Of a stretch of 64,000 nucleotides of DNA, positions 1 through 64,000 are shown piece after piece. Each line of letters begins with the position of its first letter. The stretch's first letter is position 1. Origin of the DNA: Bacteroidota bacterium. GTDB lineage: Bacteria > Bacteroidota > Bacteroidia > Chitinophagales > Chitinophagaceae. The notes below the pieces were generated by a model. The model was not told where the DNA came from. It was given only the letters and a program-made list of their open reading frames with translations, and did not search any database. The stretch is from positions 62,001 through 126,000 of the forward strand of contig JAFDXL010000007.1 of the NCBI GenBank assembly GCA_018267955.1, written 5' to 3'. Both the position numbers and the translations under genes were made by a program.

Positions 1-1
1 T

Positions 2-454
2 GCCGTTCAGGCTACGTTGGTTTCGGGTATCCTGATGCTGCTGTTCTTCTTCATTGGGGAGCAGGTGCTCAATTTCATGGGGCTCGATATACATTCCTTT
101 GCCATCGCAGGTTCTATCGTTGTATTTATCCTGGGGCTCGAAATGGTGCTGGGGCTCGAAATATTCAGGGCAGAAAAGGATAATAAATCAGGTAATGTAG
201 TGCCCATAGCCTTTCCGTTAATAGCAGGTTCGGGTACTTTAACCACTGTAATGTCTCTAAAGGCTACTTACCACGCCTATAATATACTCATAGCTATTTT
301 TATAAATCTCATATTTGTATATATCACTTTGCGTTCCCTCAATCTGCTGGAGCGCGCACTGGGGCCGTCCGGCATCCTGGTAGTCCGCAAGTTTTTTGGG
401 GTGATATTGTTGGCTATCGCTGTTAAAATGTTTCGGGGCAATATCGGCTTCTAA
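2..454 (+). CDS. MarC family integral membrane protein (5' end outside window)
   Basis: The reading frame is open from base 2 and runs off the left edge, so about 150 C-terminal residues are visible of a family that is usually 190-220 aa. Several hydrophobic segments are clear, along with the family-like stretch PIAFPLIAGSGTLTTVMSL and a GLEMVLGLEIF helix. MarC/UPF0056 proteins are inner-membrane proteins of uncertain transport role; the original antibiotic-resistance link is not well supported. An internal TTG at base 17 is a codon of the open frame, not a likely start. Confidence 0.8.
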   Translation, partial: AVQATLVSGILMLLFFFIGEQVLNFMGLDIHSFAIAGSIVVFILGLEMVLGLEIFRAEKDNKSGNVVPIAFPLIAGSGTLTTVMSLKATYHAYNILIAIFINLIFVYITLRSLNLLERALGPSGILVVRKFFGVILLAIAVKMFRGNIGF

Positions 455-509
455 TGCCGATATATGATACATTCCGCTGTTTTGATTAAATTCGCACCTT
501 CATTCCTGT

Positions 510-1256
510 ATGATTAATAATAAAAAGCTGGTCATCGTACTGCCGGCATACAAAGCTGCCCTTACACTCGAAAGGACTTATAATGAGATCCCTTTTGACA
601 TCGTTGATGATGTGGTGCTGGTAGACGACAACAGTCCTGATAATACAGTTGAAGTCGCTAAACAAATAGGTATCAGGCATATTATTAAGCATGAAGCAAA
701 CAAAGGCTACGGAGGCAACCAGAAAAGCTGCTATCGCAAGGCAATGGAGCTCAACGCTGATATCGTAGTAATGCTGCATCCGGATTATCAGTACACTCCT
801 AAGCTCATTCATACGCTCGCGTCCATGATCGCTTACGATGTTTATCCTGTTTCTTTTGGTTCACGCATATTGGGAAAGGGTGCATTAAAGGGCGGGATGC
901 CCATGTACAAATACGTTGCAAATAGGTTCCTTACCTTGTTTCAGAATATCATGCTGGGTCAAAAGCTTAGCGAATATCATACAGGCTACAGGGCATTTTC
1001 TGCTGATGTGATAAAGTCTATCGACTTCAGTCATAATAGCGATGATTTCGTTTTCGATAACGAAATGATTTCGCAAATATTTATGAATGGTTTCGAAATA
1101 GGGGAGGCTACTTGTCCTACCAAATATTTCGAAGAGGCCTCCAGCATCAACTTTAGTCGTAGTATGAAGTATGGCAGGGGGGTGCTCAGAGTTTCAATAG
1201 TGCACCGCCTGCACAAATGGGGGCTGGTAAAGAGTAAACTTTATAACAGGCCATAG
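510..1256 (+). CDS. Glycosyltransferase family 2 protein
   Basis: A 248-aa GT-A fold enzyme. The N-terminus LVIVLPAYKAALTLERTY and the VLVDDNSPDNT segment are the nucleotide-sugar-binding start of GT2 enzymes, and LHPDYQY near residue 90 stands where dolichol/polyprenol-phosphate transferases carry their metal-binding acidic motif. No C-terminal membrane anchor is visible, so it should act at the cytoplasmic membrane face. Substrate cannot be told. It begins 55 bp after the MarC gene on the same strand. A second GT2 enzyme lies at 53173-53910. Confidence 0.8.
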   Translation: MINNKKLVIVLPAYKAALTLERTYNEIPFDIVDDVVLVDDNSPDNTVEVAKQIGIRHIIKHEANKGYGGNQKSCYRKAMELNADIVVMLHPDYQYTPKLIHTLASMIAYDVYPVSFGSRILGKGALKGGMPMYKYVANRFLTLFQNIMLGQKLSEYHTGYRAFSADVIKSIDFSHNSDDFVFDNEMISQIFMNGFEIGEATCPTKYFEEASSINFSRSMKYGRGVLRVSIVHRLHKWGLVKSKLYNRP

Positions 1257-1286
1257 TACAAACCCTTCCTCTCTTTTAAGTATAGC

Positions 1287-1631
1287 TTAGTGTCCAACAG
1301 GCACGGGCTTTGTTTTGGGGTATAACGTTATGTCAAACGGTATGTCTCTATCTGCGGCTATTGTTATTCCGGGGTAGAACCTTCCATTATGGTCAAGACT
1401 CCGGGCTTTTAGCTCGTATCGCCCAACGGGTACGTTTTTGATGATATAATAACCCGTACTGTCAGTAGTTGTGCCATATTTAGGCATCGTATGGTCCATT
1501 AAAGATACAATGGCTCCCTGCACAGGCTGTTTCTTATCATCTGTTATCTTTCCCGATATGCTTCCTGTTTGTGCCCTCAATTCACCTGCAAGGCTGGTGG
1601 TTAACAGCAATGTTGCAATAATGTATTTCAT
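1287..1631 (-). CDS. Small secreted carboxypeptidase-regulatory-like (CarboxypepD_reg) protein
   Basis: A 114-aa protein with a Sec signal peptide (MKYIIATLLLTTSLAGELRA, cut near residue 20). The rest is one beta-sandwich domain of the carboxypeptidase regulatory type: GSISGKITDDKKQPVQGAIV, then GYYIIKNVPVGRYELKA. In Bacteroidota this fold usually precedes TonB-dependent receptors, but here it stands alone. It converges on the glycosyltransferase gene and is separated from the M13 peptidase gene by a hairpin, so it is probably transcribed on its own. Function unknown. Confidence 0.7.
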   Translation of the reverse strand: MKYIIATLLLTTSLAGELRAQTGSISGKITDDKKQPVQGAIVSLMDHTMPKYGTTTDSTGYYIIKNVPVGRYELKARSLDHNGRFYPGITIAADRDIPFDITLYPKTKPVPVGH

Positions 1632-1691
1632 AAAACTGCGTAGTAGTAATAGTCCTGGTTGTAATTTAACAACTGTTACCCAATTATACGA

Positions 1692-1720
1692 AAATAGCCC
1701 GGCATCGCCGGGCTATTTTT
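1692..1720. terminator. Intrinsic terminator hairpin
   Basis: A 13-bp perfect stem (AAAATAGCCCGGC pairing with GCCGGGCTATTTT) around a 3-nt ATC loop. T-rich flanks on both strands make it bidirectional in form. It lies just 3' of the leftward M13 peptidase gene, which it most likely terminates. Confidence 0.85.
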
Positions 1721-1739
1721 ATCGGAATATTAACTTGTT

Positions 1740-3794
1740 TTACCAAACCTTAGCACGTGTTGCATCATCACGATACATTTTGTCACCCGGCTTGATGTCG
1801 AATGCTTTATAGAACTCAGGCATATTGCTCAGCGGACTGTTGCAACGCCAGATGTTTGGAGAGTGTGGATCAGTTTTGATGCGTGAAGCCAGTTCTTCAG
1901 GAGTAGTATTGGCCCTCCATACTTGTGCCCAGCTCAGGAAGAAACGTTGATCAGGAGTAAAGCCATCGATCTTCTCATTGCTTTGTCCTTGTTTTGTTTT
2001 CTTGAACGCTTCGTATGCTATAGCAATACCACCCAGGTCAGCCAGGTTTTCACCAAGTGTCAGGTGGCCGTTTACATGTATGCTATCCAGTACAGTATAA
2101 CCATCAAATTGACTCACTACAACATTTGCCTTCTGCATGAATTTAGCAGAATCTTCAGAGGTCCACCAGTTGTTCAGGTTACCATCTGCATCATACAGGC
2201 GGCCCTGGTCATCAAATCCGTGGGTCATTTCGTGGCCTATTACAGCGCCGATTCCACCATAGTTAACCGCGTCGTCTGCGTTCATATCAAAGAAAGGATA
2301 TTGCAGAATGCCCGCTGGGAATACGATCTCGTTAAATGCAGGATTGTAATATGCATTCACTGTTGGCGGTGTCATGCCCCATTCTGTTTTGTCAACAGGC
2401 TTGCCCAGTTTGTTGATCATGTAATCGTATTCAAATGCAGATGCTGCTACGATGTTTTGTACATAATCGTTTCCTTTAATAGTAAGCTTGCTATAGTCTT
2501 TCCATTTATCAGGATATCCGATCTTTTTCAGGAATGCATTCAGCTTCACAATTGCTTTTTGCTTGGTAACAGCAGACATCCAGTCAAGACGGTTAATGCG
2601 GTCAGCATAAGTCTTTTGCAGGTTGTCCAGCAATTCCATCATGCGTTGTTTCGCTTCCGGTTTAAAGTGCTTGTCAACATACATCTGTCCCAGCAATTCA
2701 CCAATAGAACCATCTACTACTGACAGTACTCTTTTCCAGCGTGGTTTTTGTTCTTTCTGTCCGCGTACTATTGTGCCGTAGAAAGCAAAGCGTGCATCAG
2801 AAACATTTTGGCTCAGGTAAGGAGCCATATCATTCAGCGTATGGAATTTCAGGTATTTCTTCCATACTTCCAGCGGAGTAGCTTTTAGTTGTTTACTTAC
2901 TTCTGCAAAGAATTTAGGCATGCCCACAAGGAAAGAATCCTGGTTGCCTACTTTCATGTTGGTAAACATTACTTTCCAGTCTATACCCGGAGTTACTTTG
3001 TCAAAGCTTTCAAAATTGTATTTGTTATACAGTTTATAAGGGTCACGCATTTCTACACGTGTCATAGAAGCACCTGCTAAAGCAGTCTCTAGTTTAAACA
3101 CATCTGCAGCGTCCTTCATTGCAGTAACACTATCTTCACCCAGTTCTTTGAAAACAGTTACCTGGTATTGTTTGTATGCGTCGCGGATCTTTGTTGTACG
3201 CGGATCTTTGTCAAAATAATAATCGCGGTCAGGTAAGCCTAATCCGCCTTGCCCCATCTGGCATATTTCGGTAGTTACATGTTTATCATCCGGTCCTACA
3301 TAGAAACCGAATAACTTGCCCATGCCTTCGGTTTGGCTTTGAGCTATTTCAGCCAATAATCCATTTGCATCTTTGATATCATCAATGCGTTTCAGCATGC
3401 CGTTGATAGGTGTAATACCGGCTTTATCGATAGCCGCACTGTCCATACCGCTGCGGTACAGATCTCCAACTTTTTGGTCAGCGCTTCCGGTCTTTGCGTC
3501 TTTGTTTGCAGCAGCTGCATCCAGCAGTTCATGCAATGCTTTGAAGTTGTTTTCCTGCAGCTCGTTGAAACTTCCCCAGCGTGTCTCTGTAGAAGGAATC
3601 GGGTTATTCTTCAGCCATGTACCGTTTGCATACAGGAAGAAGTTATCACCCGGGTGAACTGTAGTATCCATGTTGGCAGGATCCAGCAATTTGCGCTCAG
3701 ACTTTGCCTCGCTGTTATCTTTCTTGCCATTTTGCTGGCAGGAAGCTAAAGCCAGCAGGCTCAGGCCTGCCGCAAAAGTGTACTTAAAATTCAT
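1740..3794 (-). CDS. M13 family zinc metallopeptidase (neprilysin/PepO-like), lipoprotein
   Basis: A 684-aa endopeptidase of the neprilysin family. The start at 3794 gives a lipoprotein signal, MNFKYTFAAGLSLLALASC, with the lipid-attached Cys at residue 19; upstream in-frame codons would only add a non-signal-like tail. The C-terminal catalytic domain has the zinc site HEMTH around residue 519 and ENLADLGG around residue 581, the source of the third zinc ligand, and it ends in a typical family ...VW. All catalytic motifs are intact. It probably acts on oligopeptides in the periplasm or at the cell surface. Confidence 0.93.
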   Translation of the reverse strand: MNFKYTFAAGLSLLALASCQQNGKKDNSEAKSERKLLDPANMDTTVHPGDNFFLYANGTWLKNNPIPSTETRWGSFNELQENNFKALHELLDAAAANKDAKTGSADQKVGDLYRSGMDSAAIDKAGITPINGMLKRIDDIKDANGLLAEIAQSQTEGMGKLFGFYVGPDDKHVTTEICQMGQGGLGLPDRDYYFDKDPRTTKIRDAYKQYQVTVFKELGEDSVTAMKDAADVFKLETALAGASMTRVEMRDPYKLYNKYNFESFDKVTPGIDWKVMFTNMKVGNQDSFLVGMPKFFAEVSKQLKATPLEVWKKYLKFHTLNDMAPYLSQNVSDARFAFYGTIVRGQKEQKPRWKRVLSVVDGSIGELLGQMYVDKHFKPEAKQRMMELLDNLQKTYADRINRLDWMSAVTKQKAIVKLNAFLKKIGYPDKWKDYSKLTIKGNDYVQNIVAASAFEYDYMINKLGKPVDKTEWGMTPPTVNAYYNPAFNEIVFPAGILQYPFFDMNADDAVNYGGIGAVIGHEMTHGFDDQGRLYDADGNLNNWWTSEDSAKFMQKANVVVSQFDGYTVLDSIHVNGHLTLGENLADLGGIAIAYEAFKKTKQGQSNEKIDGFTPDQRFFLSWAQVWRANTTPEELASRIKTDPHSPNIWRCNSPLSNMPEFYKAFDIKPGDKMYRDDATRAKVW

Positions 3795-3885
3795 TACCGT
3801 ATAGTTTTGAGCGTCAAATGTACAAAACAAAGAATACAGATTCCATATATGTAATTTGTCGTCAAGGGTGAAAAATTGGGGGAAA

Positions 3886-4530
3886 CTATGCCGTCTTCCG
3901 TCTGTCGCGCCTGATGTGCTTCACTTCTACAATGCTATGGAAAAGGTATATTTTACCGGTAGCCAGTTGTTTGCAGCGAGATCGGGTACGCAAATGTTCT
4001 ACTATCTCATATATATGGCCATCTTCTGTCTCAAACCAATGGCCTACTTCCAGGTCATCAACAAGATAATGGCTGGGCTTGGGTTCGTCGTACCTATATA
4101 ATGCTTTATATAATGCCTGGTCTGTACAGGTGCTGGCAGCAGGGTTTTTAATATAGGCTATCAGTGCTTTTTCTACATCTGCAGGAAATATCTTCTTACC
4201 TATAAAAGGTATCAGCACATGCCTGAACTGTGTTTTCCATTCCTTACCGTGTGGTGGTATGCTGTTCTTAAAATGGTTGTAAGTAAGCATATGCGCCAGC
4301 TCGTGCAGTAAGGTTATCAGGAAGCTGTATTGGTTCAGCGTAATGTTTACAGTAATACGATGATGCGGATCCTCTTTTGTCGGGTTGCGGTAATCACCCA
4401 GCACAGATTTGCGTTCCTGCGTCAGGGTCAGGTGCACGGTGTTATCCCTGAAGTAGGGTGCTACCAGGTCAAAGGTACCTTCGGGTATAAAGTTTTTCAG
4501 GAAATAAAGAGAGGTTTCCTTCTTTTTCAT
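3886..4530 (-). CDS. SprT-like zinc metalloprotease-fold protein
   Basis: A 214-aa protein with the zinc motif HELAH at residues 76-80 in the context YSFLITLLHELAHMLTYNH. A likely further ligand is H94 in PPHGKEW. This is the SprT/Spartan-like arrangement. The C-terminal third is Bacteroidota-type and may hold a small beta domain (VGHWFETEDGHIYEIVEHLRTR). It is the last gene of an overlapping leftward set that starts at 5588, one base after the preceding stop. Bacterial SprT-domain proteins have no settled function. Confidence 0.8.
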   Translation of the reverse strand: MKKKETSLYFLKNFIPEGTFDLVAPYFRDNTVHLTLTQERKSVLGDYRNPTKEDPHHRITVNITLNQYSFLITLLHELAHMLTYNHFKNSIPPHGKEWKTQFRHVLIPFIGKKIFPADVEKALIAYIKNPAASTCTDQALYKALYRYDEPKPSHYLVDDLEVGHWFETEDGHIYEIVEHLRTRSRCKQLATGKIYLFHSIVEVKHIRRDRRKTA

Positions 4531-4531
4531 A

Positions 4532-4906
4532 TCATTTGGTTCTTGCCATTTTTGATAATAAGATGTTTTCTGTGGCCGAATACACTACATAAATGCCAAA
4601 TAATGTAAACAGCGTTGGTTTGTGAATATGATGTTTGTTGAGTAGTATATATGTAAGCGCGGCAAACATGCATACCAGCAGTTTTAGCAGCGATGAGGAA
4701 TAGACACCTCTTACAAAAGCTTCCGGCTTTTTACTGATCTGGGTACTCACCAGCAAATAGCTTACAATAGATAATAATGCCAGCAGTCCGTTAGCGATCA
4801 TCAGTACATTGAAATGATATTCAGGCAGGGCGCTCTTCATATATAAGAACACAGCGCTCAGCACTGCAAATACGATCAATATAACAGGTATAAAAACTTT
4901 CTTCAT
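4532..4906 (-). CDS. Small four-helix membrane protein next to AtpZ/AtpI-like gene
   Basis: 124 aa with about four transmembrane segments (residues roughly 3-22, 37-55, 73-90 and 97-113). Its size and topology recall AtpI-type proteins encoded near F-ATPase genes, but no motif identifies it. Its ATG overlaps the stop of the AtpZ/AtpI-like gene by 4 bp, so the two are translationally coupled. No ATP synthase subunit genes follow; the next gene encodes an SprT-like protein. Confidence 0.6.
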   Translation of the reverse strand: MKKVFIPVILIVFAVLSAVFLYMKSALPEYHFNVLMIANGLLALLSIVSYLLVSTQISKKPEAFVRGVYSSSLLKLLVCMFAALTYILLNKHHIHKPTLFTLFGIYVVYSATENILLSKMARTK

Positions 4907-5115
4907 TTCTTAGGCTTGCTTACTTCTTTTATCAGTTTCCAAAGCGAAAAACACAAAGCTATCAATGGCAGCAACACGACAAACAGCGGAAACTTCCATC
5001 CGGTCTTGCGGTCTAAAACTACACCGGCCCAGACTGCCAATGCCAGCATTACCATCCATTGGGTGGCAAGGCCTGCATAGCGCATCATATTCCCCTGTTG
5101 GTTTTCTTCGCTCAC
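4903..5115 (-). CDS. AtpZ/AtpI family small membrane protein
   Basis: 70 aa, two transmembrane helices, with the family pattern MRYAGLATQWMVMLALAVWAG, then LDRKTGWKFPLF and a cytoplasmic Lys-rich tail. AtpZ/AtpI proteins assist assembly or cation loading of F1Fo-ATP synthase. The gene overlaps both neighbours by 4 bp (5112-5115 and 4903-4906), which marks an operon, yet no atp structural gene is adjacent. The family call is firm from pattern; the ATP-synthase role is inference. Confidence 0.75.
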   Translation of the reverse strand: MSEENQQGNMMRYAGLATQWMVMLALAVWAGVVLDRKTGWKFPLFVVLLPLIALCFSLWKLIKEVSKPKK

Positions 5116-5588
5116 TCTTTGGCTTTTTGTTGTTTCATCTTTTCTATTGCTCCACGCTTTATCTCCTCATTCATCGGCATCATGTTGTTCATGGCCTCCT
5201 GGTTCACCTTTTTCATATCCAGCATGGCAGTATCTCTTTTCATACCTGCTTTCCCTGTTATCACCTCTTTCAGGTTATCCTCATACTGTTGCTGTGCAAC
5301 CGCAAGGTCGCTCAGCGAATCAACTGTTTGCTGTAATTGTATGATTTGCCTGCGCGAATCATTATTACCGTAACCGGGTATGTAATACTTAAGTGGGGTT
5401 AGTAATACTATACATACTGTTACTACTGCTACCAGCACAAACAGGCTGCTAAGCAAAGTGTACAGCTTACGCATCGTAAGTTTAAAAGAAGCTACTTCCT
5501 GCAGCGACTCGTCATCTATAAACACCACACGATATTCTGTGTTGACGCGTTTAAATATGTCCCTGCGCTTTCGGATTGGCTTCTTCAT
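5112..5588 (-). CDS. Single-pass membrane coiled-coil protein resembling the N-terminus of Bacteroidota M23 peptidases
   Basis: 158 aa when started at 5588 (MKKPIRKRRD). It has a basic cytoplasmic segment, one transmembrane helix (about residues 45-67), the juxtamembrane phrase TPLKYYIPGYG, then a periplasmic coiled coil (RRQIIQLQQTVDSLSDLAV). As I recall, TPLK-YIPGY directly after the TM helix is a hallmark of long M23 endopeptidases in this phylum, but no peptidase domain follows here. It is first in the leftward overlapping set and shares 4 bp with the AtpZ/AtpI-like gene. Confidence 0.6.
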   Translation of the reverse strand: MKKPIRKRRDIFKRVNTEYRVVFIDDESLQEVASFKLTMRKLYTLLSSLFVLVAVVTVCIVLLTPLKYYIPGYGNNDSRRQIIQLQQTVDSLSDLAVAQQQYEDNLKEVITGKAGMKRDTAMLDMKKVNQEAMNNMMPMNEEIKRGAIEKMKQQKAKE

Positions 5589-6089
5589 AAATTTACAAGG
5601 AATGCAATTTAAAAGAAATATTGCCAACCAAAATCTTAATTCTGCTTAAAGAAGATTACATTTTTTTGACAACATGTGATCTGAGCCCATCCGTGGGGAG
5701 TAGCTAAAGTTATTGTTATTTCAAGATATTGATTATCAAATGCTTGTGTGATAACGACGCGCTTTCTGTAACTATTTCTTTCAGATGTAAAATATTTATG
5801 GATGCCACTTGTAGTTATAAGTTGTTATCCTTATATTTTGGATGAGAAATGTATAAGATATAATAGCTAAAAATCATATAAATAGCGTATTTCTAAACTA
5901 ATATTACTTTCTACGCATCAATTAAATTTAACATTTACCCTCGCTATATATAACAAAAATGCCAACTGTATTACCAGCCTTTTTTTATATTTTTGAGATC
6001 GATCACTATCTACCTGTTTCTGCACGCAGCAGGGATAATATTTTTCATATTATACAGTTATATAGTTAGTGGAGACAAAGACCTATTAG
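5589..6089. other. Long A+T-rich divergent intergenic region
   Basis: About 500 bp between divergent genes with no convincing ORF, tRNA or repeat. On the + strand TATTTTTG at 5988-5995 fits the Bacteroidota -7 consensus TAnnTTTG, but no well-spaced TTG lies upstream, so the promoter is weak evidence. The region should hold the start signals of both the leftward membrane-protein operon and the rightward PorW/SprE-like gene. Confidence 0.4.
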
Positions 6090-9000
6090 TTGAATTCGAA
6101 GCGATTTTTTTTATATATTTTTTTTATTTGCTCCCTTATTTTGGGACCATTACCTTCTTATGCCCAATCCAATCGCGCCGATAGCATTTCAGCTGCTTTA
6201 AAAATACAACAAGCTGCACGCGACAGTGCTGTGCGTGCCAGGGAAGAGGCAGCTGAAGCGAATAGAAAGCATCTTGAGGCCTATCGGGATAGTATGGCCG
6301 CTGTTAATGAAGCACGAAGAGAAGCACAAAAAAGATTTTCTGACAGCCTGAAAGATGCCCGCCAGCATCTTTCAGATAGCATGAAAACCGCCCGCCAGCG
6401 CCGGGCAGATAGTTTTGCCGTTATCCGCGAGTACAAAGTGAGCCGTTTTTATCGCGATAGCGTAAAGGATGTCAGGGAGCAGCGTCTTGCAGCAATGCAG
6501 GCAGTACGTAAAGCGCATTTCGATTCTTTGAAGGCAGCCCGTCAGAAAGTTACAGATAGCATCAAGTTTGCCCGCAAAACGGTGCTCGATAGCATACATG
6601 CAGTGCAAAAGCATAGAAGTGATAGCTTGGCCAAAATTAGAAAGTATAAGGAGAGCCGGCGTTTCAGGGATAGTGTAGAGGTGGTACGAAAGTTACGGGC
6701 AGATAGTATCAAATTGGTGCGAAAGCATCATTCCGATAGCCTTATTGCAGCAAGAAAACATGTTACTGATAGTTTTGCCCGGGTGCGAAAGGCCCGGAGT
6801 GATAGCCTTGCATCCATCCGCAAGGCGCGAACAGACAGCGTAACGGCATTGCGAAAGGTAAAGGCCGATAGCCTGGCAAAGGCCAAAGAAAAGCGGGCGA
6901 AGGATCAAAAGGTTAGGGAGCAGGATAAAGAGAAACGACAGCAACTCGCATTTGAGCTCAAGATAAAAAAGAAGCACCAGGCATATTCCAACGAGAAGAT
7001 GCTGAAAAAGCATTGGGGGCTGCCGAGACAGGTAGTGCAGAATAGCTTCACCCGGTATAATTATTACTTCAATGCAGTGCGAAAGATGGATGAAGCGAAG
7101 CTGAACATGGCGCGAGTCCGGCGGGACAACTATGATTCGCTCCTCGCATTGTTTCAATTCGATCCCGATAAGGATTCCGCTTCTATAGCTCCCGATATGG
7201 ATAGCGTTATTCGCAAAGTATCGGTGGGTATCCAGATACACGACCCACGGGTCAAGTGGGGCGATGATTTGTATGTGCTGCTGGGCCAGGCTTATTTTTA
7301 TAAGGGCAATTACAGCGAAGCCGCCTCCGCTTTCAGGTATGCGTTAAGCCTCAAGGATAAAAAGAAAAAGAAATCGTCCCAGCGGGTATACACAAAATCC
7401 CTGACCCTGGCGCAAAAAGAGAAGAAGGGAATGCTTGCTTTCCTGCAGCACAGGTCGGTGCATAATGAGGCGATCCTTTGGCTTGCACGCACCTTTACAC
7501 AAATGAAGGAAGAAGGAAATGCAGAATCTGTGCTCGATCTCTTGAATACAGATCCCAATTTCCCTAAGTCAATGCAAGGCCGGTTGTCGCTGGAAAAAGC
7601 AAATATTGCATTACGGCAAAACGACTACAAGGCTGCAGAGCAGCATCTGGCAGTCGTAGCAAATGATGATAATATACCTAATACTACTCGCATGCGTGCC
7701 GCATTTATCGGCGGACAATTGCAAATGCGTCGCAATGAGTATCCCGCGGCTATAGCTAGCTTTAATAAGGTGATCGATTTGTACCCTAAGATCGATATGG
7801 ATTTTTACGCCCGCAAAAACCTGGCATATAGTACCATGCTGGCAGGTGGTGATCAATCTACAGCTATAGCCTCACTAAAAAAAGTGTTGAACGATGGTAA
7901 GTATATAGCCTATTACGAGCAGGTTTATTTTGTGCTCGGTAACCTTGCTGCCAGCAACGGCGATTATCCGGGCTCTATTGCTTATTTAAACAAAGGGATC
8001 AGTTCGCCTAAGGCTACCCGTAAGCAAAAAGCTATTTCTTTTGCTACTCTGGGTGGTATCTATTACAAGCTGGGAGATTACTCCGGTGCCAAGGCGGCGT
8101 ACGATAGTGCGGTAGCTATGGCGCAGGCAGCCCCGAACGACAGCCTGGTGATGGTAGCTATAAAACGCAGCAGCGCATTGAATTCTATTACTGTTCCGTA
8201 CAATATAATACACATGCAGGATAGCCTTCTTGCAATGTCTCAGTTGTCAGAAAAAGAGCAAAAGGCGCAGGTACGTAAGTATATACGTAGGTTAGAGCAA
8301 GCCAGGGAAGACAGTGCTTTCCGTGCAGAGAATGCGGCATTTAATAATGCCAACAATGCTGCATCTAACAATAATAGCGGGTTTGGCAATGGCGGCAATG
8401 CATTTGCCAATTGGTATTTTGCGAATCCTTCCCTTATCCAGCAGGGTATGAATGAGTTTAAGCGAAAATGGGGCAACAGGCAACTTGCTGATAACTGGCG
8501 ACGCAGCGTAAGTAATTCTTTTGATAATAATGTGGCACAGGATACCACAACATCGCCAAATGCTAATAATCCAAACCTTGATGAAAATGGGCTACCTACG
8601 GAAGAAAGCCTGCTGGCATATATCCCTACAACACCGGAAATGAAGAAGGATGCTGTTGGTAAGATGAAACGTGCTTACGTAGATCTCGCAACGGCTTATA
8701 TAAAAGACCTGGAAGATTATCCGCCTTCTATAAAGACGATGGATACGCTGGATAAAAGGTATCCGCAGCACGAATACCAGGCAGAGGTGTTATACCTGCG
8801 ATACCTTGTTGCCACAAGGCAAAACAAGCTGAGTGAAGCACAGAACTATGCTAATACACTGCTGCAACAATTCCAGGATACAAAATGGGCAGATCTTGTA
8901 AGGCCAAGTGAAAGCGCTGCAAACATTGATACAGTAAAGCGTGTCGATGAGTCGGTTTTTTATGATGAGACTTACGATCTGCTAATGAGCCGGCAATACA

Positions 9001-9740
9001 AAACGGTACTGGCCCGTGTAGGCCAGGCAAGGCGTATGTATGGAGATATAAGTTACGGCAAACGCTTCACCATTATAGAAGGGGCAGCCCTGGCAGGTGA
9101 TGGCAGTTATAAACCTGCAGATTCAGTGCTTACCCAGTTTGTTACAGAATATCCAACAGATTCATTACGCCCCTGGGCAGATGCCTTGCTGAAGTATATA
9201 CAGGCGAACAAACCAGTACCTGCAGCGCCGGTTGCAGATACTGCCAAAGGTGCTAAGGCTGGCGCTGTGCCTTTAACGCCGCTTCCTGTTGATACTGCGA
9301 AGACAGCTAAGCCATTTCCGGTACCTCCTGCTGAGGGTTCTGTAACTTCAGCTGGTAACGCAGCTTCTTCGGCGCAATATGTTTACAATATTAAGGAGCC
9401 TCATTATGTAATGTTTGCATACGGCCCTATGGAAGCACGGTCGATGGGGGTAAAAGCTGCCCTGGCAGATTTTAATACTTTCAGGTTCGGAGATCAGCAT
9501 TTATCTGTTGATCTTAACATGCTTGCGCCCGATCGGGGTATAATTGCCGTTAAAAGTTTCCGGAACATTCAAACTGCTGTCAGCTACATGAATGCCGTCA
9601 AAAAAGAATCTAAGATCACAACGGAATACAAACCTGGTGAATACCAATGGTTGCTGATTTCTGCATCTAACTATGATAAATTGCTAAAGGACAGGAAGTT
9701 TGATGCTTACCTCAGTTTTTATAATGCTAATTATAAATAG
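6090..9740 (+). CDS. PorW/SprE-like TPR protein of type IX secretion/gliding, with hendecad repeat
   Basis: 1216 aa. The only workable start is TTG at 6090: an in-frame TAG ends at 6089 and the next in-frame ATG is far inside the repeat. This start gives a clean signal peptide, MNSKRFFLYIFFICSLILG to PSYA/QS. Residues about 67-270 form a charged DSxxxxRK repeat (separate entry). TPR-like segments follow (for example residues 400-660), and a basic-aromatic C-terminal region of about 110 residues (VMFAYGPMEARSMGVKAALA) matches my memory of SprE/PorW proteins, periplasmic parts of the T9SS. The family call is moderate; a generic TPR protein is the alternative. Confidence 0.62.
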   Translation: MNSKRFFLYIFFICSLILGPLPSYAQSNRADSISAALKIQQAARDSAVRAREEAAEANRKHLEAYRDSMAAVNEARREAQKRFSDSLKDARQHLSDSMKTARQRRADSFAVIREYKVSRFYRDSVKDVREQRLAAMQAVRKAHFDSLKAARQKVTDSIKFARKTVLDSIHAVQKHRSDSLAKIRKYKESRRFRDSVEVVRKLRADSIKLVRKHHSDSLIAARKHVTDSFARVRKARSDSLASIRKARTDSVTALRKVKADSLAKAKEKRAKDQKVREQDKEKRQQLAFELKIKKKHQAYSNEKMLKKHWGLPRQVVQNSFTRYNYYFNAVRKMDEAKLNMARVRRDNYDSLLALFQFDPDKDSASIAPDMDSVIRKVSVGIQIHDPRVKWGDDLYVLLGQAYFYKGNYSEAASAFRYALSLKDKKKKKSSQRVYTKSLTLAQKEKKGMLAFLQHRSVHNEAILWLARTFTQMKEEGNAESVLDLLNTDPNFPKSMQGRLSLEKANIALRQNDYKAAEQHLAVVANDDNIPNTTRMRAAFIGGQLQMRRNEYPAAIASFNKVIDLYPKIDMDFYARKNLAYSTMLAGGDQSTAIASLKKVLNDGKYIAYYEQVYFVLGNLAASNGDYPGSIAYLNKGISSPKATRKQKAISFATLGGIYYKLGDYSGAKAAYDSAVAMAQAAPNDSLVMVAIKRSSALNSITVPYNIIHMQDSLLAMSQLSEKEQKAQVRKYIRRLEQAREDSAFRAENAAFNNANNAASNNNSGFGNGGNAFANWYFANPSLIQQGMNEFKRKWGNRQLADNWRRSVSNSFDNNVAQDTTTSPNANNPNLDENGLPTEESLLAYIPTTPEMKKDAVGKMKRAYVDLATAYIKDLEDYPPSIKTMDTLDKRYPQHEYQAEVLYLRYLVATRQNKLSEAQNYANTLLQQFQDTKWADLVRPSESAANIDTVKRVDESVFYDETYDLLMSRQYKTVLARVGQARRMYGDISYGKRFTIIEGAALAGDGSYKPADSVLTQFVTEYPTDSLRPWADALLKYIQANKPVPAAPVADTAKGAKAGAVPLTPLPVDTAKTAKPFPVPPAEGSVTSAGNAASSAQYVYNIKEPHYVMFAYGPMEARSMGVKAALADFNTFRFGDQHLSVDLNMLAPDRGIIAVKSFRNIQTAVSYMNAVKKESKITTEYKPGEYQWLLISASNYDKLLKDRKFDAYLSFYNANYK
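6288..6900 (+). repeat. 33-bp (11-residue, hendecad) coding repeat
   Basis: Within the PorW/SprE-like gene, Asp-Ser pairs fall at residues 67, 85, 96, 107, 123, 145, 156, 167, 178, 194, 205, 216, 227, 238, 249 and 260. The spacing is 11 or 22 residues except for two 16-residue steps (YKVSRFYR and YKESRRFR insertions) and one 18-residue step. The unit is about DS-hydrophobic-x3-RK-x3. An 11-residue period is that of hendecad coiled coils, so a long straight charged helix is expected. Confidence 0.85.
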
Positions 9741-9841
9741 CGATCACTATCATTTGATATTGTATTGACGGGTTTAATAGCAGGTTAGCTATTGCTTATT
9801 GTCAATCCTTTGATTTCTTTGTAAATTACATATAGGATTTT

Positions 9842-12094
9842 ATGGAAACGATTGCCGTTGGTAAATATAACCTCAACGAGGAAGAAGAAAAGAAGCTGAT
9901 ATTAAGAGAGTATCGGGCGCTGTTGCGCGCACTCAAAACCCGTCTTAAGAAAGGAGATAAGGCCCTGGTAAGAAGGGCCTTCGAGATAGCTGCAGATGCT
10001 CATATAGATATGAGGCGAAAGTCGGGGGAACCCTACATTTTGCACCCTCTGGCAGTGGCCCGTATTGTGGTAGAGGAAATTGGCCTTGGTGTTACGTCCT
10101 CTATCTGTGCATTGCTGCACGATGTGGTGGAAGATACAGAAATGACATTGGAGGATATCACCCGCGAGTTTGGCGCCAGCTACGCCAAGATCATTGATGG
10201 GCTTACTAAAATATCCAATGTTGTTGACCTGAAGGCAGATACAACTATCCAGGCAGAGAACTTCAGGAAAATACTTTTAACACTTGCTGATGATCCGCGT
10301 GTAATACTCATCAAACTGGCAGACAGGTTGCACAATATGCGCACCCTGGAGAGTATGAGCCGGGAAAAGCAGTTGAAAATATCATCAGAAACAACTTATA
10401 TCTATTCTCCGCTGGCTCACCGCCTTGGTTTATATGAGATCAAATCAGAGCTCGAAGACCTGGCATTGAAATATACCCAACCCGAGGTGTACTGGGAGAT
10501 AGTGCAGGGACTTAAAGAAACCAAGCGCGAGCGGTCCAGGTATATCAATGAATTTATCAGGCCTATAAAGGAAGAGCTTGCCGCTCAAGGTTTTGAATTT
10601 GAGATATATGGCCGCCCCAAAGCCATACATTCTATCTGGAATAAAATGCGCACCAAGCATGTTGCTTTTGAAGAGGTGTATGACTTGTTTGCTATCCGCA
10701 TTATTCTCAAATCTACTCCTGAACGTGAGAAAGAGGATTGCTGGAAGGTGTATTCTATTGTCACTAACTTTTATAAACCAAGTCCTGAACGTCTGCGCGA
10801 CTGGATAAGCGTACCTAAAGGTAACGGATACGAAGCGCTGCATACAACTGTAATGGGTATAGGGGGGCGCTGGGTCGAGGTGCAGATCCGTTCTTCCCGG
10901 ATGAATGAAATTGCGGAGAAAGGGCTTGCCGCGCACTGGAAGTATAAAGAAGGTGCCCCATCTGCTCAAGAGAGTAAACTGGATAGCTGGCTGCAGCATT
11001 TGCGCGATACTTTAAGCAACCCCGATACGGATACCCTCGATTTCCTACAGGATTTTAAACTCGATCTTTTTACTGAAGAAATATATATCTATACACCGAA
11101 AGGTGATATGCGGGTGTTGCCGAAAGGCGCTACAGCATTAGATTTTGCATTCGATATTCACTCAGAATTGGGTGCGAGATGCATAGGTGCCAAGGTCAAT
11201 TACAGGTTAGTACCACTAAGCCACGAGATCAAAAGCGGAGACCAGGTAGAGATCATCACATCTTCCAAACAAAAACCATCAGAAGATTGGCTCACTTTCG
11301 TTACTACCGCCAAAGCCAAATCGCGCATTAAATATTACCTTAAGGAAGAGAAGAGAAAGATCGCGGAAGATGGTAAAGATATGTTGCAGCGAAAGCTGGA
11401 ACATATGAAGGTTTCCCTGTCTGCATATAATGTTAACGAGCTATGTGCGCATTTTAAAAAGCCATCTCCGCTTGATCTGTATTATGCTGTAGCTGTAGGT
11501 AGTATAGACCTTAAAGACCTGAAGGCATTCACTGTCACAGGCGATAAATTAGTGCAGCCACCTAAGGAGGTGAAGCTGGAAACAAAGCACCTGGTTTCTG
11601 ATGAAGATTTGATGAAGCAGAAACCGGCAAAAGGTGCCGAGCTCATCATTTTTGGCGAAAGTTCAGATAAGATACTTTATAAACTGGCCCAGTGTTGCCA
11701 GCCTATCCCCGGCGACGATGTGTTCGGATTTGTGACTTCCGGAGAAGGGCTGAAAATACACCGTACCGATTGTCCGAATGCCGCTCAGTTATTGGCAAAT
11801 TATGGGCACCGGGTGGTGAAAACAAAATGGGCTAAGAATAAAGAAATATCCTTCCTTAGTGGTGTCCGCATCATTGGCCTCGATGATGTAGGTGTAATTC
11901 AGAAGATTACAAATGTCATTTCCGGTGAATTGAAAATGAATATGCGTTCCTTGAGTATCGACTCTCATGATGGTGTGTTCGAGGGAACGATCATGGTATA
12001 TGTGCACGACCGGGAAGAGTTGGACAGGCTCTGTCAAAGGCTGGGTAACCTGGAGGGCATTAATACAGTTGAGCGCCTGGAAGCGCAGAGCTGA
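9842..12094 (+). CDS. Bifunctional (p)ppGpp synthetase/hydrolase, RelA/SpoT family
   Basis: 750 aa, full length for the family. Order: HD hydrolase (YILHPLAVARIVVEE, ALLHDVVEDT near residue 95), nucleotidyltransferase synthetase (YDLFAIRIILKS, GNGYEALHTTV near residue 330), TGS domain (DIHSELGARCIGAKVNYRLVP), a conserved Cys-rich segment (LAQCCQPIPGD) and a C-terminal ACT domain (VRIIGLDDVGVIQKITNVIS). The intact HD motif argues for active hydrolysis as well as alarmone synthesis. It makes and degrades (p)ppGpp in the stringent response. The gene stands 28 bp before an M32 carboxypeptidase gene, so the two may share a transcript. Confidence 0.95.
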   Translation: METIAVGKYNLNEEEEKKLILREYRALLRALKTRLKKGDKALVRRAFEIAADAHIDMRRKSGEPYILHPLAVARIVVEEIGLGVTSSICALLHDVVEDTEMTLEDITREFGASYAKIIDGLTKISNVVDLKADTTIQAENFRKILLTLADDPRVILIKLADRLHNMRTLESMSREKQLKISSETTYIYSPLAHRLGLYEIKSELEDLALKYTQPEVYWEIVQGLKETKRERSRYINEFIRPIKEELAAQGFEFEIYGRPKAIHSIWNKMRTKHVAFEEVYDLFAIRIILKSTPEREKEDCWKVYSIVTNFYKPSPERLRDWISVPKGNGYEALHTTVMGIGGRWVEVQIRSSRMNEIAEKGLAAHWKYKEGAPSAQESKLDSWLQHLRDTLSNPDTDTLDFLQDFKLDLFTEEIYIYTPKGDMRVLPKGATALDFAFDIHSELGARCIGAKVNYRLVPLSHEIKSGDQVEIITSSKQKPSEDWLTFVTTAKAKSRIKYYLKEEKRKIAEDGKDMLQRKLEHMKVSLSAYNVNELCAHFKKPSPLDLYYAVAVGSIDLKDLKAFTVTGDKLVQPPKEVKLETKHLVSDEDLMKQKPAKGAELIIFGESSDKILYKLAQCCQPIPGDDVFGFVTSGEGLKIHRTDCPNAAQLLANYGHRVVKTKWAKNKEISFLSGVRIIGLDDVGVIQKITNVISGELKMNMRSLSIDSHDGVFEGTIMVYVHDREELDRLCQRLGNLEGINTVERLEAQS

Positions 12095-12122
12095 TAAACT
12101 AAAACTATTTTAATTACAGTCA

Positions 12123-13637
12123 ATGAATATCCGTAAGTCTGGTAAAGAATTATACGATCAATATAAAGAAGTAACGCAGAAGGCTGCTGATATCAACAAT
12201 GCAGCTGCTGTTTTGGGTTGGGATCAGGAGGTGTATATGCCCGAAAAAGGCTTTGAAATTAGAGGGAGTCAATTGGCTACGCTTGCATCATTATCACACG
12301 AGATGCTTACCTCGGAATTTTATGGGAATTTGTTACAGGAATTAGCAACCCGTGATGATCTTGATGAACAACAAAAAGCAAACGTAAGGCTAAGCCTGGA
12401 AGATTATAGTAAAGACAAAAAATTACCTGCCTCTTTTGTTGAAGCCCTTGCACAGCAAACAAGCGCCAGCTACAACGCATGGTTACAATCTCGCAAAGAG
12501 AATAAATACAGTATTTATGCCCCGGAGCTGGAAAAAATGATCGGGCTGCAAAAGCAGCAGGCCGATTTGTTTGGTTACGAAGGGCATCCTTATAATGCAT
12601 TGCTCGATGAGTATGAAAAAGGCGCTAATGTTGCCTTGCTGGACGCTGTTTTTTACAACGTCAGGAACGAATTGCCCAAGTTGCTTGATAAAATTGAAAA
12701 GGTAACACAAGTAAATGATTCGTTCTTTGCGCGCCACTATCCCAAACAGCAGCAGTGGAATTTCTCTATGGATGTCCTGAAGCAGATGGGGTATGATTTT
12801 GAGGCAGGCCGGCAAGATATTTCAGAGCATCCGTTCACTACTTCATTTGCACCTACTGATGTAAGGGTTACAACACGTGTTAATGAGAATGACTATGCTT
12901 CCTTGCTATGGAGCAGTATACACGAAGGCGGCCATGCATTGTACGAGCAAGGCTTACCCGTAGAACAATATGGATTGCCGTTGGGAGCAGCAGCATCCCT
13001 TGGGGTACATGAATCACAATCTCGCCTTTGGGAGAATTGCGTAGGCCGGGGGCAGCATTTCTGGAAGTATTTCTATCCCCTTTTGCAACGATACTTCCCG
13101 CAACAGCTACAGGATATAACAGTTGTTGATTTTTATAGGGGAATGAATAAAGTGCAACCATCTTTGATTCGTACTGAAGCAGATGAAGTAACGTATCATT
13201 TTCATGTACTGATAAGATATGAGGTAGAGAAAAGCCTTATAAAAGGAGAACTGCATGCAGAGGATCTGCCGGAAGTGTGGAATGGGCTTTATAAAAAGTA
13301 CCTGGGTATTAGTGCTCCGGATGATAAACAGGGTGTGCTACAGGACGTACATTGGAGTCATGGCATGTTTGGCTATTTTCCCACCTATTCATTGGGAAGC
13401 TTCTATGCAGCGCAATATTATCAAAAGGCGGTAGCCGATATGCCCGGTCTTGAAACCTCTATGGAACAAGGGGATTATACCGGATTACTGCAGTGGTTAC
13501 GAACGAACATTCATCAATACGGCAGGCGCTATACATCTGAAGAGTTGTGTCAACGCGTTACCGGTCGTGGCCTGGACTTCACCGTTTTTATGAATTACAT
13601 CAATGAAAAATACAAAGGCATCTATGCTATAGACTGA
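12123..13637 (+). CDS. M32 family metallocarboxypeptidase (Taq-type)
   Basis: 504 aa, typical M32 length. The zinc motif HEGGH lies at residues 267-271 in HEGGHALYEQG, followed by the family sequence GVHESQSRLWENCVGR and RTEADEVTYHFHVLIRYE. These cytosolic enzymes remove C-terminal residues from peptides. All catalytic residues that can be recognised are present. It starts 28 bp after the alarmone synthetase gene on the same strand. Confidence 0.93.
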   Translation: MNIRKSGKELYDQYKEVTQKAADINNAAAVLGWDQEVYMPEKGFEIRGSQLATLASLSHEMLTSEFYGNLLQELATRDDLDEQQKANVRLSLEDYSKDKKLPASFVEALAQQTSASYNAWLQSRKENKYSIYAPELEKMIGLQKQQADLFGYEGHPYNALLDEYEKGANVALLDAVFYNVRNELPKLLDKIEKVTQVNDSFFARHYPKQQQWNFSMDVLKQMGYDFEAGRQDISEHPFTTSFAPTDVRVTTRVNENDYASLLWSSIHEGGHALYEQGLPVEQYGLPLGAAASLGVHESQSRLWENCVGRGQHFWKYFYPLLQRYFPQQLQDITVVDFYRGMNKVQPSLIRTEADEVTYHFHVLIRYEVEKSLIKGELHAEDLPEVWNGLYKKYLGISAPDDKQGVLQDVHWSHGMFGYFPTYSLGSFYAAQYYQKAVADMPGLETSMEQGDYTGLLQWLRTNIHQYGRRYTSEELCQRVTGRGLDFTVFMNYINEKYKGIYAID

Positions 13638-13641
13638 TCTC

Positions 13642-14136
13642 ATGCAATTGCAACTATACAGGCATTATGAGCCGTTGGAGCCGGATGAACTGGCCTTTTT
13701 AAAACGCAAAGAGGCAAAGGATCGGACTGCAACCTATAGGATAGTGCGGGTATTAATGATCTTTTGCTTTGTGATACCTTATATCTTATCATGGTTCAGG
13801 GCTACCAATGGTGTGCCCGACCCGTTTAGCTATCAATGGTACTTTACCTGGGTTTTCTATCTCTTGTGTTTCATGGCGGTATGTGTGTATATCGCATACC
13901 ATCGTACCATGCGTAAACTCCACCTGGATATAAGGAATAAAACCAAAACGATAGAACGCACATTAATAACGCGCAAGCAATATGTGCCACATAATAATAC
14001 ATACTACTTCTATCTTAATTCTCCTACTAAACTAAGTATTGAGGTTTCCCAGGGCGATTATTATGCGCTGGATAAAGGCGACGAAGTGAATATAGAATAC
14101 ACTACATACTCCAATCTCTATCTTGGTTATTTTTAG
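13642..14136 (+). CDS. Two-TM membrane protein of unknown function
   Basis: 164 aa. After a charged N-terminus come two hydrophobic helices (about residues 34-54 and 68-92) and then a soluble beta-rich tail (IERTLITRKQYVPHNNTYYFYLNS ... GDEVNIEYTTYSNLYLGYF). It starts 4 bp after the M32 gene and ends 17 bp before rimM, so it seems to sit inside a run of co-directional genes. I do not recognise the family. Confidence 0.65.
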   Translation: MQLQLYRHYEPLEPDELAFLKRKEAKDRTATYRIVRVLMIFCFVIPYILSWFRATNGVPDPFSYQWYFTWVFYLLCFMAVCVYIAYHRTMRKLHLDIRNKTKTIERTLITRKQYVPHNNTYYFYLNSPTKLSIEVSQGDYYALDKGDEVNIEYTTYSNLYLGYF

Positions 14137-14153
14137 ATTACTTTTGCATCCCC

Positions 14154-14675
14154 ATGGTTAGGATTGGCAAAATAGTGGCTACACACGGTTTACAGGGAGC
14201 TTTGGTGCTCAGCCATATTGTTGAGGACGATAACTGGTTGAAGAAAGACGATGCCCTGTTCGTTGAGATAAGGAAGGGCAGCAACATACCATATTTCGTG
14301 CTGTCTGCAAAGGCGGCTAATGATGATGAACAGATTGTGCAGCTTGAGGATGTAACCACTGTAGAAGACGCCAAAAAACTGGTTGGCAAGCAGGTGTATG
14401 TAAATGAAGATGTACTGAAGACAGTTGCCAAGGATACGCCCCTCTTATGGATTGGTCTTAATATGGTGGATAAGCAGAAAGGATCGTTGGGGGCTATTGA
14501 AGATGTAATGCAGGCAGGCCCGCAGTGGTTAGCGAAACTTACCATTGAAGGAAAGGAAGTGCTGGTGCCTTTGGTGGATGATTTCATAGTAGATGTGAAT
14601 GTGAAGAACAAATTCGTCCGGGTAGATTTGCCGGAAGGATTATTAGAGGTGTACCTGGATAATAAAGCAAAATAG
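14154..14675 (+). CDS. rimM: Ribosome maturation factor RimM
   Basis: 173 aa, normal length. The N-terminal beta-barrel starts MVRIGKIVATHGLQGALVL, the diagnostic GxhGxxG-type opening. The C-terminal PRC-barrel-like half includes GAIEDVMQAGPQWLAKL and EVLVPLVDDFIVDVNV. RimM binds ribosomal protein S19 and helps 30S head maturation. A TACTTTTG element at 14139-14146 lies only 7 bp before the ATG and may drive a near-leaderless transcript. trmD follows 49 bp downstream. The usual rpsP neighbour is absent. Confidence 0.93.
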   Translation: MVRIGKIVATHGLQGALVLSHIVEDDNWLKKDDALFVEIRKGSNIPYFVLSAKAANDDEQIVQLEDVTTVEDAKKLVGKQVYVNEDVLKTVAKDTPLLWIGLNMVDKQKGSLGAIEDVMQAGPQWLAKLTIEGKEVLVPLVDDFIVDVNVKNKFVRVDLPEGLLEVYLDNKAK

Positions 14676-14724
14676 GCGCTTTCTCCTTTTGCGATTTTTG
14701 ACATTTTGAATTTTGGTTTAGACA

Positions 14725-15405
14725 ATGCGTATAGACATCATATCCGTAGTTCCTGATCTTCTGGAAAGCCCCTTTAATCACTCTATTATGAAAAGGGCGC
14801 AATCCCGGGGATTGCTGGAAGTTCATGTACACAACCTCCGGGATTATACCCCATACAAGCAGGGACAGGTAGATGACTATCAATATGGCGGTGGCGCAGG
14901 CATGGTAATGATGCCGGAGCCGCTTGCTATACTCATCGAAAAGCTGAAGGAAGATCGCGGGTATGATGAGATTATATATATGACCCCTGATGGTGGTCTG
15001 TTTGAGCAAAAAACAGCCAACCGCCTTTCTCTAAAGAACAACCTGATGATCATATGCGGCCATTACAAAGGTATAGATGAGCGCATCCGCCAGCATTTTG
15101 TAACCATGGAGATCTCCATCGGCGATTATGTGCTGAGCGGTGGAGAACTCGCGGCTGCAGTAGTGGTAGACGCTATTGGCCGCCTTATCCCAGGAGTGCT
15201 CAATGACGAGACATCGGCCCTGTTTGACTCTTACCAGGATAATCTGCTGGCCCCACCGGTATATACCCGTCCGGCTGACTTCCGCGGATGGGTGGTACCT
15301 GAAGTACTCCTTAGCGGCGACCCCAAGAAGGTAGATGCATGGAGGCATGAAGAAGCCCTGAAGCGCACCGCCGAACGCCGGCCCAACCTTTTGGAAGGGG
15401 AATAG
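14725..15405 (+). CDS. trmD: tRNA (guanine37-N1)-methyltransferase TrmD
   Basis: 226 aa. The N-terminal SPOUT-fold signature is [19 protein letters not shown]; the SAM-binding trefoil-knot residues are in [19 protein letters not shown] and [16 protein letters not shown], and the C-terminal DEHSF-like and [19 protein letters not shown] sequences are present. It methylates N1 of G37 in tRNAs reading CNN-type codons and prevents frameshifting. It lies between rimM and rplS, the classic order. Confidence 0.96.
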
Positions 15406-15436
15406 CCGGTTTTTCATGATTCTTTCCTAAATTAAT

Positions 15437-15467
15437 TTTGATAGTAACATAACATACATTACTTTTG
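15437..15467 (+). promoter_or_regulatory. Bacteroidota-type promoter for rplS
   Basis: TTTG at 15437-15440 and TACTTTTG at 15460-15467, separated by 19 bp, match the phylum's primary-sigma consensus TTTG / TAnnTTTG. The start codon is at 15490, leaving a leader of roughly 15-20 nt. This gives rplS its own promoter in addition to any read-through from trmD. Confidence 0.75.
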
Positions 15468-15489
15468 CAGTCCCAAAATACTTTATAAG

Positions 15490-15858
15490 ATGCAAGCTAT
15501 AGCTTTTGTACACGAGCAGCTGACAGGGAAGAAGGAATTTCCAAAGTTCAAAGCAGGTGATAACGTCACTGTTAACTATAAGATCATTGAAGGTAACAAA
15601 GAGCGTATCCAGTCGTTCAAAGGTGATGTGATCAAACGCCAGGGTACCGGTTTTACCCAATCTTTCACCGTTCGTAAGATATCTGACGGTGTAGGCGTTG
15701 AGCGTCTGTTCCCTCTGTATTCACCTAATATCGAGTCTATCCAGGTGCATAAAACAGGCCGTGTACGTCGTGCTAAGCTGTTCTACCTGCGCGATCGTCA
15801 AGGTAAATCTGCACGTATTAAGGAGAAAAAGCACATCGCTACCGAAGCTGCTAAGTAA
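15490..15858 (+). CDS. rplS: 50S ribosomal protein L19
   Basis: 122 aa. Family sequences include [54 protein letters not shown] and [22 protein letters not shown]19 sits at the 30S-50S interface. It has its own promoter and is followed 24 bp later by a strong terminator. The Lys-rich C-terminal tail is slightly long but ordinary for the phylum. Confidence 0.97.
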
Positions 15859-15881
15859 TCCTAAGCTTTACTATATTGAAG

Positions 15882-15907
15882 TCCCGCCCCGCAAAGGCGG
15901 GATTTTT
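15882..15907 (+). terminator. Intrinsic terminator after rplS
   Basis: A TCCCGCC / GGCGGGA 7-bp stem with a 7-nt loop, followed by TTTTT, located 24 bp after the rplS stop. Confidence 0.88.
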
Positions 15908-16061
15908 CGTGCCCATCCACAACCATTTGCTGCCATTTCCACACCTGTTGCAGTTGTTCATAGCTTACCTGCCTGATAGTCAATAAGCAGGAGATTTCGC
16001 CTCCTTTGGCGCAAGATTTACAATAGCCATAGTATCAACATCATGTATTAAACACTCTTTT

Positions 16062-17237
16062 ATGGCAACGAACAACCGCAACTGGAGAGAGGATTCCCGC
16101 TCTCAATGGAACAGGGACGACAACCAAAGCAACTATGGCCGCCAAAACGACCGCGACGAGGACTATACAGATAGCGACAGCCCCTATAACAGCTATGACT
16201 ATCGCACGAACGACCGCGACTGGAACGACTACAATGACGAAGGCCGCCGTGGTGATATACAGGACGACTACACATCACAAACCCACCGTACCTATAACAG
16301 CGACTACCGCAACAATGGTGGCGGCATAGGCTACAATGGCGATTACCGCCACCGTGATAGCAATAATGCCGACTATAGTGGCCGCAACCTGGGTAGCAAC
16401 TACGACAGTGGTAACAACTTTGGCCGTGGCGGGCAGACCTTCCGCGAGAGCAACTATGGTAATGCCGGCAGCGAGCGCAACTATGGCCAGAGCTACAGGA
16501 GCGGCAACCAGGGTATGGGCGATAGAGAAGGCTATGCACAGGGCAATACCGGCAGCATGGGTGGGTACAACCCAAGCGCTAGCGACTGGCAGAACAGCTA
16601 CCGCAATACCTACCCCGAAGACCGCAGTTGGGGCAGCGGCAGCTACCGCAGCGATATGAACTATATGCGCGGCAGCATGGACCAGAAATGGGACCGCAAC
16701 ATGAACAGCGGCAACTATTATGGCAACCCCGGCAGCCAGCTGAATACAGGACGCTACAGCAGCAGCGGCTATGACGGTGGTACCGGTGGCACTAACCGCT
16801 ATGCGGGCAGCAATATGGGCACCAACCAGAGCCTATCCAGCTATGGCAGCGAGAGCTGGGACCAGCAGCACCGCGGTAAAGGCCCCAAGGGCTACAAACG
16901 CTCTGACGAACGCATTACCGAAGACATCAACGACCGCCTGAGCGACGATGGCCGCCTGGATGCCTCTAATATAGAGGTGAAGGTGACCAATGGCGAGGTA
17001 ACGCTTAGCGGCACTGTAATGGACCGCGATAGCAAACGCCGGGCTGAAGACCTTGCAGAAGCCATATCTGGCGTAAACAATGTGGAGAACCGCCTGCGTG
17101 TGGGCCAGAACGAGGGCTCATCGGCTACTGGTAGTACGCAGGGCAACCTTGCTAATACCTCGTCTGCACAATCTGCAGGTAAGACTACACAGAACCAGGA
17201 ACATAACGGGGCCGACCGCACTAAAACCAAGGCCTGA
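16062..17237 (+). CDS. BON-domain protein with long Gly/Tyr/Asn/Ser/Arg low-complexity N-terminus
   Basis: 391 aa without a signal peptide. Residues about 1-280 are low complexity, rich in Y, G, N, S, D and R (YNSDYRNNGGGIGYNGDYR and many similar), resembling prion-like or condensate-forming sequences. Residues about 281-348 form one BON domain (ERITEDINDRLSDDGRLDAS, VTNGEVTLSGTVMDRDSKRR, GVNNVENRLRV). A Ser/Thr/Gln-rich tail follows. BON domains bind phospholipid or are found in OsmY-like stress proteins. Codon choice (ggc, agc, aac) is visibly more G+C-rich than in the neighbours, partly because of composition. Its role is unknown; stress-related is a guess. Confidence 0.8.
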   Translation: MATNNRNWREDSRSQWNRDDNQSNYGRQNDRDEDYTDSDSPYNSYDYRTNDRDWNDYNDEGRRGDIQDDYTSQTHRTYNSDYRNNGGGIGYNGDYRHRDSNNADYSGRNLGSNYDSGNNFGRGGQTFRESNYGNAGSERNYGQSYRSGNQGMGDREGYAQGNTGSMGGYNPSASDWQNSYRNTYPEDRSWGSGSYRSDMNYMRGSMDQKWDRNMNSGNYYGNPGSQLNTGRYSSSGYDGGTGGTNRYAGSNMGTNQSLSSYGSESWDQQHRGKGPKGYKRSDERITEDINDRLSDDGRLDASNIEVKVTNGEVTLSGTVMDRDSKRRAEDLAEAISGVNNVENRLRVGQNEGSSATGSTQGNLANTSSAQSAGKTTQNQEHNGADRTKTKA

Positions 17238-17413
17238 TAACTTATCCGTAACCGAAGCCAGCAGGCGTAGTATGTGAGCGCCTGTTGCCGGTTGCGGCTC
17301 TTATTGAGCTGTACCACTATTTTTTAACAGCAGCATTTTTCATACAAGTGGTACGAGCTGAATGCAGGGCGATAAAGATCGATTTATTGATTTTTATTTA
17401 CCTGTTTTTTAAA

Positions 17414-17443
17414 GGGCTTCCGGAAACCGGGGGCTCTTTTTTT
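17414..17443 (+). terminator. Intrinsic terminator downstream of the BON gene
   Basis: GGGCTTCCGG pairs with CCGGGGGCTC (three G-U wobbles) around an AAA loop, followed by seven T. It lies about 175 bp after the BON-domain stop and before the convergent terminase-like gene. Confidence 0.75.
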
Positions 17444-17483
17444 GTGCCTGCGCGCCCAAAATGTTAGAAAATGCTAGTTTTTG

Positions 17484-18035
17484 CTAGTTTTTCCGACGTT
17501 TTGGTTTTTTGGGCAGATCGGGGAGGAAGGTGGGTGGGGGCAACACATCCTGCGAGCTCATGAGGGAGGGCAGTATCTCTTCCCATTGTTTTTCTAGCTC
17601 GTTATCAAGGCGGATGGCACGGAGGCGCACTATCGGGTCGGTAATGGTGGTGGTGCGGGTTTGCCCTTTGCTATCCTCGGTATGGCGCACCAGGGGGATG
17701 CGGCCATTGGCCAGCTCGGTAAGCAGGGCACGCTTTTCTATAAGGTCGAGCATTTTGCCGGCGGAGCGCTCTTTGAGTACCTGTATGCAGTGCTGCCTTG
17801 CCTGGTGCAGGCCTACTTGTATGGCCCCGGCAATTATAGGGTCGCTAAGCAGGCGGCAGGCTCCTGTATAGGCGGCATCGTCCGATGCATTGGGGTAGGC
17901 TGCCTGGTAGGCTATCGTACGGTCTCCGTGTACGATCATCTGGTTTACAAATACCGCGTGTTTGCGGGTGATGGCTTTTTCTGCGAATTCGAGCAGGGCT
18001 TGTTTCTCGGGTGGAAGGTTTAGTTCTTCTGACAT
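17484..18035 (-). CDS. Orphan phage terminase small subunit-like protein
   Basis: 183 aa. Residues about 25-85 (FVNQMIVHGDRTIAYQAAYP, AYTGACRLLSDPIIAGAIQ) match the helix-turn-helix layout of Terminase_2 small subunits, in which a repeated 'N/R-T-x-A-Y-x-A-x-P ... A-x-x-L-L-x-x-P' pattern is typical. A later segment (MLDLIEKRALLTELANG) also fits. The C-terminus is Pro/Lys-rich. There is no large terminase, portal or capsid gene nearby, so it is a remnant or a domesticated DNA-binding protein. It has a good promoter at 18061-18091. Confidence 0.6.
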   Translation of the reverse strand: MSEELNLPPEKQALLEFAEKAITRKHAVFVNQMIVHGDRTIAYQAAYPNASDDAAYTGACRLLSDPIIAGAIQVGLHQARQHCIQVLKERSAGKMLDLIEKRALLTELANGRIPLVRHTEDSKGQTRTTTITDPIVRLRAIRLDNELEKQWEEILPSLMSSQDVLPPPTFLPDLPKKPKRRKN

Positions 18036-18055
18036 TTGTTTTCAAGGTTTAAAAG

Positions 18056-18091
18056 TTGTACAAATGTACAGTTTTTAAGGCAAAATTCAAA
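18056..18091 (-). promoter_or_regulatory. Promoter with overlapping palindrome upstream of the terminase-like gene
   Basis: Reading leftward, TTTG (18088-18091) and TACATTTG (18061-18068) are 19 bp apart and match the phylum consensus. The -7 element lies inside the 14-bp palindrome TGTACAAATGTACA (18056-18069), a likely operator. The gene start at 18035 is about 25 bp further on. Confidence 0.6.
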
Positions 18092-18313
18092 AATCAAAAG
18101 CCAAAAGTGGGGGTGGGATGCTGGATAGCGGATCGAATCCTTGCAACTGCATTTTTTCATTGTTATTGAGGAATTTATTCTGCCATTCAAGTGAATTCTT
18201 GAGCATCCAGAACTAAGGAATTAATTTTCAACCATAAGACTAAGTATTGCTTTTTTGTGACATGTTTTGGCGTGATAGTTGTTTTATGGGAAATATCACG
18301 ATAAAAAAGCGTT

Positions 18314-19834
18314 ATGAAAAAAAATGTGTTTATCCTGTATTTTTTATTGGCCTGCTTTCATTCTTCTATAGCACAGTTAACCCGATACCGGACATACGGG
18401 TACTATAATGGTAATCCGCATGATATATGTGTGTATAATGACACCATGTATTTTACTTCGTTAAACCCATATTCCCGCACCAATGAGATTGGTGTGATGG
18501 ATGGCAATTCACTACATTTAAGGGGATTTGCCAATACGGCTGGTATGTCGTTGAATTTTTCAATAGTAGGCGGCAAAGGTGATTCCCTGATACTGCTTTT
18601 GCACAGCTATCCTGTAGTACCGCATATGCAAGGCATTTTTGCCTATAATCTTCGCGATGATTCACTGCATTTATTGGTAGAACAAGACCTTTTTACCCAG
18701 ACTGCGAGAAGTGGTATTGTAATGTTAGATAATAATAAAATTTATTACCTGGTCAAATCCCCTACCGGTATTACGATGTGCCGCTACGATATTGCAAAAG
18801 GTAAAACAACAACTTTTTGCACCTTACCTATCAATTTACGTACTGTAGCTATGATCTATAGCCAACGGAATTATTATATATCACTGGAAACAGTTGTAGG
18901 ATCCAGCGTTACTTCTGATATCTATAAAGTAGATACCATAAACAAAAAGCCGGAGATCACTCCTATTACCCAAGGTATCGGAACATCATTTTATTCACCG
19001 ATGGTTGATTTCTACGGAGATCTATATTTTTTTGGACAAGAAGCAGTGCATGGCAAGGAGTTGTACAAATATTCGGGTAGCGGTAGCCCTGTAAGGGTTA
19101 CAGATATGAATACCAACAGCTTAGTAGATCAGGGTAGTTCGGTAAGCCTGAACTCTCAGTTGGCAGTGTACAACAACAAATTATATTTTTCGGGCTGTGA
19201 TGGTATACAGGCCAATAATGGCAGCTTGTTTGAATATAATGCGGGCCTGATGACCACACGGCTTTTGTACACCAATAACCAGGAGTTTGCCGGCTTTAAC
19301 CCATTCGATTATTTTGTTTTTCATAACCGGTTATATATGTCGGGGTGCTACGGGGCTACCACGCCGCCTAATGCCGTGGTGTATGATGGTACGAGTGCAC
19401 CATCTTTGATCAGGCGGCTGAATTTAGGAGACCCCTACGGGTTTGCCTATACCCATAAAGAATGGACACCCTATAAGGGAAATCTGTATTTTTTATCGAA
19501 CGATACTTTCCAGACAATATCGTTGTATAAGTTTGATGATACCATCCTGGGGCCTGCGCCTTTGCTGATAGCAGAAGATAAATACCCGGTACAGGTTGCA
19601 GTATATCCTAACCCTACATCAGCGGACGCTTCCCTGGATATCCGCGTGCAGGGAGTGCAATCGCTCCACTTGCAGTTGATAGATATGGAGGGCAGGCTAC
19701 TGTATAAAAAAGAGATAGAAGGCAGCCAGGTTGTTCCACTGCCTATGAAACAATATGTGAGCGGCATGTATGTGTATCGCCTCTGCAATGAACATGGCGT
19801 AATGGTATATAGCGGCAGGATAATAAAGCAGTAA
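18314..19834 (+). CDS. Secreted protein with type IX secretion (Por) C-terminal sorting domain
   Basis: 506 aa with a Sec signal peptide (MKKNVFILYFLLACFHSSIA/Q). The body is beta-rich with repeated short segments (DLYFFGQEAVHGKELYKYSG, KLYFSGCDGI, RLYMSGCYGA, NLYFLSNDTFQTISLYKFDD) as in beta-propeller or ELKxxG-repeat surface proteins. The last ~75 residues form a T9SS type A sorting domain: VAVYPNPTSADASLDI, then LHLQLIDMEGRLLYKKEIEG and a final GMYVYRLCNEHGVMVYSGRI. It is therefore an exported, surface-bound or released protein; ligand unknown. Confidence 0.85.
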   Translation: MKKNVFILYFLLACFHSSIAQLTRYRTYGYYNGNPHDICVYNDTMYFTSLNPYSRTNEIGVMDGNSLHLRGFANTAGMSLNFSIVGGKGDSLILLLHSYPVVPHMQGIFAYNLRDDSLHLLVEQDLFTQTARSGIVMLDNNKIYYLVKSPTGITMCRYDIAKGKTTTFCTLPINLRTVAMIYSQRNYYISLETVVGSSVTSDIYKVDTINKKPEITPITQGIGTSFYSPMVDFYGDLYFFGQEAVHGKELYKYSGSGSPVRVTDMNTNSLVDQGSSVSLNSQLAVYNNKLYFSGCDGIQANNGSLFEYNAGLMTTRLLYTNNQEFAGFNPFDYFVFHNRLYMSGCYGATTPPNAVVYDGTSAPSLIRRLNLGDPYGFAYTHKEWTPYKGNLYFLSNDTFQTISLYKFDDTILGPAPLLIAEDKYPVQVAVYPNPTSADASLDIRVQGVQSLHLQLIDMEGRLLYKKEIEGSQVVPLPMKQYVSGMYVYRLCNEHGVMVYSGRIIKQ

Positions 19835-19856
19835 GAAACGGATGGTTCAATCCCTT

Positions 19857-19985
19857 GTGTCATTGCTAGGAACGAAAGGCCCCTAACCCCTAAAGGGGAA
19901 GTGTGGATGCCATCAACAGGGTAATTGCCCACTGCAAATTGCTTACTGCTAATTGCAAACTGCCTACTGCAAACTGAAAAACTGC
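19857..19985. repeat. Modular intergenic repeats
   Basis: Between convergent genes. It holds one GTCATTGC-TAGGAACGAA element (about 19859), one CCCCTAACCCCTAAAGGGG element (about 19880-19898) and a run of degenerate 'aattgc/aactgcctactgc' units (19921-19990). The same modules recur at 20.6-20.8, 21.5-21.9, 26.0-26.2 and 27.5-27.7 kb. Confidence 0.7.
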
Positions 19986-20462
19986 CTACTGAAACTGCAC
20001 CTGGGTTTGGATGGTTTGGGGGTTGGCGCTTTGTAGCGGGAGGGTGACGTTGATGATGACGTTCCAGACGCGGTTGGAGAGGTGGCCGGTGATGACGCCA
20101 CTGTCTATCAACGTAGAATGGGGATAGTCTGTACCCTCGTAACCTGTAAGGTGGGTGGCGAGCTCGGCACCACGGTAGGTGAAGTCTGTAACGCCGCTAT
20201 CGGCCTGGAAGAGGAGCTTGCTCTCTGCATTGGGTGCGCTGGCACCTGCTGGGCCTTTATAGTAGTGCAGCACAAAAACGGTGTTCTTACCACTATTGAC
20301 CTCGTAATGGAAGTTGCGGCTCTCAGGGTCTGTAAGGGTATCGAGGCGGGAGTTGCCCAGCAGCTCATAACTTTCTTCGTAGTAAGGAGGCAGCACGGTG
20401 CCCGATTTTTTGCAGGCGGCAAAAGCAGCCGCGATGATGAATAGCAGAACGATCTTTTTCAT
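19986..20462 (-). CDS. Lipoprotein of unknown function
   Basis: 158 aa beginning with a lipoprotein signal, MKKIVLLFIIAAAFAACKKSG (Cys at residue 17). The mature part is predicted beta-rich (NFHYEVNSGKNTVFVLHYYKG, VTDFTYRGAELATHLTGYEG, LSNRVWNVIINVTLPL). No known motif seen. It is flanked by repeats on both sides and seems a single-gene unit. Confidence 0.7.
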   Translation of the reverse strand: MKKIVLLFIIAAAFAACKKSGTVLPPYYEESYELLGNSRLDTLTDPESRNFHYEVNSGKNTVFVLHYYKGPAGASAPNAESKLLFQADSGVTDFTYRGAELATHLTGYEGTDYPHSTLIDSGVITGHLSNRVWNVIINVTLPLQSANPQTIQTQVQFQ

Positions 20463-20551
20463 ATCTAGTGCAAGTTACATATAATGCACTTGCCAATAAC
20501 TGCAAAAGCCGTGCCCGCCCGTTATTGAGATGTTATTCTGAAGGGGAAATT

Positions 20552-20801
20552 GGCGTATTGGGGATTGGGAATTGGTTTATTGGGAATTGGGGATTTGTAA
20601 TTAGTAACGTGTTTTAGAATTTAGAAATTAGCTTTTAGTATTTCCATCTTGTCATTGCGGGCCCGGACCCGCAATCTACTTTTGCGATAGCAAACCCACA
20701 ACATTAAGAGCTTGCCTACTGCTAACTGCAACCTGCCAACTGAAACCCTCCTTCGTCCTTAAGAGGAACGAAGCGCCCCTAACCCCTGAAGGGGAACGCG
20801 A
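20552..20801. repeat. Intergenic repeat array, copy A of the 86-bp inverted pair
   Basis: The 421-bp gap 20463-20883 has no gene. Its core 20611-20696 is the reverse complement of 27546-27631 with 83 of 86 positions equal, and the similarity continues weakly to about 20552. The adjacent 20697-20735 segment matches 26101-26125 in reverse complement (the gcagttagcagtaggcaagct module). A CCCCTAACCCCTGAAGGGG element lies at about 20778-20797. Confidence 0.85.
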
Positions 20802-20883
20802 GTGAGTAACGCATGGGACCGTGTCTGAATTGTAAAAGCCGCTCAGGGTGAGCGGCTTAGTGCGGTTAAAAATTAGTTGCGGA

Positions 20884-21471
20884 TTACCATTTATCATCGT
20901 TGCCTGATTTTTTCAGGCTGCTTTCCAGCGATGTTATCATTTGCGGAAAATGTTCGTCAAAATCGGTATAGATCTCTTTTTGAAAGGTCTTGTACATGCT
21001 CTTCAGGTTGTCGAAGTCTTTCTGCAATACCTCGCCTGCCTGGGATATACCGTGATACACAAAATCATCGCAGGCTATCTTTACCTTTCCCTCTTTAAAA
21101 TAGATCTTGAACTTAAAGTCGACGAACTGATTGGTCATCACACTGTTCTTAGAATCTTTGATTTTAAGGGCGGTAGTGGCCAGGATAGAGTTCTGCTCAT
21201 TATCATCGAAGTAAATATGATCCTGTGATGTTTTTACATTCACTTTTACCCATGCTTTGGCGCGTTCGTAGAGCGTTTTCTTGTCTACACCCGGCACCTC
21301 CAGTATTTTTTCATAAGTATATTTGCCATTCTTCCAGCTCACCTTATCCGTACCTTCCTGCATCAATACTTTAGAGCCTATTTCGCTGTTTCTTTCAGAC
21401 GCATCCTGTGCAAAGGATGGTATAGCAGCAAACATTAATAACGCTGCACTATAAAGTTTAAAGGTTCTCAT
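20884..21471 (-). CDS. Secreted DUF4468-type protein
   Basis: 195 aa with a Sec signal (MRTFKLYSAALLMFAAIPSFA/Q). The layout 'tyekileVPGVDKKTLYERAKAW ... EQNSILATTALKI ... VDFKFKIYFKEGKVKIACDDFVY' is the TBP-like DUF4468 domain common in Bacteroidota, usually lipoproteins or periplasmic proteins of unknown role. The C-terminal ~45 residues are helical (KDFDNLKSMYKTFQKEIYTD). It lies between two repeat-rich gaps. Confidence 0.8.
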   Translation of the reverse strand: MRTFKLYSAALLMFAAIPSFAQDASERNSEIGSKVLMQEGTDKVSWKNGKYTYEKILEVPGVDKKTLYERAKAWVKVNVKTSQDHIYFDDNEQNSILATTALKIKDSKNSVMTNQFVDFKFKIYFKEGKVKIACDDFVYHGISQAGEVLQKDFDNLKSMYKTFQKEIYTDFDEHFPQMITSLESSLKKSGNDDKW

Positions 21472-21519
21472 GCTTTTAAAAATTTGCGGAAAAATAGTGC
21501 TTTTTGTTTTATTGTCTGC

Positions 21520-21930
21520 CCTTGGCCCCTAAAGGGGGATGTAAGGCGTCATATCATCGCGTCATTGCGAGGCACGAAGCAATCTAATCCAAACTTGGGA
21601 ATATGACGCGCGAGTGAATAACGCACCCGGCATGTGGACAGGATTGCTTTGTCCGTATTTCAATTCTGAAATACTACCGCGCGATGACACCTTTTTCGTG
21701 GTTATTGTGAGAGACGAAGCCCCCGGCCCCTAAAGGGGAGTTATGGAAGGCTCCATCCCTTTGCGTCATTGCGAGGAACGAAGCAATCTCGTAATAGCAT
21801 GAGTAATGCATCAATTAGGGTTGGAAACGAGACGGCACAAGTTCGCCGCTCTCAAAGCGTGGCTGCAAACTTGCGCCAACAAAAGGGCAATTGCGAGGAA
21901 CGAAGCAATCTTGTAATAGCATGGGTAATC
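21520..21930. repeat. Intergenic repeat array with GTCATTGCG...GCAATCT hairpins
   Basis: The gap 21472-22099 has no real gene. It has three GTCATTGCGAGG(A/C)ACGAAGCAATCT-type elements (starting about 21561, 21771 and 21890), CCCCTAAAGGGG elements at about 21526-21539 and 21724-21739, and repeated 'gcgagtgaataacgcac' pieces. The flanking ATTGC/GCAAT arms let each long element fold as a small hairpin. Confidence 0.8.
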
Positions 21931-22099
21931 CAATTTACTTATTCAATTATTCCGCATCTAGCTGTATAATGTAATAGTTAACAATGGTTTTCTATTTATA
22001 TAGATATTCTCAATATTGTTTTATTTGCATTGTTTATTTATTACATTTAGAGAGCATTACCCCAAAACTGCAACATACTTGGTAAGTGAGGAATCTTCC

Positions 22100-25000
22100 G
22101 TGAAGTCGCATCGCCCCTTTCTCTTCGGATCGGTAACCTTTGTATTGTTACTGGTCGTTACCCAGCTTATTGCTTACCAGCGTTACCAGATCATAAAAAA
22201 GACAGAGCAGGATGCCCTGCAGCAGGAACTGGATAATACGGTTAGCCGTTTCAGGGAGATACTGAACCATAAAATATCTTCGGCCAATACCCTGGTGATC
22301 ATCTACCGGCAAAACAGGCGCATTGATGATTTTGACAGCATAGCCCGGCAGGTGATAGCCTACGATTCGTCGATAGATATGCTGAACTATACGGAGGGCT
22401 ATACTATAAAGCAAGTGTACCCCATGGCCGGCAATGCGATGATAATAGGGCGTAGCCTGCTAGAGGTGCCACTGTTTAAAAAAGAAATAGCCCTGGCTGT
22501 AAAGAACAGGAAGTTGCTATTTGCCGGCCCATACCCGCTTACCAATAACAGGGGTACGGGCATAGCCTGCCGCATACCGATGTATATTAAAGACAGCTTT
22601 TGTGGATTTGTAAGCGTCATCACCAAGCTACCGACGATAACAGCACAGTTGCCGCAGCTAAAGAATAATAACGGCGAATTTGTATTCAGGCTATCGAAAG
22701 TAAACCCGGTAACAGGTAAAACGGAAAATTATTTTGACGGGTATCAACCCAAAGGCCATGACGAGGTAAGCGCTTATATGCCAGAGGGCAACTGGGTGCT
22801 GTATGCAGCCTATTCGGCAGCCTATAGTACGCCCAAAGATGCAATGGTAATAGCCATCATCGGGGTATTGCTAAGTGTGATGGTGGGCGTGTTTGTTTAT
22901 GGCCGTGCCAAGCTGCCGCTGAAGCTGGAAAATACGGTGAGACAACGTACACACGAATTGGGGGAACGTGTAAAAGAGCTGACAACGATATATGCAGTAA
23001 ACCAGGTGCTGAAGGACAATACCCTACCGGCAGATACTGTTTTTAGCAGGATAGTAAAAATATTGCCGCCGGGCTGGCAGTATCCCGAGGATTGTGCTGC
23101 AAAGATCAGTTTTGACGGCAGCGACTATGCTACAGATAATTATGCTGCATCGCCCTGTAAGCAAACTGCTGCTTTTGAACTGGTAGATGGCCGGAAGGGT
23201 GAGATAGAGGTGGTGTATACCAAAGAGAAGCCGAGGGAATATGATGGCTGCTTTTTGAAAGAGGAGCGCGACCTGATAGATTCCATTGCAGATACTATAG
23301 CGGTATATTTTAATAAGGCGGTGCAGCAAAGGATAGTCCGCGAGTCGGAAGCAAAGTTCAGAAGTGCATTTGAGAATGCAGCTATCGGGATGGCGCTGGT
23401 ATCGCTGGAGGGGAAATGGATGCAGGTAAACAAGGCCTTATGCGATATGATAGGCTATAGTGCTGAAGAACTGTTAACTCTTAGCTTTAAGGATATAACA
23501 CCTGCAGAAGATCTTGATAAGGACCTGGCCTTTATGAAGGGTGTGATGCAGGGTATGCAGGATTTTTACCGTATAGAAAAGAGGTATATACACAAAGATG
23601 GCTCTTTGATATGGGCCAACCTGAATGTAGCTGTTGTAAGGGATAGTGCCGGCAAGCCCCTTTATTTTGTATCGCAGACAGAAAATATTACCGAAAAGAA
23701 ACGCATTACAGAGCAACTAAAAGAAAACGAGCATAAGCTGCGGTTGTTCGTAGAACATAGTCCTGCATCGCTGGCTATGTTTGATATGGATATGAAGTAC
23801 GTCCTTACCAGTAAGCGATGGATCACAGATTATAAACTGGAGGGTAAGGAAATAATTGGCAAGAGCCATTACGAGGTGTTCCCTACCGTTCCGCAGCGGT
23901 GGAAAGAAATACATCAGCGCTGTCTTGCAGGTGCATCAGAAAAGAACGATGAAGATTCTTTTATTGGCGAAGATGGCAAGCTGGCCTGGTTATATTGGGA
24001 GATACACCCGTGGTACAAAGCATCAGGAGAGGTAGGAGGCATCATTATGTTTACAGAAGTGATCACCGACAGGGTAGAGACAAGAATGAAGTTTCAGAAC
24101 CTGGTAGAGCAGTCTTTAGTGGGTGTATACATTGTGCAGGACGGGAGGTTTGTATATGTGAATCCTAAAATGGTAGAAGAGTCGGGATATACGGAGGAAG
24201 AGTTAAGAGGTATGCTTGTTGATGAGCTGATATATGAGGAAGATATACCGGTATTGCAAAGGAATATGACAGAGCGGCTGGATGGTAATGTAGCATCGGC
24301 CCGGTATGAAATAAGGGCGAGGGTGAAATCAGGCGCGATAGTATGGTTAGAGCTGTTTGGCACCGGCACCTTTTACCAGGGTAGTAAGGCTATTATTGGC
24401 ACCATGGTGAATATTACGGATAAGAAAAGCGCTTACCTGGAATTAGAGAAAACAACAGCTAACCTGAAATCTATATTTGATACAACACATGTGTCGTACC
24501 TATTGCTGGATAGGGCCTATAACGTTGTTTCATACAACAGCATCTTTAAGAATAATTATAAAGAACTAACGGGCCACGACATTATTGTAGGAGAACATTT
24601 TCCGTCTATAGCGCTGCCCGGCAGAAGGAATCCTTTATTAGAGAAATTTGATGAAGTAGTAGAAAAACGGGTGCCTATAGACTACGAAGTAACTTATAAC
24701 CAGTTTGAAAAGCCTAAACATTTATTGGTACAGCAATCGCCAGTAATAAGCAATAATGAGGTGATCGGTATTTGCCTGGCGAGCATGGATGTAACGCAGC
24801 GAAAGAATATGGAGTTGGAACGCCAGGAGATCATTAATGACCTGGTACAGCGTAACAGGGACCTGGAGCAGTTTGCACATATCTTATCGCATAATGTAAG
24901 GGCGCCGCTATCAACCATACTGGGGCTTAGTAGTTTTATAAAAGAACAGCAGAGTGATAAAGACCGGGTTATAACTATAGAAGGAATAGAGCATTCTGCC

Positions 25001-25519
25001 ATTCAGCTGGACGTGGTGATCAAAGACCTGAATGATATATTGCACATCAAACGGGATATCTCTGAATTAAAAACAAAGATAAAGCTGAGTGAAGTGGCAG
25101 AAGAAGTGAGGCATATGCTTGCAATGCCTATCACCACCAACGATGCAGTTATAGAAACAGATTTCTCATCGGCTGACGAGATAGATAGCGTGCATTCTTA
25201 CATTCACAGCATATTTTATAACCTGCTATCGAACGCTATTAAATACCGGCAGAAAGACGTAACACCACACATCAGCATCGCGACTGTAAAAAAAGAAGAT
25301 AAGATATTCATCAGCGTAAAGGACAATGGCGTAGGTATTGATATGACACGACACGGCAACCAATTGTTCGGATTATACAAACGATTTCATCCCGAGGTAG
25401 AAGGAAAGGGTATGGGGTTATTTATGGTAAAGACACAGGTAGATGCATTGCAGGGAGATGTGTATGTGCAAAGCGATCTGGGTAAGGGTACCGAATTTGT
25501 TATCAGGTTTAATGCCTGA
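22100..25519 (+). CDS. Membrane sensor histidine kinase, CHASE-like domain plus four PAS domains
   Basis: About 1139 aa from the GTG at 22100, chosen because it gives MKSHRPFLFGSVTFVLLLVV, an immediate first TM helix; TTG codons at 22079 and 22016 are alternatives. Order: TM1, periplasmic CHASE-like sensor (about 30-255), TM2 (about 260-282), a GAF-like stretch (300-415), PAS domains starting near 420, 546, 664 and 787, HisKA with phospho-His near 930 (AHILSHNVRAPLSTI), and an HATPase with NLLSNAIKYRQ, KDNGVGID and GKGMGLFMVKTQ. SHNVRAP replaces the commoner SHDLR/KEP. No receiver gene is adjacent, so the partner is unknown. Confidence 0.88.
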   Translation: MKSHRPFLFGSVTFVLLLVVTQLIAYQRYQIIKKTEQDALQQELDNTVSRFREILNHKISSANTLVIIYRQNRRIDDFDSIARQVIAYDSSIDMLNYTEGYTIKQVYPMAGNAMIIGRSLLEVPLFKKEIALAVKNRKLLFAGPYPLTNNRGTGIACRIPMYIKDSFCGFVSVITKLPTITAQLPQLKNNNGEFVFRLSKVNPVTGKTENYFDGYQPKGHDEVSAYMPEGNWVLYAAYSAAYSTPKDAMVIAIIGVLLSVMVGVFVYGRAKLPLKLENTVRQRTHELGERVKELTTIYAVNQVLKDNTLPADTVFSRIVKILPPGWQYPEDCAAKISFDGSDYATDNYAASPCKQTAAFELVDGRKGEIEVVYTKEKPREYDGCFLKEERDLIDSIADTIAVYFNKAVQQRIVRESEAKFRSAFENAAIGMALVSLEGKWMQVNKALCDMIGYSAEELLTLSFKDITPAEDLDKDLAFMKGVMQGMQDFYRIEKRYIHKDGSLIWANLNVAVVRDSAGKPLYFVSQTENITEKKRITEQLKENEHKLRLFVEHSPASLAMFDMDMKYVLTSKRWITDYKLEGKEIIGKSHYEVFPTVPQRWKEIHQRCLAGASEKNDEDSFIGEDGKLAWLYWEIHPWYKASGEVGGIIMFTEVITDRVETRMKFQNLVEQSLVGVYIVQDGRFVYVNPKMVEESGYTEEELRGMLVDELIYEEDIPVLQRNMTERLDGNVASARYEIRARVKSGAIVWLELFGTGTFYQGSKAIIGTMVNITDKKSAYLELEKTTANLKSIFDTTHVSYLLLDRAYNVVSYNSIFKNNYKELTGHDIIVGEHFPSIALPGRRNPLLEKFDEVVEKRVPIDYEVTYNQFEKPKHLLVQQSPVISNNEVIGICLASMDVTQRKNMELERQEIINDLVQRNRDLEQFAHILSHNVRAPLSTILGLSSFIKEQQSDKDRVITIEGIEHSAIQLDVVIKDLNDILHIKRDISELKTKIKLSEVAEEVRHMLAMPITTNDAVIETDFSSADEIDSVHSYIHSIFYNLLSNAIKYRQKDVTPHISIATVKKEDKIFISVKDNGVGIDMTRHGNQLFGLYKRFHPEVEGKGMGLFMVKTQVDALQGDVYVQSDLGKGTEFVIRFNA

Positions 25520-25562
25520 TCTGTTGGGGTGTGCTGTTATGTGGGTTTTAATAAAGACAGCA

Positions 25563-25583
25563 AAAGCCGCTACGTGCGGCTTT
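25563..25583. terminator. Hairpin between convergent genes
   Basis: AAAGCCGC / GCGGCTTT 8-bp perfect stem around TACGT. It lies 43 bp after the kinase stop and 36 bp from the end of the leftward copper-protein gene, so it can serve both. Confidence 0.7.
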
Positions 25584-25618
25584 CTTACTCTATGGTTATG
25601 CGGGTTGGGATACTTTCT

Positions 25619-25948
25619 TTATGCTGCCATCTTGCGGCAGGCTTCTGCACATTGGCGGCAGATGTTGGCGCATTGCCGGCAATGGTCGGCCTTGTGGTTG
25701 GCACATTCGGCTGCGCAGGCTTCGCATACTTCGGCACACAGGCTGCAGAGCTGCGGGGCAGATTGCCCGTTGATACTCATCACTTCGGCTGCGGTATAAC
25801 AAAGGGCGGCACATTCCATATCGAGCTTAATGCAGTCCTTCATCATATTTACATCAGGTTCCTGCAGGCAGGCGGCGGCGCAACTGTTGCACACGGAGGC
25901 GCATCGAAGGCTGGCTTCAATACATTGTTGGTACGGTGAATTATTCAT
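25619..25948 (-). CDS. Cys-rich four-helix-bundle copper-binding protein (Csp/DUF326-like)
   Basis: 109 aa from ATG at 25948 (MNNSPYQQCIEASLRCASVC). It has 18 cysteines, mostly in CxxC and CxxxC spacing along predicted helices (CSLCAEVCEACAAEC, CRQCANICRQCAEAC), plus a few His and Met. This is the pattern of copper storage proteins that line the inside of a four-helix bundle with thiols. No signal peptide is seen, so a cytosolic (Csp3-like) role is likely. A longer frame upstream passes through an intergenic repeat (MRGTKQSH...) and should not be used as the start. Confidence 0.85.
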   Translation of the reverse strand: MNNSPYQQCIEASLRCASVCNSCAAACLQEPDVNMMKDCIKLDMECAALCYTAAEVMSINGQSAPQLCSLCAEVCEACAAECANHKADHCRQCANICRQCAEACRKMAA

Positions 25949-25984
25949 AGCGTTCCATTTTGATAGAGGGGTAAAAATGTTAAG

Positions 25985-26230
25985 CCAATGACGGGGTGAG
26001 TTGATTAGTTGATTGGTTGAATTGTTGATTGGTTCTTGTATGTCGTGAGATTGCTTCGTTCCTCGCAATGACGGGGTGGAAGGTTTTAGTGGGCAGTTTT
26101 CAGTTAGCAGTAGGCAAGCTCTTCATGTTGTGGGCTTGCTATCGCAATGGTAGATTGCGGGTCGAGCCCGCAATGACGGGGTGGAGGGTTTTCAGTTTGC
26201 GGTAGCCGATTGCTTATTGACTTATTAACC
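25985..26230. repeat. Intergenic repeat array, copy C
   Basis: In the 319-bp gap 25949-26267. It contains 'ttgattggttg' short units (about 26000-26035), an inverse GTCATTGCGAGGAACGAAGCAATCT element (about 26048-26073), and a block 26101-26176 resembling the reverse complement of 20650-20735, with a GATTGCGGG...CCCGCAATGAC hairpin. No gene is seen. Confidence 0.8.
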
Positions 26231-26267
26231 AATTGACTTTAAAAAACTTTTGATGAACGAAGCGGGA

Positions 26268-27059
26268 TCAGGTAGTTTGTCCGAAGCGGGCTTTGTAGAA
26301 CCAAAGCAGCATCAGCATATCTATCTTATCGGTATCAAACTGCGAGAGGTATAGAACTGCCTGCCTGGATTCTTTATTTGCATCATAATAAGTAAGGTTG
26401 ATAGTACCGGGGGACTGTCGCCCGCCGGGTTCGTATTCCCAGTCATAGAGGTCGGCCCATTTTATCTGCTGGCCGGGTATCTGCAGGTAGCCGTTTGTAA
26501 AAGAGATCAGCGGGTCTGCATCATTTTGTCGCGACCGTACTTTAGGGAACAGCCATATAAAGGCGAAAAAGACACCGGCAGGTATCATGTATAAAAGTGG
26601 GTTGTTGTTTTCTGTAGTTAGCCTGATAAAGAAAGTAATTGCTACCAGCGATGCCACACTGAGGATACCGATCATAACAACACTGACCCGCTTTTTGCCG
26701 ATATCTGTTTTGAGATCGTTATCCGTTAAAAAGCTATCCGGCTGATAGCCTGGCTTGTATATATCATCGAGCAGGGGATCTGATAAATTGATATCGAGGT
26801 TGCGGGTAAAGCCCATTTTATCGAGCACGGAATAAAGCGCGCCGGGATAGGGTGCCTTCTTCAAAAAATAGATAATGATAGACTTGCGAAAGAAAAATGC
26901 GCATAAAAAGGGTATTGCGATAAAGCTTTCGAGCAGGATGAACCTTACAGATGAGTCGTCCGTTGATTTTGTAACAATGGGTACTATCCCGGCCATGATC
27001 CCGATTAACAGAAATGCCTGGGTAAGCTCAATGAACTGGATGGTTTTTTTAGTTTTCAT
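26268..27059 (-). CDS. Four-TM membrane protein of unknown function
   Basis: 263 aa. Two helices at about residues 10-30 and 40-58, a soluble stretch (GFTRNLDINLSDPLLDDIYK), two more helices at about 125-147 and 156-172, then a C-terminal soluble domain of about 90 residues (SFTNGYLQIPGQQIKWADLY, DWEYEPGG), the layout of small PH-like membrane proteins. The family is not recognised. Leftward, flanked by repeats. Confidence 0.6.
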   Translation of the reverse strand: MKTKKTIQFIELTQAFLLIGIMAGIVPIVTKSTDDSSVRFILLESFIAIPFLCAFFFRKSIIIYFLKKAPYPGALYSVLDKMGFTRNLDINLSDPLLDDIYKPGYQPDSFLTDNDLKTDIGKKRVSVVMIGILSVASLVAITFFIRLTTENNNPLLYMIPAGVFFAFIWLFPKVRSRQNDADPLISFTNGYLQIPGQQIKWADLYDWEYEPGGRQSPGTINLTYYDANKESRQAVLYLSQFDTDKIDMLMLLWFYKARFGQTT

Positions 27060-27132
27060 ATTTCAGCAGGAGGTTGACAATATGCAATTTAGCATATTAA
27101 CCTATTACCCTATTGCCTTATTCGCCAGTTGA

Positions 27133-27438
27133 TTAGCTGCCGGCTAAGGGAGTGCCGAAGAGCCCTACGGCGAGCTCGGCCCAGATGACGAACAGGGCTA
27201 AGAGCATAACGCCGGCGAAGAGGAGGCGCTTGCCTTTGTTGGTTACCCTGCGCATTACGAATTCTACCGCGAGGCTGGTGCCATAGAGCAGGGCGCCTGC
27301 TACCAGGTAATCGAAGACGGTCCACCTGACCTCGTTTGTAAACTGTGAGGCAATGAGGGGTGTCAGCAATAGGGCTGTTGCTATCGAAAGGATGGCGACG
27401 ATCCTGGTGTTATTTGCAGGTTTTGAGACGGCGTTCAT
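27133..27438 (-). CDS. Small three-TM membrane protein
   Basis: 101 aa from ATG at 27438 (MNAVSKPANNTRIVAILSIA). Three hydrophobic segments: about residues 13-34, 40-60 and 75-96. The last carries an acidic residue (VIWAELAVGLFG), a feature I associate with small uncharacterised Bacteroidota membrane proteins. Family unknown. The next gene leftward starts 73 bp away. Confidence 0.55.
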   Translation of the reverse strand: MNAVSKPANNTRIVAILSIATALLLTPLIASQFTNEVRWTVFDYLVAGALLYGTSLAVEFVMRRVTNKGKRLLFAGVMLLALFVIWAELAVGLFGTPLAGS

Positions 27439-27690
27439 AAGAGATAATTCAAAATTCAAAAGTAAAAATTCAAAAATCGAGCCAGATTTAGTTTAATTCA
27501 AAAGTGAAAATTCAAAAGCCAAAAGTGGGTTCCCACATGGTCGTAGGTTTGCTATCGCAATAGTAGATTGCGGGTCCGGGCCCGCAATGACATGAAGGAA
27601 ATACTAAAAGCTAATTTCTAAATTCTAAAACCCTTTAATAATTACAAATTCCTAATTCCTAATTCCCAATAACCCAATTCCCCCTCTCCC
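27439..27690. repeat. Intergenic repeat array, copy B of the 86-bp inverted pair
   Basis: 27546-27631 is the reverse complement of 20611-20696 (83/86 equal). To its left are 'aattcaaaa.tcaaaagccaaaagtggg' units (about 27440-27530), a shorter copy of which lies at 18084-18112. To its right 'aattcctaattccc' units extend to about 27675, within which the similarity to copy A continues. Confidence 0.85.
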
Positions 27691-27728
27691 CGATATAGCG
27701 TACCTTTGCGGCCTGTTTTACCTTTTAT

Positions 27729-29261
27729 ATGACGGAGCAAACAAGCGTGCAGCAGGCGGGGCCATTGACGAAGCACCCGATAACGGAGCATTTTACGGAA
27801 TGGGCACATAATGTGGATGGAAAGAGATTCCTGGAGCAGCTGGCGAGGCATGCCTACCGTGTATGCAACTATGATGCGGTGGCGGATAACTATGATGCAT
27901 TCTACAAACATTTTGGCCAGCGGGGCACGATACATTTTGCGGTAAAGGCGAGTGCCGAACCTGATATACTGAAGACCCTGATAGCGAGGGATTCGGGCTT
28001 TGAGATAGCTACCTATAGCGAACTGCGCCTGCTGATAGAATGCGGACTGCCTAAAAGCAAGATAGGAACGAAAGTGAACTTTGGCCAGACGCAAAAAGAG
28101 CGGTCGGACATCAGGAAAGCCCTGCGCGACGGGCTGCGCAATTTTGCTACAGATAATATTCACGATATCCGCATCATCACCGAAGTGGCGGGGCAATTGC
28201 AGATAGATAAAAAAGAGATCAGGCTGCAGATAAGGCTGTTCAATGCCGAGGGTAGCAGCTCGGGCGAGGGCTATAGCCAGTCGTTCAACAAACGCTATGG
28301 TGTAGATAACGAGCAGGCGATGCAACTGGCAGAGAGCATTCGCGCTACAGGCATGACGGTGGCAGGGTTCACCTTTCACCCCGGCAGCGGATCGGAAGAA
28401 GCAGGTATGTGGGATTATGGCATACGCAATGCAGCCATCCTCACCCGCAGGATGAAAGAAGAGCTGGGCATCACCGTAACCGAGCTAAACCTGAGCGGCG
28501 GTTTTGCTCCATCGGAACCAATAGAATACTACAGCGCGCATATACTGCCGTTGATAGATAAAATATACAGAGAGGCAGGCGCAGAGCTGCCCAAGAGCAT
28601 CGACACAGAACCGGGCAGGTGGCTGGTAGCCAATGCAGAGGCGCTGATAGGCAAGGTATCGAACATAAAAATAAACCGTGATGGTACCCGCATCGTCACC
28701 ATGACGACGGGTGTATCTGAGAACGGTACGCTTACAGACCTAGGGCTGGATTTTGACTTCTTCATACTGGAGAATGGCAGGGCAAGAAAGCTGGAGAAAC
28801 GCAAAGAGATAAGAGGCAACCTGCATGGCCGTGCCTGTGCCGACTTTGACGTGATTGCAGAGAATACGCCTGTGCCGGCAGAGTTGCACCCCGATAACCC
28901 GATAGCTGATGATGTGTTTGTGGTGATACATGGCGCAGGGGCTTATTCGCACTACATGGAGCGTAATTTCTGGTGTGGCATTACCCCGCCAATGAAGATG
29001 AACTACGAGGATTTTAAGAAAGGCATCACTTCTGAGGTCAATTACCAGCGTGCATTGGTGAACTCGTACGCAGAGCGATCGGGCCTGCCGCTGAAAAATG
29101 CCATGACCTTTATAACACAAACCACCGACCGGAAGCTGGGCGAAATAAAGGGCTCTGAAATAGCCAAGATACTGGAAAACCCGGAACTGCTGAACAAACT
29201 GGGACTGCATATGCTGAGCAGCGTGGCGGAGTTTGTGGAGCAACATTCGAATAAGGGATAA
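27729..29261 (+). CDS. Fold-type III PLP-dependent decarboxylase-like enzyme
   Basis: 510 aa. An alanine-racemase-like barrel with the PLP lysine in HFAVKAS (about residue 73), the phosphate-binding HPGSGSE segment, EPGRWLVANAEALIG, and a C-terminal substrate-site Cys region HGRACADFD (about residue 368). This matches ornithine/arginine/diaminopimelate decarboxylases of fold type III. The N-terminal ~40 residues and the C-terminal ~90 are longer than in ornithine decarboxylase, so the substrate is open. A TACCTTTG -7 element at 27701-27708 precedes the ATG by 20 bp. Confidence 0.82.
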   Translation: MTEQTSVQQAGPLTKHPITEHFTEWAHNVDGKRFLEQLARHAYRVCNYDAVADNYDAFYKHFGQRGTIHFAVKASAEPDILKTLIARDSGFEIATYSELRLLIECGLPKSKIGTKVNFGQTQKERSDIRKALRDGLRNFATDNIHDIRIITEVAGQLQIDKKEIRLQIRLFNAEGSSSGEGYSQSFNKRYGVDNEQAMQLAESIRATGMTVAGFTFHPGSGSEEAGMWDYGIRNAAILTRRMKEELGITVTELNLSGGFAPSEPIEYYSAHILPLIDKIYREAGAELPKSIDTEPGRWLVANAEALIGKVSNIKINRDGTRIVTMTTGVSENGTLTDLGLDFDFFILENGRARKLEKRKEIRGNLHGRACADFDVIAENTPVPAELHPDNPIADDVFVVIHGAGAYSHYMERNFWCGITPPMKMNYEDFKKGITSEVNYQRALVNSYAERSGLPLKNAMTFITQTTDRKLGEIKGSEIAKILENPELLNKLGLHMLSSVAEFVEQHSNKG

Positions 29262-29369
29262 AGAGGTCGGCTTTATGTCAAAGATCAGGACGTAATATGA
29301 CGGTTGTCATTTATATGTGTGGTCTTAATGGGTATTTTGAGGAGTTAAAAGCATAGGAATACCCAATCT

Positions 29370-30221
29370 ATGAAGAAGCAAGCCATTATTTTCACAACAG
29401 CCTATTTAATATTCGGCACGGCATGGATCTATTACAGTGATCGCCTGCTGAACGTTTTTCCGCCTGACCTGCGATCGCAGATGCAGCTGGCGAAAGGATT
29501 ATTTTTTGTTTTCGTTACAGGGGTGATGCTATACTTGATGCTCAAATATTTTTATACAGAGCAGAAGAAACGTATTGTGCAGCTTGAGGCTAATAAAGCC
29601 GAGCTGGCGGAATCGGCACGGAGATATGAGCTGCTGTTTACAAAATCACCCTTGCCTAAAATGATCTTTGACACCACAACGCTGCGTTTCCTGGATGTGA
29701 ACCGGCAGGCAGTGCGGCATTATGGATATTCGAGAGAGCAGTTTTTACAGATGACGGTTAAGGACATCCGACCGGAGGAAGACAGGAGTAAGCTGTTTGA
29801 GATATTGAAGAACAGAAAATACCAGGTGGGCTATAAAGGGAATACACGCCATGTGAAGGCTGATGGTGAGATCATCTATGCAGATGTGGTAAGCCATTCG
29901 ATAGACTACAACGGGCAGCCGGCGAGGGTGGTAAGCGCTACAGATGTAACGGAGCGAGTAAAATATATAGAAGCCATAGAAAAGCAGAACCAACAGTTGC
30001 GTGATATTTCATGGACACAATCGCACGTGGTACGGGCACCACTGGCAAGCCTGATGGGGCTTGTGAAACTGATGCTCCACAAGGATATGAGCGAAGAGGA
30101 AAAAGAGATCGTTCAAAAAGGCATTTTAGAGTCTGCCGAGAAGCTCGATAATATCATCAAAAGCATCGTTAAAGATGCAGATGGCGGTGTATCTGTTATT
30201 TCCGGTACCAATGTAGCTTAA
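29370..30221 (+). CDS. Membrane PAS-HisKA protein lacking the ATPase domain
   Basis: 283 aa. Two TM helices (about 7-24 and 40-60), a coiled linker, one PAS domain (about 85-200: FTKSPLPKMIFDTTTLRFLD, YGYSREQFLQM) and a HisKA dimerisation helix pair with the phospho-acceptor in WTQSHVVRAPLASLMGLV (about residue 219). The protein stops after the second HisKA helix: no N, G1 or G2 box of an HATPase domain follows, and none is found in other frames of the 147 bp before the next gene. It may be a phosphotransfer partner or dominant modulator of another kinase. Confidence 0.8.
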   Translation: MKKQAIIFTTAYLIFGTAWIYYSDRLLNVFPPDLRSQMQLAKGLFFVFVTGVMLYLMLKYFYTEQKKRIVQLEANKAELAESARRYELLFTKSPLPKMIFDTTTLRFLDVNRQAVRHYGYSREQFLQMTVKDIRPEEDRSKLFEILKNRKYQVGYKGNTRHVKADGEIIYADVVSHSIDYNGQPARVVSATDVTERVKYIEAIEKQNQQLRDISWTQSHVVRAPLASLMGLVKLMLHKDMSEEEKEIVQKGILESAEKLDNIIKSIVKDADGGVSVISGTNVA

Positions 30222-30368
30222 CAATTATTTCTTCCTGCCGCGAGGACAAAGGCATACTTTTTTATTGTGTTTTTGTTTATATTCATACAGTTAAAGGGTG
30301 CGTAACAAATTATTAATTCGCATCTATTGTATTTTATTTAATAACTTCGCGCAAAATTTTTAAGAGCT

Positions 30369-31421
30369 ATGAATTGGAACCCGGTTGGAATGATGGAAGA
30401 ACTGACTTCTACAACACAAAAATTGGCAAACGGGTACGAAACCCTGCAAAGCATTGAGGATGTGCAAGTAGCCACTACACCTAAAGAACTGGTATGGCAA
30501 AGCGACTATGTAAAGATGTATCATTACAAGCGTGATACACCGCCTAAATGCACAACGCCGGTACTGATATCGTTCGCGATGCTGAACCGCCACGATGTGC
30601 TGGACCTGCAGCCAGACCGCAGCCTGGTGAAGAAACTGCTGGACGAAGGCCTTGATATTTACATCATGGACTGGGGATATCCTACCAAGGCAGACCGCTA
30701 TGTAACAATGGAAGATTACATTGACGGTTTTATGAACGACGCTGTAGATTTTGTTCGTAAAAGCAATAAGGTAGATAAGATACACAAGATGGGCATTTGC
30801 CAGGGTGGTACTTTTTCTATGATCTATGCCAGCCTGTATCCTGAAAAGCTGAAATCGCTGACTACTTATGTTGCTCCCTATGACTTCAGCACCAATAGCT
30901 GTATGCTGTATCAATGGACAAAATTCATTGATGTGGACGCGATGGTAGATAGCGTGGGTACCATACCGGGTGAGATGATCGATAGTGCGTTTGGTTACCT
31001 GAAGCCGAGTATGAACATCAGCAAATACCTTGGGGTAATAGATAGCCTGGAAGATAAAGACAAGCTGGAAAACTTCCTGCGTATGGAAAAGTGGAAGGGC
31101 GACCTGCCATCTATACCGGGCGAAATGTATCGTAAGTATATCAAAGACCTGTTTCGCGATAACAAGCTGATAAAAGGTGAGATGACGCTGGGTGGCCGCA
31201 AGATAGACCTGAAGAATATGACTGTGCCTTTCCTGAATGTATATGCTACGGATGATAATATCATTCCTAACGAAAGTACATTGCCTGTAATGGAAGCAAT
31301 CGGTTCTAAGGATACCAAAACATATCCTTTCCCCGGTGGACATATTGGTGTGTTTGTAGGTGGCAAGAGCCAGAAAGAATTAGCGCCTGCTGTTGCCAAA
31401 TGGGTGATCGAGCGTTGTTAG
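30369..31421 (+). CDS. phaC: Class III poly(3-hydroxyalkanoate) synthase subunit PhaC
   Basis: 350 aa, the short class III length. The lipase-like box is GICQGG with the nucleophile Cys144; the other triad residues appear to be Asp near 295 (YATDDNIIP) and His near 324 (GGHIGVFVG), closely spaced as in the characterised class III enzyme. Family stretches IMDWGYPTKADRYVTMEDYI and LTTYVAPYDF are present. It polymerises hydroxyacyl-CoA into storage granules. Class III synthases need a PhaE subunit, which is not encoded in this window; the next rightward gene is an alpha/beta hydrolase. Confidence 0.88.
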   Translation: MNWNPVGMMEELTSTTQKLANGYETLQSIEDVQVATTPKELVWQSDYVKMYHYKRDTPPKCTTPVLISFAMLNRHDVLDLQPDRSLVKKLLDEGLDIYIMDWGYPTKADRYVTMEDYIDGFMNDAVDFVRKSNKVDKIHKMGICQGGTFSMIYASLYPEKLKSLTTYVAPYDFSTNSCMLYQWTKFIDVDAMVDSVGTIPGEMIDSAFGYLKPSMNISKYLGVIDSLEDKDKLENFLRMEKWKGDLPSIPGEMYRKYIKDLFRDNKLIKGEMTLGGRKIDLKNMTVPFLNVYATDDNIIPNESTLPVMEAIGSKDTKTYPFPGGHIGVFVGGKSQKELAPAVAKWVIERC

Positions 31422-31424
31422 TTA

Positions 31425-31456
31425 GTTGACTGGTTGATTAGTTGACTGGTTGATTA
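31425..31456 (+). repeat. Perfect 16-bp tandem duplication
   Basis: GTTGACTGGTTGATTA occurs twice in direct succession just after the phaC stop. Similar 'ttgattagttgattgg' text is in the gap at 26000-26035. Confidence 0.8.
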
Positions 31457-31504
31457 GTTAATAAGATGATAGGTTAATAGTGTATCAATTATCTTAGTTT
31501 ATAG

Positions 31505-31533
31505 AAAAGGCTTCGCAATCGCGAAGCCTTTTT
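31505..31533 (+). terminator. Intrinsic terminator after phaC
   Basis: A 12-bp perfect stem AAAAGGCTTCGC / GCGAAGCCTTTT with AATC loop, ending in TTTTT. It lies 84 bp after phaC and about 30 bp before the next start codon. Confidence 0.9.
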
Positions 31534-31562
31534 GTTAGTTTTGCAGGATATTTTTCTGATCG

Positions 31563-32423
31563 TTGGTACACAACTTAGGCGGGCAATACGATATTCATTA
31601 TATAACTCTGGCCAATAATTGCAGGGTTGCATATATAGATGAAGGAAGCGGTGACCAGGTGCTATTCTTCATACACGGATTGGCAACATACGGGCTCAGC
31701 TGGCATTACCAGGTAGAAGGCTTAAAGCATAAATATCGCTGCATAGCTATAGACCTGCCAGGCAACGGGCATAGCGATCGTGGTAATTATCCTTATGGTA
31801 TCAATTTCTTTAGCGGATGCGTGTATGATATGATACAACGCATGGGGCTGAAACGTGTCACCATAGTAGGGCATAGCATGGGCGGGCAGATAGCTATTAA
31901 CCTTGTGGCCCATGAGCCTGCCGTTGCGGAGAAACTAATATTATGCGCACCCGCGGGTTTTGAAAGATTCAATGGTATGGAGCGCTCTATATACCAGGGA
32001 ACTGTTAGCTTTCTGGATATGTTCTCATCAGACGAGAATAGCCTGCGCAAAGTAATACGCAGCAGCTTTTACAGGTACCCGGAGCAGACAGATGCCATGA
32101 TCCATGATCTGATAGACATTATGCATCGCCATCCCAGCCGGGAGTACCACAGTATGATAGAAGCCTGCATCAATGGAATGCTCCATGAGCCTGTGTTTGA
32201 TATGCTGCATCAAATACAGCAACCTACCTTAGTAATGTTTGGTGAGCGTGATGCGCTTATCCCGAACCGATTGATCCATCCTTATAATACCAAACAGGTT
32301 GCCGAAACAGGCACTAAGGAAATACCTGATGCAGTGCTGCGTATGGTGCCGCAATGCGGGCACTTCCTGCAAATGGAAAAACCCGGTGTGGTAAATCCGT
32401 ACATTATGGACTTTGTGGGCTGA
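31563..32423 (+). CDS. Alpha/beta hydrolase
   Basis: 286 aa. The oxyanion and nucleophile sequences are FFIHGLATYGLSWHYQ and GHSMGGQIAINL (Ser near residue 105), with the acid in FGERDALIPN (about 230) and the His in CGHFLQMEKP (about 265), a complete triad. An in-frame TGA at 31557-31559 and no ATG before the catalytic core leave TTG at 31563 as the best start. Substrate unknown; its place after phaC is compatible with, but does not show, a role in polyester metabolism. Its stop abuts the stop of the PPK2 gene. Confidence 0.82.
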   Translation: MVHNLGGQYDIHYITLANNCRVAYIDEGSGDQVLFFIHGLATYGLSWHYQVEGLKHKYRCIAIDLPGNGHSDRGNYPYGINFFSGCVYDMIQRMGLKRVTIVGHSMGGQIAINLVAHEPAVAEKLILCAPAGFERFNGMERSIYQGTVSFLDMFSSDENSLRKVIRSSFYRYPEQTDAMIHDLIDIMHRHPSREYHSMIEACINGMLHEPVFDMLHQIQQPTLVMFGERDALIPNRLIHPYNTKQVAETGTKEIPDAVLRMVPQCGHFLQMEKPGVVNPYIMDFVG

Positions 32424-33170
32424 TTATTTTTTAAGCCCGGGGTACTTCATCTTTAAGCTTTGTAGTTTATCCAGCAGGATGCGGGCTACCAGGTAAGATT
32501 TATACCAGTTCTGATCGGTAGGAACAATATGCCATTCAGGTTTGTTGCAATAGCTGATGGCCTCGTCGTAATATTTTACATAAGTATCCCACAGGTCTGA
32601 CTCGCTGAGATCTTTAGCATTATACTTCCACATTTTTTCGGGCTTGCTCAGGCGCTCCTTCAAACGTTTTTGCTGCTCCTCCTGTGATACATGCAGGTAT
32701 ATTTTGATGATCTCTGTAGCATTGTTTTCCTGCAGCAGGCGTTCAAAGTCATTGATCGCATCCATACGCTTTTTAGCCGTCTTGTCGTCTATCATACGGT
32801 GTACCCGCGTTACAAGCACATCTTCGTAATGAGAGCGATTAAACACCTGGATCATGCCGCAAGCCGGCGCATGCTGATGTATGCGCCAAAGGAAATCGTG
32901 AGAGAGTTCCTCCGGTGTTGGTTCTTTAAATGAGGTTACCTGCACACCCTGCGGATTCATGCTGGTGAATACATCACGTATCAGGCCATCCTTGCCCGCG
33001 GCATCCATTCCCTGCAGCACTATCAGTATAGAGTGCTTGCGCTCTGCGTATAACAAGTTTTGCAGCTCATCCAGCTTAGTAAGCATTTGCTGCAGTTTGT
33101 GTTTCGTAGTGTCTTTGTCCCAGCCTTTAGGAGCACGGGTACTGATCTTGCTGAGTTTTACGGATGCCAT
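32424..33170 (-). CDS. Polyphosphate kinase 2 family protein
   Basis: 248 aa from ATG at 33170 (MASVKLSKISTRAPKGW). Walker A is GMDAAGKDG (about residue 56), the lid-region phrase FNRSHYEDVLV follows, and PEWHIVPTDQNWYKSYLVARIL closes the kinase fold. PPK2 enzymes transfer phosphate between polyphosphate and nucleotides; the short single-domain length agrees with class I or III, and the substrate cannot be told. It is preceded 8 bp upstream by the stop of the caspase-like gene, so the two probably form a leftward operon. Confidence 0.9.
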   Translation of the reverse strand: MASVKLSKISTRAPKGWDKDTTKHKLQQMLTKLDELQNLLYAERKHSILIVLQGMDAAGKDGLIRDVFTSMNPQGVQVTSFKEPTPEELSHDFLWRIHQHAPACGMIQVFNRSHYEDVLVTRVHRMIDDKTAKKRMDAINDFERLLQENNATEIIKIYLHVSQEEQQKRLKERLSKPEKMWKYNAKDLSESDLWDTYVKYYDEAISYCNKPEWHIVPTDQNWYKSYLVARILLDKLQSLKMKYPGLKK

Positions 33171-33178
33171 AATCAATA

Positions 33179-35437
33179 TTATTCTTCGTCTATACTATTG
33201 AGCATTTTGCGGTATGCCTTAATAAAGATAGCACCTAAGTTTTTATGCGGCGGTATATAATCAGAGAACATTTCTTTTTCGGTAGCACGGCCTTTGGCGC
33301 TAAAATAGGCATCCAGGCCACGCCATGTTTGTATCCAGTCTATATCCTTACCTGCCAGCAGCTGATCTTCTATGCTTTTAATAATAGGCTCATTGACATT
33401 GCGGGAACCTACCTGCTTGGATGATATGATATGTGCATCAGGGGCACGATCGAGCACCTTACCCAGGTTGTGATAACCACCGCATGAGCCCAGCATTACA
33501 ATACGGTTTTCGCGAGCCAGGTTATCTATCGTTAATGGCAGGTGATAGCTATGGCCACGGTGTATAATAACCGTTGGGTGGATGTTATTATCTGTTAGGT
33601 ATTTCGCCAGTTCTTTCTGTGCTTCTTCATCGCCCGGCTCTGGTACCGGCAGGTTGGCAAATATCGTGATATGCTTATCTGTAGTAGAGGTGATGGTAGT
33701 CCAGTATTTATTGGTAGTGGTGATCTTCCATTTGCCATCTCGGAAATTGCCCAGGAAGCTGGCATAAGAAGTCTTACCATCCTCATCTCCATAGAAGAAA
33801 GCCTGCTCGTAAATGATACCTGAATCGTTCTGCAGGTTTTTATTCAGTACCAGGTTTATCGGCGACAGGTTCAGCTTCTCTGATTCTTCTGCCACTACAT
33901 TATGGTTGCTATCTACAGATTTAGAACCTTCGAACAAGGTAGCCAGTAAACCATATACGATCACACCTTTTTTGCTGCGTGCTTTGTATGCCGCTTCGTA
34001 ATTGTCCTTCACCTGTTTTTCGAGGAAAGCAGCAAGGTCTGGGTCTTTGATGCTGCCAAAGGCATCAGCCACATCTACTGCGTCTTCCAGGTCATCGTCT
34101 TTGCCCTTTTCAAGGCCGGCAATGAAATCGCGCATCAGGCTTCCTTTATGTTCTGCATCCATAGTAGATAAGAACTCCGGCAGCGTACCATAACCCGCAC
34201 ACATGCGGATAAAAGTGCGGAACTTATCGCGATGTACTTTATCCAGTAATTCGTTACCCGTCATTGGCTTCATGCGTTCCATCATACGCTTGAATGTGCC
34301 CAGGAAGCTGCTGGTGTATATTTCGTCCTGCCCATATACCATAATGAAATAAAGGGCAGGCGCATCGAAGCTATCAATGCTGCGAAAACGAACCGCATCT
34401 TTTTCTTCGTGCAGGTCGTTCATGTCGCGTACATACTTCAACCCGCGGTATTGCAGTTCATCTGTATATGTGCTGCCGCCAATAGCTACATTCTCTACCT
34501 TCAGTCTTACCAAATTCTGGTAGAAAAGATCCTGGTGCGATGTGATATAATCTACCTGCTGTATAGTAAGGCGTTTTGCATAAATATCATTAATGAAAGG
34601 CATAGCCTTCAGTGGAGATTTCGACTCCTGGGATATGCGTACAATGGCCTGTACCAGCGGATCTTTGCTGCGTTTTACAGCGCCACTGAGTACATAATTG
34701 GTAGAGGAGGCATAATTGAATAATTCGCTTGGCACTACCTTGGCAGCGGCGGCAATGATATCGTCGGCATAAGGGTCGTTGGCATATTCAGCCAGGCGTT
34801 TGATCAAGATCTCCGGCTCGCGTTTACCCATTTCCGTATAAATAAATATACGCTCGGCAGATTGTGCATCGTACAATTGCTTTACGTTTTCCAGCGTCTG
34901 GAAGCTGATATGATCGTGTATATAGCCTGTAGCTTCTCCTTTGCTGCGTGCTACAATCAGATCGTGCAGGTTGGATACCCGTTTGCGGTAAAAGCCCGGG
35001 TCGGGTTTTACATCCTGGTTAAAGTCGATCAGCAATTGGTTGATGGCCTGCAGGCAACGTATCTTCTCCCTGCTTTCTATATAGGTATCGCCACCGCTGC
35101 CATCTACAGGCATGTTCTCTATCATGATCTGCATATGGTCTATCTCCTGGAAGATAGCATGGCCCAAAGACTTGTTTGTGGTGGAGTCTTCTGAATAGTA
35201 CAGTTCTTTATTGCGGGCAACGCCATCTGTAATATCTGCACGGTTCTGCTCGCGGTCTATCTTATCATGCCACAACCTGCGATTGAGCGGTATTGGCTGT
35301 ACCAGTGTATCTATATCATAGATAGTCACTTCCTTAACAACTTCTTTCTTCTTTCTACGCTGTGCTTCCGCTGTGCCGGGCAATATACATGTTGCGATGA
35401 ACAATGTTGCCAGGCCAATAGATAGTACTTTCTTCAT
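33179..35437 (-). CDS. Large secreted protein with caspase-like (clan CD) C-terminal segment
   Basis: 752 aa with a signal peptide (MKKVLSIGLATLFIATCILP to AEA/Q). Residues about 30-570 are mostly helical and unrecognised. The C-terminal ~180 residues contain VIIHRGHSYH (His629 in R-G-H) and IVMLGSCGGYH (Cys652), each after a hydrophobic strand, followed by DAHIISSKQVGSRNVNEPI. A His after a strand and a Cys in a hydrophobic-x-S-C-G-G strand 23 residues later is the dyad layout of clan CD cysteine peptidases (caspase, separase, gingipain). The protease role is inference. It is upstream of PPK2 with an 8-bp gap. Confidence 0.6.
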   Translation of the reverse strand: MKKVLSIGLATLFIATCILPGTAEAQRRKKKEVVKEVTIYDIDTLVQPIPLNRRLWHDKIDREQNRADITDGVARNKELYYSEDSTTNKSLGHAIFQEIDHMQIMIENMPVDGSGGDTYIESREKIRCLQAINQLLIDFNQDVKPDPGFYRKRVSNLHDLIVARSKGEATGYIHDHISFQTLENVKQLYDAQSAERIFIYTEMGKREPEILIKRLAEYANDPYADDIIAAAAKVVPSELFNYASSTNYVLSGAVKRSKDPLVQAIVRISQESKSPLKAMPFINDIYAKRLTIQQVDYITSHQDLFYQNLVRLKVENVAIGGSTYTDELQYRGLKYVRDMNDLHEEKDAVRFRSIDSFDAPALYFIMVYGQDEIYTSSFLGTFKRMMERMKPMTGNELLDKVHRDKFRTFIRMCAGYGTLPEFLSTMDAEHKGSLMRDFIAGLEKGKDDDLEDAVDVADAFGSIKDPDLAAFLEKQVKDNYEAAYKARSKKGVIVYGLLATLFEGSKSVDSNHNVVAEESEKLNLSPINLVLNKNLQNDSGIIYEQAFFYGDEDGKTSYASFLGNFRDGKWKITTTNKYWTTITSTTDKHITIFANLPVPEPGDEEAQKELAKYLTDNNIHPTVIIHRGHSYHLPLTIDNLARENRIVMLGSCGGYHNLGKVLDRAPDAHIISSKQVGSRNVNEPIIKSIEDQLLAGKDIDWIQTWRGLDAYFSAKGRATEKEMFSDYIPPHKNLGAIFIKAYRKMLNSIDEE

Positions 35438-35485
35438 TCAAATAATATTATGCAATGGGCTAAAGCCGAAACTACAAAAATAAGG

Positions 35486-35525
35486 AAAGCCGCCATGTTA
35501 AGGTTAGCATAAACATGGCGGCTTT
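35486..35525 (-). terminator. Hairpin terminator downstream of glyA
   Basis: A 14-bp perfect stem, AAAGCCGCCATGTT with AACATGGCGGCTTT, around a 12-nt loop, located 20 bp after the glyA stop on the leftward strand with a T-rich trail. Confidence 0.8.
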
Positions 35526-35544
35526 AAAGATTGTTGTTATATGA

Positions 35545-36822
35545 CTACCACTCCGGGTAGAGCGGGAACAGCTTCATGAATTCATTCACTTCATTACGAA
35601 CTGCATTTATAACGCTTTCATCATCAGCGGCCATCAGCACCCTATCCAGCCAGTTGACGATCTGTGACATGTGCTCTTCTTTAAGTCCGCGTGTAGTGAT
35701 GGCAGGAACACCTATACGTATACCGGAAGTGATGAAAGGTGACTTATCATCAAAAGGCACCATATTCTTGTTAATAGTAATGTCTGCCTGTACCAGTATA
35801 TTCTCCGCCTTCTTACCGCTTATGTTCTTATTGCGCAGGTCTATCAGCAGCAGGTGATTATCCGTGCCTCCTGATACTATGTTGTAATTTTTCTCTGTAA
35901 GTTCTTTTGCAACCGCCTGCGCATTGCGTATTACCTGCGCGGTGTATTCACTGAACTTATCCTGCAAAATTTCGTAAAAAGCAACAGCTTTTGCTGCGAT
36001 CACATGCTCCAGCGGGCCGCCCTGTGTGCCGGGGAATACGGCCAGGTCTATCAGCTGGCTGGCCATTCTTGTTTCGCCCTTAGGGCCTTTGGCGCCCCAT
36101 GTGTTCTCAAAATCCTCCTTCATAAGGATAAGGCCACCGCGAGGGCCACGCAGCGTTTTGTGCGTAGTAGTAGTAACAAAATGGCAATGCTCGAAAGGAG
36201 AGTTGAGATGTTTCTTAGCGATGAGGCCGGCAGGGTGAGAGATATCTGCCATTACCAGCGCGCCAATCTTATCTGCAACGGCACGGATGCGGGCATAATC
36301 CCAATCGCGGCTGTAGGCAGATGCACCGCAGATGATAAGCTTTGGCTTATGCTCCAGCGCCTGCTTTTCCAGGTGATCATAATCTACCAGGCCATCTTCT
36401 TTGCGCACACCATAGTGTACTGCATTATATAACTTGCCGGAGAAGTTGACAGGAGAGCCGTGTGTAAGGTGGCCGCCCATGCTGAGGTCGAGGCCGAGGA
36501 TGGTATCGCCCGGTTGCAGGCATGCCAGCATTACGGCAGCATTGGCTTGCGCACCACTGTGCGGCTGTACATTGGCATAAGCTACGCCAAATATTTCCTT
36601 GGCACGGTCTATAGCCAGTTGCTCGCTCAGGTCTACCACTTCACAGCCGCCATAATAGCGCTTACCCGGGTAGCCCTCTGCATACTTATTGGTCATGACA
36701 CTACCCATAGCCTGCATTACCTGCTCGCTGGTAAAGTTTTCGGATGCTATGAGTTCCAGGCCGCGGCGCTGGCGTTCTAATTCTTCGTGTATGAGGCCGA
36801 ATATGGCTATATCGCGTTGCAT
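35545..36822 (-). CDS. glyA: Serine hydroxymethyltransferase
   Basis: 425 aa, full length. Family sequences: [54 protein letters not shown], and [14 protein letters not shown] with the PLP lysine K222. The C-terminus carries [18 protein letters not shown]. It interconverts serine and glycine while loading tetrahydrofolate with a one-carbon unit. Transcribed alone from the promoter at 36845-36876. Confidence 0.97.
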
Positions 36823-36844
36823 GTGGTGTTGATGAATTTGGCTG

Positions 36845-36876
36845 CAAAGGTAGGGGAATAAACAGGGGATTGCAAA
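36845..36876 (-). promoter_or_regulatory. Bacteroidota-type promoter for glyA
   Basis: Reading leftward: TTTG (36873-36876), 20 bp, TACCTTTG (36845-36852). The glyA ATG is 22 bp downstream. Both elements match the consensus. Confidence 0.75.
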
Positions 36877-36949
36877 GTGGGTGTGGAAAGCCTAGTTATG
36901 GATATTTACAGTATGTGTATAACTATTGGTAATATTTTCGACTTAAAAA

Positions 36950-36981
36950 TTGCTGTTGTTAATATTTTGATTATATATTTG
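36950..36981 (+). promoter_or_regulatory. Putative promoter of the retron-like cassette
   Basis: TTG at 36950-36952 and TATATTTG at 36974-36981 (perfect TAnnTTTG), 21 bp apart. A transcript would begin near 36988, about 30 nt before the first arm of the inverted repeat that bounds the candidate msr-msd. A nearer TTG at 36956 would give a 15-bp spacer, less typical. Confidence 0.6.
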
Positions 36982-36987
36982 CAATAG

Positions 36988-37306
36988 TTCTTTGACATGT
37001 CTGTGAATTATAAACTTAGTCTCTAATAGAAATTTCCGTTAGGTGCTTTAGCACAATCTCCTTAGTTGGTTTTAAGGAATACTTTGTCGTGTAGACGCTT
37101 TGCCGGTCGGTGCTGTTCACTATTGCAGTGTCCATGCCCCCACCCCTTCCCTTGTACCTATCCTTGCCCATCCTTATTTAATACTGTTTTCTTTTTGCGC
37201 AAGATGGGGAGAGGTAGAGCCGATAATCGATAAACTGCTTTAACGAAAGTTAAATGCCGAAAAATTAGAAAGTAGTCGTAATTACTTCTAATAGAGATTT
37301 TTTTTT
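36988..37306 (+). ncRNA. Candidate retron msr-msd non-coding RNA
   Basis: About 320 nt with no ORF, in front of a reverse-transcriptase gene cluster. Outer arms 37020-37031 (TCTCTAATAGAA) and 37286-37297 (TTCTAATAGAGA) pair at 11 of 12 positions, as a1/a2 repeats do. After the 5' arm come two short stem-loops like an msr: GTGC-TTTA-GCAC (37043-37054) and TCCTTA/TAAGGA with an 8-nt loop (37059-37078). The 3' part holds an imperfect long hairpin (37125-37129 with 37234-37238; 37155-37175 with 37201-37216) and a TTTAAC-GAAA-GTTAAA hairpin (37239-37254). Nine T follow the second arm. Folding was done by eye; ends are approximate. Confidence 0.6.
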
Positions 37307-37323
37307 AATTCAAATTAAGGTTT

Positions 37324-37590
37324 ATGAAAAAACAGACAACAGAACTCATTGAAGTTCTGCGGCAAATGCTGTCCAAGAACAGCGACTACTACTCTACTGA
37401 AGAGGTCACAAACTTAGAACTTGCTATTGAAGCTTTGCAAAGACTAAGTCAATACGAGTCTGATGTAGTAAACTCACGATCTGCTGGCAAGCAACCTGAC
37501 TGGGTTGAACTTACTGAGGTTACTTTGTGCATCATTAGATTTATGTTGGAACCTAGTGTTAGCAATTGGTTTAAAGATTTTTTTAACTAG
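37324..37590 (+). CDS. 88-aa protein of unknown function in the retron-like cassette
   Basis: Predicted mostly helical: TTELIEVLRQMLSKN, TEEVTNLELAIEALQRLSQY, then a Trp-containing second half (GKQPDWVELTEVTLCIIRFM) ending in SNWFKDFFN. No signal peptide, no Cys/His cluster, no known motif. It starts 18 bp after the T-run of the candidate ncRNA and ends 37 bp before the HTH gene, on the same strand. Codon use is A+T-rich like the two following genes and unlike glyA. Could be an accessory or regulatory part of the system, or an unrelated small gene. Confidence 0.65.
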   Translation: MKKQTTELIEVLRQMLSKNSDYYSTEEVTNLELAIEALQRLSQYESDVVNSRSAGKQPDWVELTEVTLCIIRFMLEPSVSNWFKDFFN

Positions 37591-37627
37591 TGACTTCTTC
37601 AGTTTTTTTACAGTTAAATAGCCTAAT

Positions 37628-37936
37628 ATGGATATCGGTTCCACAATTGAACTGCTTAGAAAAAGAAAAAACATTTCTCAGAAATCTTTGGCAGATTTAG
37701 CCGGCATTACCCAATCTTATTTGTCTCAGATAGAGGGAAATAAAAAAGACCCCAATATGAAAACGCTTCAAGATATATCTAATGCACTTGAGATCCCTTT
37801 GCCATTTCTCCTTTTGAATTCTATATCTATTGATGATGTGCCTACACAAAAACAGGATGCATTTAAGATTGTTATGCCGCTATTGAAATCTCTTTTATCG
37901 GGATATCTAAACGATGCTGACAATGATAAAGTCTAA
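37628..37936 (+). CDS. XRE/Cro-CI family helix-turn-helix protein
   Basis: 102 aa. The HTH spans about residues 5-60: IELLRKRKNISQKSLADLAG, ITQSYLSQIEGNKKDPNMKT, LQDISNALEIPLPFLL, a canonical five-helix XRE fold. The remaining ~40 residues are helical with no known effector domain. Its stop overlaps the start of the reverse transcriptase by 23 bp (or 14 bp if the second ATG is used), indicating translational coupling. In type VI retrons as described, a small HTH protein is the partner of the RT; here it could be a repressor of the cassette or the toxin-like effector. Confidence 0.88.
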   Translation: MDIGSTIELLRKRKNISQKSLADLAGITQSYLSQIEGNKKDPNMKTLQDISNALEIPLPFLLLNSISIDDVPTQKQDAFKIVMPLLKSLLSGYLNDADNDKV

Positions 37937-38831
37937 GAAGATATTTTCTTTGGTGTTAGGATATGAACTAAAAACAATCGATAATATAATCGAATGCTTA
38001 GAGGACGAACAAAAACGCGGTAAATATTACAATCCATATAAAGTAAAAAAATCAGGTGGCAAGTTTCGAGTGATTGCTCCCAGTCGAGGTGAACTGAAAA
38101 AAATACAAGCCAGAATACATGAGAACATCTTTAGCCATATTCAACTGCCGTTTTATGTAACGGGATCGCTAAAAAGAAGGAGTGGCGTTATTAATGGTAA
38201 AATTCATTCAGGGAAAAAATATCATTTCCAAACAGACTTAGTCAACTTTTTTGGCTTTGTATCATATCGAAATGTGCTAAAAGCATTGAAGATGCTAGGC
38301 TTTTCGCACGATGTTGCATTTTATATTACTAAGTTGACTACATATGATGGTCATTTACCGCAAGGGGTATGCACAAGTCCTTTCTTAGCAAATTTAGTTG
38401 GATTGAATATTGATGACGCTATGCTTGATTTTTGTAAATCTCGAAATATAACATACTCAAGATATGTTGATGACCTTACCTTTTCTAGCCAAAGTGATTT
38501 TAAGGATGAGTTGAAGATTTTTTTATCCGGCATTATTGCCCAAGGGTTCATTTATAGTTATAGAAAGACTAAGTATAAAATAGGCTCAATAGATGTAACC
38601 GGTACTAAGGTTACGAATGAAGGAATAAAAGGTACAGATAAACAGTATGGTCGAGCCCTTCTTATCGACACAAAATCATCTTCTTTCAAAGGTTTAGTTG
38701 GACATTTGGAATACGTTGAAGAGATTAATGATAAGTTTAATCTAACAACTTACCGTAATGAGAATATTTTTTTACGCTTTCCAACTCGTTTATTCCCTTA
38801 CATGAATTTTAAAAAGAAAGAATCAAAATAA
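37914..38831 (+). CDS. Retron-type reverse transcriptase
   Basis: 305 aa. RT motifs in order: RVIAPSRGELKKIQARI (RT1), a NGKIH motif at residues 94-98 in the place of the retron NAxxH, FQTDLVNFFGFVSY with the first catalytic Asp, LPQGVCTSPFLANLV (RT4), YSRYVDDLTFSS with YVDD at 184-187 (RT5), and DVTGTKVTNEGIK with the retron-specific VTG (about 228-230). No maturase or endonuclease domain follows. Together with the upstream structured RNA this supports a retron RT that would make msDNA from the adjacent ncRNA. Alternative ATG at 37923. Group II intron and DGR RTs are less likely because no maturase, variable repeat or template repeat is seen. Confidence 0.88.
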   Translation: MLTMIKSKKIFSLVLGYELKTIDNIIECLEDEQKRGKYYNPYKVKKSGGKFRVIAPSRGELKKIQARIHENIFSHIQLPFYVTGSLKRRSGVINGKIHSGKKYHFQTDLVNFFGFVSYRNVLKALKMLGFSHDVAFYITKLTTYDGHLPQGVCTSPFLANLVGLNIDDAMLDFCKSRNITYSRYVDDLTFSSQSDFKDELKIFLSGIIAQGFIYSYRKTKYKIGSIDVTGTKVTNEGIKGTDKQYGRALLIDTKSSSFKGLVGHLEYVEEINDKFNLTTYRNENIFLRFPTRLFPYMNFKKKESK

Positions 38832-38833
38832 TC

Positions 38834-39214
38834 CTACACCCCCTGCTTCGCCAGCTTGCTTAAAGTAAGCAGCACGCATTGCATTACACTGGCGATGGTG
38901 CCGATCATAGCATACCATAGGGATGCGAGGTTGAAGATGAGCATGGCTTTCCAACCCCATGGTTTGCCGGTGATGAAGCCGTAAGTGATATACAAACCGA
39001 CAAGGCCCCATGCTATAAACAGTACCTTCATAGGTGTAGACTCCGGATTGATACCTACTGCGGATACTACATTGCTCCATGGGCCAAGCTGTCCTGCATG
39101 TGTGCCGGATGTAGGACGTATATAATCGCCTGTGGTCAGCGCGTGTACGCCATCAAAGGTCATGTAGCCAAAATTGATAACCGCGAGCAGGATGATGATC
39201 CATTTAATAAACAT
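38834..39214 (-). CDS. Small four-TM membrane protein
   Basis: 126 aa from ATG at 39214 (MFIKWIIILLAVINFGYMTF). Helices at about residues 3-20, 60-80 and 88-115, and a lumenal Gly/Asn-rich loop (GTHAGQLGPWSNVVSAVGIN). It resembles DoxX-like or DUF-type small membrane proteins but I cannot name the family. It converges on the RT gene with 2 bp between the stops. Confidence 0.55.
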   Translation of the reverse strand: MFIKWIIILLAVINFGYMTFDGVHALTTGDYIRPTSGTHAGQLGPWSNVVSAVGINPESTPMKVLFIAWGLVGLYITYGFITGKPWGWKAMLIFNLASLWYAMIGTIASVMQCVLLTLSKLAKQGV

Positions 39215-39259
39215 AGTGCAACCGTTTACAGGCACAAATTACGGATAGTATTTTGATAC

Positions 39260-39961
39260 CTACAAGCGCAGCGAAAGGCCAACCCTTGCTGTTATGTAAT
39301 TGGTGAACATAGAAATATCTAAAACGCCATATCTCTGTGCGCTAGCCGGCAGTGCAGGGTCGGCAATGTTTTCCCGGGCATAGCTCATGTCTGCCACAGT
39401 GATGGGTATATTGGCATCGAGGCTGAGCCTGCGTGTGAGTGGCACTGTGATCCGCGGCACTACAAAGCTGCGGACGCCTATATAAGTTTGAGTAACAGGA
39501 TAGTCGGCGTTGATATATGGAGTAGAGCGGTAGCGGTCGAAATAAGGCATTGCGGCAAAGCCTATGGAAGGCTGTACCATCCAGTGCTTTTTCTTGCCGA
39601 TGCTTACTATATATTCATAGCGGGCAGCAATGATAGAATGTGTAAGCCGGGAAGTTAGTTCGTAATATTTGATGCCGGTTACCGGTTGCGTGAACTGTGT
39701 TTTTATATCCATCTTCCTTACATCCAGGATACTTAATTCCAGTTCGTGAAAATTGCCGCGTTTATTTTTCTTGGTAACGGCAACAGAAGGGGAGAGGAAC
39801 CGCACATCGTCTATATGCTGAGTCATCCCGAAAGTACGTGTCGTGTGCTCTCCGTGGAAGGACGTGAAATTGCCTGTAGCATAGGCTTTTACAAAATATT
39901 GTTGCGCATGAAGCAGCGAACTGCACAGCATGAGGGCTGCGAAGGTGATCGTCTTAATCAT
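39260..39961 (-). CDS. Outer-membrane beta-barrel-like protein
   Basis: 233 aa with a signal peptide (MIKTITFAALMLCSSLLHA/Q). Alternating hydrophobic strands (ITVPLTRRLSLDANIPITVA, YITARVGLSLRL at the very C-terminus, ending in an aromatic/hydrophobic-Arg-Leu pattern) suggest a small outer-membrane barrel. No specific family recognised. Located 48 bp from the mntH-like stop and co-oriented with it. Confidence 0.55.
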   Translation of the reverse strand: MIKTITFAALMLCSSLLHAQQYFVKAYATGNFTSFHGEHTTRTFGMTQHIDDVRFLSPSVAVTKKNKRGNFHELELSILDVRKMDIKTQFTQPVTGIKYYELTSRLTHSIIAARYEYIVSIGKKKHWMVQPSIGFAAMPYFDRYRSTPYINADYPVTQTYIGVRSFVVPRITVPLTRRLSLDANIPITVADMSYARENIADPALPASAQRYGVLDISMFTNYITARVGLSLRL

Positions 39962-40009
39962 TAATTAGCTTTCGTTTAAGGGTTAACGTAGTATAAACCA
40001 CGTTATTGT

Positions 40010-41890
40010 CTATTGTGCAATAAATACGGGAACATTTACCTGGTGCCTTAATGTATTAATAGTTTCCCCGAAGATGATATCCTTGAATGTTTTATGCCCG
40101 TGGCTGCCCACAACCAGCAGGTCGCAATTATTTTCTTTTACAATGCGGCTGATCTCCTGTATGCGATTACGGAAACCCAGCACACCAATCGCTGCATAAT
40201 CCTGCTCTTTGAAAAACTGCACATACTTGCCGAGTTGTTCCTTATCCATAATGGTTTCGTAATCGCTGGCCTGGTCTTGCATTACGCGTGCCTGTGCGCT
40301 CTCTACAATGTGTACTAATACATAGCGCGTGGTCTTATCGCCCAGTTGCATGGCATATTGTATCACGCGCAGGTCTTTATCGCTATAGTCGAGTGCAACA
40401 GCCACATTTTGAAATGGCTTCGATACCGTGGTGCGTAAACTATCCATGTCTATAGCCTTATGTATATCAATACTAATTTCCCTGCGGCGCAATATCAATG
40501 GATATACTATGGTGACACCCAGCAATACTACAATGCCCAGCTCGCCTGCTGCTACCAGGCCTTTAACTATATCGCTGTTAGTGTCCTGTATCCAGCTCGC
40601 CGCAGTTTCGTACACTAATTTAAGATTTAAAATAACGATGATGATCGCTACGATCCATGCTAATACCTTGGTAAGCGGTTTGATGGCAAAATCGCCCATC
40701 CTTTTTTTATCACTTACAAAGTGTATCAGCGGTATCACCGCGAAAGCGAGCTGCATGCTTAGCAACACCTGGCTGAATACCAGCATGGCGTCCACTTCTT
40801 CCTCACCCATTAACCATATCACCAGTACAGCAGGAATTATTGCTAACAGACGGGTGATAAGACGGCGAACCAGCGGGTTGATACGCAGACGCAGGTAGCC
40901 TTCCATTACTATCTGGCCCGCGAGTGTGCCTGTAACCGTAGAGCTTTGACCAGCTGCTATAAGCGCAATGGCGAACAGATGAGATGCCCATGTGTTACCC
41001 AATAGTGGAGCCAGCAAACGATGCGCATCCTTCAGCGAAGCAACCGACTGGTTGCCGGAAGTATAGAACACTGCTGCTGCCAATACCAGTATAGCTGTGT
41101 TAACAAAGAAAGCCATATTGAGCGCGATGGTGCTGTCAATAGTGTTCAGCTTAATGGCTTTTTTAATAGATGCGTTATCGCGGTTGATCTTACGGGTTTG
41201 TACGAGGGCAGAGTGGAGGTAGAGATTGTGCGGCATTACCGTAGCACCAATGATACCTATGGCTATATACAGTGCCGCGCTATTGGGTATAGAGGGGGCA
41301 AAGCCTTTCAGCACTTCTGCCATATTGGGCTTTGCAAAAAATATCTCCAGCAGAAAGCAGCCGCCTATGATGGCTACCAATGTGATGATGAATGCTTCGA
41401 GCTTGCGCATACCCAGGCGCTGCAGGTATAAAAGCAGTACGGTATCGAGCAAGGTCAATAATACCCCTGCAAGCAAAGGGATGCCCAAAAGCAGGTTGAG
41501 GCCGATAGCCATGCCTAGTACCTCGGCAAGATCACAGGCGGCGATGGCTATTTCTGCCAGTATATATAAGACGAGATTCGCCCAACGAGGATACACTTCC
41601 CTATTGCACTGTGCCAGGTCACGACCCTGTACAATACCCAGGCGCGATGCCAGGGATTGCAGGAGTAAGGCCATCAGGTTACTCATCAATAAGACCCAGA
41701 TAAGCCTGTAGCCAAACTGGCTGCCGCCGGCAAGGTCTGTGGCCCAGTTGCCGGGGTCCATATAGCCAACACTCACTAAATATGCAGGGCCGAGGAATGC
41801 TGCTATTTTTTTCCAGGGCTTTTTTGCTGCGGATGGGTCTATGCTCTCGTGTACATCGCTTAATGATTTATCGTGTAAATCCCAGTTCAT
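40010..41890 (-). CDS. mntH: Nramp family divalent metal transporter fused to universal stress protein domain
   Basis: 626 aa. Residues about 1-460 form an Nramp transporter with about 11 TM helices and the metal-site motifs DPGNWATD (TM1) and MPHNLYLHSALVQTR (TM6), plus GQSSTVTGTLAGQIVMEG. Residues about 485-626 form a UspA domain (NVAVALDYSDKDLRVIQYAM, LLVVGSHGH ... IFGETINTLRHQVNVPVFI), with the GxxG-x9-G nucleotide motif. It imports Mn2+/Fe2+ by proton coupling; the stress domain may sense nucleotide. The symbol is for the transporter part. Palindromes lie directly upstream of the ATG. Confidence 0.92.
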   Translation of the reverse strand: MNWDLHDKSLSDVHESIDPSAAKKPWKKIAAFLGPAYLVSVGYMDPGNWATDLAGGSQFGYRLIWVLLMSNLMALLLQSLASRLGIVQGRDLAQCNREVYPRWANLVLYILAEIAIAACDLAEVLGMAIGLNLLLGIPLLAGVLLTLLDTVLLLYLQRLGMRKLEAFIITLVAIIGGCFLLEIFFAKPNMAEVLKGFAPSIPNSAALYIAIGIIGATVMPHNLYLHSALVQTRKINRDNASIKKAIKLNTIDSTIALNMAFFVNTAILVLAAAVFYTSGNQSVASLKDAHRLLAPLLGNTWASHLFAIALIAAGQSSTVTGTLAGQIVMEGYLRLRINPLVRRLITRLLAIIPAVLVIWLMGEEEVDAMLVFSQVLLSMQLAFAVIPLIHFVSDKKRMGDFAIKPLTKVLAWIVAIIIVILNLKLVYETAASWIQDTNSDIVKGLVAAGELGIVVLLGVTIVYPLILRRREISIDIHKAIDMDSLRTTVSKPFQNVAVALDYSDKDLRVIQYAMQLGDKTTRYVLVHIVESAQARVMQDQASDYETIMDKEQLGKYVQFFKEQDYAAIGVLGFRNRIQEISRIVKENNCDLLVVGSHGHKTFKDIIFGETINTLRHQVNVPVFIAQ

Positions 41891-41897
41891 TTATGTA

Positions 41898-41926
41898 TCT
41901 AAAAATAATTTTAGACAAATCTAAAA
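41898..41926 (-). promoter_or_regulatory. Overlapping palindromic operators upstream of mntH
   Basis: Three 7-bp half-sites TCTAAAA, TTTTAGA, TCTAAAA, each separated by 4 bp, form two overlapping perfect inverted repeats (41898-41915 and 41909-41926) that begin only 8 bp from the start codon. A metal-responsive DtxR/MntR-family repressor is the natural candidate, by position and symmetry; the binding protein is not encoded nearby. Confidence 0.6.
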
Positions 41927-41975
41927 ATAAAATTCCAAATAAAAAGTAAAATCTGTACAATAAAACTCCTAAGAA

Positions 41976-42013
41976 TTTAGTTTTATAACTAAATGTTTAG
42001 TAGGTTTACTAAA
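41976..42013 (+). promoter_or_regulatory. Tandem palindromic operators upstream of blaI-like gene
   Basis: Two perfect inverted repeats, TTTAGTT-N4-AACTAAA (41976-41993) and TTTAGTA-N4-TACTAAA (41996-42013), with a 20-bp period, directly before the start codon at 42026. BlaI/MecI repressors bind such dyads and autoregulate. Confidence 0.65.
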
Positions 42014-42025
42014 AACTTAGTAGAT

Positions 42026-42415
42026 ATGGCTCCGCAGACCAAACCGTTGACCAAAGCAGAAGAAGAGATCATGCAGGCATTGTGGCAACAAGAGAAGGCA
42101 TTTATAAAAGATATAGTGGATGCTATGCCCGATCCTAAACCACATTACAATACCGTGAGCACGATCATTAAGATATTATGCGACAAAGGTTTTGTAGGAT
42201 TTGAAACTTTTGGTAAGGCTAACAGGTATTATCCGTTGGTAGAAAAAGAAGCCTATACTAAAAAGACCATGAACCAGTTTGTAAAGAAATACTTCGGAGG
42301 ATCTTTTGCCAATATGCTGTCCTTCTTTGCACAGGAGAAAGACATCAGCATACAGGAACTGGAAGACGTGCTTAAAGAAATGAAATCTGCTAACGATAAA
42401 AAAGCGAAGAAATGA
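42026..42415 (+). CDS. BlaI/MecI/CopY family transcriptional repressor
   Basis: 129 aa from the ATG at 42026, chosen because MAPQTKPLTKAEEEIMQALW is the usual family N-terminus and because an earlier ATG (41993) would put the operator inside the gene. The winged helix includes ALWQQEKAFIKDIVDAMPDP and HYNTVSTIIKILCDKGFVGF; the C-terminal helices dimerise. It is coupled to the following M56 receptor gene by a 4-bp overlap, the classic repressor-sensor pair. Confidence 0.93.
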   Translation: MAPQTKPLTKAEEEIMQALWQQEKAFIKDIVDAMPDPKPHYNTVSTIIKILCDKGFVGFETFGKANRYYPLVEKEAYTKKTMNQFVKKYFGGSFANMLSFFAQEKDISIQELEDVLKEMKSANDKKAKK

Positions 42416-43902
42416 GCTATCTGCTGCAAACCATCATTTATACCGGGCTGATGCTGGCTATATACCAGCTGATATTGCGCAACAGGCCGGTACATGCATT
42501 TAACCGGGCTTATCTTATTGCCTCTGCAATACTGCCTGTAGTACTTCCCCTGTTGCACTTACCGGAATTGCTGCATCAGAAAGTACAGATGACCAATAAT
42601 GTAAGCAGGGTGCTACCCGCCATCATAGCAGGAGGAGCAACAGAGGTCAGTATTACAGCACAAAAGCCGGAAGGAGTTAATATAGTTTGGCTGGCATATT
42701 GGTTCGTAGCTACGATTGGGATAGCAATATTGCTGCATAGTGTTGCCAAACTATTGTACATCATACAACGCAACCGCAGGCAAAAACGTGATGGCTATAC
42801 TATAGTATATAATACCAACATAGGGCCCGGAAGCTGGGGACGATACATCCTGTTGCCCAACGGTGACGCAGACGAGACCATATTGGCGCATGAGCGTGCG
42901 CATATACAATCAGGACATACTGCAGACCTGTTGCTGCTAAACCTGCTGCAATGTGCCATCTGGCCAAACCTGTTCCTTTATTTCATTAAAAAAGAACTGC
43001 AGCAGGTGCACGAGTTCCAGGCGGATGCGAAGGCCTGCAGCAATGCAGAAGACTATAGCAAGTTATTGCTGGCCAGCGTATTTAATACCTGCAACCTGCC
43101 ATTAACACATTCATTTATTATACACCCAATAAAAAGAAGAATCATGATGCTGAACAGAAACGGAAATACCAAAGGCCGTATGGCTATGATATCGGTAGCT
43201 ATAGTGAGCGCTGCTGCGATATTGTCGGGAACAATATTGTTGCAAAGCTGTAACAAAACGGAAAAAGATATGGGCCACGTAGCAAAGATCACAGACCTGT
43301 CGAAACAACCATCTTACTCCAATGCGGTAGCGTGGAATGAATTTATCTCTCAAAACCTGAAATATCCTAAAGAGGCTAAAGAAGCGGGCAAGGAAGGAAG
43401 GGTATTAGTAAAATTTACCGTTGATAAGAAAGGGAATATTACTAACCCGAGGATCGTTTCTTCTGATGATACTTTATTCTCTTTGGCAGCATTAAAGGTG
43501 ATGGAGAACGCACCACAATGGATACCGGGAGAAAAGAATGGTAAGAAAGTAGAAGTAGATATGTATCAGCCGTTTTTATTCCGCCTTGGGAAGGAGGAGA
43601 AAGCAAAATCTACACAGATTGTTATGTATGATCCGAAAACAAATGCAAATGATGTAGAAACCATTACTGACGGCGTTGCGACGAGAACCAGCTCTTTAGA
43701 AATACCTGAGGAGAAACTGGAAGAATACAGGGCCGCTCAGAAAAAGATACAGGATGCAGAAAAAATAGTTGCTGCAAAGCAGGCAGAGATCGACAAAGCG
43801 CAGGCACATCTGAATGCCATGCAGGCAGAAACAGATAAAGCTGCAGCAGAGGCAAAACAAAAAGCCGAACAGGCAAAAAAGAAACCGGACGCAATACACT
43901 AA
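42412..43902 (+). CDS. BlaR1-like M56 membrane metallopeptidase with TonB C-terminal domain
   Basis: 496 aa. Membrane helices at about 5-22, 30-48 and 92-112, an M56 peptidase domain with HERAH at 160-164 and VHEFQADA at 199-206, a further TM near 253-276 ending in a lipobox-like LLQSC, a TonB_C domain (about 300-385: KYPKEAKEAGKEGRVLVKFT, APQWIPGEKNGKKVEVDM), and a Gln/Ala/Lys coiled coil to the end. In BlaR1-type systems the zinc peptidase cleaves the repressor upon a cell-wall signal. TonB domains at the sensor end are common in this phylum, in place of a penicillin-binding domain. Confidence 0.88.
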   Translation: MSYLLQTIIYTGLMLAIYQLILRNRPVHAFNRAYLIASAILPVVLPLLHLPELLHQKVQMTNNVSRVLPAIIAGGATEVSITAQKPEGVNIVWLAYWFVATIGIAILLHSVAKLLYIIQRNRRQKRDGYTIVYNTNIGPGSWGRYILLPNGDADETILAHERAHIQSGHTADLLLLNLLQCAIWPNLFLYFIKKELQQVHEFQADAKACSNAEDYSKLLLASVFNTCNLPLTHSFIIHPIKRRIMMLNRNGNTKGRMAMISVAIVSAAAILSGTILLQSCNKTEKDMGHVAKITDLSKQPSYSNAVAWNEFISQNLKYPKEAKEAGKEGRVLVKFTVDKKGNITNPRIVSSDDTLFSLAALKVMENAPQWIPGEKNGKKVEVDMYQPFLFRLGKEEKAKSTQIVMYDPKTNANDVETITDGVATRTSSLEIPEEKLEEYRAAQKKIQDAEKIVAAKQAEIDKAQAHLNAMQAETDKAAAEAKQKAEQAKKKPDAIH

Positions 43903-43926
43903 TAACTTTATCAAACACGTACCCAA

Positions 43927-44577
43927 ATGAAAAGAATATCAGGCACTCTTGCTGTTGCTGCCGCGCTTATGATGACAACAGCCTGTAGCAGAACGGAGAA
44001 GGCCACGTCGAAACCATTGACTATTTCTGACTTGTCGAAACGACCTCGAACTACTGGTAGCGTAGAGTGGAAAAACTACTGGAATAAGACCCCGCTTTTG
44101 TACCCGGAAGCAGCAAAGCAGCAAAAGAAAGAGGGTAGAGTGACCGTGAAATTTACTGTTGATAAGGACGGTTATGTGGTAAACCCGCAAATCGCGCATT
44201 GTACAGATACCGTTTTTGCGGCCGGGGCACTTAGTTATATCAGTAAAATGCCACGCTGGGAGCCTGCAGAGAAATATGGCAATAAAATAGCCATGGATTT
44301 GTATCAGCCATTTTTATATACCCTGAGTTTTGCCGGTGAAACTGTTGTCACTACTGTTAGTGCTGATACCAGCATGCTGGCAACAGAAACATTTGCCAGT
44401 AGTATGCCCTCACTCTATATTCAAATGCTGAATGGCGATGCTGCTTCTCGCGCCAAAGTGAAAGAGATAGACCAGGAAATAAAAAGAATAAGAGCTGCCG
44501 AAAGGGAAATTACTGCTGCTCAAAAACAAATGGCCACCGCCCAAAAACAAATGGCAGCTATTACTAATAAAAAATAA
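43927..44577 (+). CDS. TonB-domain lipoprotein, paralogue of the preceding receptor's C-terminal half
   Basis: 216 aa with a lipoprotein signal ending in MMTTACSRTE. The mature part matches the extracytoplasmic half of the preceding gene: TEKA..ISDLSKRP against TEKD..ITDLSKQP, EGRVTVKFTVDKDG against EGRVLVKFTVDKKG, MDLYQPFLYTL against VDMYQPFLFRL. A helical Gln/Ala/Lys tail follows (QKQMATAQKQMAAI). Likely arose by duplication; it begins 25 bp after the receptor stop, so it belongs to the same operon and may compete for or supply the same ligand. Confidence 0.8.
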   Translation: MKRISGTLAVAAALMMTTACSRTEKATSKPLTISDLSKRPRTTGSVEWKNYWNKTPLLYPEAAKQQKKEGRVTVKFTVDKDGYVVNPQIAHCTDTVFAAGALSYISKMPRWEPAEKYGNKIAMDLYQPFLYTLSFAGETVVTTVSADTSMLATETFASSMPSLYIQMLNGDAASRAKVKEIDQEIKRIRAAEREITAAQKQMATAQKQMAAITNKK

Positions 44578-44607
44578 GAGTAAACACCCCTTGCAGTTAT
44601 CCTGCTG

Positions 44608-44636
44608 AATCCTCCCTTCAGGGAGGATTTTCTTTT
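44608..44636 (+). terminator. Intrinsic terminator after the blaI-blaR-like operon
   Basis: AATCCTCCC / GGGAGGATT 9-bp stem, TTCA loop, then TTTCTTTT. It separates the operon from trpS, whose ATG is 17 bp away. Confidence 0.88.
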
Positions 44637-44652
44637 GTATCTTGCAGCCCTT

Positions 44653-45651
44653 ATGAGTAAAGAGATCGTTGTAAGCGGTATACGCTCTACGGGCAATCTG
44701 CACCTGGGTAATTACTTTGGTGCCATGCACAACTATGTAAGAATGCAGGATGAATTTAACTGCTATTTTTTCGTAGCAGACTACCATTCCCTGACCACAC
44801 ACCCCGATCCTAAAGACCTGCGTGCAAATGTGTACCGCGTAGTAGCGGAAAACGTAGCCAGCGGGCTGAATCCTGATAAAGTGGCATTATACGCACAGAG
44901 TGATGTTCCTGAAATACCGGAATTGTACCTGATGCTGAACATGCTGGCATATAAAGGTGAACTGGAAAAAGTACCCACCTTTAAAGATAAAGTACGCACG
45001 CAGCCGGATAACGTAAATGCAGGCCTGCTTACCTACCCGGTGCTGATGGCTGCGGATATATTGATACATCGCGGTGTAAAAGTGCCTGTAGGTAAAGACC
45101 AGGAGCAGCACGTGGAAATGGCCAGGAATTTTGCCAACAGGTTTAATAGCAGGTACGGCGAGTTTTTCCCCGAACCACACGCTTTCAATTATAATGACAA
45201 GCTGGTAAAAGTACCAAGCCTGGATGGCGCTGGTAAGATGAGCAAGAGCGAGAATGTAAACTCGACCCTGTACCTTGCCGATGATGATGATAGCATCCGT
45301 AAGAAAGTAATGAAGGCTAAGACCGATGCCGGCCCTACAGAGCATAACAGCGAAATGCCTGATTATATACAGAACATCTTTCAGCTGATGCACCTGGTAT
45401 CTAATCCGGCTATCGTAGATACCTATCGTAGTGCCTACAACAATTGCACCATCAGGTATGGCGATATGAAGAAACAACTGGCGGAAGATATGGTCACCTT
45501 CATCCGCCCGATAAGGGAACAGGCGCTGGACTTGCAGAACAATGCAGAGAAGATACAGAGGATACTAAAAGAGGGTGCGGAAAAGGCCAGGGAAAGCGCC
45601 TCTGCAACAATAGCCGAAGCGCGACGATTAATAGGGATTCATTATTACTAG
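44653..45651 (+). CDS. trpS: Tryptophan-tRNA ligase
   Basis: 332 aa from the ATG at 44653 (MSKEIVVSGIRSTGNLHLGN). The class I motifs are GNLHLGN (HIGH equivalent) at about 14-20 and GKMSKSEN (KMSKS) at about 194-200. GKDQEQHVEMARNFANRFN is the tryptophan/adenylate pocket. The C-terminal helical anticodon-binding part is present. An upstream in-frame ATG at 44635 would lie within the terminator. Confidence 0.96.
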   Translation: MSKEIVVSGIRSTGNLHLGNYFGAMHNYVRMQDEFNCYFFVADYHSLTTHPDPKDLRANVYRVVAENVASGLNPDKVALYAQSDVPEIPELYLMLNMLAYKGELEKVPTFKDKVRTQPDNVNAGLLTYPVLMAADILIHRGVKVPVGKDQEQHVEMARNFANRFNSRYGEFFPEPHAFNYNDKLVKVPSLDGAGKMSKSENVNSTLYLADDDDSIRKKVMKAKTDAGPTEHNSEMPDYIQNIFQLMHLVSNPAIVDTYRSAYNNCTIRYGDMKKQLAEDMVTFIRPIREQALDLQNNAEKIQRILKEGAEKARESASATIAEARRLIGIHYY

Positions 45652-45669
45652 TAAATATTAAATAATTGT

Positions 45670-45701
45670 ACACCCTCTGTTTTTTAAGAGGGTGTTTTTT
45701 T
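45670..45701 (+). terminator. Intrinsic terminator after trpS
   Basis: ACACCCTCT / AGAGGGTGT 9-bp stem, 8-nt loop, then seven T; 18 bp after the trpS stop. Confidence 0.9.
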
Positions 45702-45764
45702 AAATTAGCACACTATCTTAGTGGCGATCGCGCCATTTGGATAAGATCATCTCAAAGGGAAATC

Positions 45765-46400
45765 ATGGCTCAAAGAAACGCACCCAGGCATATAGCAGTA
45801 GCAGGTAACATTGGTACCGGTAAAACCACGCTCACCGCCAAGCTGGCAAAATATTTTAAGTGGGAACCTCATTTTGAGGATGTTGAGCACAATCCCTACC
45901 TCGTAGATTTTTACGACGATATGCATCGCTGGTCGTTCAACCTGCAGATATACTTTTTGAATACCCGTTTATCGCGATTGGCGGACATTCGCAACGGCAA
46001 GAAGACCGTGATACAGGACCGTACCATCTACGAAGATGCTTACATCTTTGCGCCCAACCTGTATGAAATGGGCTTGATGACCAAGCGCGATTTTGAGAAT
46101 TATGCATCTTTCTTTGATACACTAAAGAAGATGGTAACACCGCCTGATCTGTTGATCTACCTAAAGGGATCAATTCCGGCAATAGTAGACCAGATACAGA
46201 AGCGTGGCAGGGAATATGAAGAGAACATCAGGCTCGATTACCTGAAGCGCCTGAATGAGTTCTATAATAAATGGATAGATAACTACAACGACGGGCCTTT
46301 GCTGATAATAGATATAGATAAGATCAACTTTGCTGAGCGGGAAGAAGATTTTGCAGAAGTAGTGCAGCGTATAGACGCACAGATAAACGGACTTTTTTAA
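45765..46400 (+). CDS. Deoxynucleoside kinase family protein
   Basis: 211 aa from ATG at 45765 (MAQRNAPRHIAVAGNIGTGK). The P-loop is GNIGTGKTT (residues 14-22), the substrate/metal motif is DRTIYEDAYIFA, and the Arg-rich lid is KRGREYEENI. These cytosolic kinases phosphorylate deoxyadenosine, deoxyguanosine or deoxycytidine for salvage. The exact base preference cannot be read. The start was chosen to skip an N-terminal extension that overlaps the terminator. Confidence 0.9.
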   Translation: MAQRNAPRHIAVAGNIGTGKTTLTAKLAKYFKWEPHFEDVEHNPYLVDFYDDMHRWSFNLQIYFLNTRLSRLADIRNGKKTVIQDRTIYEDAYIFAPNLYEMGLMTKRDFENYASFFDTLKKMVTPPDLLIYLKGSIPAIVDQIQKRGREYEENIRLDYLKRLNEFYNKWIDNYNDGPLLIIDIDKINFAEREEDFAEVVQRIDAQINGLF

Positions 46401-46440
46401 GAAAGCTGTAACTTTTTTCTACCTTCTGCGATATATTGTA

Positions 46441-46459
46441 AATGCAGCTATGCTGCATT
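46441..46459 (+). other. Perfect inverted repeat in the 5' leader of the DUF5686 gene
   Basis: AATGCAGC-TAT-GCTGCATT, 8-bp stem with a 3-nt loop, ending 16 bp before the start codon. It lacks a T-run, so it is not a normal terminator; it could occlude the ribosome site or be an operator. Confidence 0.55.
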
Positions 46460-46475
46460 ATAAAATTACCGGAGA

Positions 46476-49001
46476 ATGAACCGTTTTTACCTTTTCGCAC
46501 TTATCGTGTGCCTGCACCTTTCGTTTGCCTCCATTGCAGGAACCCTTACCGGCAAAGTTACCGATACAAAGGGAGAGGCCTTACCATTTGCAACTGTCTT
46601 TGTACAAAACACGCCCAATGGCACTACAGCCAATGCAGATGGCGAATACCAGCTCAGCCTGCCTGCGGGTGAGTATAAGGTGACCTGCCAGTACATGGGT
46701 TTTAAGGCTGTTAGCTTTACTGTAAGCTTTACCGGCAATGAAACCGTAAAACATAATTTCTCTTTGCAGGATCAATCGCTGGAGATGAAAGATGTGGTGG
46801 TAAAAGCCAATGCAGAAGACCCGGCCTATGCCATTATCCGCAAGACCATTAAAAGAAGAAAGTTTCACCTGGACCAGGTGCGCTCTTTCCAAACCTCTGT
46901 ATATGTGAAAGGTGTTTTCAGGCTTAGAGGGCTGCCGGATGAATTTATGGGCGAGAAAGTGGACAAATCTGAAATGGGATCGGATACCAGCGGTAAAGGC
47001 GTGATGTACCTCTGCGAAGAAGATGTAGATTATTATTCGAAAGGAGATAAAGACCGTACTGTCGTTAAAGCCGTTCACGAAAGTGGTGATCCTAACGGAT
47101 TGGGCATTGCTAAAATACCACCGGTGGTTACTTTTTACGAGAACAATGTAAACATCATCAGCGGTATGAACCCGAGAGGTTTTATATCTCCTGTTAGCGA
47201 TAATGCTATTTACTATTATAAATTCAAGTACGAGGGTGAATACCAGGAAAATGGCTATACCATAGATAAAATACGTGTAATACCACGCAGGAAGTATGAA
47301 CCACTGTTTACCGGGGTGATCTACATTGCAGAGGAAGACTGGGCGATACAAAGCCTGGACCTGATGGTGACGCAAACATCGAACCTGGAGTTTTTGGATA
47401 CGCTCAATGTGGAGCAAACACATCGACTGCTGAAGAAAGATACCTGGGTAGTACAGAGCCAGGTATTATATCCTACCATCAAAATGCTGGGCTTTGATAT
47501 TACCGGCTATTTTGTTGGCGTGTATAGCAAACAAAAAGTAAATGAGCCCATGCCTGATTCTATATTCCAAAAACGAATAGAAAGCAGTTATGAAGCTAAT
47601 GCAAATAAAAAAGACACCAGCTATTGGGTGAGCAGGCCGGTGCCGCTGCAGGAAGATGAGCAGAAAGATTTTAGAGTAAAAGATAGCATCTATAAAGTGC
47701 ATAGCGATCCTAAATATATTGATAGTATGCGCAGAAAGGGCAACAAGTTTGGCCCGGTGTCTGCGTTGCTCAATGGATACACTTATTCCGGTAAAAAGTA
47801 TAGTAATGTTTATGCTACCAATGGATTGCTGAGCAACCTCGTGAATTATAACAGCGTAGAAGGCCTGAATGTGGCGCCGAAGTTTGCCTGGATACATAGA
47901 TTGGATACGGGCGAAATCCTAACTACCAATGCCGCCGTGCGCTATGGATTCAACAATCAACATCTCAACGGCATAGCAAGTGTGTTTTATACGCATAATA
48001 ATCGCAAATGGGTGGGCCGTTCCTGGAGCCTTGGCGTAGAAGGGGGTAAATATGTATTCCAGTTTAACCCGAACAGCACATTGGTTCCTATTGAAAATAC
48101 TTTTACCACGCTAGTGCAAGGGTATAACTTCATGAAGATATATGAGCGCTGGAATGGAGCACTGTATTTTAAACGTAACTATGGTAATGGGTTCTCTTTT
48201 GATGTGAAGCTGGATTATGAACGAAGGCTGCCATTAGACAATACTACTGATTACAGCTTTGCCAATAAACCTGAGATGACACCTAATACACCTGCACCTC
48301 TTACAGGCGCAATGCCTTGGGCACAAAACGATGCAGCGATAGTAAGGGTAGGATTCAGTTACAGGCCGGGATATAAATACATACAATATCCGGATTATAA
48401 AATGCCTATGCCGGGCAACTATCCAACCTTTAAGCTGGTGTATGAAAAAGGTATCCCTAATATACTTAACAGCGTATCGGATTTTGATAAATGGAGGTTT
48501 AGTATAGAAGATGAGCTGGGCCTGAAACTATTTGGGCAGTTGAATTATAAACTGGCTGCTGGAGGATTCCTAAACAGTAAGTACGTAAGCCTGCCAGATA
48601 TGATGCATTTGGGCGACAACCAGCTGATATTGGCGGCACCATACGCCAACAGCTTTCAGCTTGCTAAATATTACAGGTATAGCAATACAGAGCGGATATA
48701 TGGGGAAGCACATCTTGACTACCACCTGAAAGGATTGCTCACGAATAAGATACCATTGCTGAGGCAGGCTAAATGGTACCTGGTAACCGGGGGTAACGCT
48801 TTTTTTGCAGGTACGAACAATTATTACGCAGAAACCTTTGCAGGGCTGGAAAACCTGGGATTCCGTGCCTATAGAATATTACGCGTAGATTTCGTGTATT
48901 CGTGGGACAGCTATAATCAAAACACGTATGGCATCAGGGTTGGGATAGACCCTACCAGTATCTTCAAGATCAGCTTTGGCGACAGGAACGAAACCTGGTA
49001 G
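46476..49001 (+). CDS. DUF5686 outer-membrane protein with N-terminal carboxypeptidase-regulatory-like domain
   Basis: 841 aa with a signal peptide (MNRFYLFALIVCLHLSFASIA/G). Residues about 24-105 are a CarboxypepD_reg-like beta-sandwich (GTLTGKVTDTKGEALPFATV, GEYQLSLPAGEYKVTCQYMG). The rest follows the DUF5686 layout: MKDVVVKANAEDPAYAIIRK and then a region with many barrel-type amphipathic strands to the C-terminus (VDFVYSWDSYNQNTYGIRVG). These are abundant, uncharacterised outer-membrane proteins of Bacteroidota. Confidence 0.85.
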   Translation: MNRFYLFALIVCLHLSFASIAGTLTGKVTDTKGEALPFATVFVQNTPNGTTANADGEYQLSLPAGEYKVTCQYMGFKAVSFTVSFTGNETVKHNFSLQDQSLEMKDVVVKANAEDPAYAIIRKTIKRRKFHLDQVRSFQTSVYVKGVFRLRGLPDEFMGEKVDKSEMGSDTSGKGVMYLCEEDVDYYSKGDKDRTVVKAVHESGDPNGLGIAKIPPVVTFYENNVNIISGMNPRGFISPVSDNAIYYYKFKYEGEYQENGYTIDKIRVIPRRKYEPLFTGVIYIAEEDWAIQSLDLMVTQTSNLEFLDTLNVEQTHRLLKKDTWVVQSQVLYPTIKMLGFDITGYFVGVYSKQKVNEPMPDSIFQKRIESSYEANANKKDTSYWVSRPVPLQEDEQKDFRVKDSIYKVHSDPKYIDSMRRKGNKFGPVSALLNGYTYSGKKYSNVYATNGLLSNLVNYNSVEGLNVAPKFAWIHRLDTGEILTTNAAVRYGFNNQHLNGIASVFYTHNNRKWVGRSWSLGVEGGKYVFQFNPNSTLVPIENTFTTLVQGYNFMKIYERWNGALYFKRNYGNGFSFDVKLDYERRLPLDNTTDYSFANKPEMTPNTPAPLTGAMPWAQNDAAIVRVGFSYRPGYKYIQYPDYKMPMPGNYPTFKLVYEKGIPNILNSVSDFDKWRFSIEDELGLKLFGQLNYKLAAGGFLNSKYVSLPDMMHLGDNQLILAAPYANSFQLAKYYRYSNTERIYGEAHLDYHLKGLLTNKIPLLRQAKWYLVTGGNAFFAGTNNYYAETFAGLENLGFRAYRILRVDFVYSWDSYNQNTYGIRVGIDPTSIFKISFGDRNETW

Positions 49002-49038
49002 TAATTTACCGTAAGATGATTAATTTCACCCCCTGCAT

Positions 49039-50100
49039 ATGAAGATAGTAATAACAGGCGGTGCGGGCTTTGTGGGCTCCAACCTGGCCATATCATTCCG
49101 AAAAAAATATCCCGAGTATGAGGTCGTTGTTTTTGACAACCTTAAAAGAAGAGGCTCTGAATTAAACCTTATTGAGTTCAAGCAACTGGGTATTGAATTC
49201 GTGCACGGCGACATCCGCAACCCGGAAGACCTGGAACAATTGGGTGATTTTGACTGTATGATAGAAGCATCGGCAGAGCCGTCTGTAATGTCGGGCCTGG
49301 ATGGTTCGCCTGCTTATGTGATCAATAATAACCTTACCGGTTCTATCAACTGCTTTAATGTATGCACCCATGCAAAAGCACATCTAATATTTCTTTCTAC
49401 CAGCAGGGTATACCCCATCAGCCTGATAGAAAATGCCAATTATATAGAAGAAACTACGCGCTTTTCTTTTACCGATGAACAGGCACTTGCGGGTATTTCC
49501 TCAAAGGGGATCTCAGAGCAGTTATCGCTGGATGCTGCACGTTCGTTTTACGGTACCACAAAGCTGGCGGGTGAATTACTGATAAAAGAATACTGTGAAT
49601 TCTATAACATTAAAGCTGCCGTAACGCGCTTTGGGGTAATTGCAGGCCCGCGCCAGATGGGTAAAACAGACCAGGGCGTAGTAACGCTGTGGATGGCACG
49701 TCACTTCTGGAAGAAATCACTCAGCTATATTGGTTATGGTGGTACGGGAAAACAGGTACGCGACATATTGCACATAGAAGACCTTGTGGCGCTCGTAGAT
49801 ATGCAGGTGCACCAGATAGATAAATTTAACGGCCATGTATTTAATGCCGGCGGCGGTCTGCAAGGTTCTGCATCGTTGCAGGAGATGACGGCAATATGCC
49901 AAGAAATAACGGGAAACAAAATAGATATTGCCTCAGTTGCTGAAAACAGGCCTGCAGACCTGCGCATTTATATATCTGATAATACCAGGATCGAAACTGA
50001 AATAGGCTGGGCACCTAAGAAGACTGCTAAAAACGTGTTTGAAGACATATATAGCTGGATAAAGGACAATGAAACCAGCCTGAAGCCCCTGCTGAGCTAG
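49039..50100 (+). CDS. NAD-dependent sugar-nucleotide epimerase/dehydratase (SDR)
   Basis: 353 aa. The Rossmann start is MKIVITGGAGFVGSNLAISF, the active site SFYGTTKLAGELLIKEY (Y-x3-K), and NKxRVYP-type STSRVYPISLIENANYIEE. The C-terminal GGTGKQVRDILHIEDLV lies in the substrate lid. It is an extended-SDR enzyme of the CDP-paratose-2-epimerase/NDP-sugar epimerase kind; substrate unproved. It begins a four-gene polysaccharide-like cluster and ends 1 bp before the next start codon. Confidence 0.85.
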   Translation: MKIVITGGAGFVGSNLAISFRKKYPEYEVVVFDNLKRRGSELNLIEFKQLGIEFVHGDIRNPEDLEQLGDFDCMIEASAEPSVMSGLDGSPAYVINNNLTGSINCFNVCTHAKAHLIFLSTSRVYPISLIENANYIEETTRFSFTDEQALAGISSKGISEQLSLDAARSFYGTTKLAGELLIKEYCEFYNIKAAVTRFGVIAGPRQMGKTDQGVVTLWMARHFWKKSLSYIGYGGTGKQVRDILHIEDLVALVDMQVHQIDKFNGHVFNAGGGLQGSASLQEMTAICQEITGNKIDIASVAENRPADLRIYISDNTRIETEIGWAPKKTAKNVFEDIYSWIKDNETSLKPLLS

Positions 50101-50101
50101 G

Positions 50102-51991
50102 ATGTATATGAAGAAATATTTAAACCAGGATACACTTTTGCTGTGTATTGCCTTTGTGCTGGCATTCTATACGGTATCCTATCCCATTGTCGAATACCCT
50201 CACGTTGTAGATAAAGGACCATCATGGCTGGGGCTGGATGTTTCCTGGGAAATGACACTTAACTACGCCCTCTCTAAAAACTGGGTATGGGGTAAGGATA
50301 TTATTTATACGTACGGGCCACTTGGCTTTTTAGGAACCCGTGCGGGTTTTGGAATATCAAAATGGGCTTTCCTGGCATTCGATGTCTTCTTCGTAGCAAA
50401 CATGTTTTGCATGTTCAGGGATTTTTTGCGGGCTAGTACTAATAAATGGCTGGCAACTGTCATATTATTTGCCTTTACCATTGTTATGGAGTCCAGCCAT
50501 CGTACTGACATTTCCTGGGTAATTACTTTGTTTTCCTTTTATTGGATGTATAATAGCTATAAAGAGGCAAAGTATGGCTATTTTTTGTTGGCATGTATCA
50601 ATATAACGCTTGGTTTCTACCTCAAACTAAATGCAGGATTAGTTGGAATCATATTTCTTTTAGGGCATTTGGTAAACCTGTATGTCTTCAAGAAAACAGA
50701 TGTTAAAAAAATAGGAGTTGTCCTCTTGTCTCTTACATGTATGTTGGGCTTTGGTGCATATGCATTACATGTATCCCTTGCGGGTTATCTAAAGGGTGCC
50801 ATAGAGATAATTAAAGGATACAACTCCATCATGTTCATTGATCAAGATGTATATTCCGTGCAGGAAAATAATGTTGCACTGCTCTTCTACATTATGCTCG
50901 GATTTATTGTAGTGTACATTATAGCATTGGCAAAAGAAAGAAAGTTTTCAGAAATATATTATTCGTTGCTGGTGTTCGCTTACATGTTCCTGCTTGGTAA
51001 ACAAGCACGTCTTCGTAACGATTTTATTCATTATTTTGAATTCTTCTCTTATATTCCTGTTGTCTTTTTGATGGGGAACTTTTTACATCTCTTCAGGAAA
51101 AATCAAAAACCTATCCTGGCATTTATCCTGGTTTTTACTATGTTGTCCCTTATTTATACATCGGAAAGGCCTAAGCGTAGCATCAACGAAGCAATAAGCC
51201 GTCGTTATAGTCTTGATAGCTCCTGGTTTCGATTGAAGCATTATTCAGATGTATATTTTTTAAAAAATAAAGACAAAAGATTTATTCCCACACATGTTTT
51301 GTCTCGCATTGGTAAGCATAGTGTAGACATATTTCCGTGGGATAGTGAATACCTTATAGAAAATGGGCTGAATTATCAACCACGCCCGGTATTTCAATCC
51401 TTCTCAGCTTATACAGATCACCTGGAGCAAATCAATTATAAGAAATATTTAAACAAGGCACCTGATTACATTATTTACGACTATGAATCGATAGACGACA
51501 GATATCCATACAATGACGACCTTCTGGTTAATTTCTTTATTTGTAAAAATTACAGTTTTGTAGATTCCTTCACCTCAAACGGTAGATGGAGGGCTGTATT
51601 AGAACGCAAGCCGTTTGCGCAGCCTCTAAAAATAGTGGAACAGGGAGCTCAATTATATAAAATAAACGAGGATATACCTGTAGAGAAAGCCAAGATGATC
51701 AAGATGCAATTTGGCCTCAATAACGTGGGCAAGCTGCAATCGTTTTTATACAGGGAACCGGTATTAAACCTAAAAATGACAAGAGCAAATGGATATTCCG
51801 TAACCTACCGAGTATCGAGAGAAATGCTGAAGGCTGGTATTATGGTGGACAGGTGGGTAAACGGAAGTGAAGATTATGTAAAATACTTAACAGACAGAGA
51901 CTTACTGGATGCATTTAAGAGCGTGCGAGTTGTAGCAGATAGTGATTTTTATAAGCCGGATATAAAGGTTGAATATTATGATGTAGAGTAG
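50102..51991 (+). CDS. Multi-pass membrane protein of a polysaccharide cluster
   Basis: 629 aa. A dozen hydrophobic segments in residues about 10-380 (for example [37 protein letters not shown]), followed by a soluble C-terminal ~230 residues. The arrangement recalls GT-C-type glycosyltransferases or polymerases, but no DxD/ExD catalytic loop can be named with confidence. Its gene lies between two SDR epimerase genes and before a GT2 gene. A second ATG at 50108 is an alternative start. Confidence 0.6.
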
Positions 51992-52083
51992 CATTGAATT
52001 GGCAAAAGCTAACTACAGTCGTATTATCGCTAAAAACGATAACTTTGCTCACTTATATTGTCTATAAATTATATAAAAATATC

Positions 52084-53154
52084 ATGTCTAAAGTTTGTAT
52101 AGTTACAGGGTCTTCAGGTTTAATAGGTAGTGAATCTGTTGAATTCTTTGCGGATAAGTTTGATAAAGTAGTAGGTATAGATAACAATATGCGTATGCGC
52201 TTTTTTGGTGCAGATGCTTCTACAGAATGGAATACAAACAGACTGGTAAATTCCATCAATAACTTTGAACATCATGCGGCGGATATACGCGATATAGATG
52301 CGCTGGATAAAATATTCGCACAATACGGATCGGACATAAAACTGGTAGTGCATACTGCTGCCCAGCCCAGCCACGACTGGGCTGCCCGTGAGCCGATCAC
52401 AGACTTTACGGTAAATGCCAACGGTACGATCAATATGCTTGAAGTTACCCGCAAACATTGCCCTGAAGCTACCTTTATCTTTACATCTACCAACAAAGTA
52501 TATGGTGATACGCCAAACTATTTGCCATTGGTAGAACAGGAGACACGTTGGGAAATCGAAGAATCGCACCCATACTTTGCAAAGGGTATTGATGAACATA
52601 TGAGCATCGACCAAACAAAGCACTCCCTGTTTGGGGCTTCTAAAGTTGCTGCAGACGTAGTAGCACAGGAATACGGTAAGTATTTCAATATGAATGTAGG
52701 CATCTTCCGTGGTGGCTGCCTTACCGGGCCTAAGCACAGCGGTACCCAGCTGCACGGCTTCCTGTCTTACCTGATGAAGTGTGCTATTACCGGTGATAAA
52801 TACACTGTATTTGGTTACAAGGGTAAACAGGTGCGCGATAATATCCACTCATGGGATCTTGTGAATATGTTCTGGCATTTCCATCAGAATCCGCGCCAGG
52901 GCGAGGTGTACAATGCAGGCGGCGGCCGCTTCTCTAACTGCTCTATGCAGGAGGCGATCGCTATATGTGAGAAGATAACCGGTAAGCCAATGAACTACGC
53001 ATATTCTGAAACCAACAGGATAGGCGATCATATATGGTGGATCAGTGATACTTCTAAATTTGAATCACACTTTCCGGGATGGAAGCTTCACTACAATGTA
53101 GAAGATATCCTGCGCCAGATAAATGAAGCATTCCAGGTTCGTGTACACGCATAA
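52084..53154 (+). CDS. NAD-dependent epimerase/dehydratase, second SDR of the cluster
   Basis: 356 aa from ATG at 52084 ([20 protein letters not shown]), which is the Rossmann start; an earlier in-frame ATG would add a non-family tail. Motifs: [76 protein letters not shown], and [19 protein letters not shown]. The Tyr of the usual Y-x3-K catalytic motif is Phe here (codon TTT), as I recall for this GGCLTGP-type branch. Predicted to act on nucleotide sugars in surface-polysaccharide synthesis. Confidence 0.85.
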
Positions 53155-53172
53155 TATTCGTAGTACAGAAGA

Positions 53173-53910
53173 ATGAAGTTATCTATAGTAATACCTGCAT
53201 ACAACGAGGAATTATCCCTGCCGGAGACGTTACAGACCCTCTATGCCAAACTGAAAGAGGAGGCCATAGATCACGAGATTGTTGTGATAAATGATAATTC
53301 GAAAGACGGTACGCTGGCCTTGCTTGAAAGTATGTCGAAAGATATACCAACGCTTGTACATTATACCAATCATGGCCCCAATGGTTTTGGCTATGCTATA
53401 AGGCATGGATTAGAGCGCTTCACAGGTGATTGTGTAGCCATCATGATGGCAGATATGTCAGATTCGCCCGATGACCTGGTGAAGTTTTACAGGAAGATGC
53501 AGGAAACTAACAGCGATTGTGTTTTTGGCAACCGGTTTATGAAGGGCGGCAGGGTGATAGACTATCCTAAGCATAAACTGATACTGAACCGTGTGGTAAA
53601 CAATGCCGCGCGAATATTCTTCCGTATACCATATAACGATTTCACTAACGCTTTTAAACTCTACAAGAAAGAAACCATAAAAGGATTAGCGCCGATATTA
53701 TCGCCGCACTTTAACCTGACGCTTGAAATGTCTTTAAAGGCCGTGATCAGGGGCTATAGCTTTGCTGTAGTGCCCAATAGCTGGACCAACCGAAAGCATG
53801 GCACCTCTAACCTGAAAATCAAGGAAATGGGCAGCAGGTATTTTTTTATATTTCTGTACTGTATGATAGAGAAGTTCTTTTCACGCGGAGACTTCATAAA
53901 AAAATCTTAA
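53173..53910 (+). CDS. Glycosyltransferase family 2, DPM1-like
   Basis: 245 aa. MKLSIVIPAYNEELSLPETL is the GT2 N-terminus, IVVINDNSKDG the nucleotide-binding motif and AIMMADMSDSPDDLVKFYRK the metal-binding motif of the dolichol-phosphate-mannose-synthase kind. VVPNSWTNRKHGTSNLKIKE is the usual C-terminal segment. It is likely to load a sugar on polyprenyl phosphate for the multi-TM protein upstream. Last gene of the cluster, followed by a terminator. Confidence 0.87.
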   Translation: MKLSIVIPAYNEELSLPETLQTLYAKLKEEAIDHEIVVINDNSKDGTLALLESMSKDIPTLVHYTNHGPNGFGYAIRHGLERFTGDCVAIMMADMSDSPDDLVKFYRKMQETNSDCVFGNRFMKGGRVIDYPKHKLILNRVVNNAARIFFRIPYNDFTNAFKLYKKETIKGLAPILSPHFNLTLEMSLKAVIRGYSFAVVPNSWTNRKHGTSNLKIKEMGSRYFFIFLYCMIEKFFSRGDFIKKS

Positions 53911-53911
53911 G

Positions 53912-53936
53912 AGCATTCTACGGAATGCTTTTTTTT
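53912..53936 (+). terminator. Intrinsic terminator after the polysaccharide cluster
   Basis: AGCATTC / GAATGCT 7-bp stem with TACG loop and eight T, 2 bp after the GT2 stop. Confidence 0.88.
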
Positions 53937-54025
53937 GATGCATACTCGTTGGCATGGTTTTTTATAATTTATTATTTGGCTCATGCAGCCAATAAAACCT
54001 TAACTTAATCTGCTAACTACTAACG

Positions 54026-56809
54026 ATGGATACGTCATTCTCCAATGATCCTGTAACTGTATTTGCAGCTGCGCCCAATTTTATTTACAGTATTTTCCCA
54101 AGGTTTGCCAGGTTCATCCGCGAGCATCACCTGGTAGCTTACATCAAGGAGCAGATAAGGTTGTCGCACCAGTTTGACCTGCCTATGCTGAAGCATGTAG
54201 CCCATATTCCCGAAGATCAGCTTTTGGAAATGGGTATTCCGGCCCATAGCGATTTTTTGATGAATGTAGAGCAAAATACATTGGCCGGATTCCTGGAGAA
54301 ATCGCTTAGGCAATGGGAAAATGACGAAATGGAGATATTTGGCAGGTATGATATAATGGCAGATGATATTATCCTTGGTTCCCACATACGCAAGATGGCT
54401 ATGATGCAGTTTGTTCCTCTTTTCACCACAGACGTTTCAGAAATCATCAGGCTTGTAAATGAGATTGACGATTATTCTACTTTTTCTAATAAAGCTGCCA
54501 CAGATATATTTTTGACATTATCCCAGGAACGCATTCATCAGCATGCCCATTTTATAGAAAGGGTGACGAACACCTCTCCTGGCGCTATTTATGTTTCAAA
54601 CATCGCTGACAATAATGAAGTATATGTAAGCGATAAGCTGTACGAAATACTTGGTTATGATAAGCAGGATGATGTTGTTAAAGGGTCGGGATTCTTATTG
54701 AACCTGGTATATCCATGCGATTATGAGATGGTGCTCAATAGTGCCCGGCAATTTTTAAATGTAGAGGATGGCGCTATCACTACCATGGACTACCGTATGC
54801 TGAAAAAAGACGGAAGATATGCATGGGTGCGAAGCTACAGATCTGTCTTTAAGCGGGATAAAGACGGCATACCGATACAATTGATAGGTATAATGCTGGA
54901 TATCGACAAGGAAAAGAAGGACGAGGTTTTATTGAAGAGAAATGAAGATCAACTCCTGGAGATACAGGAGCTGGCAGGGCTGGGGAGTTATGTATGGGAT
55001 ATAGAGCAGAATAGCGTGACGTTGTCACCTTTCTGCCAGAAGATTTTGGGTGCACCATCGGGCGGCCATACCGAGCTGGCAGGGAAAATACACCCCGCCG
55101 ATGCTGACCGCGTAGCTGAAGCAAGGAAAAACGCGATAGACAACAACAGCATATACGATATAGAGTACAGATACCTTGTAAATGGTAAAGAAAAGCTTGT
55201 ATGGAACAGGGGCGCGGTATTCTTTGATAATGGCCGGAAAATGATGCGTGGCACTATTATGGATATCACCGAAAGGCGCGACATAGTGAAAAGCCTGGAA
55301 AAGAATGAGCAATTATATAAGCAGGCACAGGCACTGGCACATATTGGCAGCTGGACCTGGCTATTGGAAGAAGATGTGCTGGAATGGTCTGAAGAATTAT
55401 ATAACATATACGGCATCGATCATGGTACCAGGATCACACCGGATATGCTACGGACTATGAATCATCCTGAAGATGGAGACAGGATCAATGGAATCATAGC
55501 GCGTAGTATTGAAACTTTGGAACCGTACGAGTTTTACTACCGGATAGTACTAAACACAGGCAGAGAAAAAATTGTACATGCCAATGGAACCGTGCTGGCT
55601 GATGAGCATGGTAATGCATACAAAATGACAGGCACCGTACAGGATGTAACCGAACGCCAGCGATTGATAGAAAAATTGCAGCAGAGTGAGGAGCGTTACA
55701 AGCAGGCGCAGGCAATGTCTCATATAGGCAACTGGGAATGGTATGTAAATGGTGATGAAATAGAATGGACCGAAGAGCTTTTTAATATTCATGGGATAGA
55801 TGCAAAGCAGGATACTATTTTATACGAAGAGTTTAATTCGCTGATACATCCTGAAGACAGGGCATACCTGCAACAGGTAGTAGATAATAGCTTGCAGACA
55901 GGCAGCCCGTACGAGATCATATACCGGATAGTATTGAAGGACGGAGCGGTGAAGTATATAAAGGGTATCGGTAACGTGATGGTGGATAAAGAAGGCAAGG
56001 TAATAAAGCTGTTTGGTACCGCCCAGGATATTACTATCCAGAAGGAAACAGAAATGATCATGCACCAGAAAAACGTGGAGCTGGCATATTCCAACTCGAG
56101 CCTGGAGGAGTTTGCCTATGTAGCAAGTCATGACCTGAAGGAGCCGCTGAGGAAGATATCTACGTTTGGAGACCTGATGTATAACCTGGAAAAGGAAAAG
56201 CTGAGTCCTGACGGCCGAAACTACCTGGAGAAGATCATTCAATCATCGCGACGCGCGCAAACTATGATCAACGACCTGATGGCGCTTTCTACGATTGCCG
56301 GTAACAAGGCATTTGAAAGATATGATATGAATGAGATACTTTCCGAAGTGCAAACAGTGCTGGAACATAATATCAAGGACAAAGGCGCTGTGATTAAGAG
56401 TGGTGCATTGCCAACGATAGATATGGTTCCATCTCAATTCAGGCAACTGTTTCAGAACCTGCTAAGCAATTCCCTGAAGTTTGCCCGTACCGGTGTAGCA
56501 CCCGTTATAGAAATAAAAAGCCGTAAGGTATCTGCATCAGATGCCACGTCTTTTGGCCTTAACCCGCAGAAAAAATATGTGCAGATTACGCTGGAAGATA
56601 ATGGAATAGGGTTTGAGAATGAATATGCAGGTAAGATATTCACGATTTTTCAGCGCCTGCATGGCAAATCTGAATACGAAGGTAATGGTATAGGGCTTTC
56701 TATATGCCGCAAGGTAGCGGAAAACCATAAGGGTATTATATATGCAAACAGCACCCCTGGTATGGGTGCCGTTTTTACATTGATAGTTCCCGAGCAAGCC
56801 CGGGATTAG
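54026..56809 (+). CDS. Soluble multi-PAS sensor histidine kinase with N-terminal helical domain
   Basis: 927 aa, no TM helix. Residues about 1-175 are helical and unrecognised (RFARFIREHHLVAYIKEQIR, VEQNTLAGFLEKSLRQWEND). PAS domains begin near 182, 305, 425 and 555. HisKA carries the phospho-His near 701 in FAYVASHDLKEPLRKISTFG; the ATPase has NLLSNSLKFAR, DNGIGFE and GNGIGLSICRKVAE. SHDLKEP is typical of this phylum's soluble kinases. Two response-regulator genes follow at 57231 and 57825 and are plausible partners. Confidence 0.88.
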   Translation: MDTSFSNDPVTVFAAAPNFIYSIFPRFARFIREHHLVAYIKEQIRLSHQFDLPMLKHVAHIPEDQLLEMGIPAHSDFLMNVEQNTLAGFLEKSLRQWENDEMEIFGRYDIMADDIILGSHIRKMAMMQFVPLFTTDVSEIIRLVNEIDDYSTFSNKAATDIFLTLSQERIHQHAHFIERVTNTSPGAIYVSNIADNNEVYVSDKLYEILGYDKQDDVVKGSGFLLNLVYPCDYEMVLNSARQFLNVEDGAITTMDYRMLKKDGRYAWVRSYRSVFKRDKDGIPIQLIGIMLDIDKEKKDEVLLKRNEDQLLEIQELAGLGSYVWDIEQNSVTLSPFCQKILGAPSGGHTELAGKIHPADADRVAEARKNAIDNNSIYDIEYRYLVNGKEKLVWNRGAVFFDNGRKMMRGTIMDITERRDIVKSLEKNEQLYKQAQALAHIGSWTWLLEEDVLEWSEELYNIYGIDHGTRITPDMLRTMNHPEDGDRINGIIARSIETLEPYEFYYRIVLNTGREKIVHANGTVLADEHGNAYKMTGTVQDVTERQRLIEKLQQSEERYKQAQAMSHIGNWEWYVNGDEIEWTEELFNIHGIDAKQDTILYEEFNSLIHPEDRAYLQQVVDNSLQTGSPYEIIYRIVLKDGAVKYIKGIGNVMVDKEGKVIKLFGTAQDITIQKETEMIMHQKNVELAYSNSSLEEFAYVASHDLKEPLRKISTFGDLMYNLEKEKLSPDGRNYLEKIIQSSRRAQTMINDLMALSTIAGNKAFERYDMNEILSEVQTVLEHNIKDKGAVIKSGALPTIDMVPSQFRQLFQNLLSNSLKFARTGVAPVIEIKSRKVSASDATSFGLNPQKKYVQITLEDNGIGFENEYAGKIFTIFQRLHGKSEYEGNGIGLSICRKVAENHKGIIYANSTPGMGAVFTLIVPEQARD

Positions 56810-56813
56810 AATC

Positions 56814-57041
56814 TTATAGATGGCAGTTGGTAGTGCCGATGCCGCCGCTGTTTGCATCAGATTCAAAACGATCGCAGGCGCTTTTTGCATCTGAATAATG
56901 TTGATTAGGCAGATCGTGCGTTGTTGTATTAGATACACTACCTACCGAAGTACTGCAAGTACAGGTATAATCTTTCTTACATGAAGAAAATGCGACAACG
57001 CTTAGCGCAAACAGGGACAATGAAAAAATTTTAAATTTCAT
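56814..57041 (-). CDS. Small lipoprotein
   Basis: 75 aa from ATG at 57041 (MKFKIFSLSLFALSVVAFSSC); lipobox Cys near residue 21. The mature part has a Cys-x-Cys-x3-Thr/Ser-rich stretch (KKDYTCTCSTSVGSVSNTTT) and ends in TTNCHL, with five more cysteines or so that may form disulphides. Convergent with the kinase gene (4 bp between stops). Function unknown. Confidence 0.65.
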   Translation of the reverse strand: MKFKIFSLSLFALSVVAFSSCKKDYTCTCSTSVGSVSNTTTHDLPNQHYSDAKSACDRFESDANSGGIGTTNCHL

Positions 57042-57230
57042 AACAATCAATTTTTTTGTTGACAATAACATTTTAATAGTTTGCTAAGTGTTGTATGATA
57101 AGCGATTACAACAACAATACTTAGTAACTATCTGAATAGGGTAGTTTAAAACACCGTGCCAGAAAGAGTACCGGGTAACACTAAAAAAATATAACAGAAT
57201 ATATTTCTTACTTTTAAGCAAATTGAGGGA

Positions 57231-57662
57231 ATGAAAGAGCAGCTTACCGAAGACAAATTCACCATACTAGTAGCCGAAGACGATGCAGACGACCGTTTTT
57301 TGCTGCAGGCTGCTTTCAAGGAAAACGGACTGGAAGGACATTTGCAATTTGTGGAAAATGGTGTGGAGGCTATGGAGTATTTATTATCAGCTGCGAAACA
57401 TCATCCCAAACTGATATTGCTGGACCTCAATATGCCGAAAAAGGATGGGAGAGAGGTGCTTTCAGAATTAAAGCGATTGCCTGAATTATCCGATATACCT
57501 GTAATTATTTTCAGCACAACGCATAACGAACTGGAAATGAAAGGTTGCTATGATCTGGGCGCTAATTCGTACATAGTAAAGCCGGATAACTACGAAAAGC
57601 TGTTACACATCATTACCGGCATACATTCTCAATGGTTAAAGCCCATTGTCAGCCTGCTGTAA
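57231..57662 (+). CDS. Single-domain response regulator
   Basis: 143 aa, only a receiver domain. The acidic pair is in ILVAEDDADDRFLL, the phospho-Asp in LILLDLNMPKKDG (about residue 64), the Thr/Ser in IIFSTTHNE, and the Lys in NSYIVKPDN. This Rcp1-like form is common as the target of bacterial PAS kinases. It can relay phosphate or bind a partner; no output domain. Confidence 0.9.
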   Translation: MKEQLTEDKFTILVAEDDADDRFLLQAAFKENGLEGHLQFVENGVEAMEYLLSAAKHHPKLILLDLNMPKKDGREVLSELKRLPELSDIPVIIFSTTHNELEMKGCYDLGANSYIVKPDNYEKLLHIITGIHSQWLKPIVSLL

Positions 57663-57824
57663 CAATTCCCCGTAAATAGTTTTGATCATTACTGCGGGAA
57701 ATCTATGGCATAGTATTTTAAACATACCGTGTATATACAATGAACAGCTATAATAGCAGTATATTTGTTATAGTAAAGCATTGATACTGTAATTTATATC
57801 ATATAGTTGAATAAAAAACCGGGT

Positions 57825-58199
57825 ATGAATGATAGGAAAAAAGTGTTGATAATTGATGATGAGGTTGAATTGTGCCATTTATTGAAGAGCTATTTCGAAA
57901 GAAAAGAGTATGAAGTGGTAATAACGCATACATTAAAAGATGGCAGGGATAAGCTGCAATCTTTTAATCCTGATATATTGTTTCTAGATAATAACCTTCC
58001 CGATGGCTCGGGATGGCAGATGGCCCCACAGATAGCGTTAGAATATCCAACGGTACTTATCACCCTTTTTAGCGGGTATTATCCTAAAGTGCCGCCTATG
58101 CCGGCTAATGCAAAATATACGGTTGTAGAAAAACCAATCAGTTTTGCAGATATTGATAAAAACCTGCAGGCATTAATGCAGGATGCGGCCCAATCTTAA
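57825..58199 (+). CDS. Single-domain response regulator
   Basis: 124 aa from ATG at 57825 (MNDRKKVLIIDDEVELCHLL); a TTG 18 bp earlier is unlikely. The acidic pair is IDDE, the phospho-Asp lies in ILFLDNNLPDGSG (about residue 54), and the final Lys in VVEKPIS. It converges with the following REC-kinase gene, overlapping it by 4 bp at the stops. Confidence 0.88.
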   Translation: MNDRKKVLIIDDEVELCHLLKSYFERKEYEVVITHTLKDGRDKLQSFNPDILFLDNNLPDGSGWQMAPQIALEYPTVLITLFSGYYPKVPPMPANAKYTVVEKPISFADIDKNLQALMQDAAQS

Positions 58200-59641
58200 T
58201 TACCTGACAGGGGAAATGTAATATTGAAGGTAGAGCCTTTGCCTACTTCAGATTCTACCTCTACATTAGCATTATGAGCATGCAGAATGTTTAGCGTCAG
58301 TGCAAGGCCGAGACCCATACCATTTCTTTTTTGCGTGAAATAAGGCTCAAAAAGACGAGGAAGGTTTTCTTCACTAATCCCACATCCATTGTCGCGGATG
58401 CTCAACTGGGCATGAGCATCTTTTTGCATCAGCCTGATCGATAACATACCTTTTTGTTCTTCCATAGCTTCTATTGCATTGATAACAATATTCAGCAAAG
58501 CCATAGTAAGCTTTTCTTTATCTGCCAACACATTCAAGGTTTCACTTGGGTAATCGACCTGTAATTTTATGTTTTTTAGATTCAGACGATCAATCGCCGC
58601 GGCAATGGTATTATCGGTTACTACCTGCAATATATTGGGCTTAAGGGCAATCTCTACAGGATTGGAACTGCTCAGCAATTCACTGATGATATCGTTGATG
58701 CGTTTACTGTTTCGCCTGATGATGTTGAAGTAAGTGAGCAATCCATCATCATGCTCTTCTTCCATTATCTGCTCTATAGAAAGGTTGATATTATTTAAAG
58801 GATTACGAACCTCGTGTGCCAATGTGTGCACCAGGCGAGATGCCACGGCCATCTTTTCCGTCTTCAGATTGGCCTTTTCCATTTTTTTAAGGCTGGTGAT
58901 GTCGTGGAAAATCCCTTGATAATAATTCTTGCCATCGGCACCAGGCTCTTTGGAGATGTTGAGGATCACTATTTTTTTATCGCCGGTTTTGTCGTTTAGT
59001 ATCAGCTCCCAATCGTGCAACTCTCCATATGTATGCAAAGACTGCTGCAGGAATTTTTTATGCTGCGCCTGCGTTATCAGGTCGCAAACATTGGTGCCTT
59101 CGCACTGCTCACGAGTGTATCCAAGCAGTGTGTTCACGGCTTCATTTACCTCAATAATATTCAGCTGGTCGTCTGTAATAAATATTACATCTTTGGAGCG
59201 CTCAAAAATACCTCTATATAGGCGTTCATTGGCCTTTAGCGCTTTTAGGGTATCTGCACGCTCCAGTGCGTAACGGATACATCGCTCCAGCTTTTCTGAG
59301 TTGAGATCAGCCTTGACAAGGTAATCTACTGCGCCCAGTTCCATGGCCTGGAGATCGACCTTGTAATTGCCCTGGCCGGTAAGTAAAACAATAGGCTGCT
59401 CGCAGCCCCGCTCCAGAGATTCTTTTAAAAGATCGATACCGGTTTTTGCCCCCAGCCGATAATCGGTGAAATAGATATCATAGTTTTTCTCGCACATGTG
59501 ATCGAGTGCCTCGTTGTACCGCGAGCACCAATCCACTGTTGCATTAAAACCGGCTATGCTTTTTATGTAATTGGCAATGATAATGAAATCGTCCTCATCA
59601 TCATCTATCAATAATATCTTAACACTGTCACGTAATATCAT
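58196..59641 (-). CDS. Receiver-PAS-histidine kinase
   Basis: 481 aa. REC domain first (VKILLIDDDEDDFIIIANYI; phospho-Asp near 60 in YDIYFTDYRLGAKTG; lysine in VDYLVKADLN), then PAS (about 148-265: IFERSKDVIFITDDQLNIIE), HisKA with the phospho-His near 276 (HTLAHEVRNPLNNINLS), and HATPase (NIVINAIEAME, DNGCGI, GMGLGLAL). An N-terminal receiver makes it a kinase driven by another kinase. LAHEVRNPL is the NtrB-like H box. It is 31 bp downstream of the NtrC-type gene in the same direction. Confidence 0.9.
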   Translation of the reverse strand: MILRDSVKILLIDDDEDDFIIIANYIKSIAGFNATVDWCSRYNEALDHMCEKNYDIYFTDYRLGAKTGIDLLKESLERGCEQPIVLLTGQGNYKVDLQAMELGAVDYLVKADLNSEKLERCIRYALERADTLKALKANERLYRGIFERSKDVIFITDDQLNIIEVNEAVNTLLGYTREQCEGTNVCDLITQAQHKKFLQQSLHTYGELHDWELILNDKTGDKKIVILNISKEPGADGKNYYQGIFHDITSLKKMEKANLKTEKMAVASRLVHTLAHEVRNPLNNINLSIEQIMEEEHDDGLLTYFNIIRRNSKRINDIISELLSSSNPVEIALKPNILQVVTDNTIAAAIDRLNLKNIKLQVDYPSETLNVLADKEKLTMALLNIVINAIEAMEEQKGMLSIRLMQKDAHAQLSIRDNGCGISEENLPRLFEPYFTQKRNGMGLGLALTLNILHAHNANVEVESEVGKGSTFNITFPLSGN

Positions 59642-59672
59642 GTCTGTTCGTTTGTTTGGGGCCTCGGGGGTA

Positions 59673-61130
59673 TTACTTTACTTTATTAAGCAGGTTGTAC
59701 TGGCTTAATTTATTATACAGGGTCTTGCGGTCTATATTCAGCATTTTTGCTGCTTTCGTTTTGTTGTAATTGGTCTTTTTCAATACATCCAGTATTACTT
59801 CGTATTGGGCATCCAGGTTTGCATTCTTCAGCCTGTTTGCCTGCGATTCCTCATCATCGTCTTCTGCTTCGGGCGTAGTGTCTACATCAAACTGCAGTTT
59901 TTGGAAGTTACTGATCTCGAAAGGCAGGCATTTCACATCGATATATTCTTCATCAGCCAGCAAAGTAGCACGTTTGATCACGTTCTTCATTTCGCGAAGG
60001 TTGCCATACCAAACATAGCTGAGGAAAATGCGCTCCACGTCTTTGGTGAAGCCCTTTACGTTCTTGCCCAGTTCTGCATTGGTAAGATGCAGGAAATGAT
60101 TTGCGAATAACATGATGTCGCTTTTCCTTTCGCGCAATGGTGGTACATCTATGCTGAATTCATTGAACCTGTGATAAAGATCTTCGCGGAACTTATTCTC
60201 TTTAGTAGCATTCCATAACCGTTCGTTACTGGCTACTATGATGCGTACATCCAGCGGAATATCTTTGGTGCTACCCAGCCTCTTGATCTTGCGCTCCTGC
60301 ACTACACGAAGCAGGGATACCTGTATATCGTAAGAAAGGTTAGCGATCTCATCGAGGAAGATAGTGCCACCATTCGCTACCTCAAAACTGCCTATCTTTT
60401 GAAACAATGCTCCTGTAAAAGCGCCTTTTTCGTGCCCGAACAATTCGCTGCCGGCCAGTTCTTTAGACAATGCGCCACAGTCAATAGCAACAAATGGTTT
60501 GTCCTTACGTGCGCTTTGCTTATGTATCTGGTGGGCGATCACTTCTTTACCACTGCCGCTTTCGCCGTAGATGATAACGCTGTAATTGGTAGGCGCCACC
60601 AGGTTTATCTGCTTAATGATCTGGGCAAATTCGGGGCTTTCGCTCATGATGTACTGGCCGTTCCCGATTGCCGCAGGCCTTGCAGAAGCGCCTGTTGTGG
60701 CTTCTTTTTTAGCAGGTACAGGGTCTGGGGTAAAGGTTTTAGTGCCAGTATTGCCATTGCCACTTCCACTTCCTTCTGCAAGCGCTTTTTGTATGGTGAT
60801 CAGTATCTCTTCAGGCAGCAACGGTTTTGTTACATAATCATACGCACCTATCTTCATTACCTCTACTGCATCTTTTACATCGCTGTAGCCGGTAATGATG
60901 ATCACCGGCACATCAGGATGCACCTCTTTTAGCTCTGTAAGTAATTTTGCCCCCGTCATATCATCGAGACGAAAATCAGATAATACCAGGCTTGGTTTGT
61001 TTTTACTTGCCCAGTCCAGGGCGTTTTTGCCATTGTGCATACTTACGGCGTCATAACCTTTACGTGTAAGAAAACGGTTCAGCAACATGCACATGTCATG
61101 GTCATCATCAACTATCAGTATTTTATCCAT
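59673..61130 (-). CDS. NtrC-family sigma-54-dependent response regulator
   Basis: 485 aa. Receiver domain (phospho-Asp near 52 in LVLSDFRLDDMTG), AAA+ domain with Walker A GESGSGKE (about 188-195), the sigma-54-contacting loop GAFTGA (about 234-239), and Walker B in GGTIFLDEIANLS, then a Fis-type HTH (NYNKTKAAKMLNIDRKTLYN) at the C-terminus. It activates sigma-54 promoters by ATP hydrolysis. Located 39 bp downstream of rpoN and 31 bp upstream of the REC-kinase gene, an arrangement that suggests a self-contained circuit. Confidence 0.95.
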   Translation of the reverse strand: MDKILIVDDDHDMCMLLNRFLTRKGYDAVSMHNGKNALDWASKNKPSLVLSDFRLDDMTGAKLLTELKEVHPDVPVIIITGYSDVKDAVEVMKIGAYDYVTKPLLPEEILITIQKALAEGSGSGNGNTGTKTFTPDPVPAKKEATTGASARPAAIGNGQYIMSESPEFAQIIKQINLVAPTNYSVIIYGESGSGKEVIAHQIHKQSARKDKPFVAIDCGALSKELAGSELFGHEKGAFTGALFQKIGSFEVANGGTIFLDEIANLSYDIQVSLLRVVQERKIKRLGSTKDIPLDVRIIVASNERLWNATKENKFREDLYHRFNEFSIDVPPLRERKSDIMLFANHFLHLTNAELGKNVKGFTKDVERIFLSYVWYGNLREMKNVIKRATLLADEEYIDVKCLPFEISNFQKLQFDVDTTPEAEDDDEESQANRLKNANLDAQYEVILDVLKKTNYNKTKAAKMLNIDRKTLYNKLSQYNLLNKVK

Positions 61131-61169
61131 AAAGAGGCTTCAAGTGTGTGTTATCAAATTTACTTATTA

Positions 61170-62582
61170 TTATACCAATACATGCCTTATCTGGGCAACC
61201 GGAATGCTTAATAATTCCCTATATTTTGCCACTGTTCTCCTGGCTATATTGTAACCCATTGAAGATAGCAGGTTTACCAATTGCTGATCTGTATATGGAC
61301 GTGATTTATCTTCATTATCTATCGTTTCCTTGATAATAGATTGTATCACTTTACTGCTTATTACCTTGCCTGTTTGGTCGGCAATGCCCTCACTAAACAA
61401 ATCTTTAAGGCAAATTGTTCCAAAGTGGGTTTCTGCATATTTGTTTGATGTGATACGAGATATGGTAGAAAGGTCGTACCCGGTGATGTCTGATATATTG
61501 CGCAATACCATTGGCTTCAGTAACAGGATATCGCCTTCCATAAAATAATCCCTCTGTATATCTACGATACATTTCATTATGGTGAGCATGGTTTGCTCCC
61601 GCTGTTTTACGGTATCGATAAACCATTGCGCGGAATGTATCTTATTCTGTACATATTTCTGTGCAGCTTTATCCTTTCCTTTATCTACATCCCTTATTTG
61701 CTCGTACAACGAATTGTTGATGAATAACAGGTCAGATTTGGAAGAGAACAGGCTTACCTGTATCACATCGTCTGTGCAGGTGATGATAAAATCGGGTATG
61801 ATGGTTTGACGGGGCTCAACAGTAGAGGTGCTTTCTGATACCGGGTACATTTTTAGTTTACTGAGAAAACCAAATGCCTTTTTCAGAGTATCATTATTGA
61901 TGCGTAAAGCGGTGCATATTTTCTCAAACTGCCGGTTAATCAATTCATCGTAGTGGCTGTCTACCAGTTTGAATGCTATGGAGACCATGCGATCTTCCGA
62001 CTCAATATTGCGAAGCTGTGTCAGCAGGCACTCGCGAATAGATGTAGCGCCGATGCCAATAGGCTCCAGTGTCTGTACAATAGACAGCGCATTTTGTATG
62101 TCTTCAGCATCTACCCATTTTTGCTTTTGGAAAGAATATTCTTCTGCTATTTCGTCCAGCGGCCTGTCTAGCAACCCATGCTCATTGAGCATATCTACAA
62201 GATATTCTGCGATGTCTTGTGTTTGCTCATCGAGCGATAAAAGGTTTAGCTGCTGGCGGGCATCTTCCTTAAAATCCTTGTTATATGCAAGGGGTTTTTG
62301 AGGAACCTGCTCCTTGGCCAGGTAGTTCTGGTACTCGTACGTGTTGTCGGGCCTGTCCTCATTGGTATAGGAGTCCCATTCTTCGTAATCGTTAATTTCA
62401 TCACTACCTTCGGCGTTATCCGGGCTTTCTTCGGCAGAGCAATCAAGAAATGGGTTTTCTTCCAGTTCGGTTTTGATGCGGTGCTCGATCTCCAGCGTAT
62501 TCAGTGCATAAAAATTCAGCAGCTGAATTTGCTGAGGTGAAATCTTTAACTGTTGCTTCTGTAACTGCTGTTGCGAAATCAT
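61170..62582 (-). CDS. rpoN: RNA polymerase sigma-54 factor
   Basis: 470 aa. Region I is Gln-rich at the start (MISQQQLQKQQLKISPQQIQ), an acidic region II follows, then the core-binding and HTH parts (YDLSTISRITSNKYAETHFG), and the RpoN box ARRTVAKYRE near residue 447-456. It directs transcription from -24/-12 promoters and needs an AAA+ activator, which is the next gene leftward. Confidence 0.96.
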   Translation of the reverse strand: MISQQQLQKQQLKISPQQIQLLNFYALNTLEIEHRIKTELEENPFLDCSAEESPDNAEGSDEINDYEEWDSYTNEDRPDNTYEYQNYLAKEQVPQKPLAYNKDFKEDARQQLNLLSLDEQTQDIAEYLVDMLNEHGLLDRPLDEIAEEYSFQKQKWVDAEDIQNALSIVQTLEPIGIGATSIRECLLTQLRNIESEDRMVSIAFKLVDSHYDELINRQFEKICTALRINNDTLKKAFGFLSKLKMYPVSESTSTVEPRQTIIPDFIITCTDDVIQVSLFSSKSDLLFINNSLYEQIRDVDKGKDKAAQKYVQNKIHSAQWFIDTVKQREQTMLTIMKCIVDIQRDYFMEGDILLLKPMVLRNISDITGYDLSTISRITSNKYAETHFGTICLKDLFSEGIADQTGKVISSKVIQSIIKETIDNEDKSRPYTDQQLVNLLSSMGYNIARRTVAKYRELLSIPVAQIRHVLV

Positions 62583-62784
62583 AAAAATGAGGATATTGGC
62601 TAAACATTATAATGCAAGCATCAAACCAAATTTTGCTTTCATGCATAATAAATTTTGCCTCTCGCATTTTATTGATTATCAGAGTTTAATAGGTTTATTA
62701 TTTATTTTATTTTATTTCTCTTCTTTGATAGATTAACTTTCATGAGGAACTAGTTCTACAAATTGTAGAAATTTAAGGCGATAT

Positions 62785-64000
62785 ATGCAGAGGAGATTTC
62801 GATACATAACACTCGGGTTTATAGTGTCTTTCATTACCATTGCGGTACTTTCCTTCTATTCTATAAGGCAATTTGGATCCCTGGTGTCTTATTCGAATGA
62901 GGTAGACCGTACCAATGAGGTAATCAGCAGGCTTTATGCGATAAAGGATGTATTGCTTGATTTTGATGTGCGCGAACGCGAATACATGATCATGCGCGAC
63001 AGCGTACTGAAAAACAGTAACGAGAAAGCCATTATGCTGGATGATATCCTGAAGCAGACAAAACATCTGATCAGGGATAATTCGGACCAGATGCAGAGCC
63101 TGGTGCTGCTCCGAAGCGCTTTGTCGCTTCGGGTGCATTTTTTCAGGAAAAATATGGCCTATCTGGATACCGCAAAAGGCAATGGTGTATCCTCGTATTA
63201 TGTAGAAGGTATCGACAAAAAGAATGAATGCTATGCGATACTAAATGAAATGCTGGCCAGGGAACAGCGGCTGCTGGACACGCGTTTTGATCATAAACTC
63301 TATTTCCAGTCGATGACATCGCAGACCACGAAGGTGCTGCTCATTACTTTCTTTGTACTTACGATAGTGTTATTCTTTTTGATGATCTATGGCCTGAAAC
63401 AGAAAATGAAATTTGAGTCGGAATTGCAAACCCAATTGATAGACCTGGAAAACTCTCATGCCGAGCTGGAGCAAATAGCGTTTGCAGCATCGCACGATAT
63501 GCAGGAACCGTTGCGAAAGATGAAAATATTTGGTGACAGGTTATTGTGGCTGAAAAAGGACTCTATTGATGAGGATACGAGGACATCGATGGACAAAATA
63601 ACCAAAGCTGCTAACGAAGTACAGGAACTGACGCAGGAGCTGGTAACGCTGACGAGCCTTACCAGCCGTATGAATAATGCCGGGTATGTAAATGTAAAAG
63701 ACATTATTAGCGGCGTAATTGAGGCTAGGCATGAAGAAATAAAAGAACTACACGGCAAATTTGCAGTGAGTGCTATGCCCGAAATAAAAGGCGATGCAGA
63801 ACAAATAAAATTGCTGTTTGAGCATCTTGTAGACAATGCCTTGAAATTTGTGAAGGATGGAACAACGCCCAAAATATCCATAACTGCAACGGTAACCGGC
63901 GGAAGCGAGATATCAGACATCAACGATGCCAATAAGGAAAGGAAGTTTTACAAAATAGTAGTAGCCGATAATGGGATAGGTTTTGACAACGTGTTTATCG
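62785..64000 (+). CDS. Membrane sensor histidine kinase (3' end outside window)
   Basis: The frame is open from the ATG at 62785 to the right edge, about 405 residues. TM1 at about 8-27 (YITLGFIVSFITIAVLSFYS), a CHASE3-like helical periplasmic domain (about 28-182), TM2 at about 183-203 (VLLITFFVLTIVLFFLMIYG), then HisKA with the phospho-His near 237 (IAFAASHDMQEPLRKMKIFG) and the start of the HATPase (VDNALKFVKDG, ADNGIGFD). The end of the ATPase domain is not seen. Divergent from rpoN. Confidence 0.85.
   Translation, partial: MQRRFRYITLGFIVSFITIAVLSFYSIRQFGSLVSYSNEVDRTNEVISRLYAIKDVLLDFDVREREYMIMRDSVLKNSNEKAIMLDDILKQTKHLIRDNSDQMQSLVLLRSALSLRVHFFRKNMAYLDTAKGNGVSSYYVEGIDKKNECYAILNEMLAREQRLLDTRFDHKLYFQSMTSQTTKVLLITFFVLTIVLFFLMIYGLKQKMKFESELQTQLIDLENSHAELEQIAFAASHDMQEPLRKMKIFGDRLLWLKKDSIDEDTRTSMDKITKAANEVQELTQELVTLTSLTSRMNNAGYVNVKDIISGVIEARHEEIKELHGKFAVSAMPEIKGDAEQIKLLFEHLVDNALKFVKDGTTPKISITATVTGGSEISDINDANKERKFYKIVVADNGIGFDNVFI

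Follow-up and report, generated by a model that had tools for sequence, protein, structure and literature searches.

The window analysed here, a 64,000-nucleotide stretch of Bacteroidota DNA, contains, between glyA and the gene for a small membrane protein, a block of genes that raises the question of whether its reverse transcriptase (RT) is part of a retron and, if so, which component of the cassette would act as the effector. The preliminary description of this DNA had placed a promoter, a structured untranslated RNA, an 88-aa protein gene, an XRE-family helix-turn-helix (HTH) gene and an RT gene in a co-directional, A+T-richer block at this site, and the block is confirmed with all of its parts in these places. 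On the + strand the order is a leader of approximately 340 nt, the 88-aa ORF, the XRE-HTH ORF and the RT ORF. Measured in steps of 500 bases, the G+C content of the block is mostly 0.33–0.39, versus 0.43–0.55 within approximately 3 kb on either side.

The limits of the cassette were defined by comparison with other genomes of the same genus. The nearest of these (L148) aligns by blastn only to positions 36362–36881 of the window and from 38835 on, with 93% and 86% identity in the two flanks. Furthermore, in six same-genus genomes only 47–51 bp separate the sequences that match glyA and the membrane-protein gene, and the RT is absent from the nine other same-genus genomes searched (E 1e-40). 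In the other eight same-genus genomes, the flanking genes are separated by 227, 255 and 1465 bp in three and lie on different contigs in two, while one of the two flanking genes has no match in the remaining three. The homology breaks at 36881/38835, the near-adjacency of the flanking genes in six genomes and the absence of the RT from nine together indicate that the cassette (approximately 1953 bp, positions 36882–38834, + strand) is an insertion, which starts approximately 90 bp 5' of the promoter and ends 3 bp past the RT stop codon. The glyA-side site is variable, as L148 carries a different, unrelated insert of 1.5 kb there, with REP-like repeats and a 150-aa ORF. The L148 insert also contains a 182-aa ORF that, judged by eye, resembles a REP-associated transposase.

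The RT (37914–38831, + strand) matches the PADLOC family RT_VI with an E value of 1.3e-61 (206 bits versus 161 bits for the next family) and Pfam RVT_1 with an E value of 2.1e-13. Type VI is reportedly a class of retrons defined by Mestre et al. in 2020. Retron RTs carry the motifs NAxxH and VTG; the RT alignment contains NGKIH (with A replaced by G relative to NAxxH), DVTG and YVDD, and thus the motifs of a retron RT, with Asp108, Asp186 and Asp187 invariant. In a tree of 100 RTs built by a quick method, with SH-aLRT as the only support measure, the window RT pairs with that of L031 (SH-aLRT 99) inside a nine-row set of loci that encode a small protein (SP), an HTH protein and an RT in this order (SH-aLRT 96). 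This set lies within a larger one of 85 rows (SH-aLRT 97), of which 76 are SP-HTH-RT loci, placing the window RT among the type VI RTs accompanied by SP and HTH. Scans of viral contigs gave no match with the single protein and two distant matches with the alignment.

The XRE-family HTH protein (37628–37936, + strand) belongs to PADLOC HTH_VI (8.5e-26) and Pfam HTH_3 (7.7e-15), and its best-scoring solved relative is the restriction control protein C.BclI. As in type VI retrons, the HTH_VI gene adjoins the RT gene and overlaps its start. The 23-bp overlap given in the preliminary description holds when counted from the first ATG of the RT ORF; the in-frame ATG at 37923 is the start most like those of relatives, and the overlap is then 14 bp. 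Comparison of the neighbourhoods of relatives shows that both the SP-HTH-RT order and a structured leader are kept. In one scan of genome contigs (the best 80 of 241 relatives), this order was found in 72 of 80 loci; the other eight comprise five without a recognised HTH (among them L087 and L110, both truncated at the start of the contig), two without a recognised SP and one in which the RT extends beyond the contig. Across all fetched loci, SP is present in 76 of the 78 that bear an HTH gene, counted after setting aside 17 duplicates, two loci without an RT and 23 without an HTH. One of the relatives, given as Chitinophaga silvatica in a collection of named genomes, is a locus also carried by a genome of the host's own family, so that this family appears to be Chitinophagaceae. 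Taken together with the upstream RNA described below, the PADLOC assignments, the tree, the leaders of relatives and the predicted fold uphold the earlier identification of a type VI retron with an upstream ncRNA, and on this sequence evidence the window cassette is almost certainly a type VI retron.

The 88-aa protein (37324–37590, + strand) was previously regarded as an undescribed part. Alone, it matches the PADLOC family SP_VI weakly (0.017). When aligned with 13 relatives gathered by position, 13 of the 14 members, the window protein included, belong to SP_VI (counted at E values up to 0.1; best 2.8e-28). The profile of this family finds the window protein with an E value of 1.1e-21, a value to which the protein itself contributes as part of the profile. 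PMC8541194 describes type VI retrons as RTs accompanied by proteins that bind DNA and by small auxiliary proteins, and this description together with the SP_VI membership removes the claim of novelty. The window SP is far diverged, with 13–32% identity in an alignment with relatives. The SP starts were set by rule (nearest to 76 aa), except in four relatives and the window, where they were assigned manually. The predicted structure of SP has four helices (pLDDT 76); none of the 68 matches in a fold search reached an E value of 0.001 or better, and a search of PDB sequences with the SP profile returned mainly designed or unrelated helical proteins. The sole hydrophobic stretch is the C-terminal part, where helix hydropathy reaches a maximum of 1.13 over 19 residues, short of a clear transmembrane segment. 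The sequence and predicted helices suggest that SP may be a small toxin, possibly a membrane-active one.

The distribution of the two accessory genes bears on which of them would be the effector. An ORF of 65–77 aa lies directly 5' of the RT in seven relatives that lack the HTH gene (L013, L015, L021, L098, L099, L105 and L159), whereas L120 has neither an HTH gene nor a small ORF in this position. The small ORFs beside the RT in HTH-less relatives are basic in several cases, and L159 is a Bacteroides uniformis plasmid. As these relatives keep the small ORF (a predicted gene) beside the RT, SP rather than HTH is the more constant accessory part. It has to be considered that SP is instead an antitoxin or adaptor and that the HTH protein is the effector, acting by transcriptional killing. 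The better conservation of HTH than of SP between loci would fit such a role, but the seven relatives that retain the small ORF and have no HTH make it improbable, the least probable of the alternatives considered here. Consequently, SP is most likely the effector, restrained by the RT-msDNA complex, with the HTH protein as an accessory.

The leader begins with a promoter-like element, TATATTTG (36974–36981, + strand), of the form TAnnTTTG, which we take to be a Bacteroidota-type -7 element. It is followed by the motif AGTTCTTTGA (36986–36995, + strand) near the transcript start, which corresponds to a motif, GTTC[TA]TTG, conserved in the leaders of relatives. This motif is present in 70 of 76 SP leaders, among them that of the window, compared with 1 of 71 control stretches taken downstream and 2 of 74 taken antisense; the leaders without it are those of L031 (cut at the contig end), L035, L062, L086, L095 and L100. 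Of 70 leaders, 67 have a loosely defined TAnnTTTG-like element 5' of the GTTCTTTG motif, and the succession of TATATTTG and AGTTCTTTGA is unique across both strands of the window. A simple scan for sigma-70 promoters and terminators gave no excess. The AGTTCTTTGA motif is presumably boxA-like, and its position directly after the -7 element suggests that it may serve in antitermination of the ncRNA.

The RNA that follows has the layout of a retron ncRNA. A putative a1 repeat, AGTCTCTAATAGAA (37018–37031, + strand), pairs with a putative a2 repeat, TTCTAATAGAGATT (37286–37299, + strand), and occupies a place comparable to that of a1 in relatives. Between them are msr hairpin 1 (GUGC-UUUA-GCAC followed by AA; 37043–37054, + strand), which is a covarying hairpin in relatives, msr hairpin 2 (CUCCUUAGUUGGUUUUAAGGAA; 37058–37079, + strand), which is present in both the MFE and centroid folds, and a putative msd, the template of the msDNA, whose limits (37083–37285, + strand) follow from its place between the msr hairpins and a2. 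The leader (37015–37305) folds better than 200 of 200 dinucleotide shuffles (z -2.79), with a closing a1/a2 duplex, a pair of small hairpins and a long hairpin in the msd; folded as DNA, the msd (37085–37290) is not beyond chance (z -1.0). The a1/a2 duplex of the window taken alone is weak, as 6 of 100 shuffles are as good, and in 32 of 70 leaders the duplex is matched by at most 2 of 100 shuffles. The a2 repeat runs into nine T residues (37298–37306), and eight T residues follow the a2 hairpin in L032; these runs could end the ncRNA transcript.

The same elements can be traced in relatives, where a1 lies upstream of the hairpin module and a2 lies shortly 5' of SP. Stems of four or more pairs with a trailing AA are found in 47 of 70 modules, compared with a mean of 12.3 and a maximum of 22 in shuffled sequences. 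In 23 rows (22 relatives and the window), which were picked from the 70 modules for one stem-loop geometry, a choice that favours pairing, 98.8% of cells are paired and in three of the four pairs both positions vary. Two covariance models of the msr were built without the window, R1 from 21 relatives and R2 from 19. Searched at E values up to 0.5 against 63 loci, R1 recovers its own 21 and places the msr at the expected leader position in 12 of the other 42 loci (six of the 12 below E 0.01), with four matches elsewhere. On the window, R1 does not recover the msr in its correct position and orientation, its best match (E 0.022) lying inside SP, and R2 ranks msr hairpin 1 first in the region with an E value of only 0.9. 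Rfam gave no match at gathering thresholds in the whole window and no retron match in the cassette region, where only a sub-threshold CRISPR repeat appeared. An ncRNA with a1/a2 repeats and msr hairpins, as in type VI retrons, thus precedes the protein genes at a place homologous in 70 leaders, and the window RNA appears to be a divergent member on which neither model reaches significance.

The best overall explanation, to which we assign a probability of roughly 60%, is that the cassette is an inserted type VI retron whose SP effector is restrained by RT and msDNA. The mechanistic part goes beyond the identity of the cassette, and we regard it as evenly balanced. First, the RT would use the msd in the leader as the template for msDNA, which would remain attached to the msr RNA. 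Next, RT and msDNA would restrain SP, at the protein level and/or by acting on SP expression through the leader that bears msr and msd. A phage that disturbs the msDNA or the RT would then free or switch on SP. Finally, SP, which is small and predicted to be helical and whose C-terminal helix is hydrophobic, would stop or kill the cell. In this scheme, the HTH protein would be an accessory regulator or partner and not the effector. The anti-phage role of the window cassette, which the preliminary description had proposed by analogy with studied retrons, is putative.

The leaders of relatives contain a further element that bears on how SP might be restrained. Two copies of a short sequence, N3-CARG, flank a2 in these leaders, 100–154 and 31–46 bases 5' of SP. 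The triplet N3 is the same in both copies in 49 of 54 loci, whereas permutation gave a mean of 8.2 and a maximum of 20 in 5000 trials. The 54 are those of 75 loci (among L033–L109, L116 and L119) with CARG in both search windows; a 76th locus, L031, was excluded from the 75 because its leader is cut at the contig end. Each of the three bases before CARG agrees in 91–98% of cases within a locus versus 33–73% across loci (54 loci). When the 75 loci are compared in fixed windows, the similarity of the two copies sums to 1282 for copies of the same locus versus 961 (sd 20) for pairing across loci (0 of 2000 as high). On the RT tree, the two copies require at least 20 and 22 changes, and only 23 jointly, and both copies change alike in 18 of 20 close pairs with differing upstream copies. 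The a2 repeat lies between the two copies in 23 of the 25 loci with a strong a1/a2 duplex, and in 44 of 54 loci a stem of five or more pairs comes after the second copy, versus a fraction of 0.33 in shuffles.

Since the upstream copy is situated between msr and a2, the msDNA should contain its complement, which could pair with the second copy, and the maintenance of the triplet match through approximately 20 changes on the RT tree suggests that the msDNA may pair with the leader of the SP mRNA. The proposal that follows is that msDNA regulates SP by Watson-Crick pairing between the product of the upstream N3-CARG, located in the msd, and the second copy just 5' of SP, silencing the SP mRNA by a block or by RNase H cutting, such that loss of the msDNA would turn the toxin on. 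The identity and co-change of the triplet and the location of a2 between the copies favour this proposal, as do repeats found outside the counted set. These include GAAGCAGG at -110 and -42 from the SP start in L160, AGTGCATTA at -94 and -35 in L158, and the 13-mer TTTTAGGCACGTG at -115 and -44 in L159, which is HTH-less, as are L021, L098 and L099, with repeats within about -94 to -115 and -35 to -44. Against it, the matched repeat is absent from the window, which fails the own-locus test, from L032 and from the visible part of L031, and no matched repeat was found in L013, L015 or L120. Likewise, CARG is missing from one or both search windows in 21 of 75 loci, some of which (e.g., L065 and L104) have repeats of other sequence, and the 9-mer of L105 lies at about -167 and -44, further upstream than usual. 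The repeat was not clearly seen in the phage loci MuM16-1, KS5 and P2_2H1. In the small clade of the window, the arrangement would have been replaced, as a2 and the T run stand where the second copy would be. Given the evidence on both sides, regulation of SP by msDNA pairing is put forward tentatively, as a reading of leader sequences with rather less than even odds. The broader statement that type VI retrons use msDNA as antisense DNA on the leader of the toxin mRNA, with the co-changing repeat marking template and target and the window clade being derived, its a2 and T run replacing the target, is offered a shade more cautiously still. A search for a further RNA, complementary to the repeat, as a third partner gave an unconvincing mean run of complementarity (6.08 versus 5.53 in 51 loci).

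The main rival to pairing of msDNA with the second copy is template switching, in which the RT would start on the copy near SP and jump to its counterpart 5' of a2. Such a jump would require short, exact direct repeats flanking a2, as the two copies are, by analogy with strand transfer in retroviruses. To our knowledge, no retron described to date requires a jump, as priming takes place from a branched guanosine adjacent to a1, and the repeat is absent in the window; consequently, template switching is considered unlikely. The repeats could also be operators through which the HTH protein represses the operon, since an HTH gene is present in most loci and its best solved relative is, as noted above, a control protein. 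However, 37 loci that share the recognition segment ITQTYLSQIE carry 10 types of N3, matched in 32 of the 37, and the HTH-less loci L021, L098, L099 and L159 keep the repeat. Both copies also fall inside the transcribed region, with median distances of 205 and 289 bases downstream of the GTTCTTTG motif (51 loci). One recognition segment combined with 10 triplets, together with the persistence of the repeat in HTH-less loci, makes HTH binding an even less likely cause of the matched repeat than template switching.

Comparison with known systems places the cassette within its class. The solved retrons, including Ec86, have different accessory proteins; the window RT is related by sequence to that of Ec86 (8qbk, 1.1e-21), and of the 15 PDB sequences listed for the window RT, 12 are named retron and none is labelled type VI. 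PMC8541194 presents p32-p33 of the Shewanella phage MuM16-1 as a candidate type VI element. Like the window, it has an HTH gene followed by an overlapping RT gene, whose product shares 28.5% identity with the window RT over 64% of the query. It differs from the window 5' of the HTH gene, where the only ORF of at least 50 aa on that strand is 57 aa long. No matched repeat was found at the usual places of this element. A literature search with little coverage of subscription papers found no paper on the mechanism of type VI retrons, and the accessible portions of PMC12548924 and PMC8934634 have no bearing on these retrons.

The window shares with type VI retrons the RT, HTH and SP families, the gene order of relatives and an upstream structured ncRNA, and differs from most relatives in a leader without the direct repeat and in a far diverged SP. 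The window cassette therefore adds another member to the type VI retrons, and its leader represents a separate sub-lineage. It is in the relatives, and not in the window, that the matched repeat occurs, and this repeat is the feature that merits further work. If the pairing proposal is true, msDNA would regulate a small toxin through base pairing, providing a role for msDNA in a retron that has no obvious effector enzyme.
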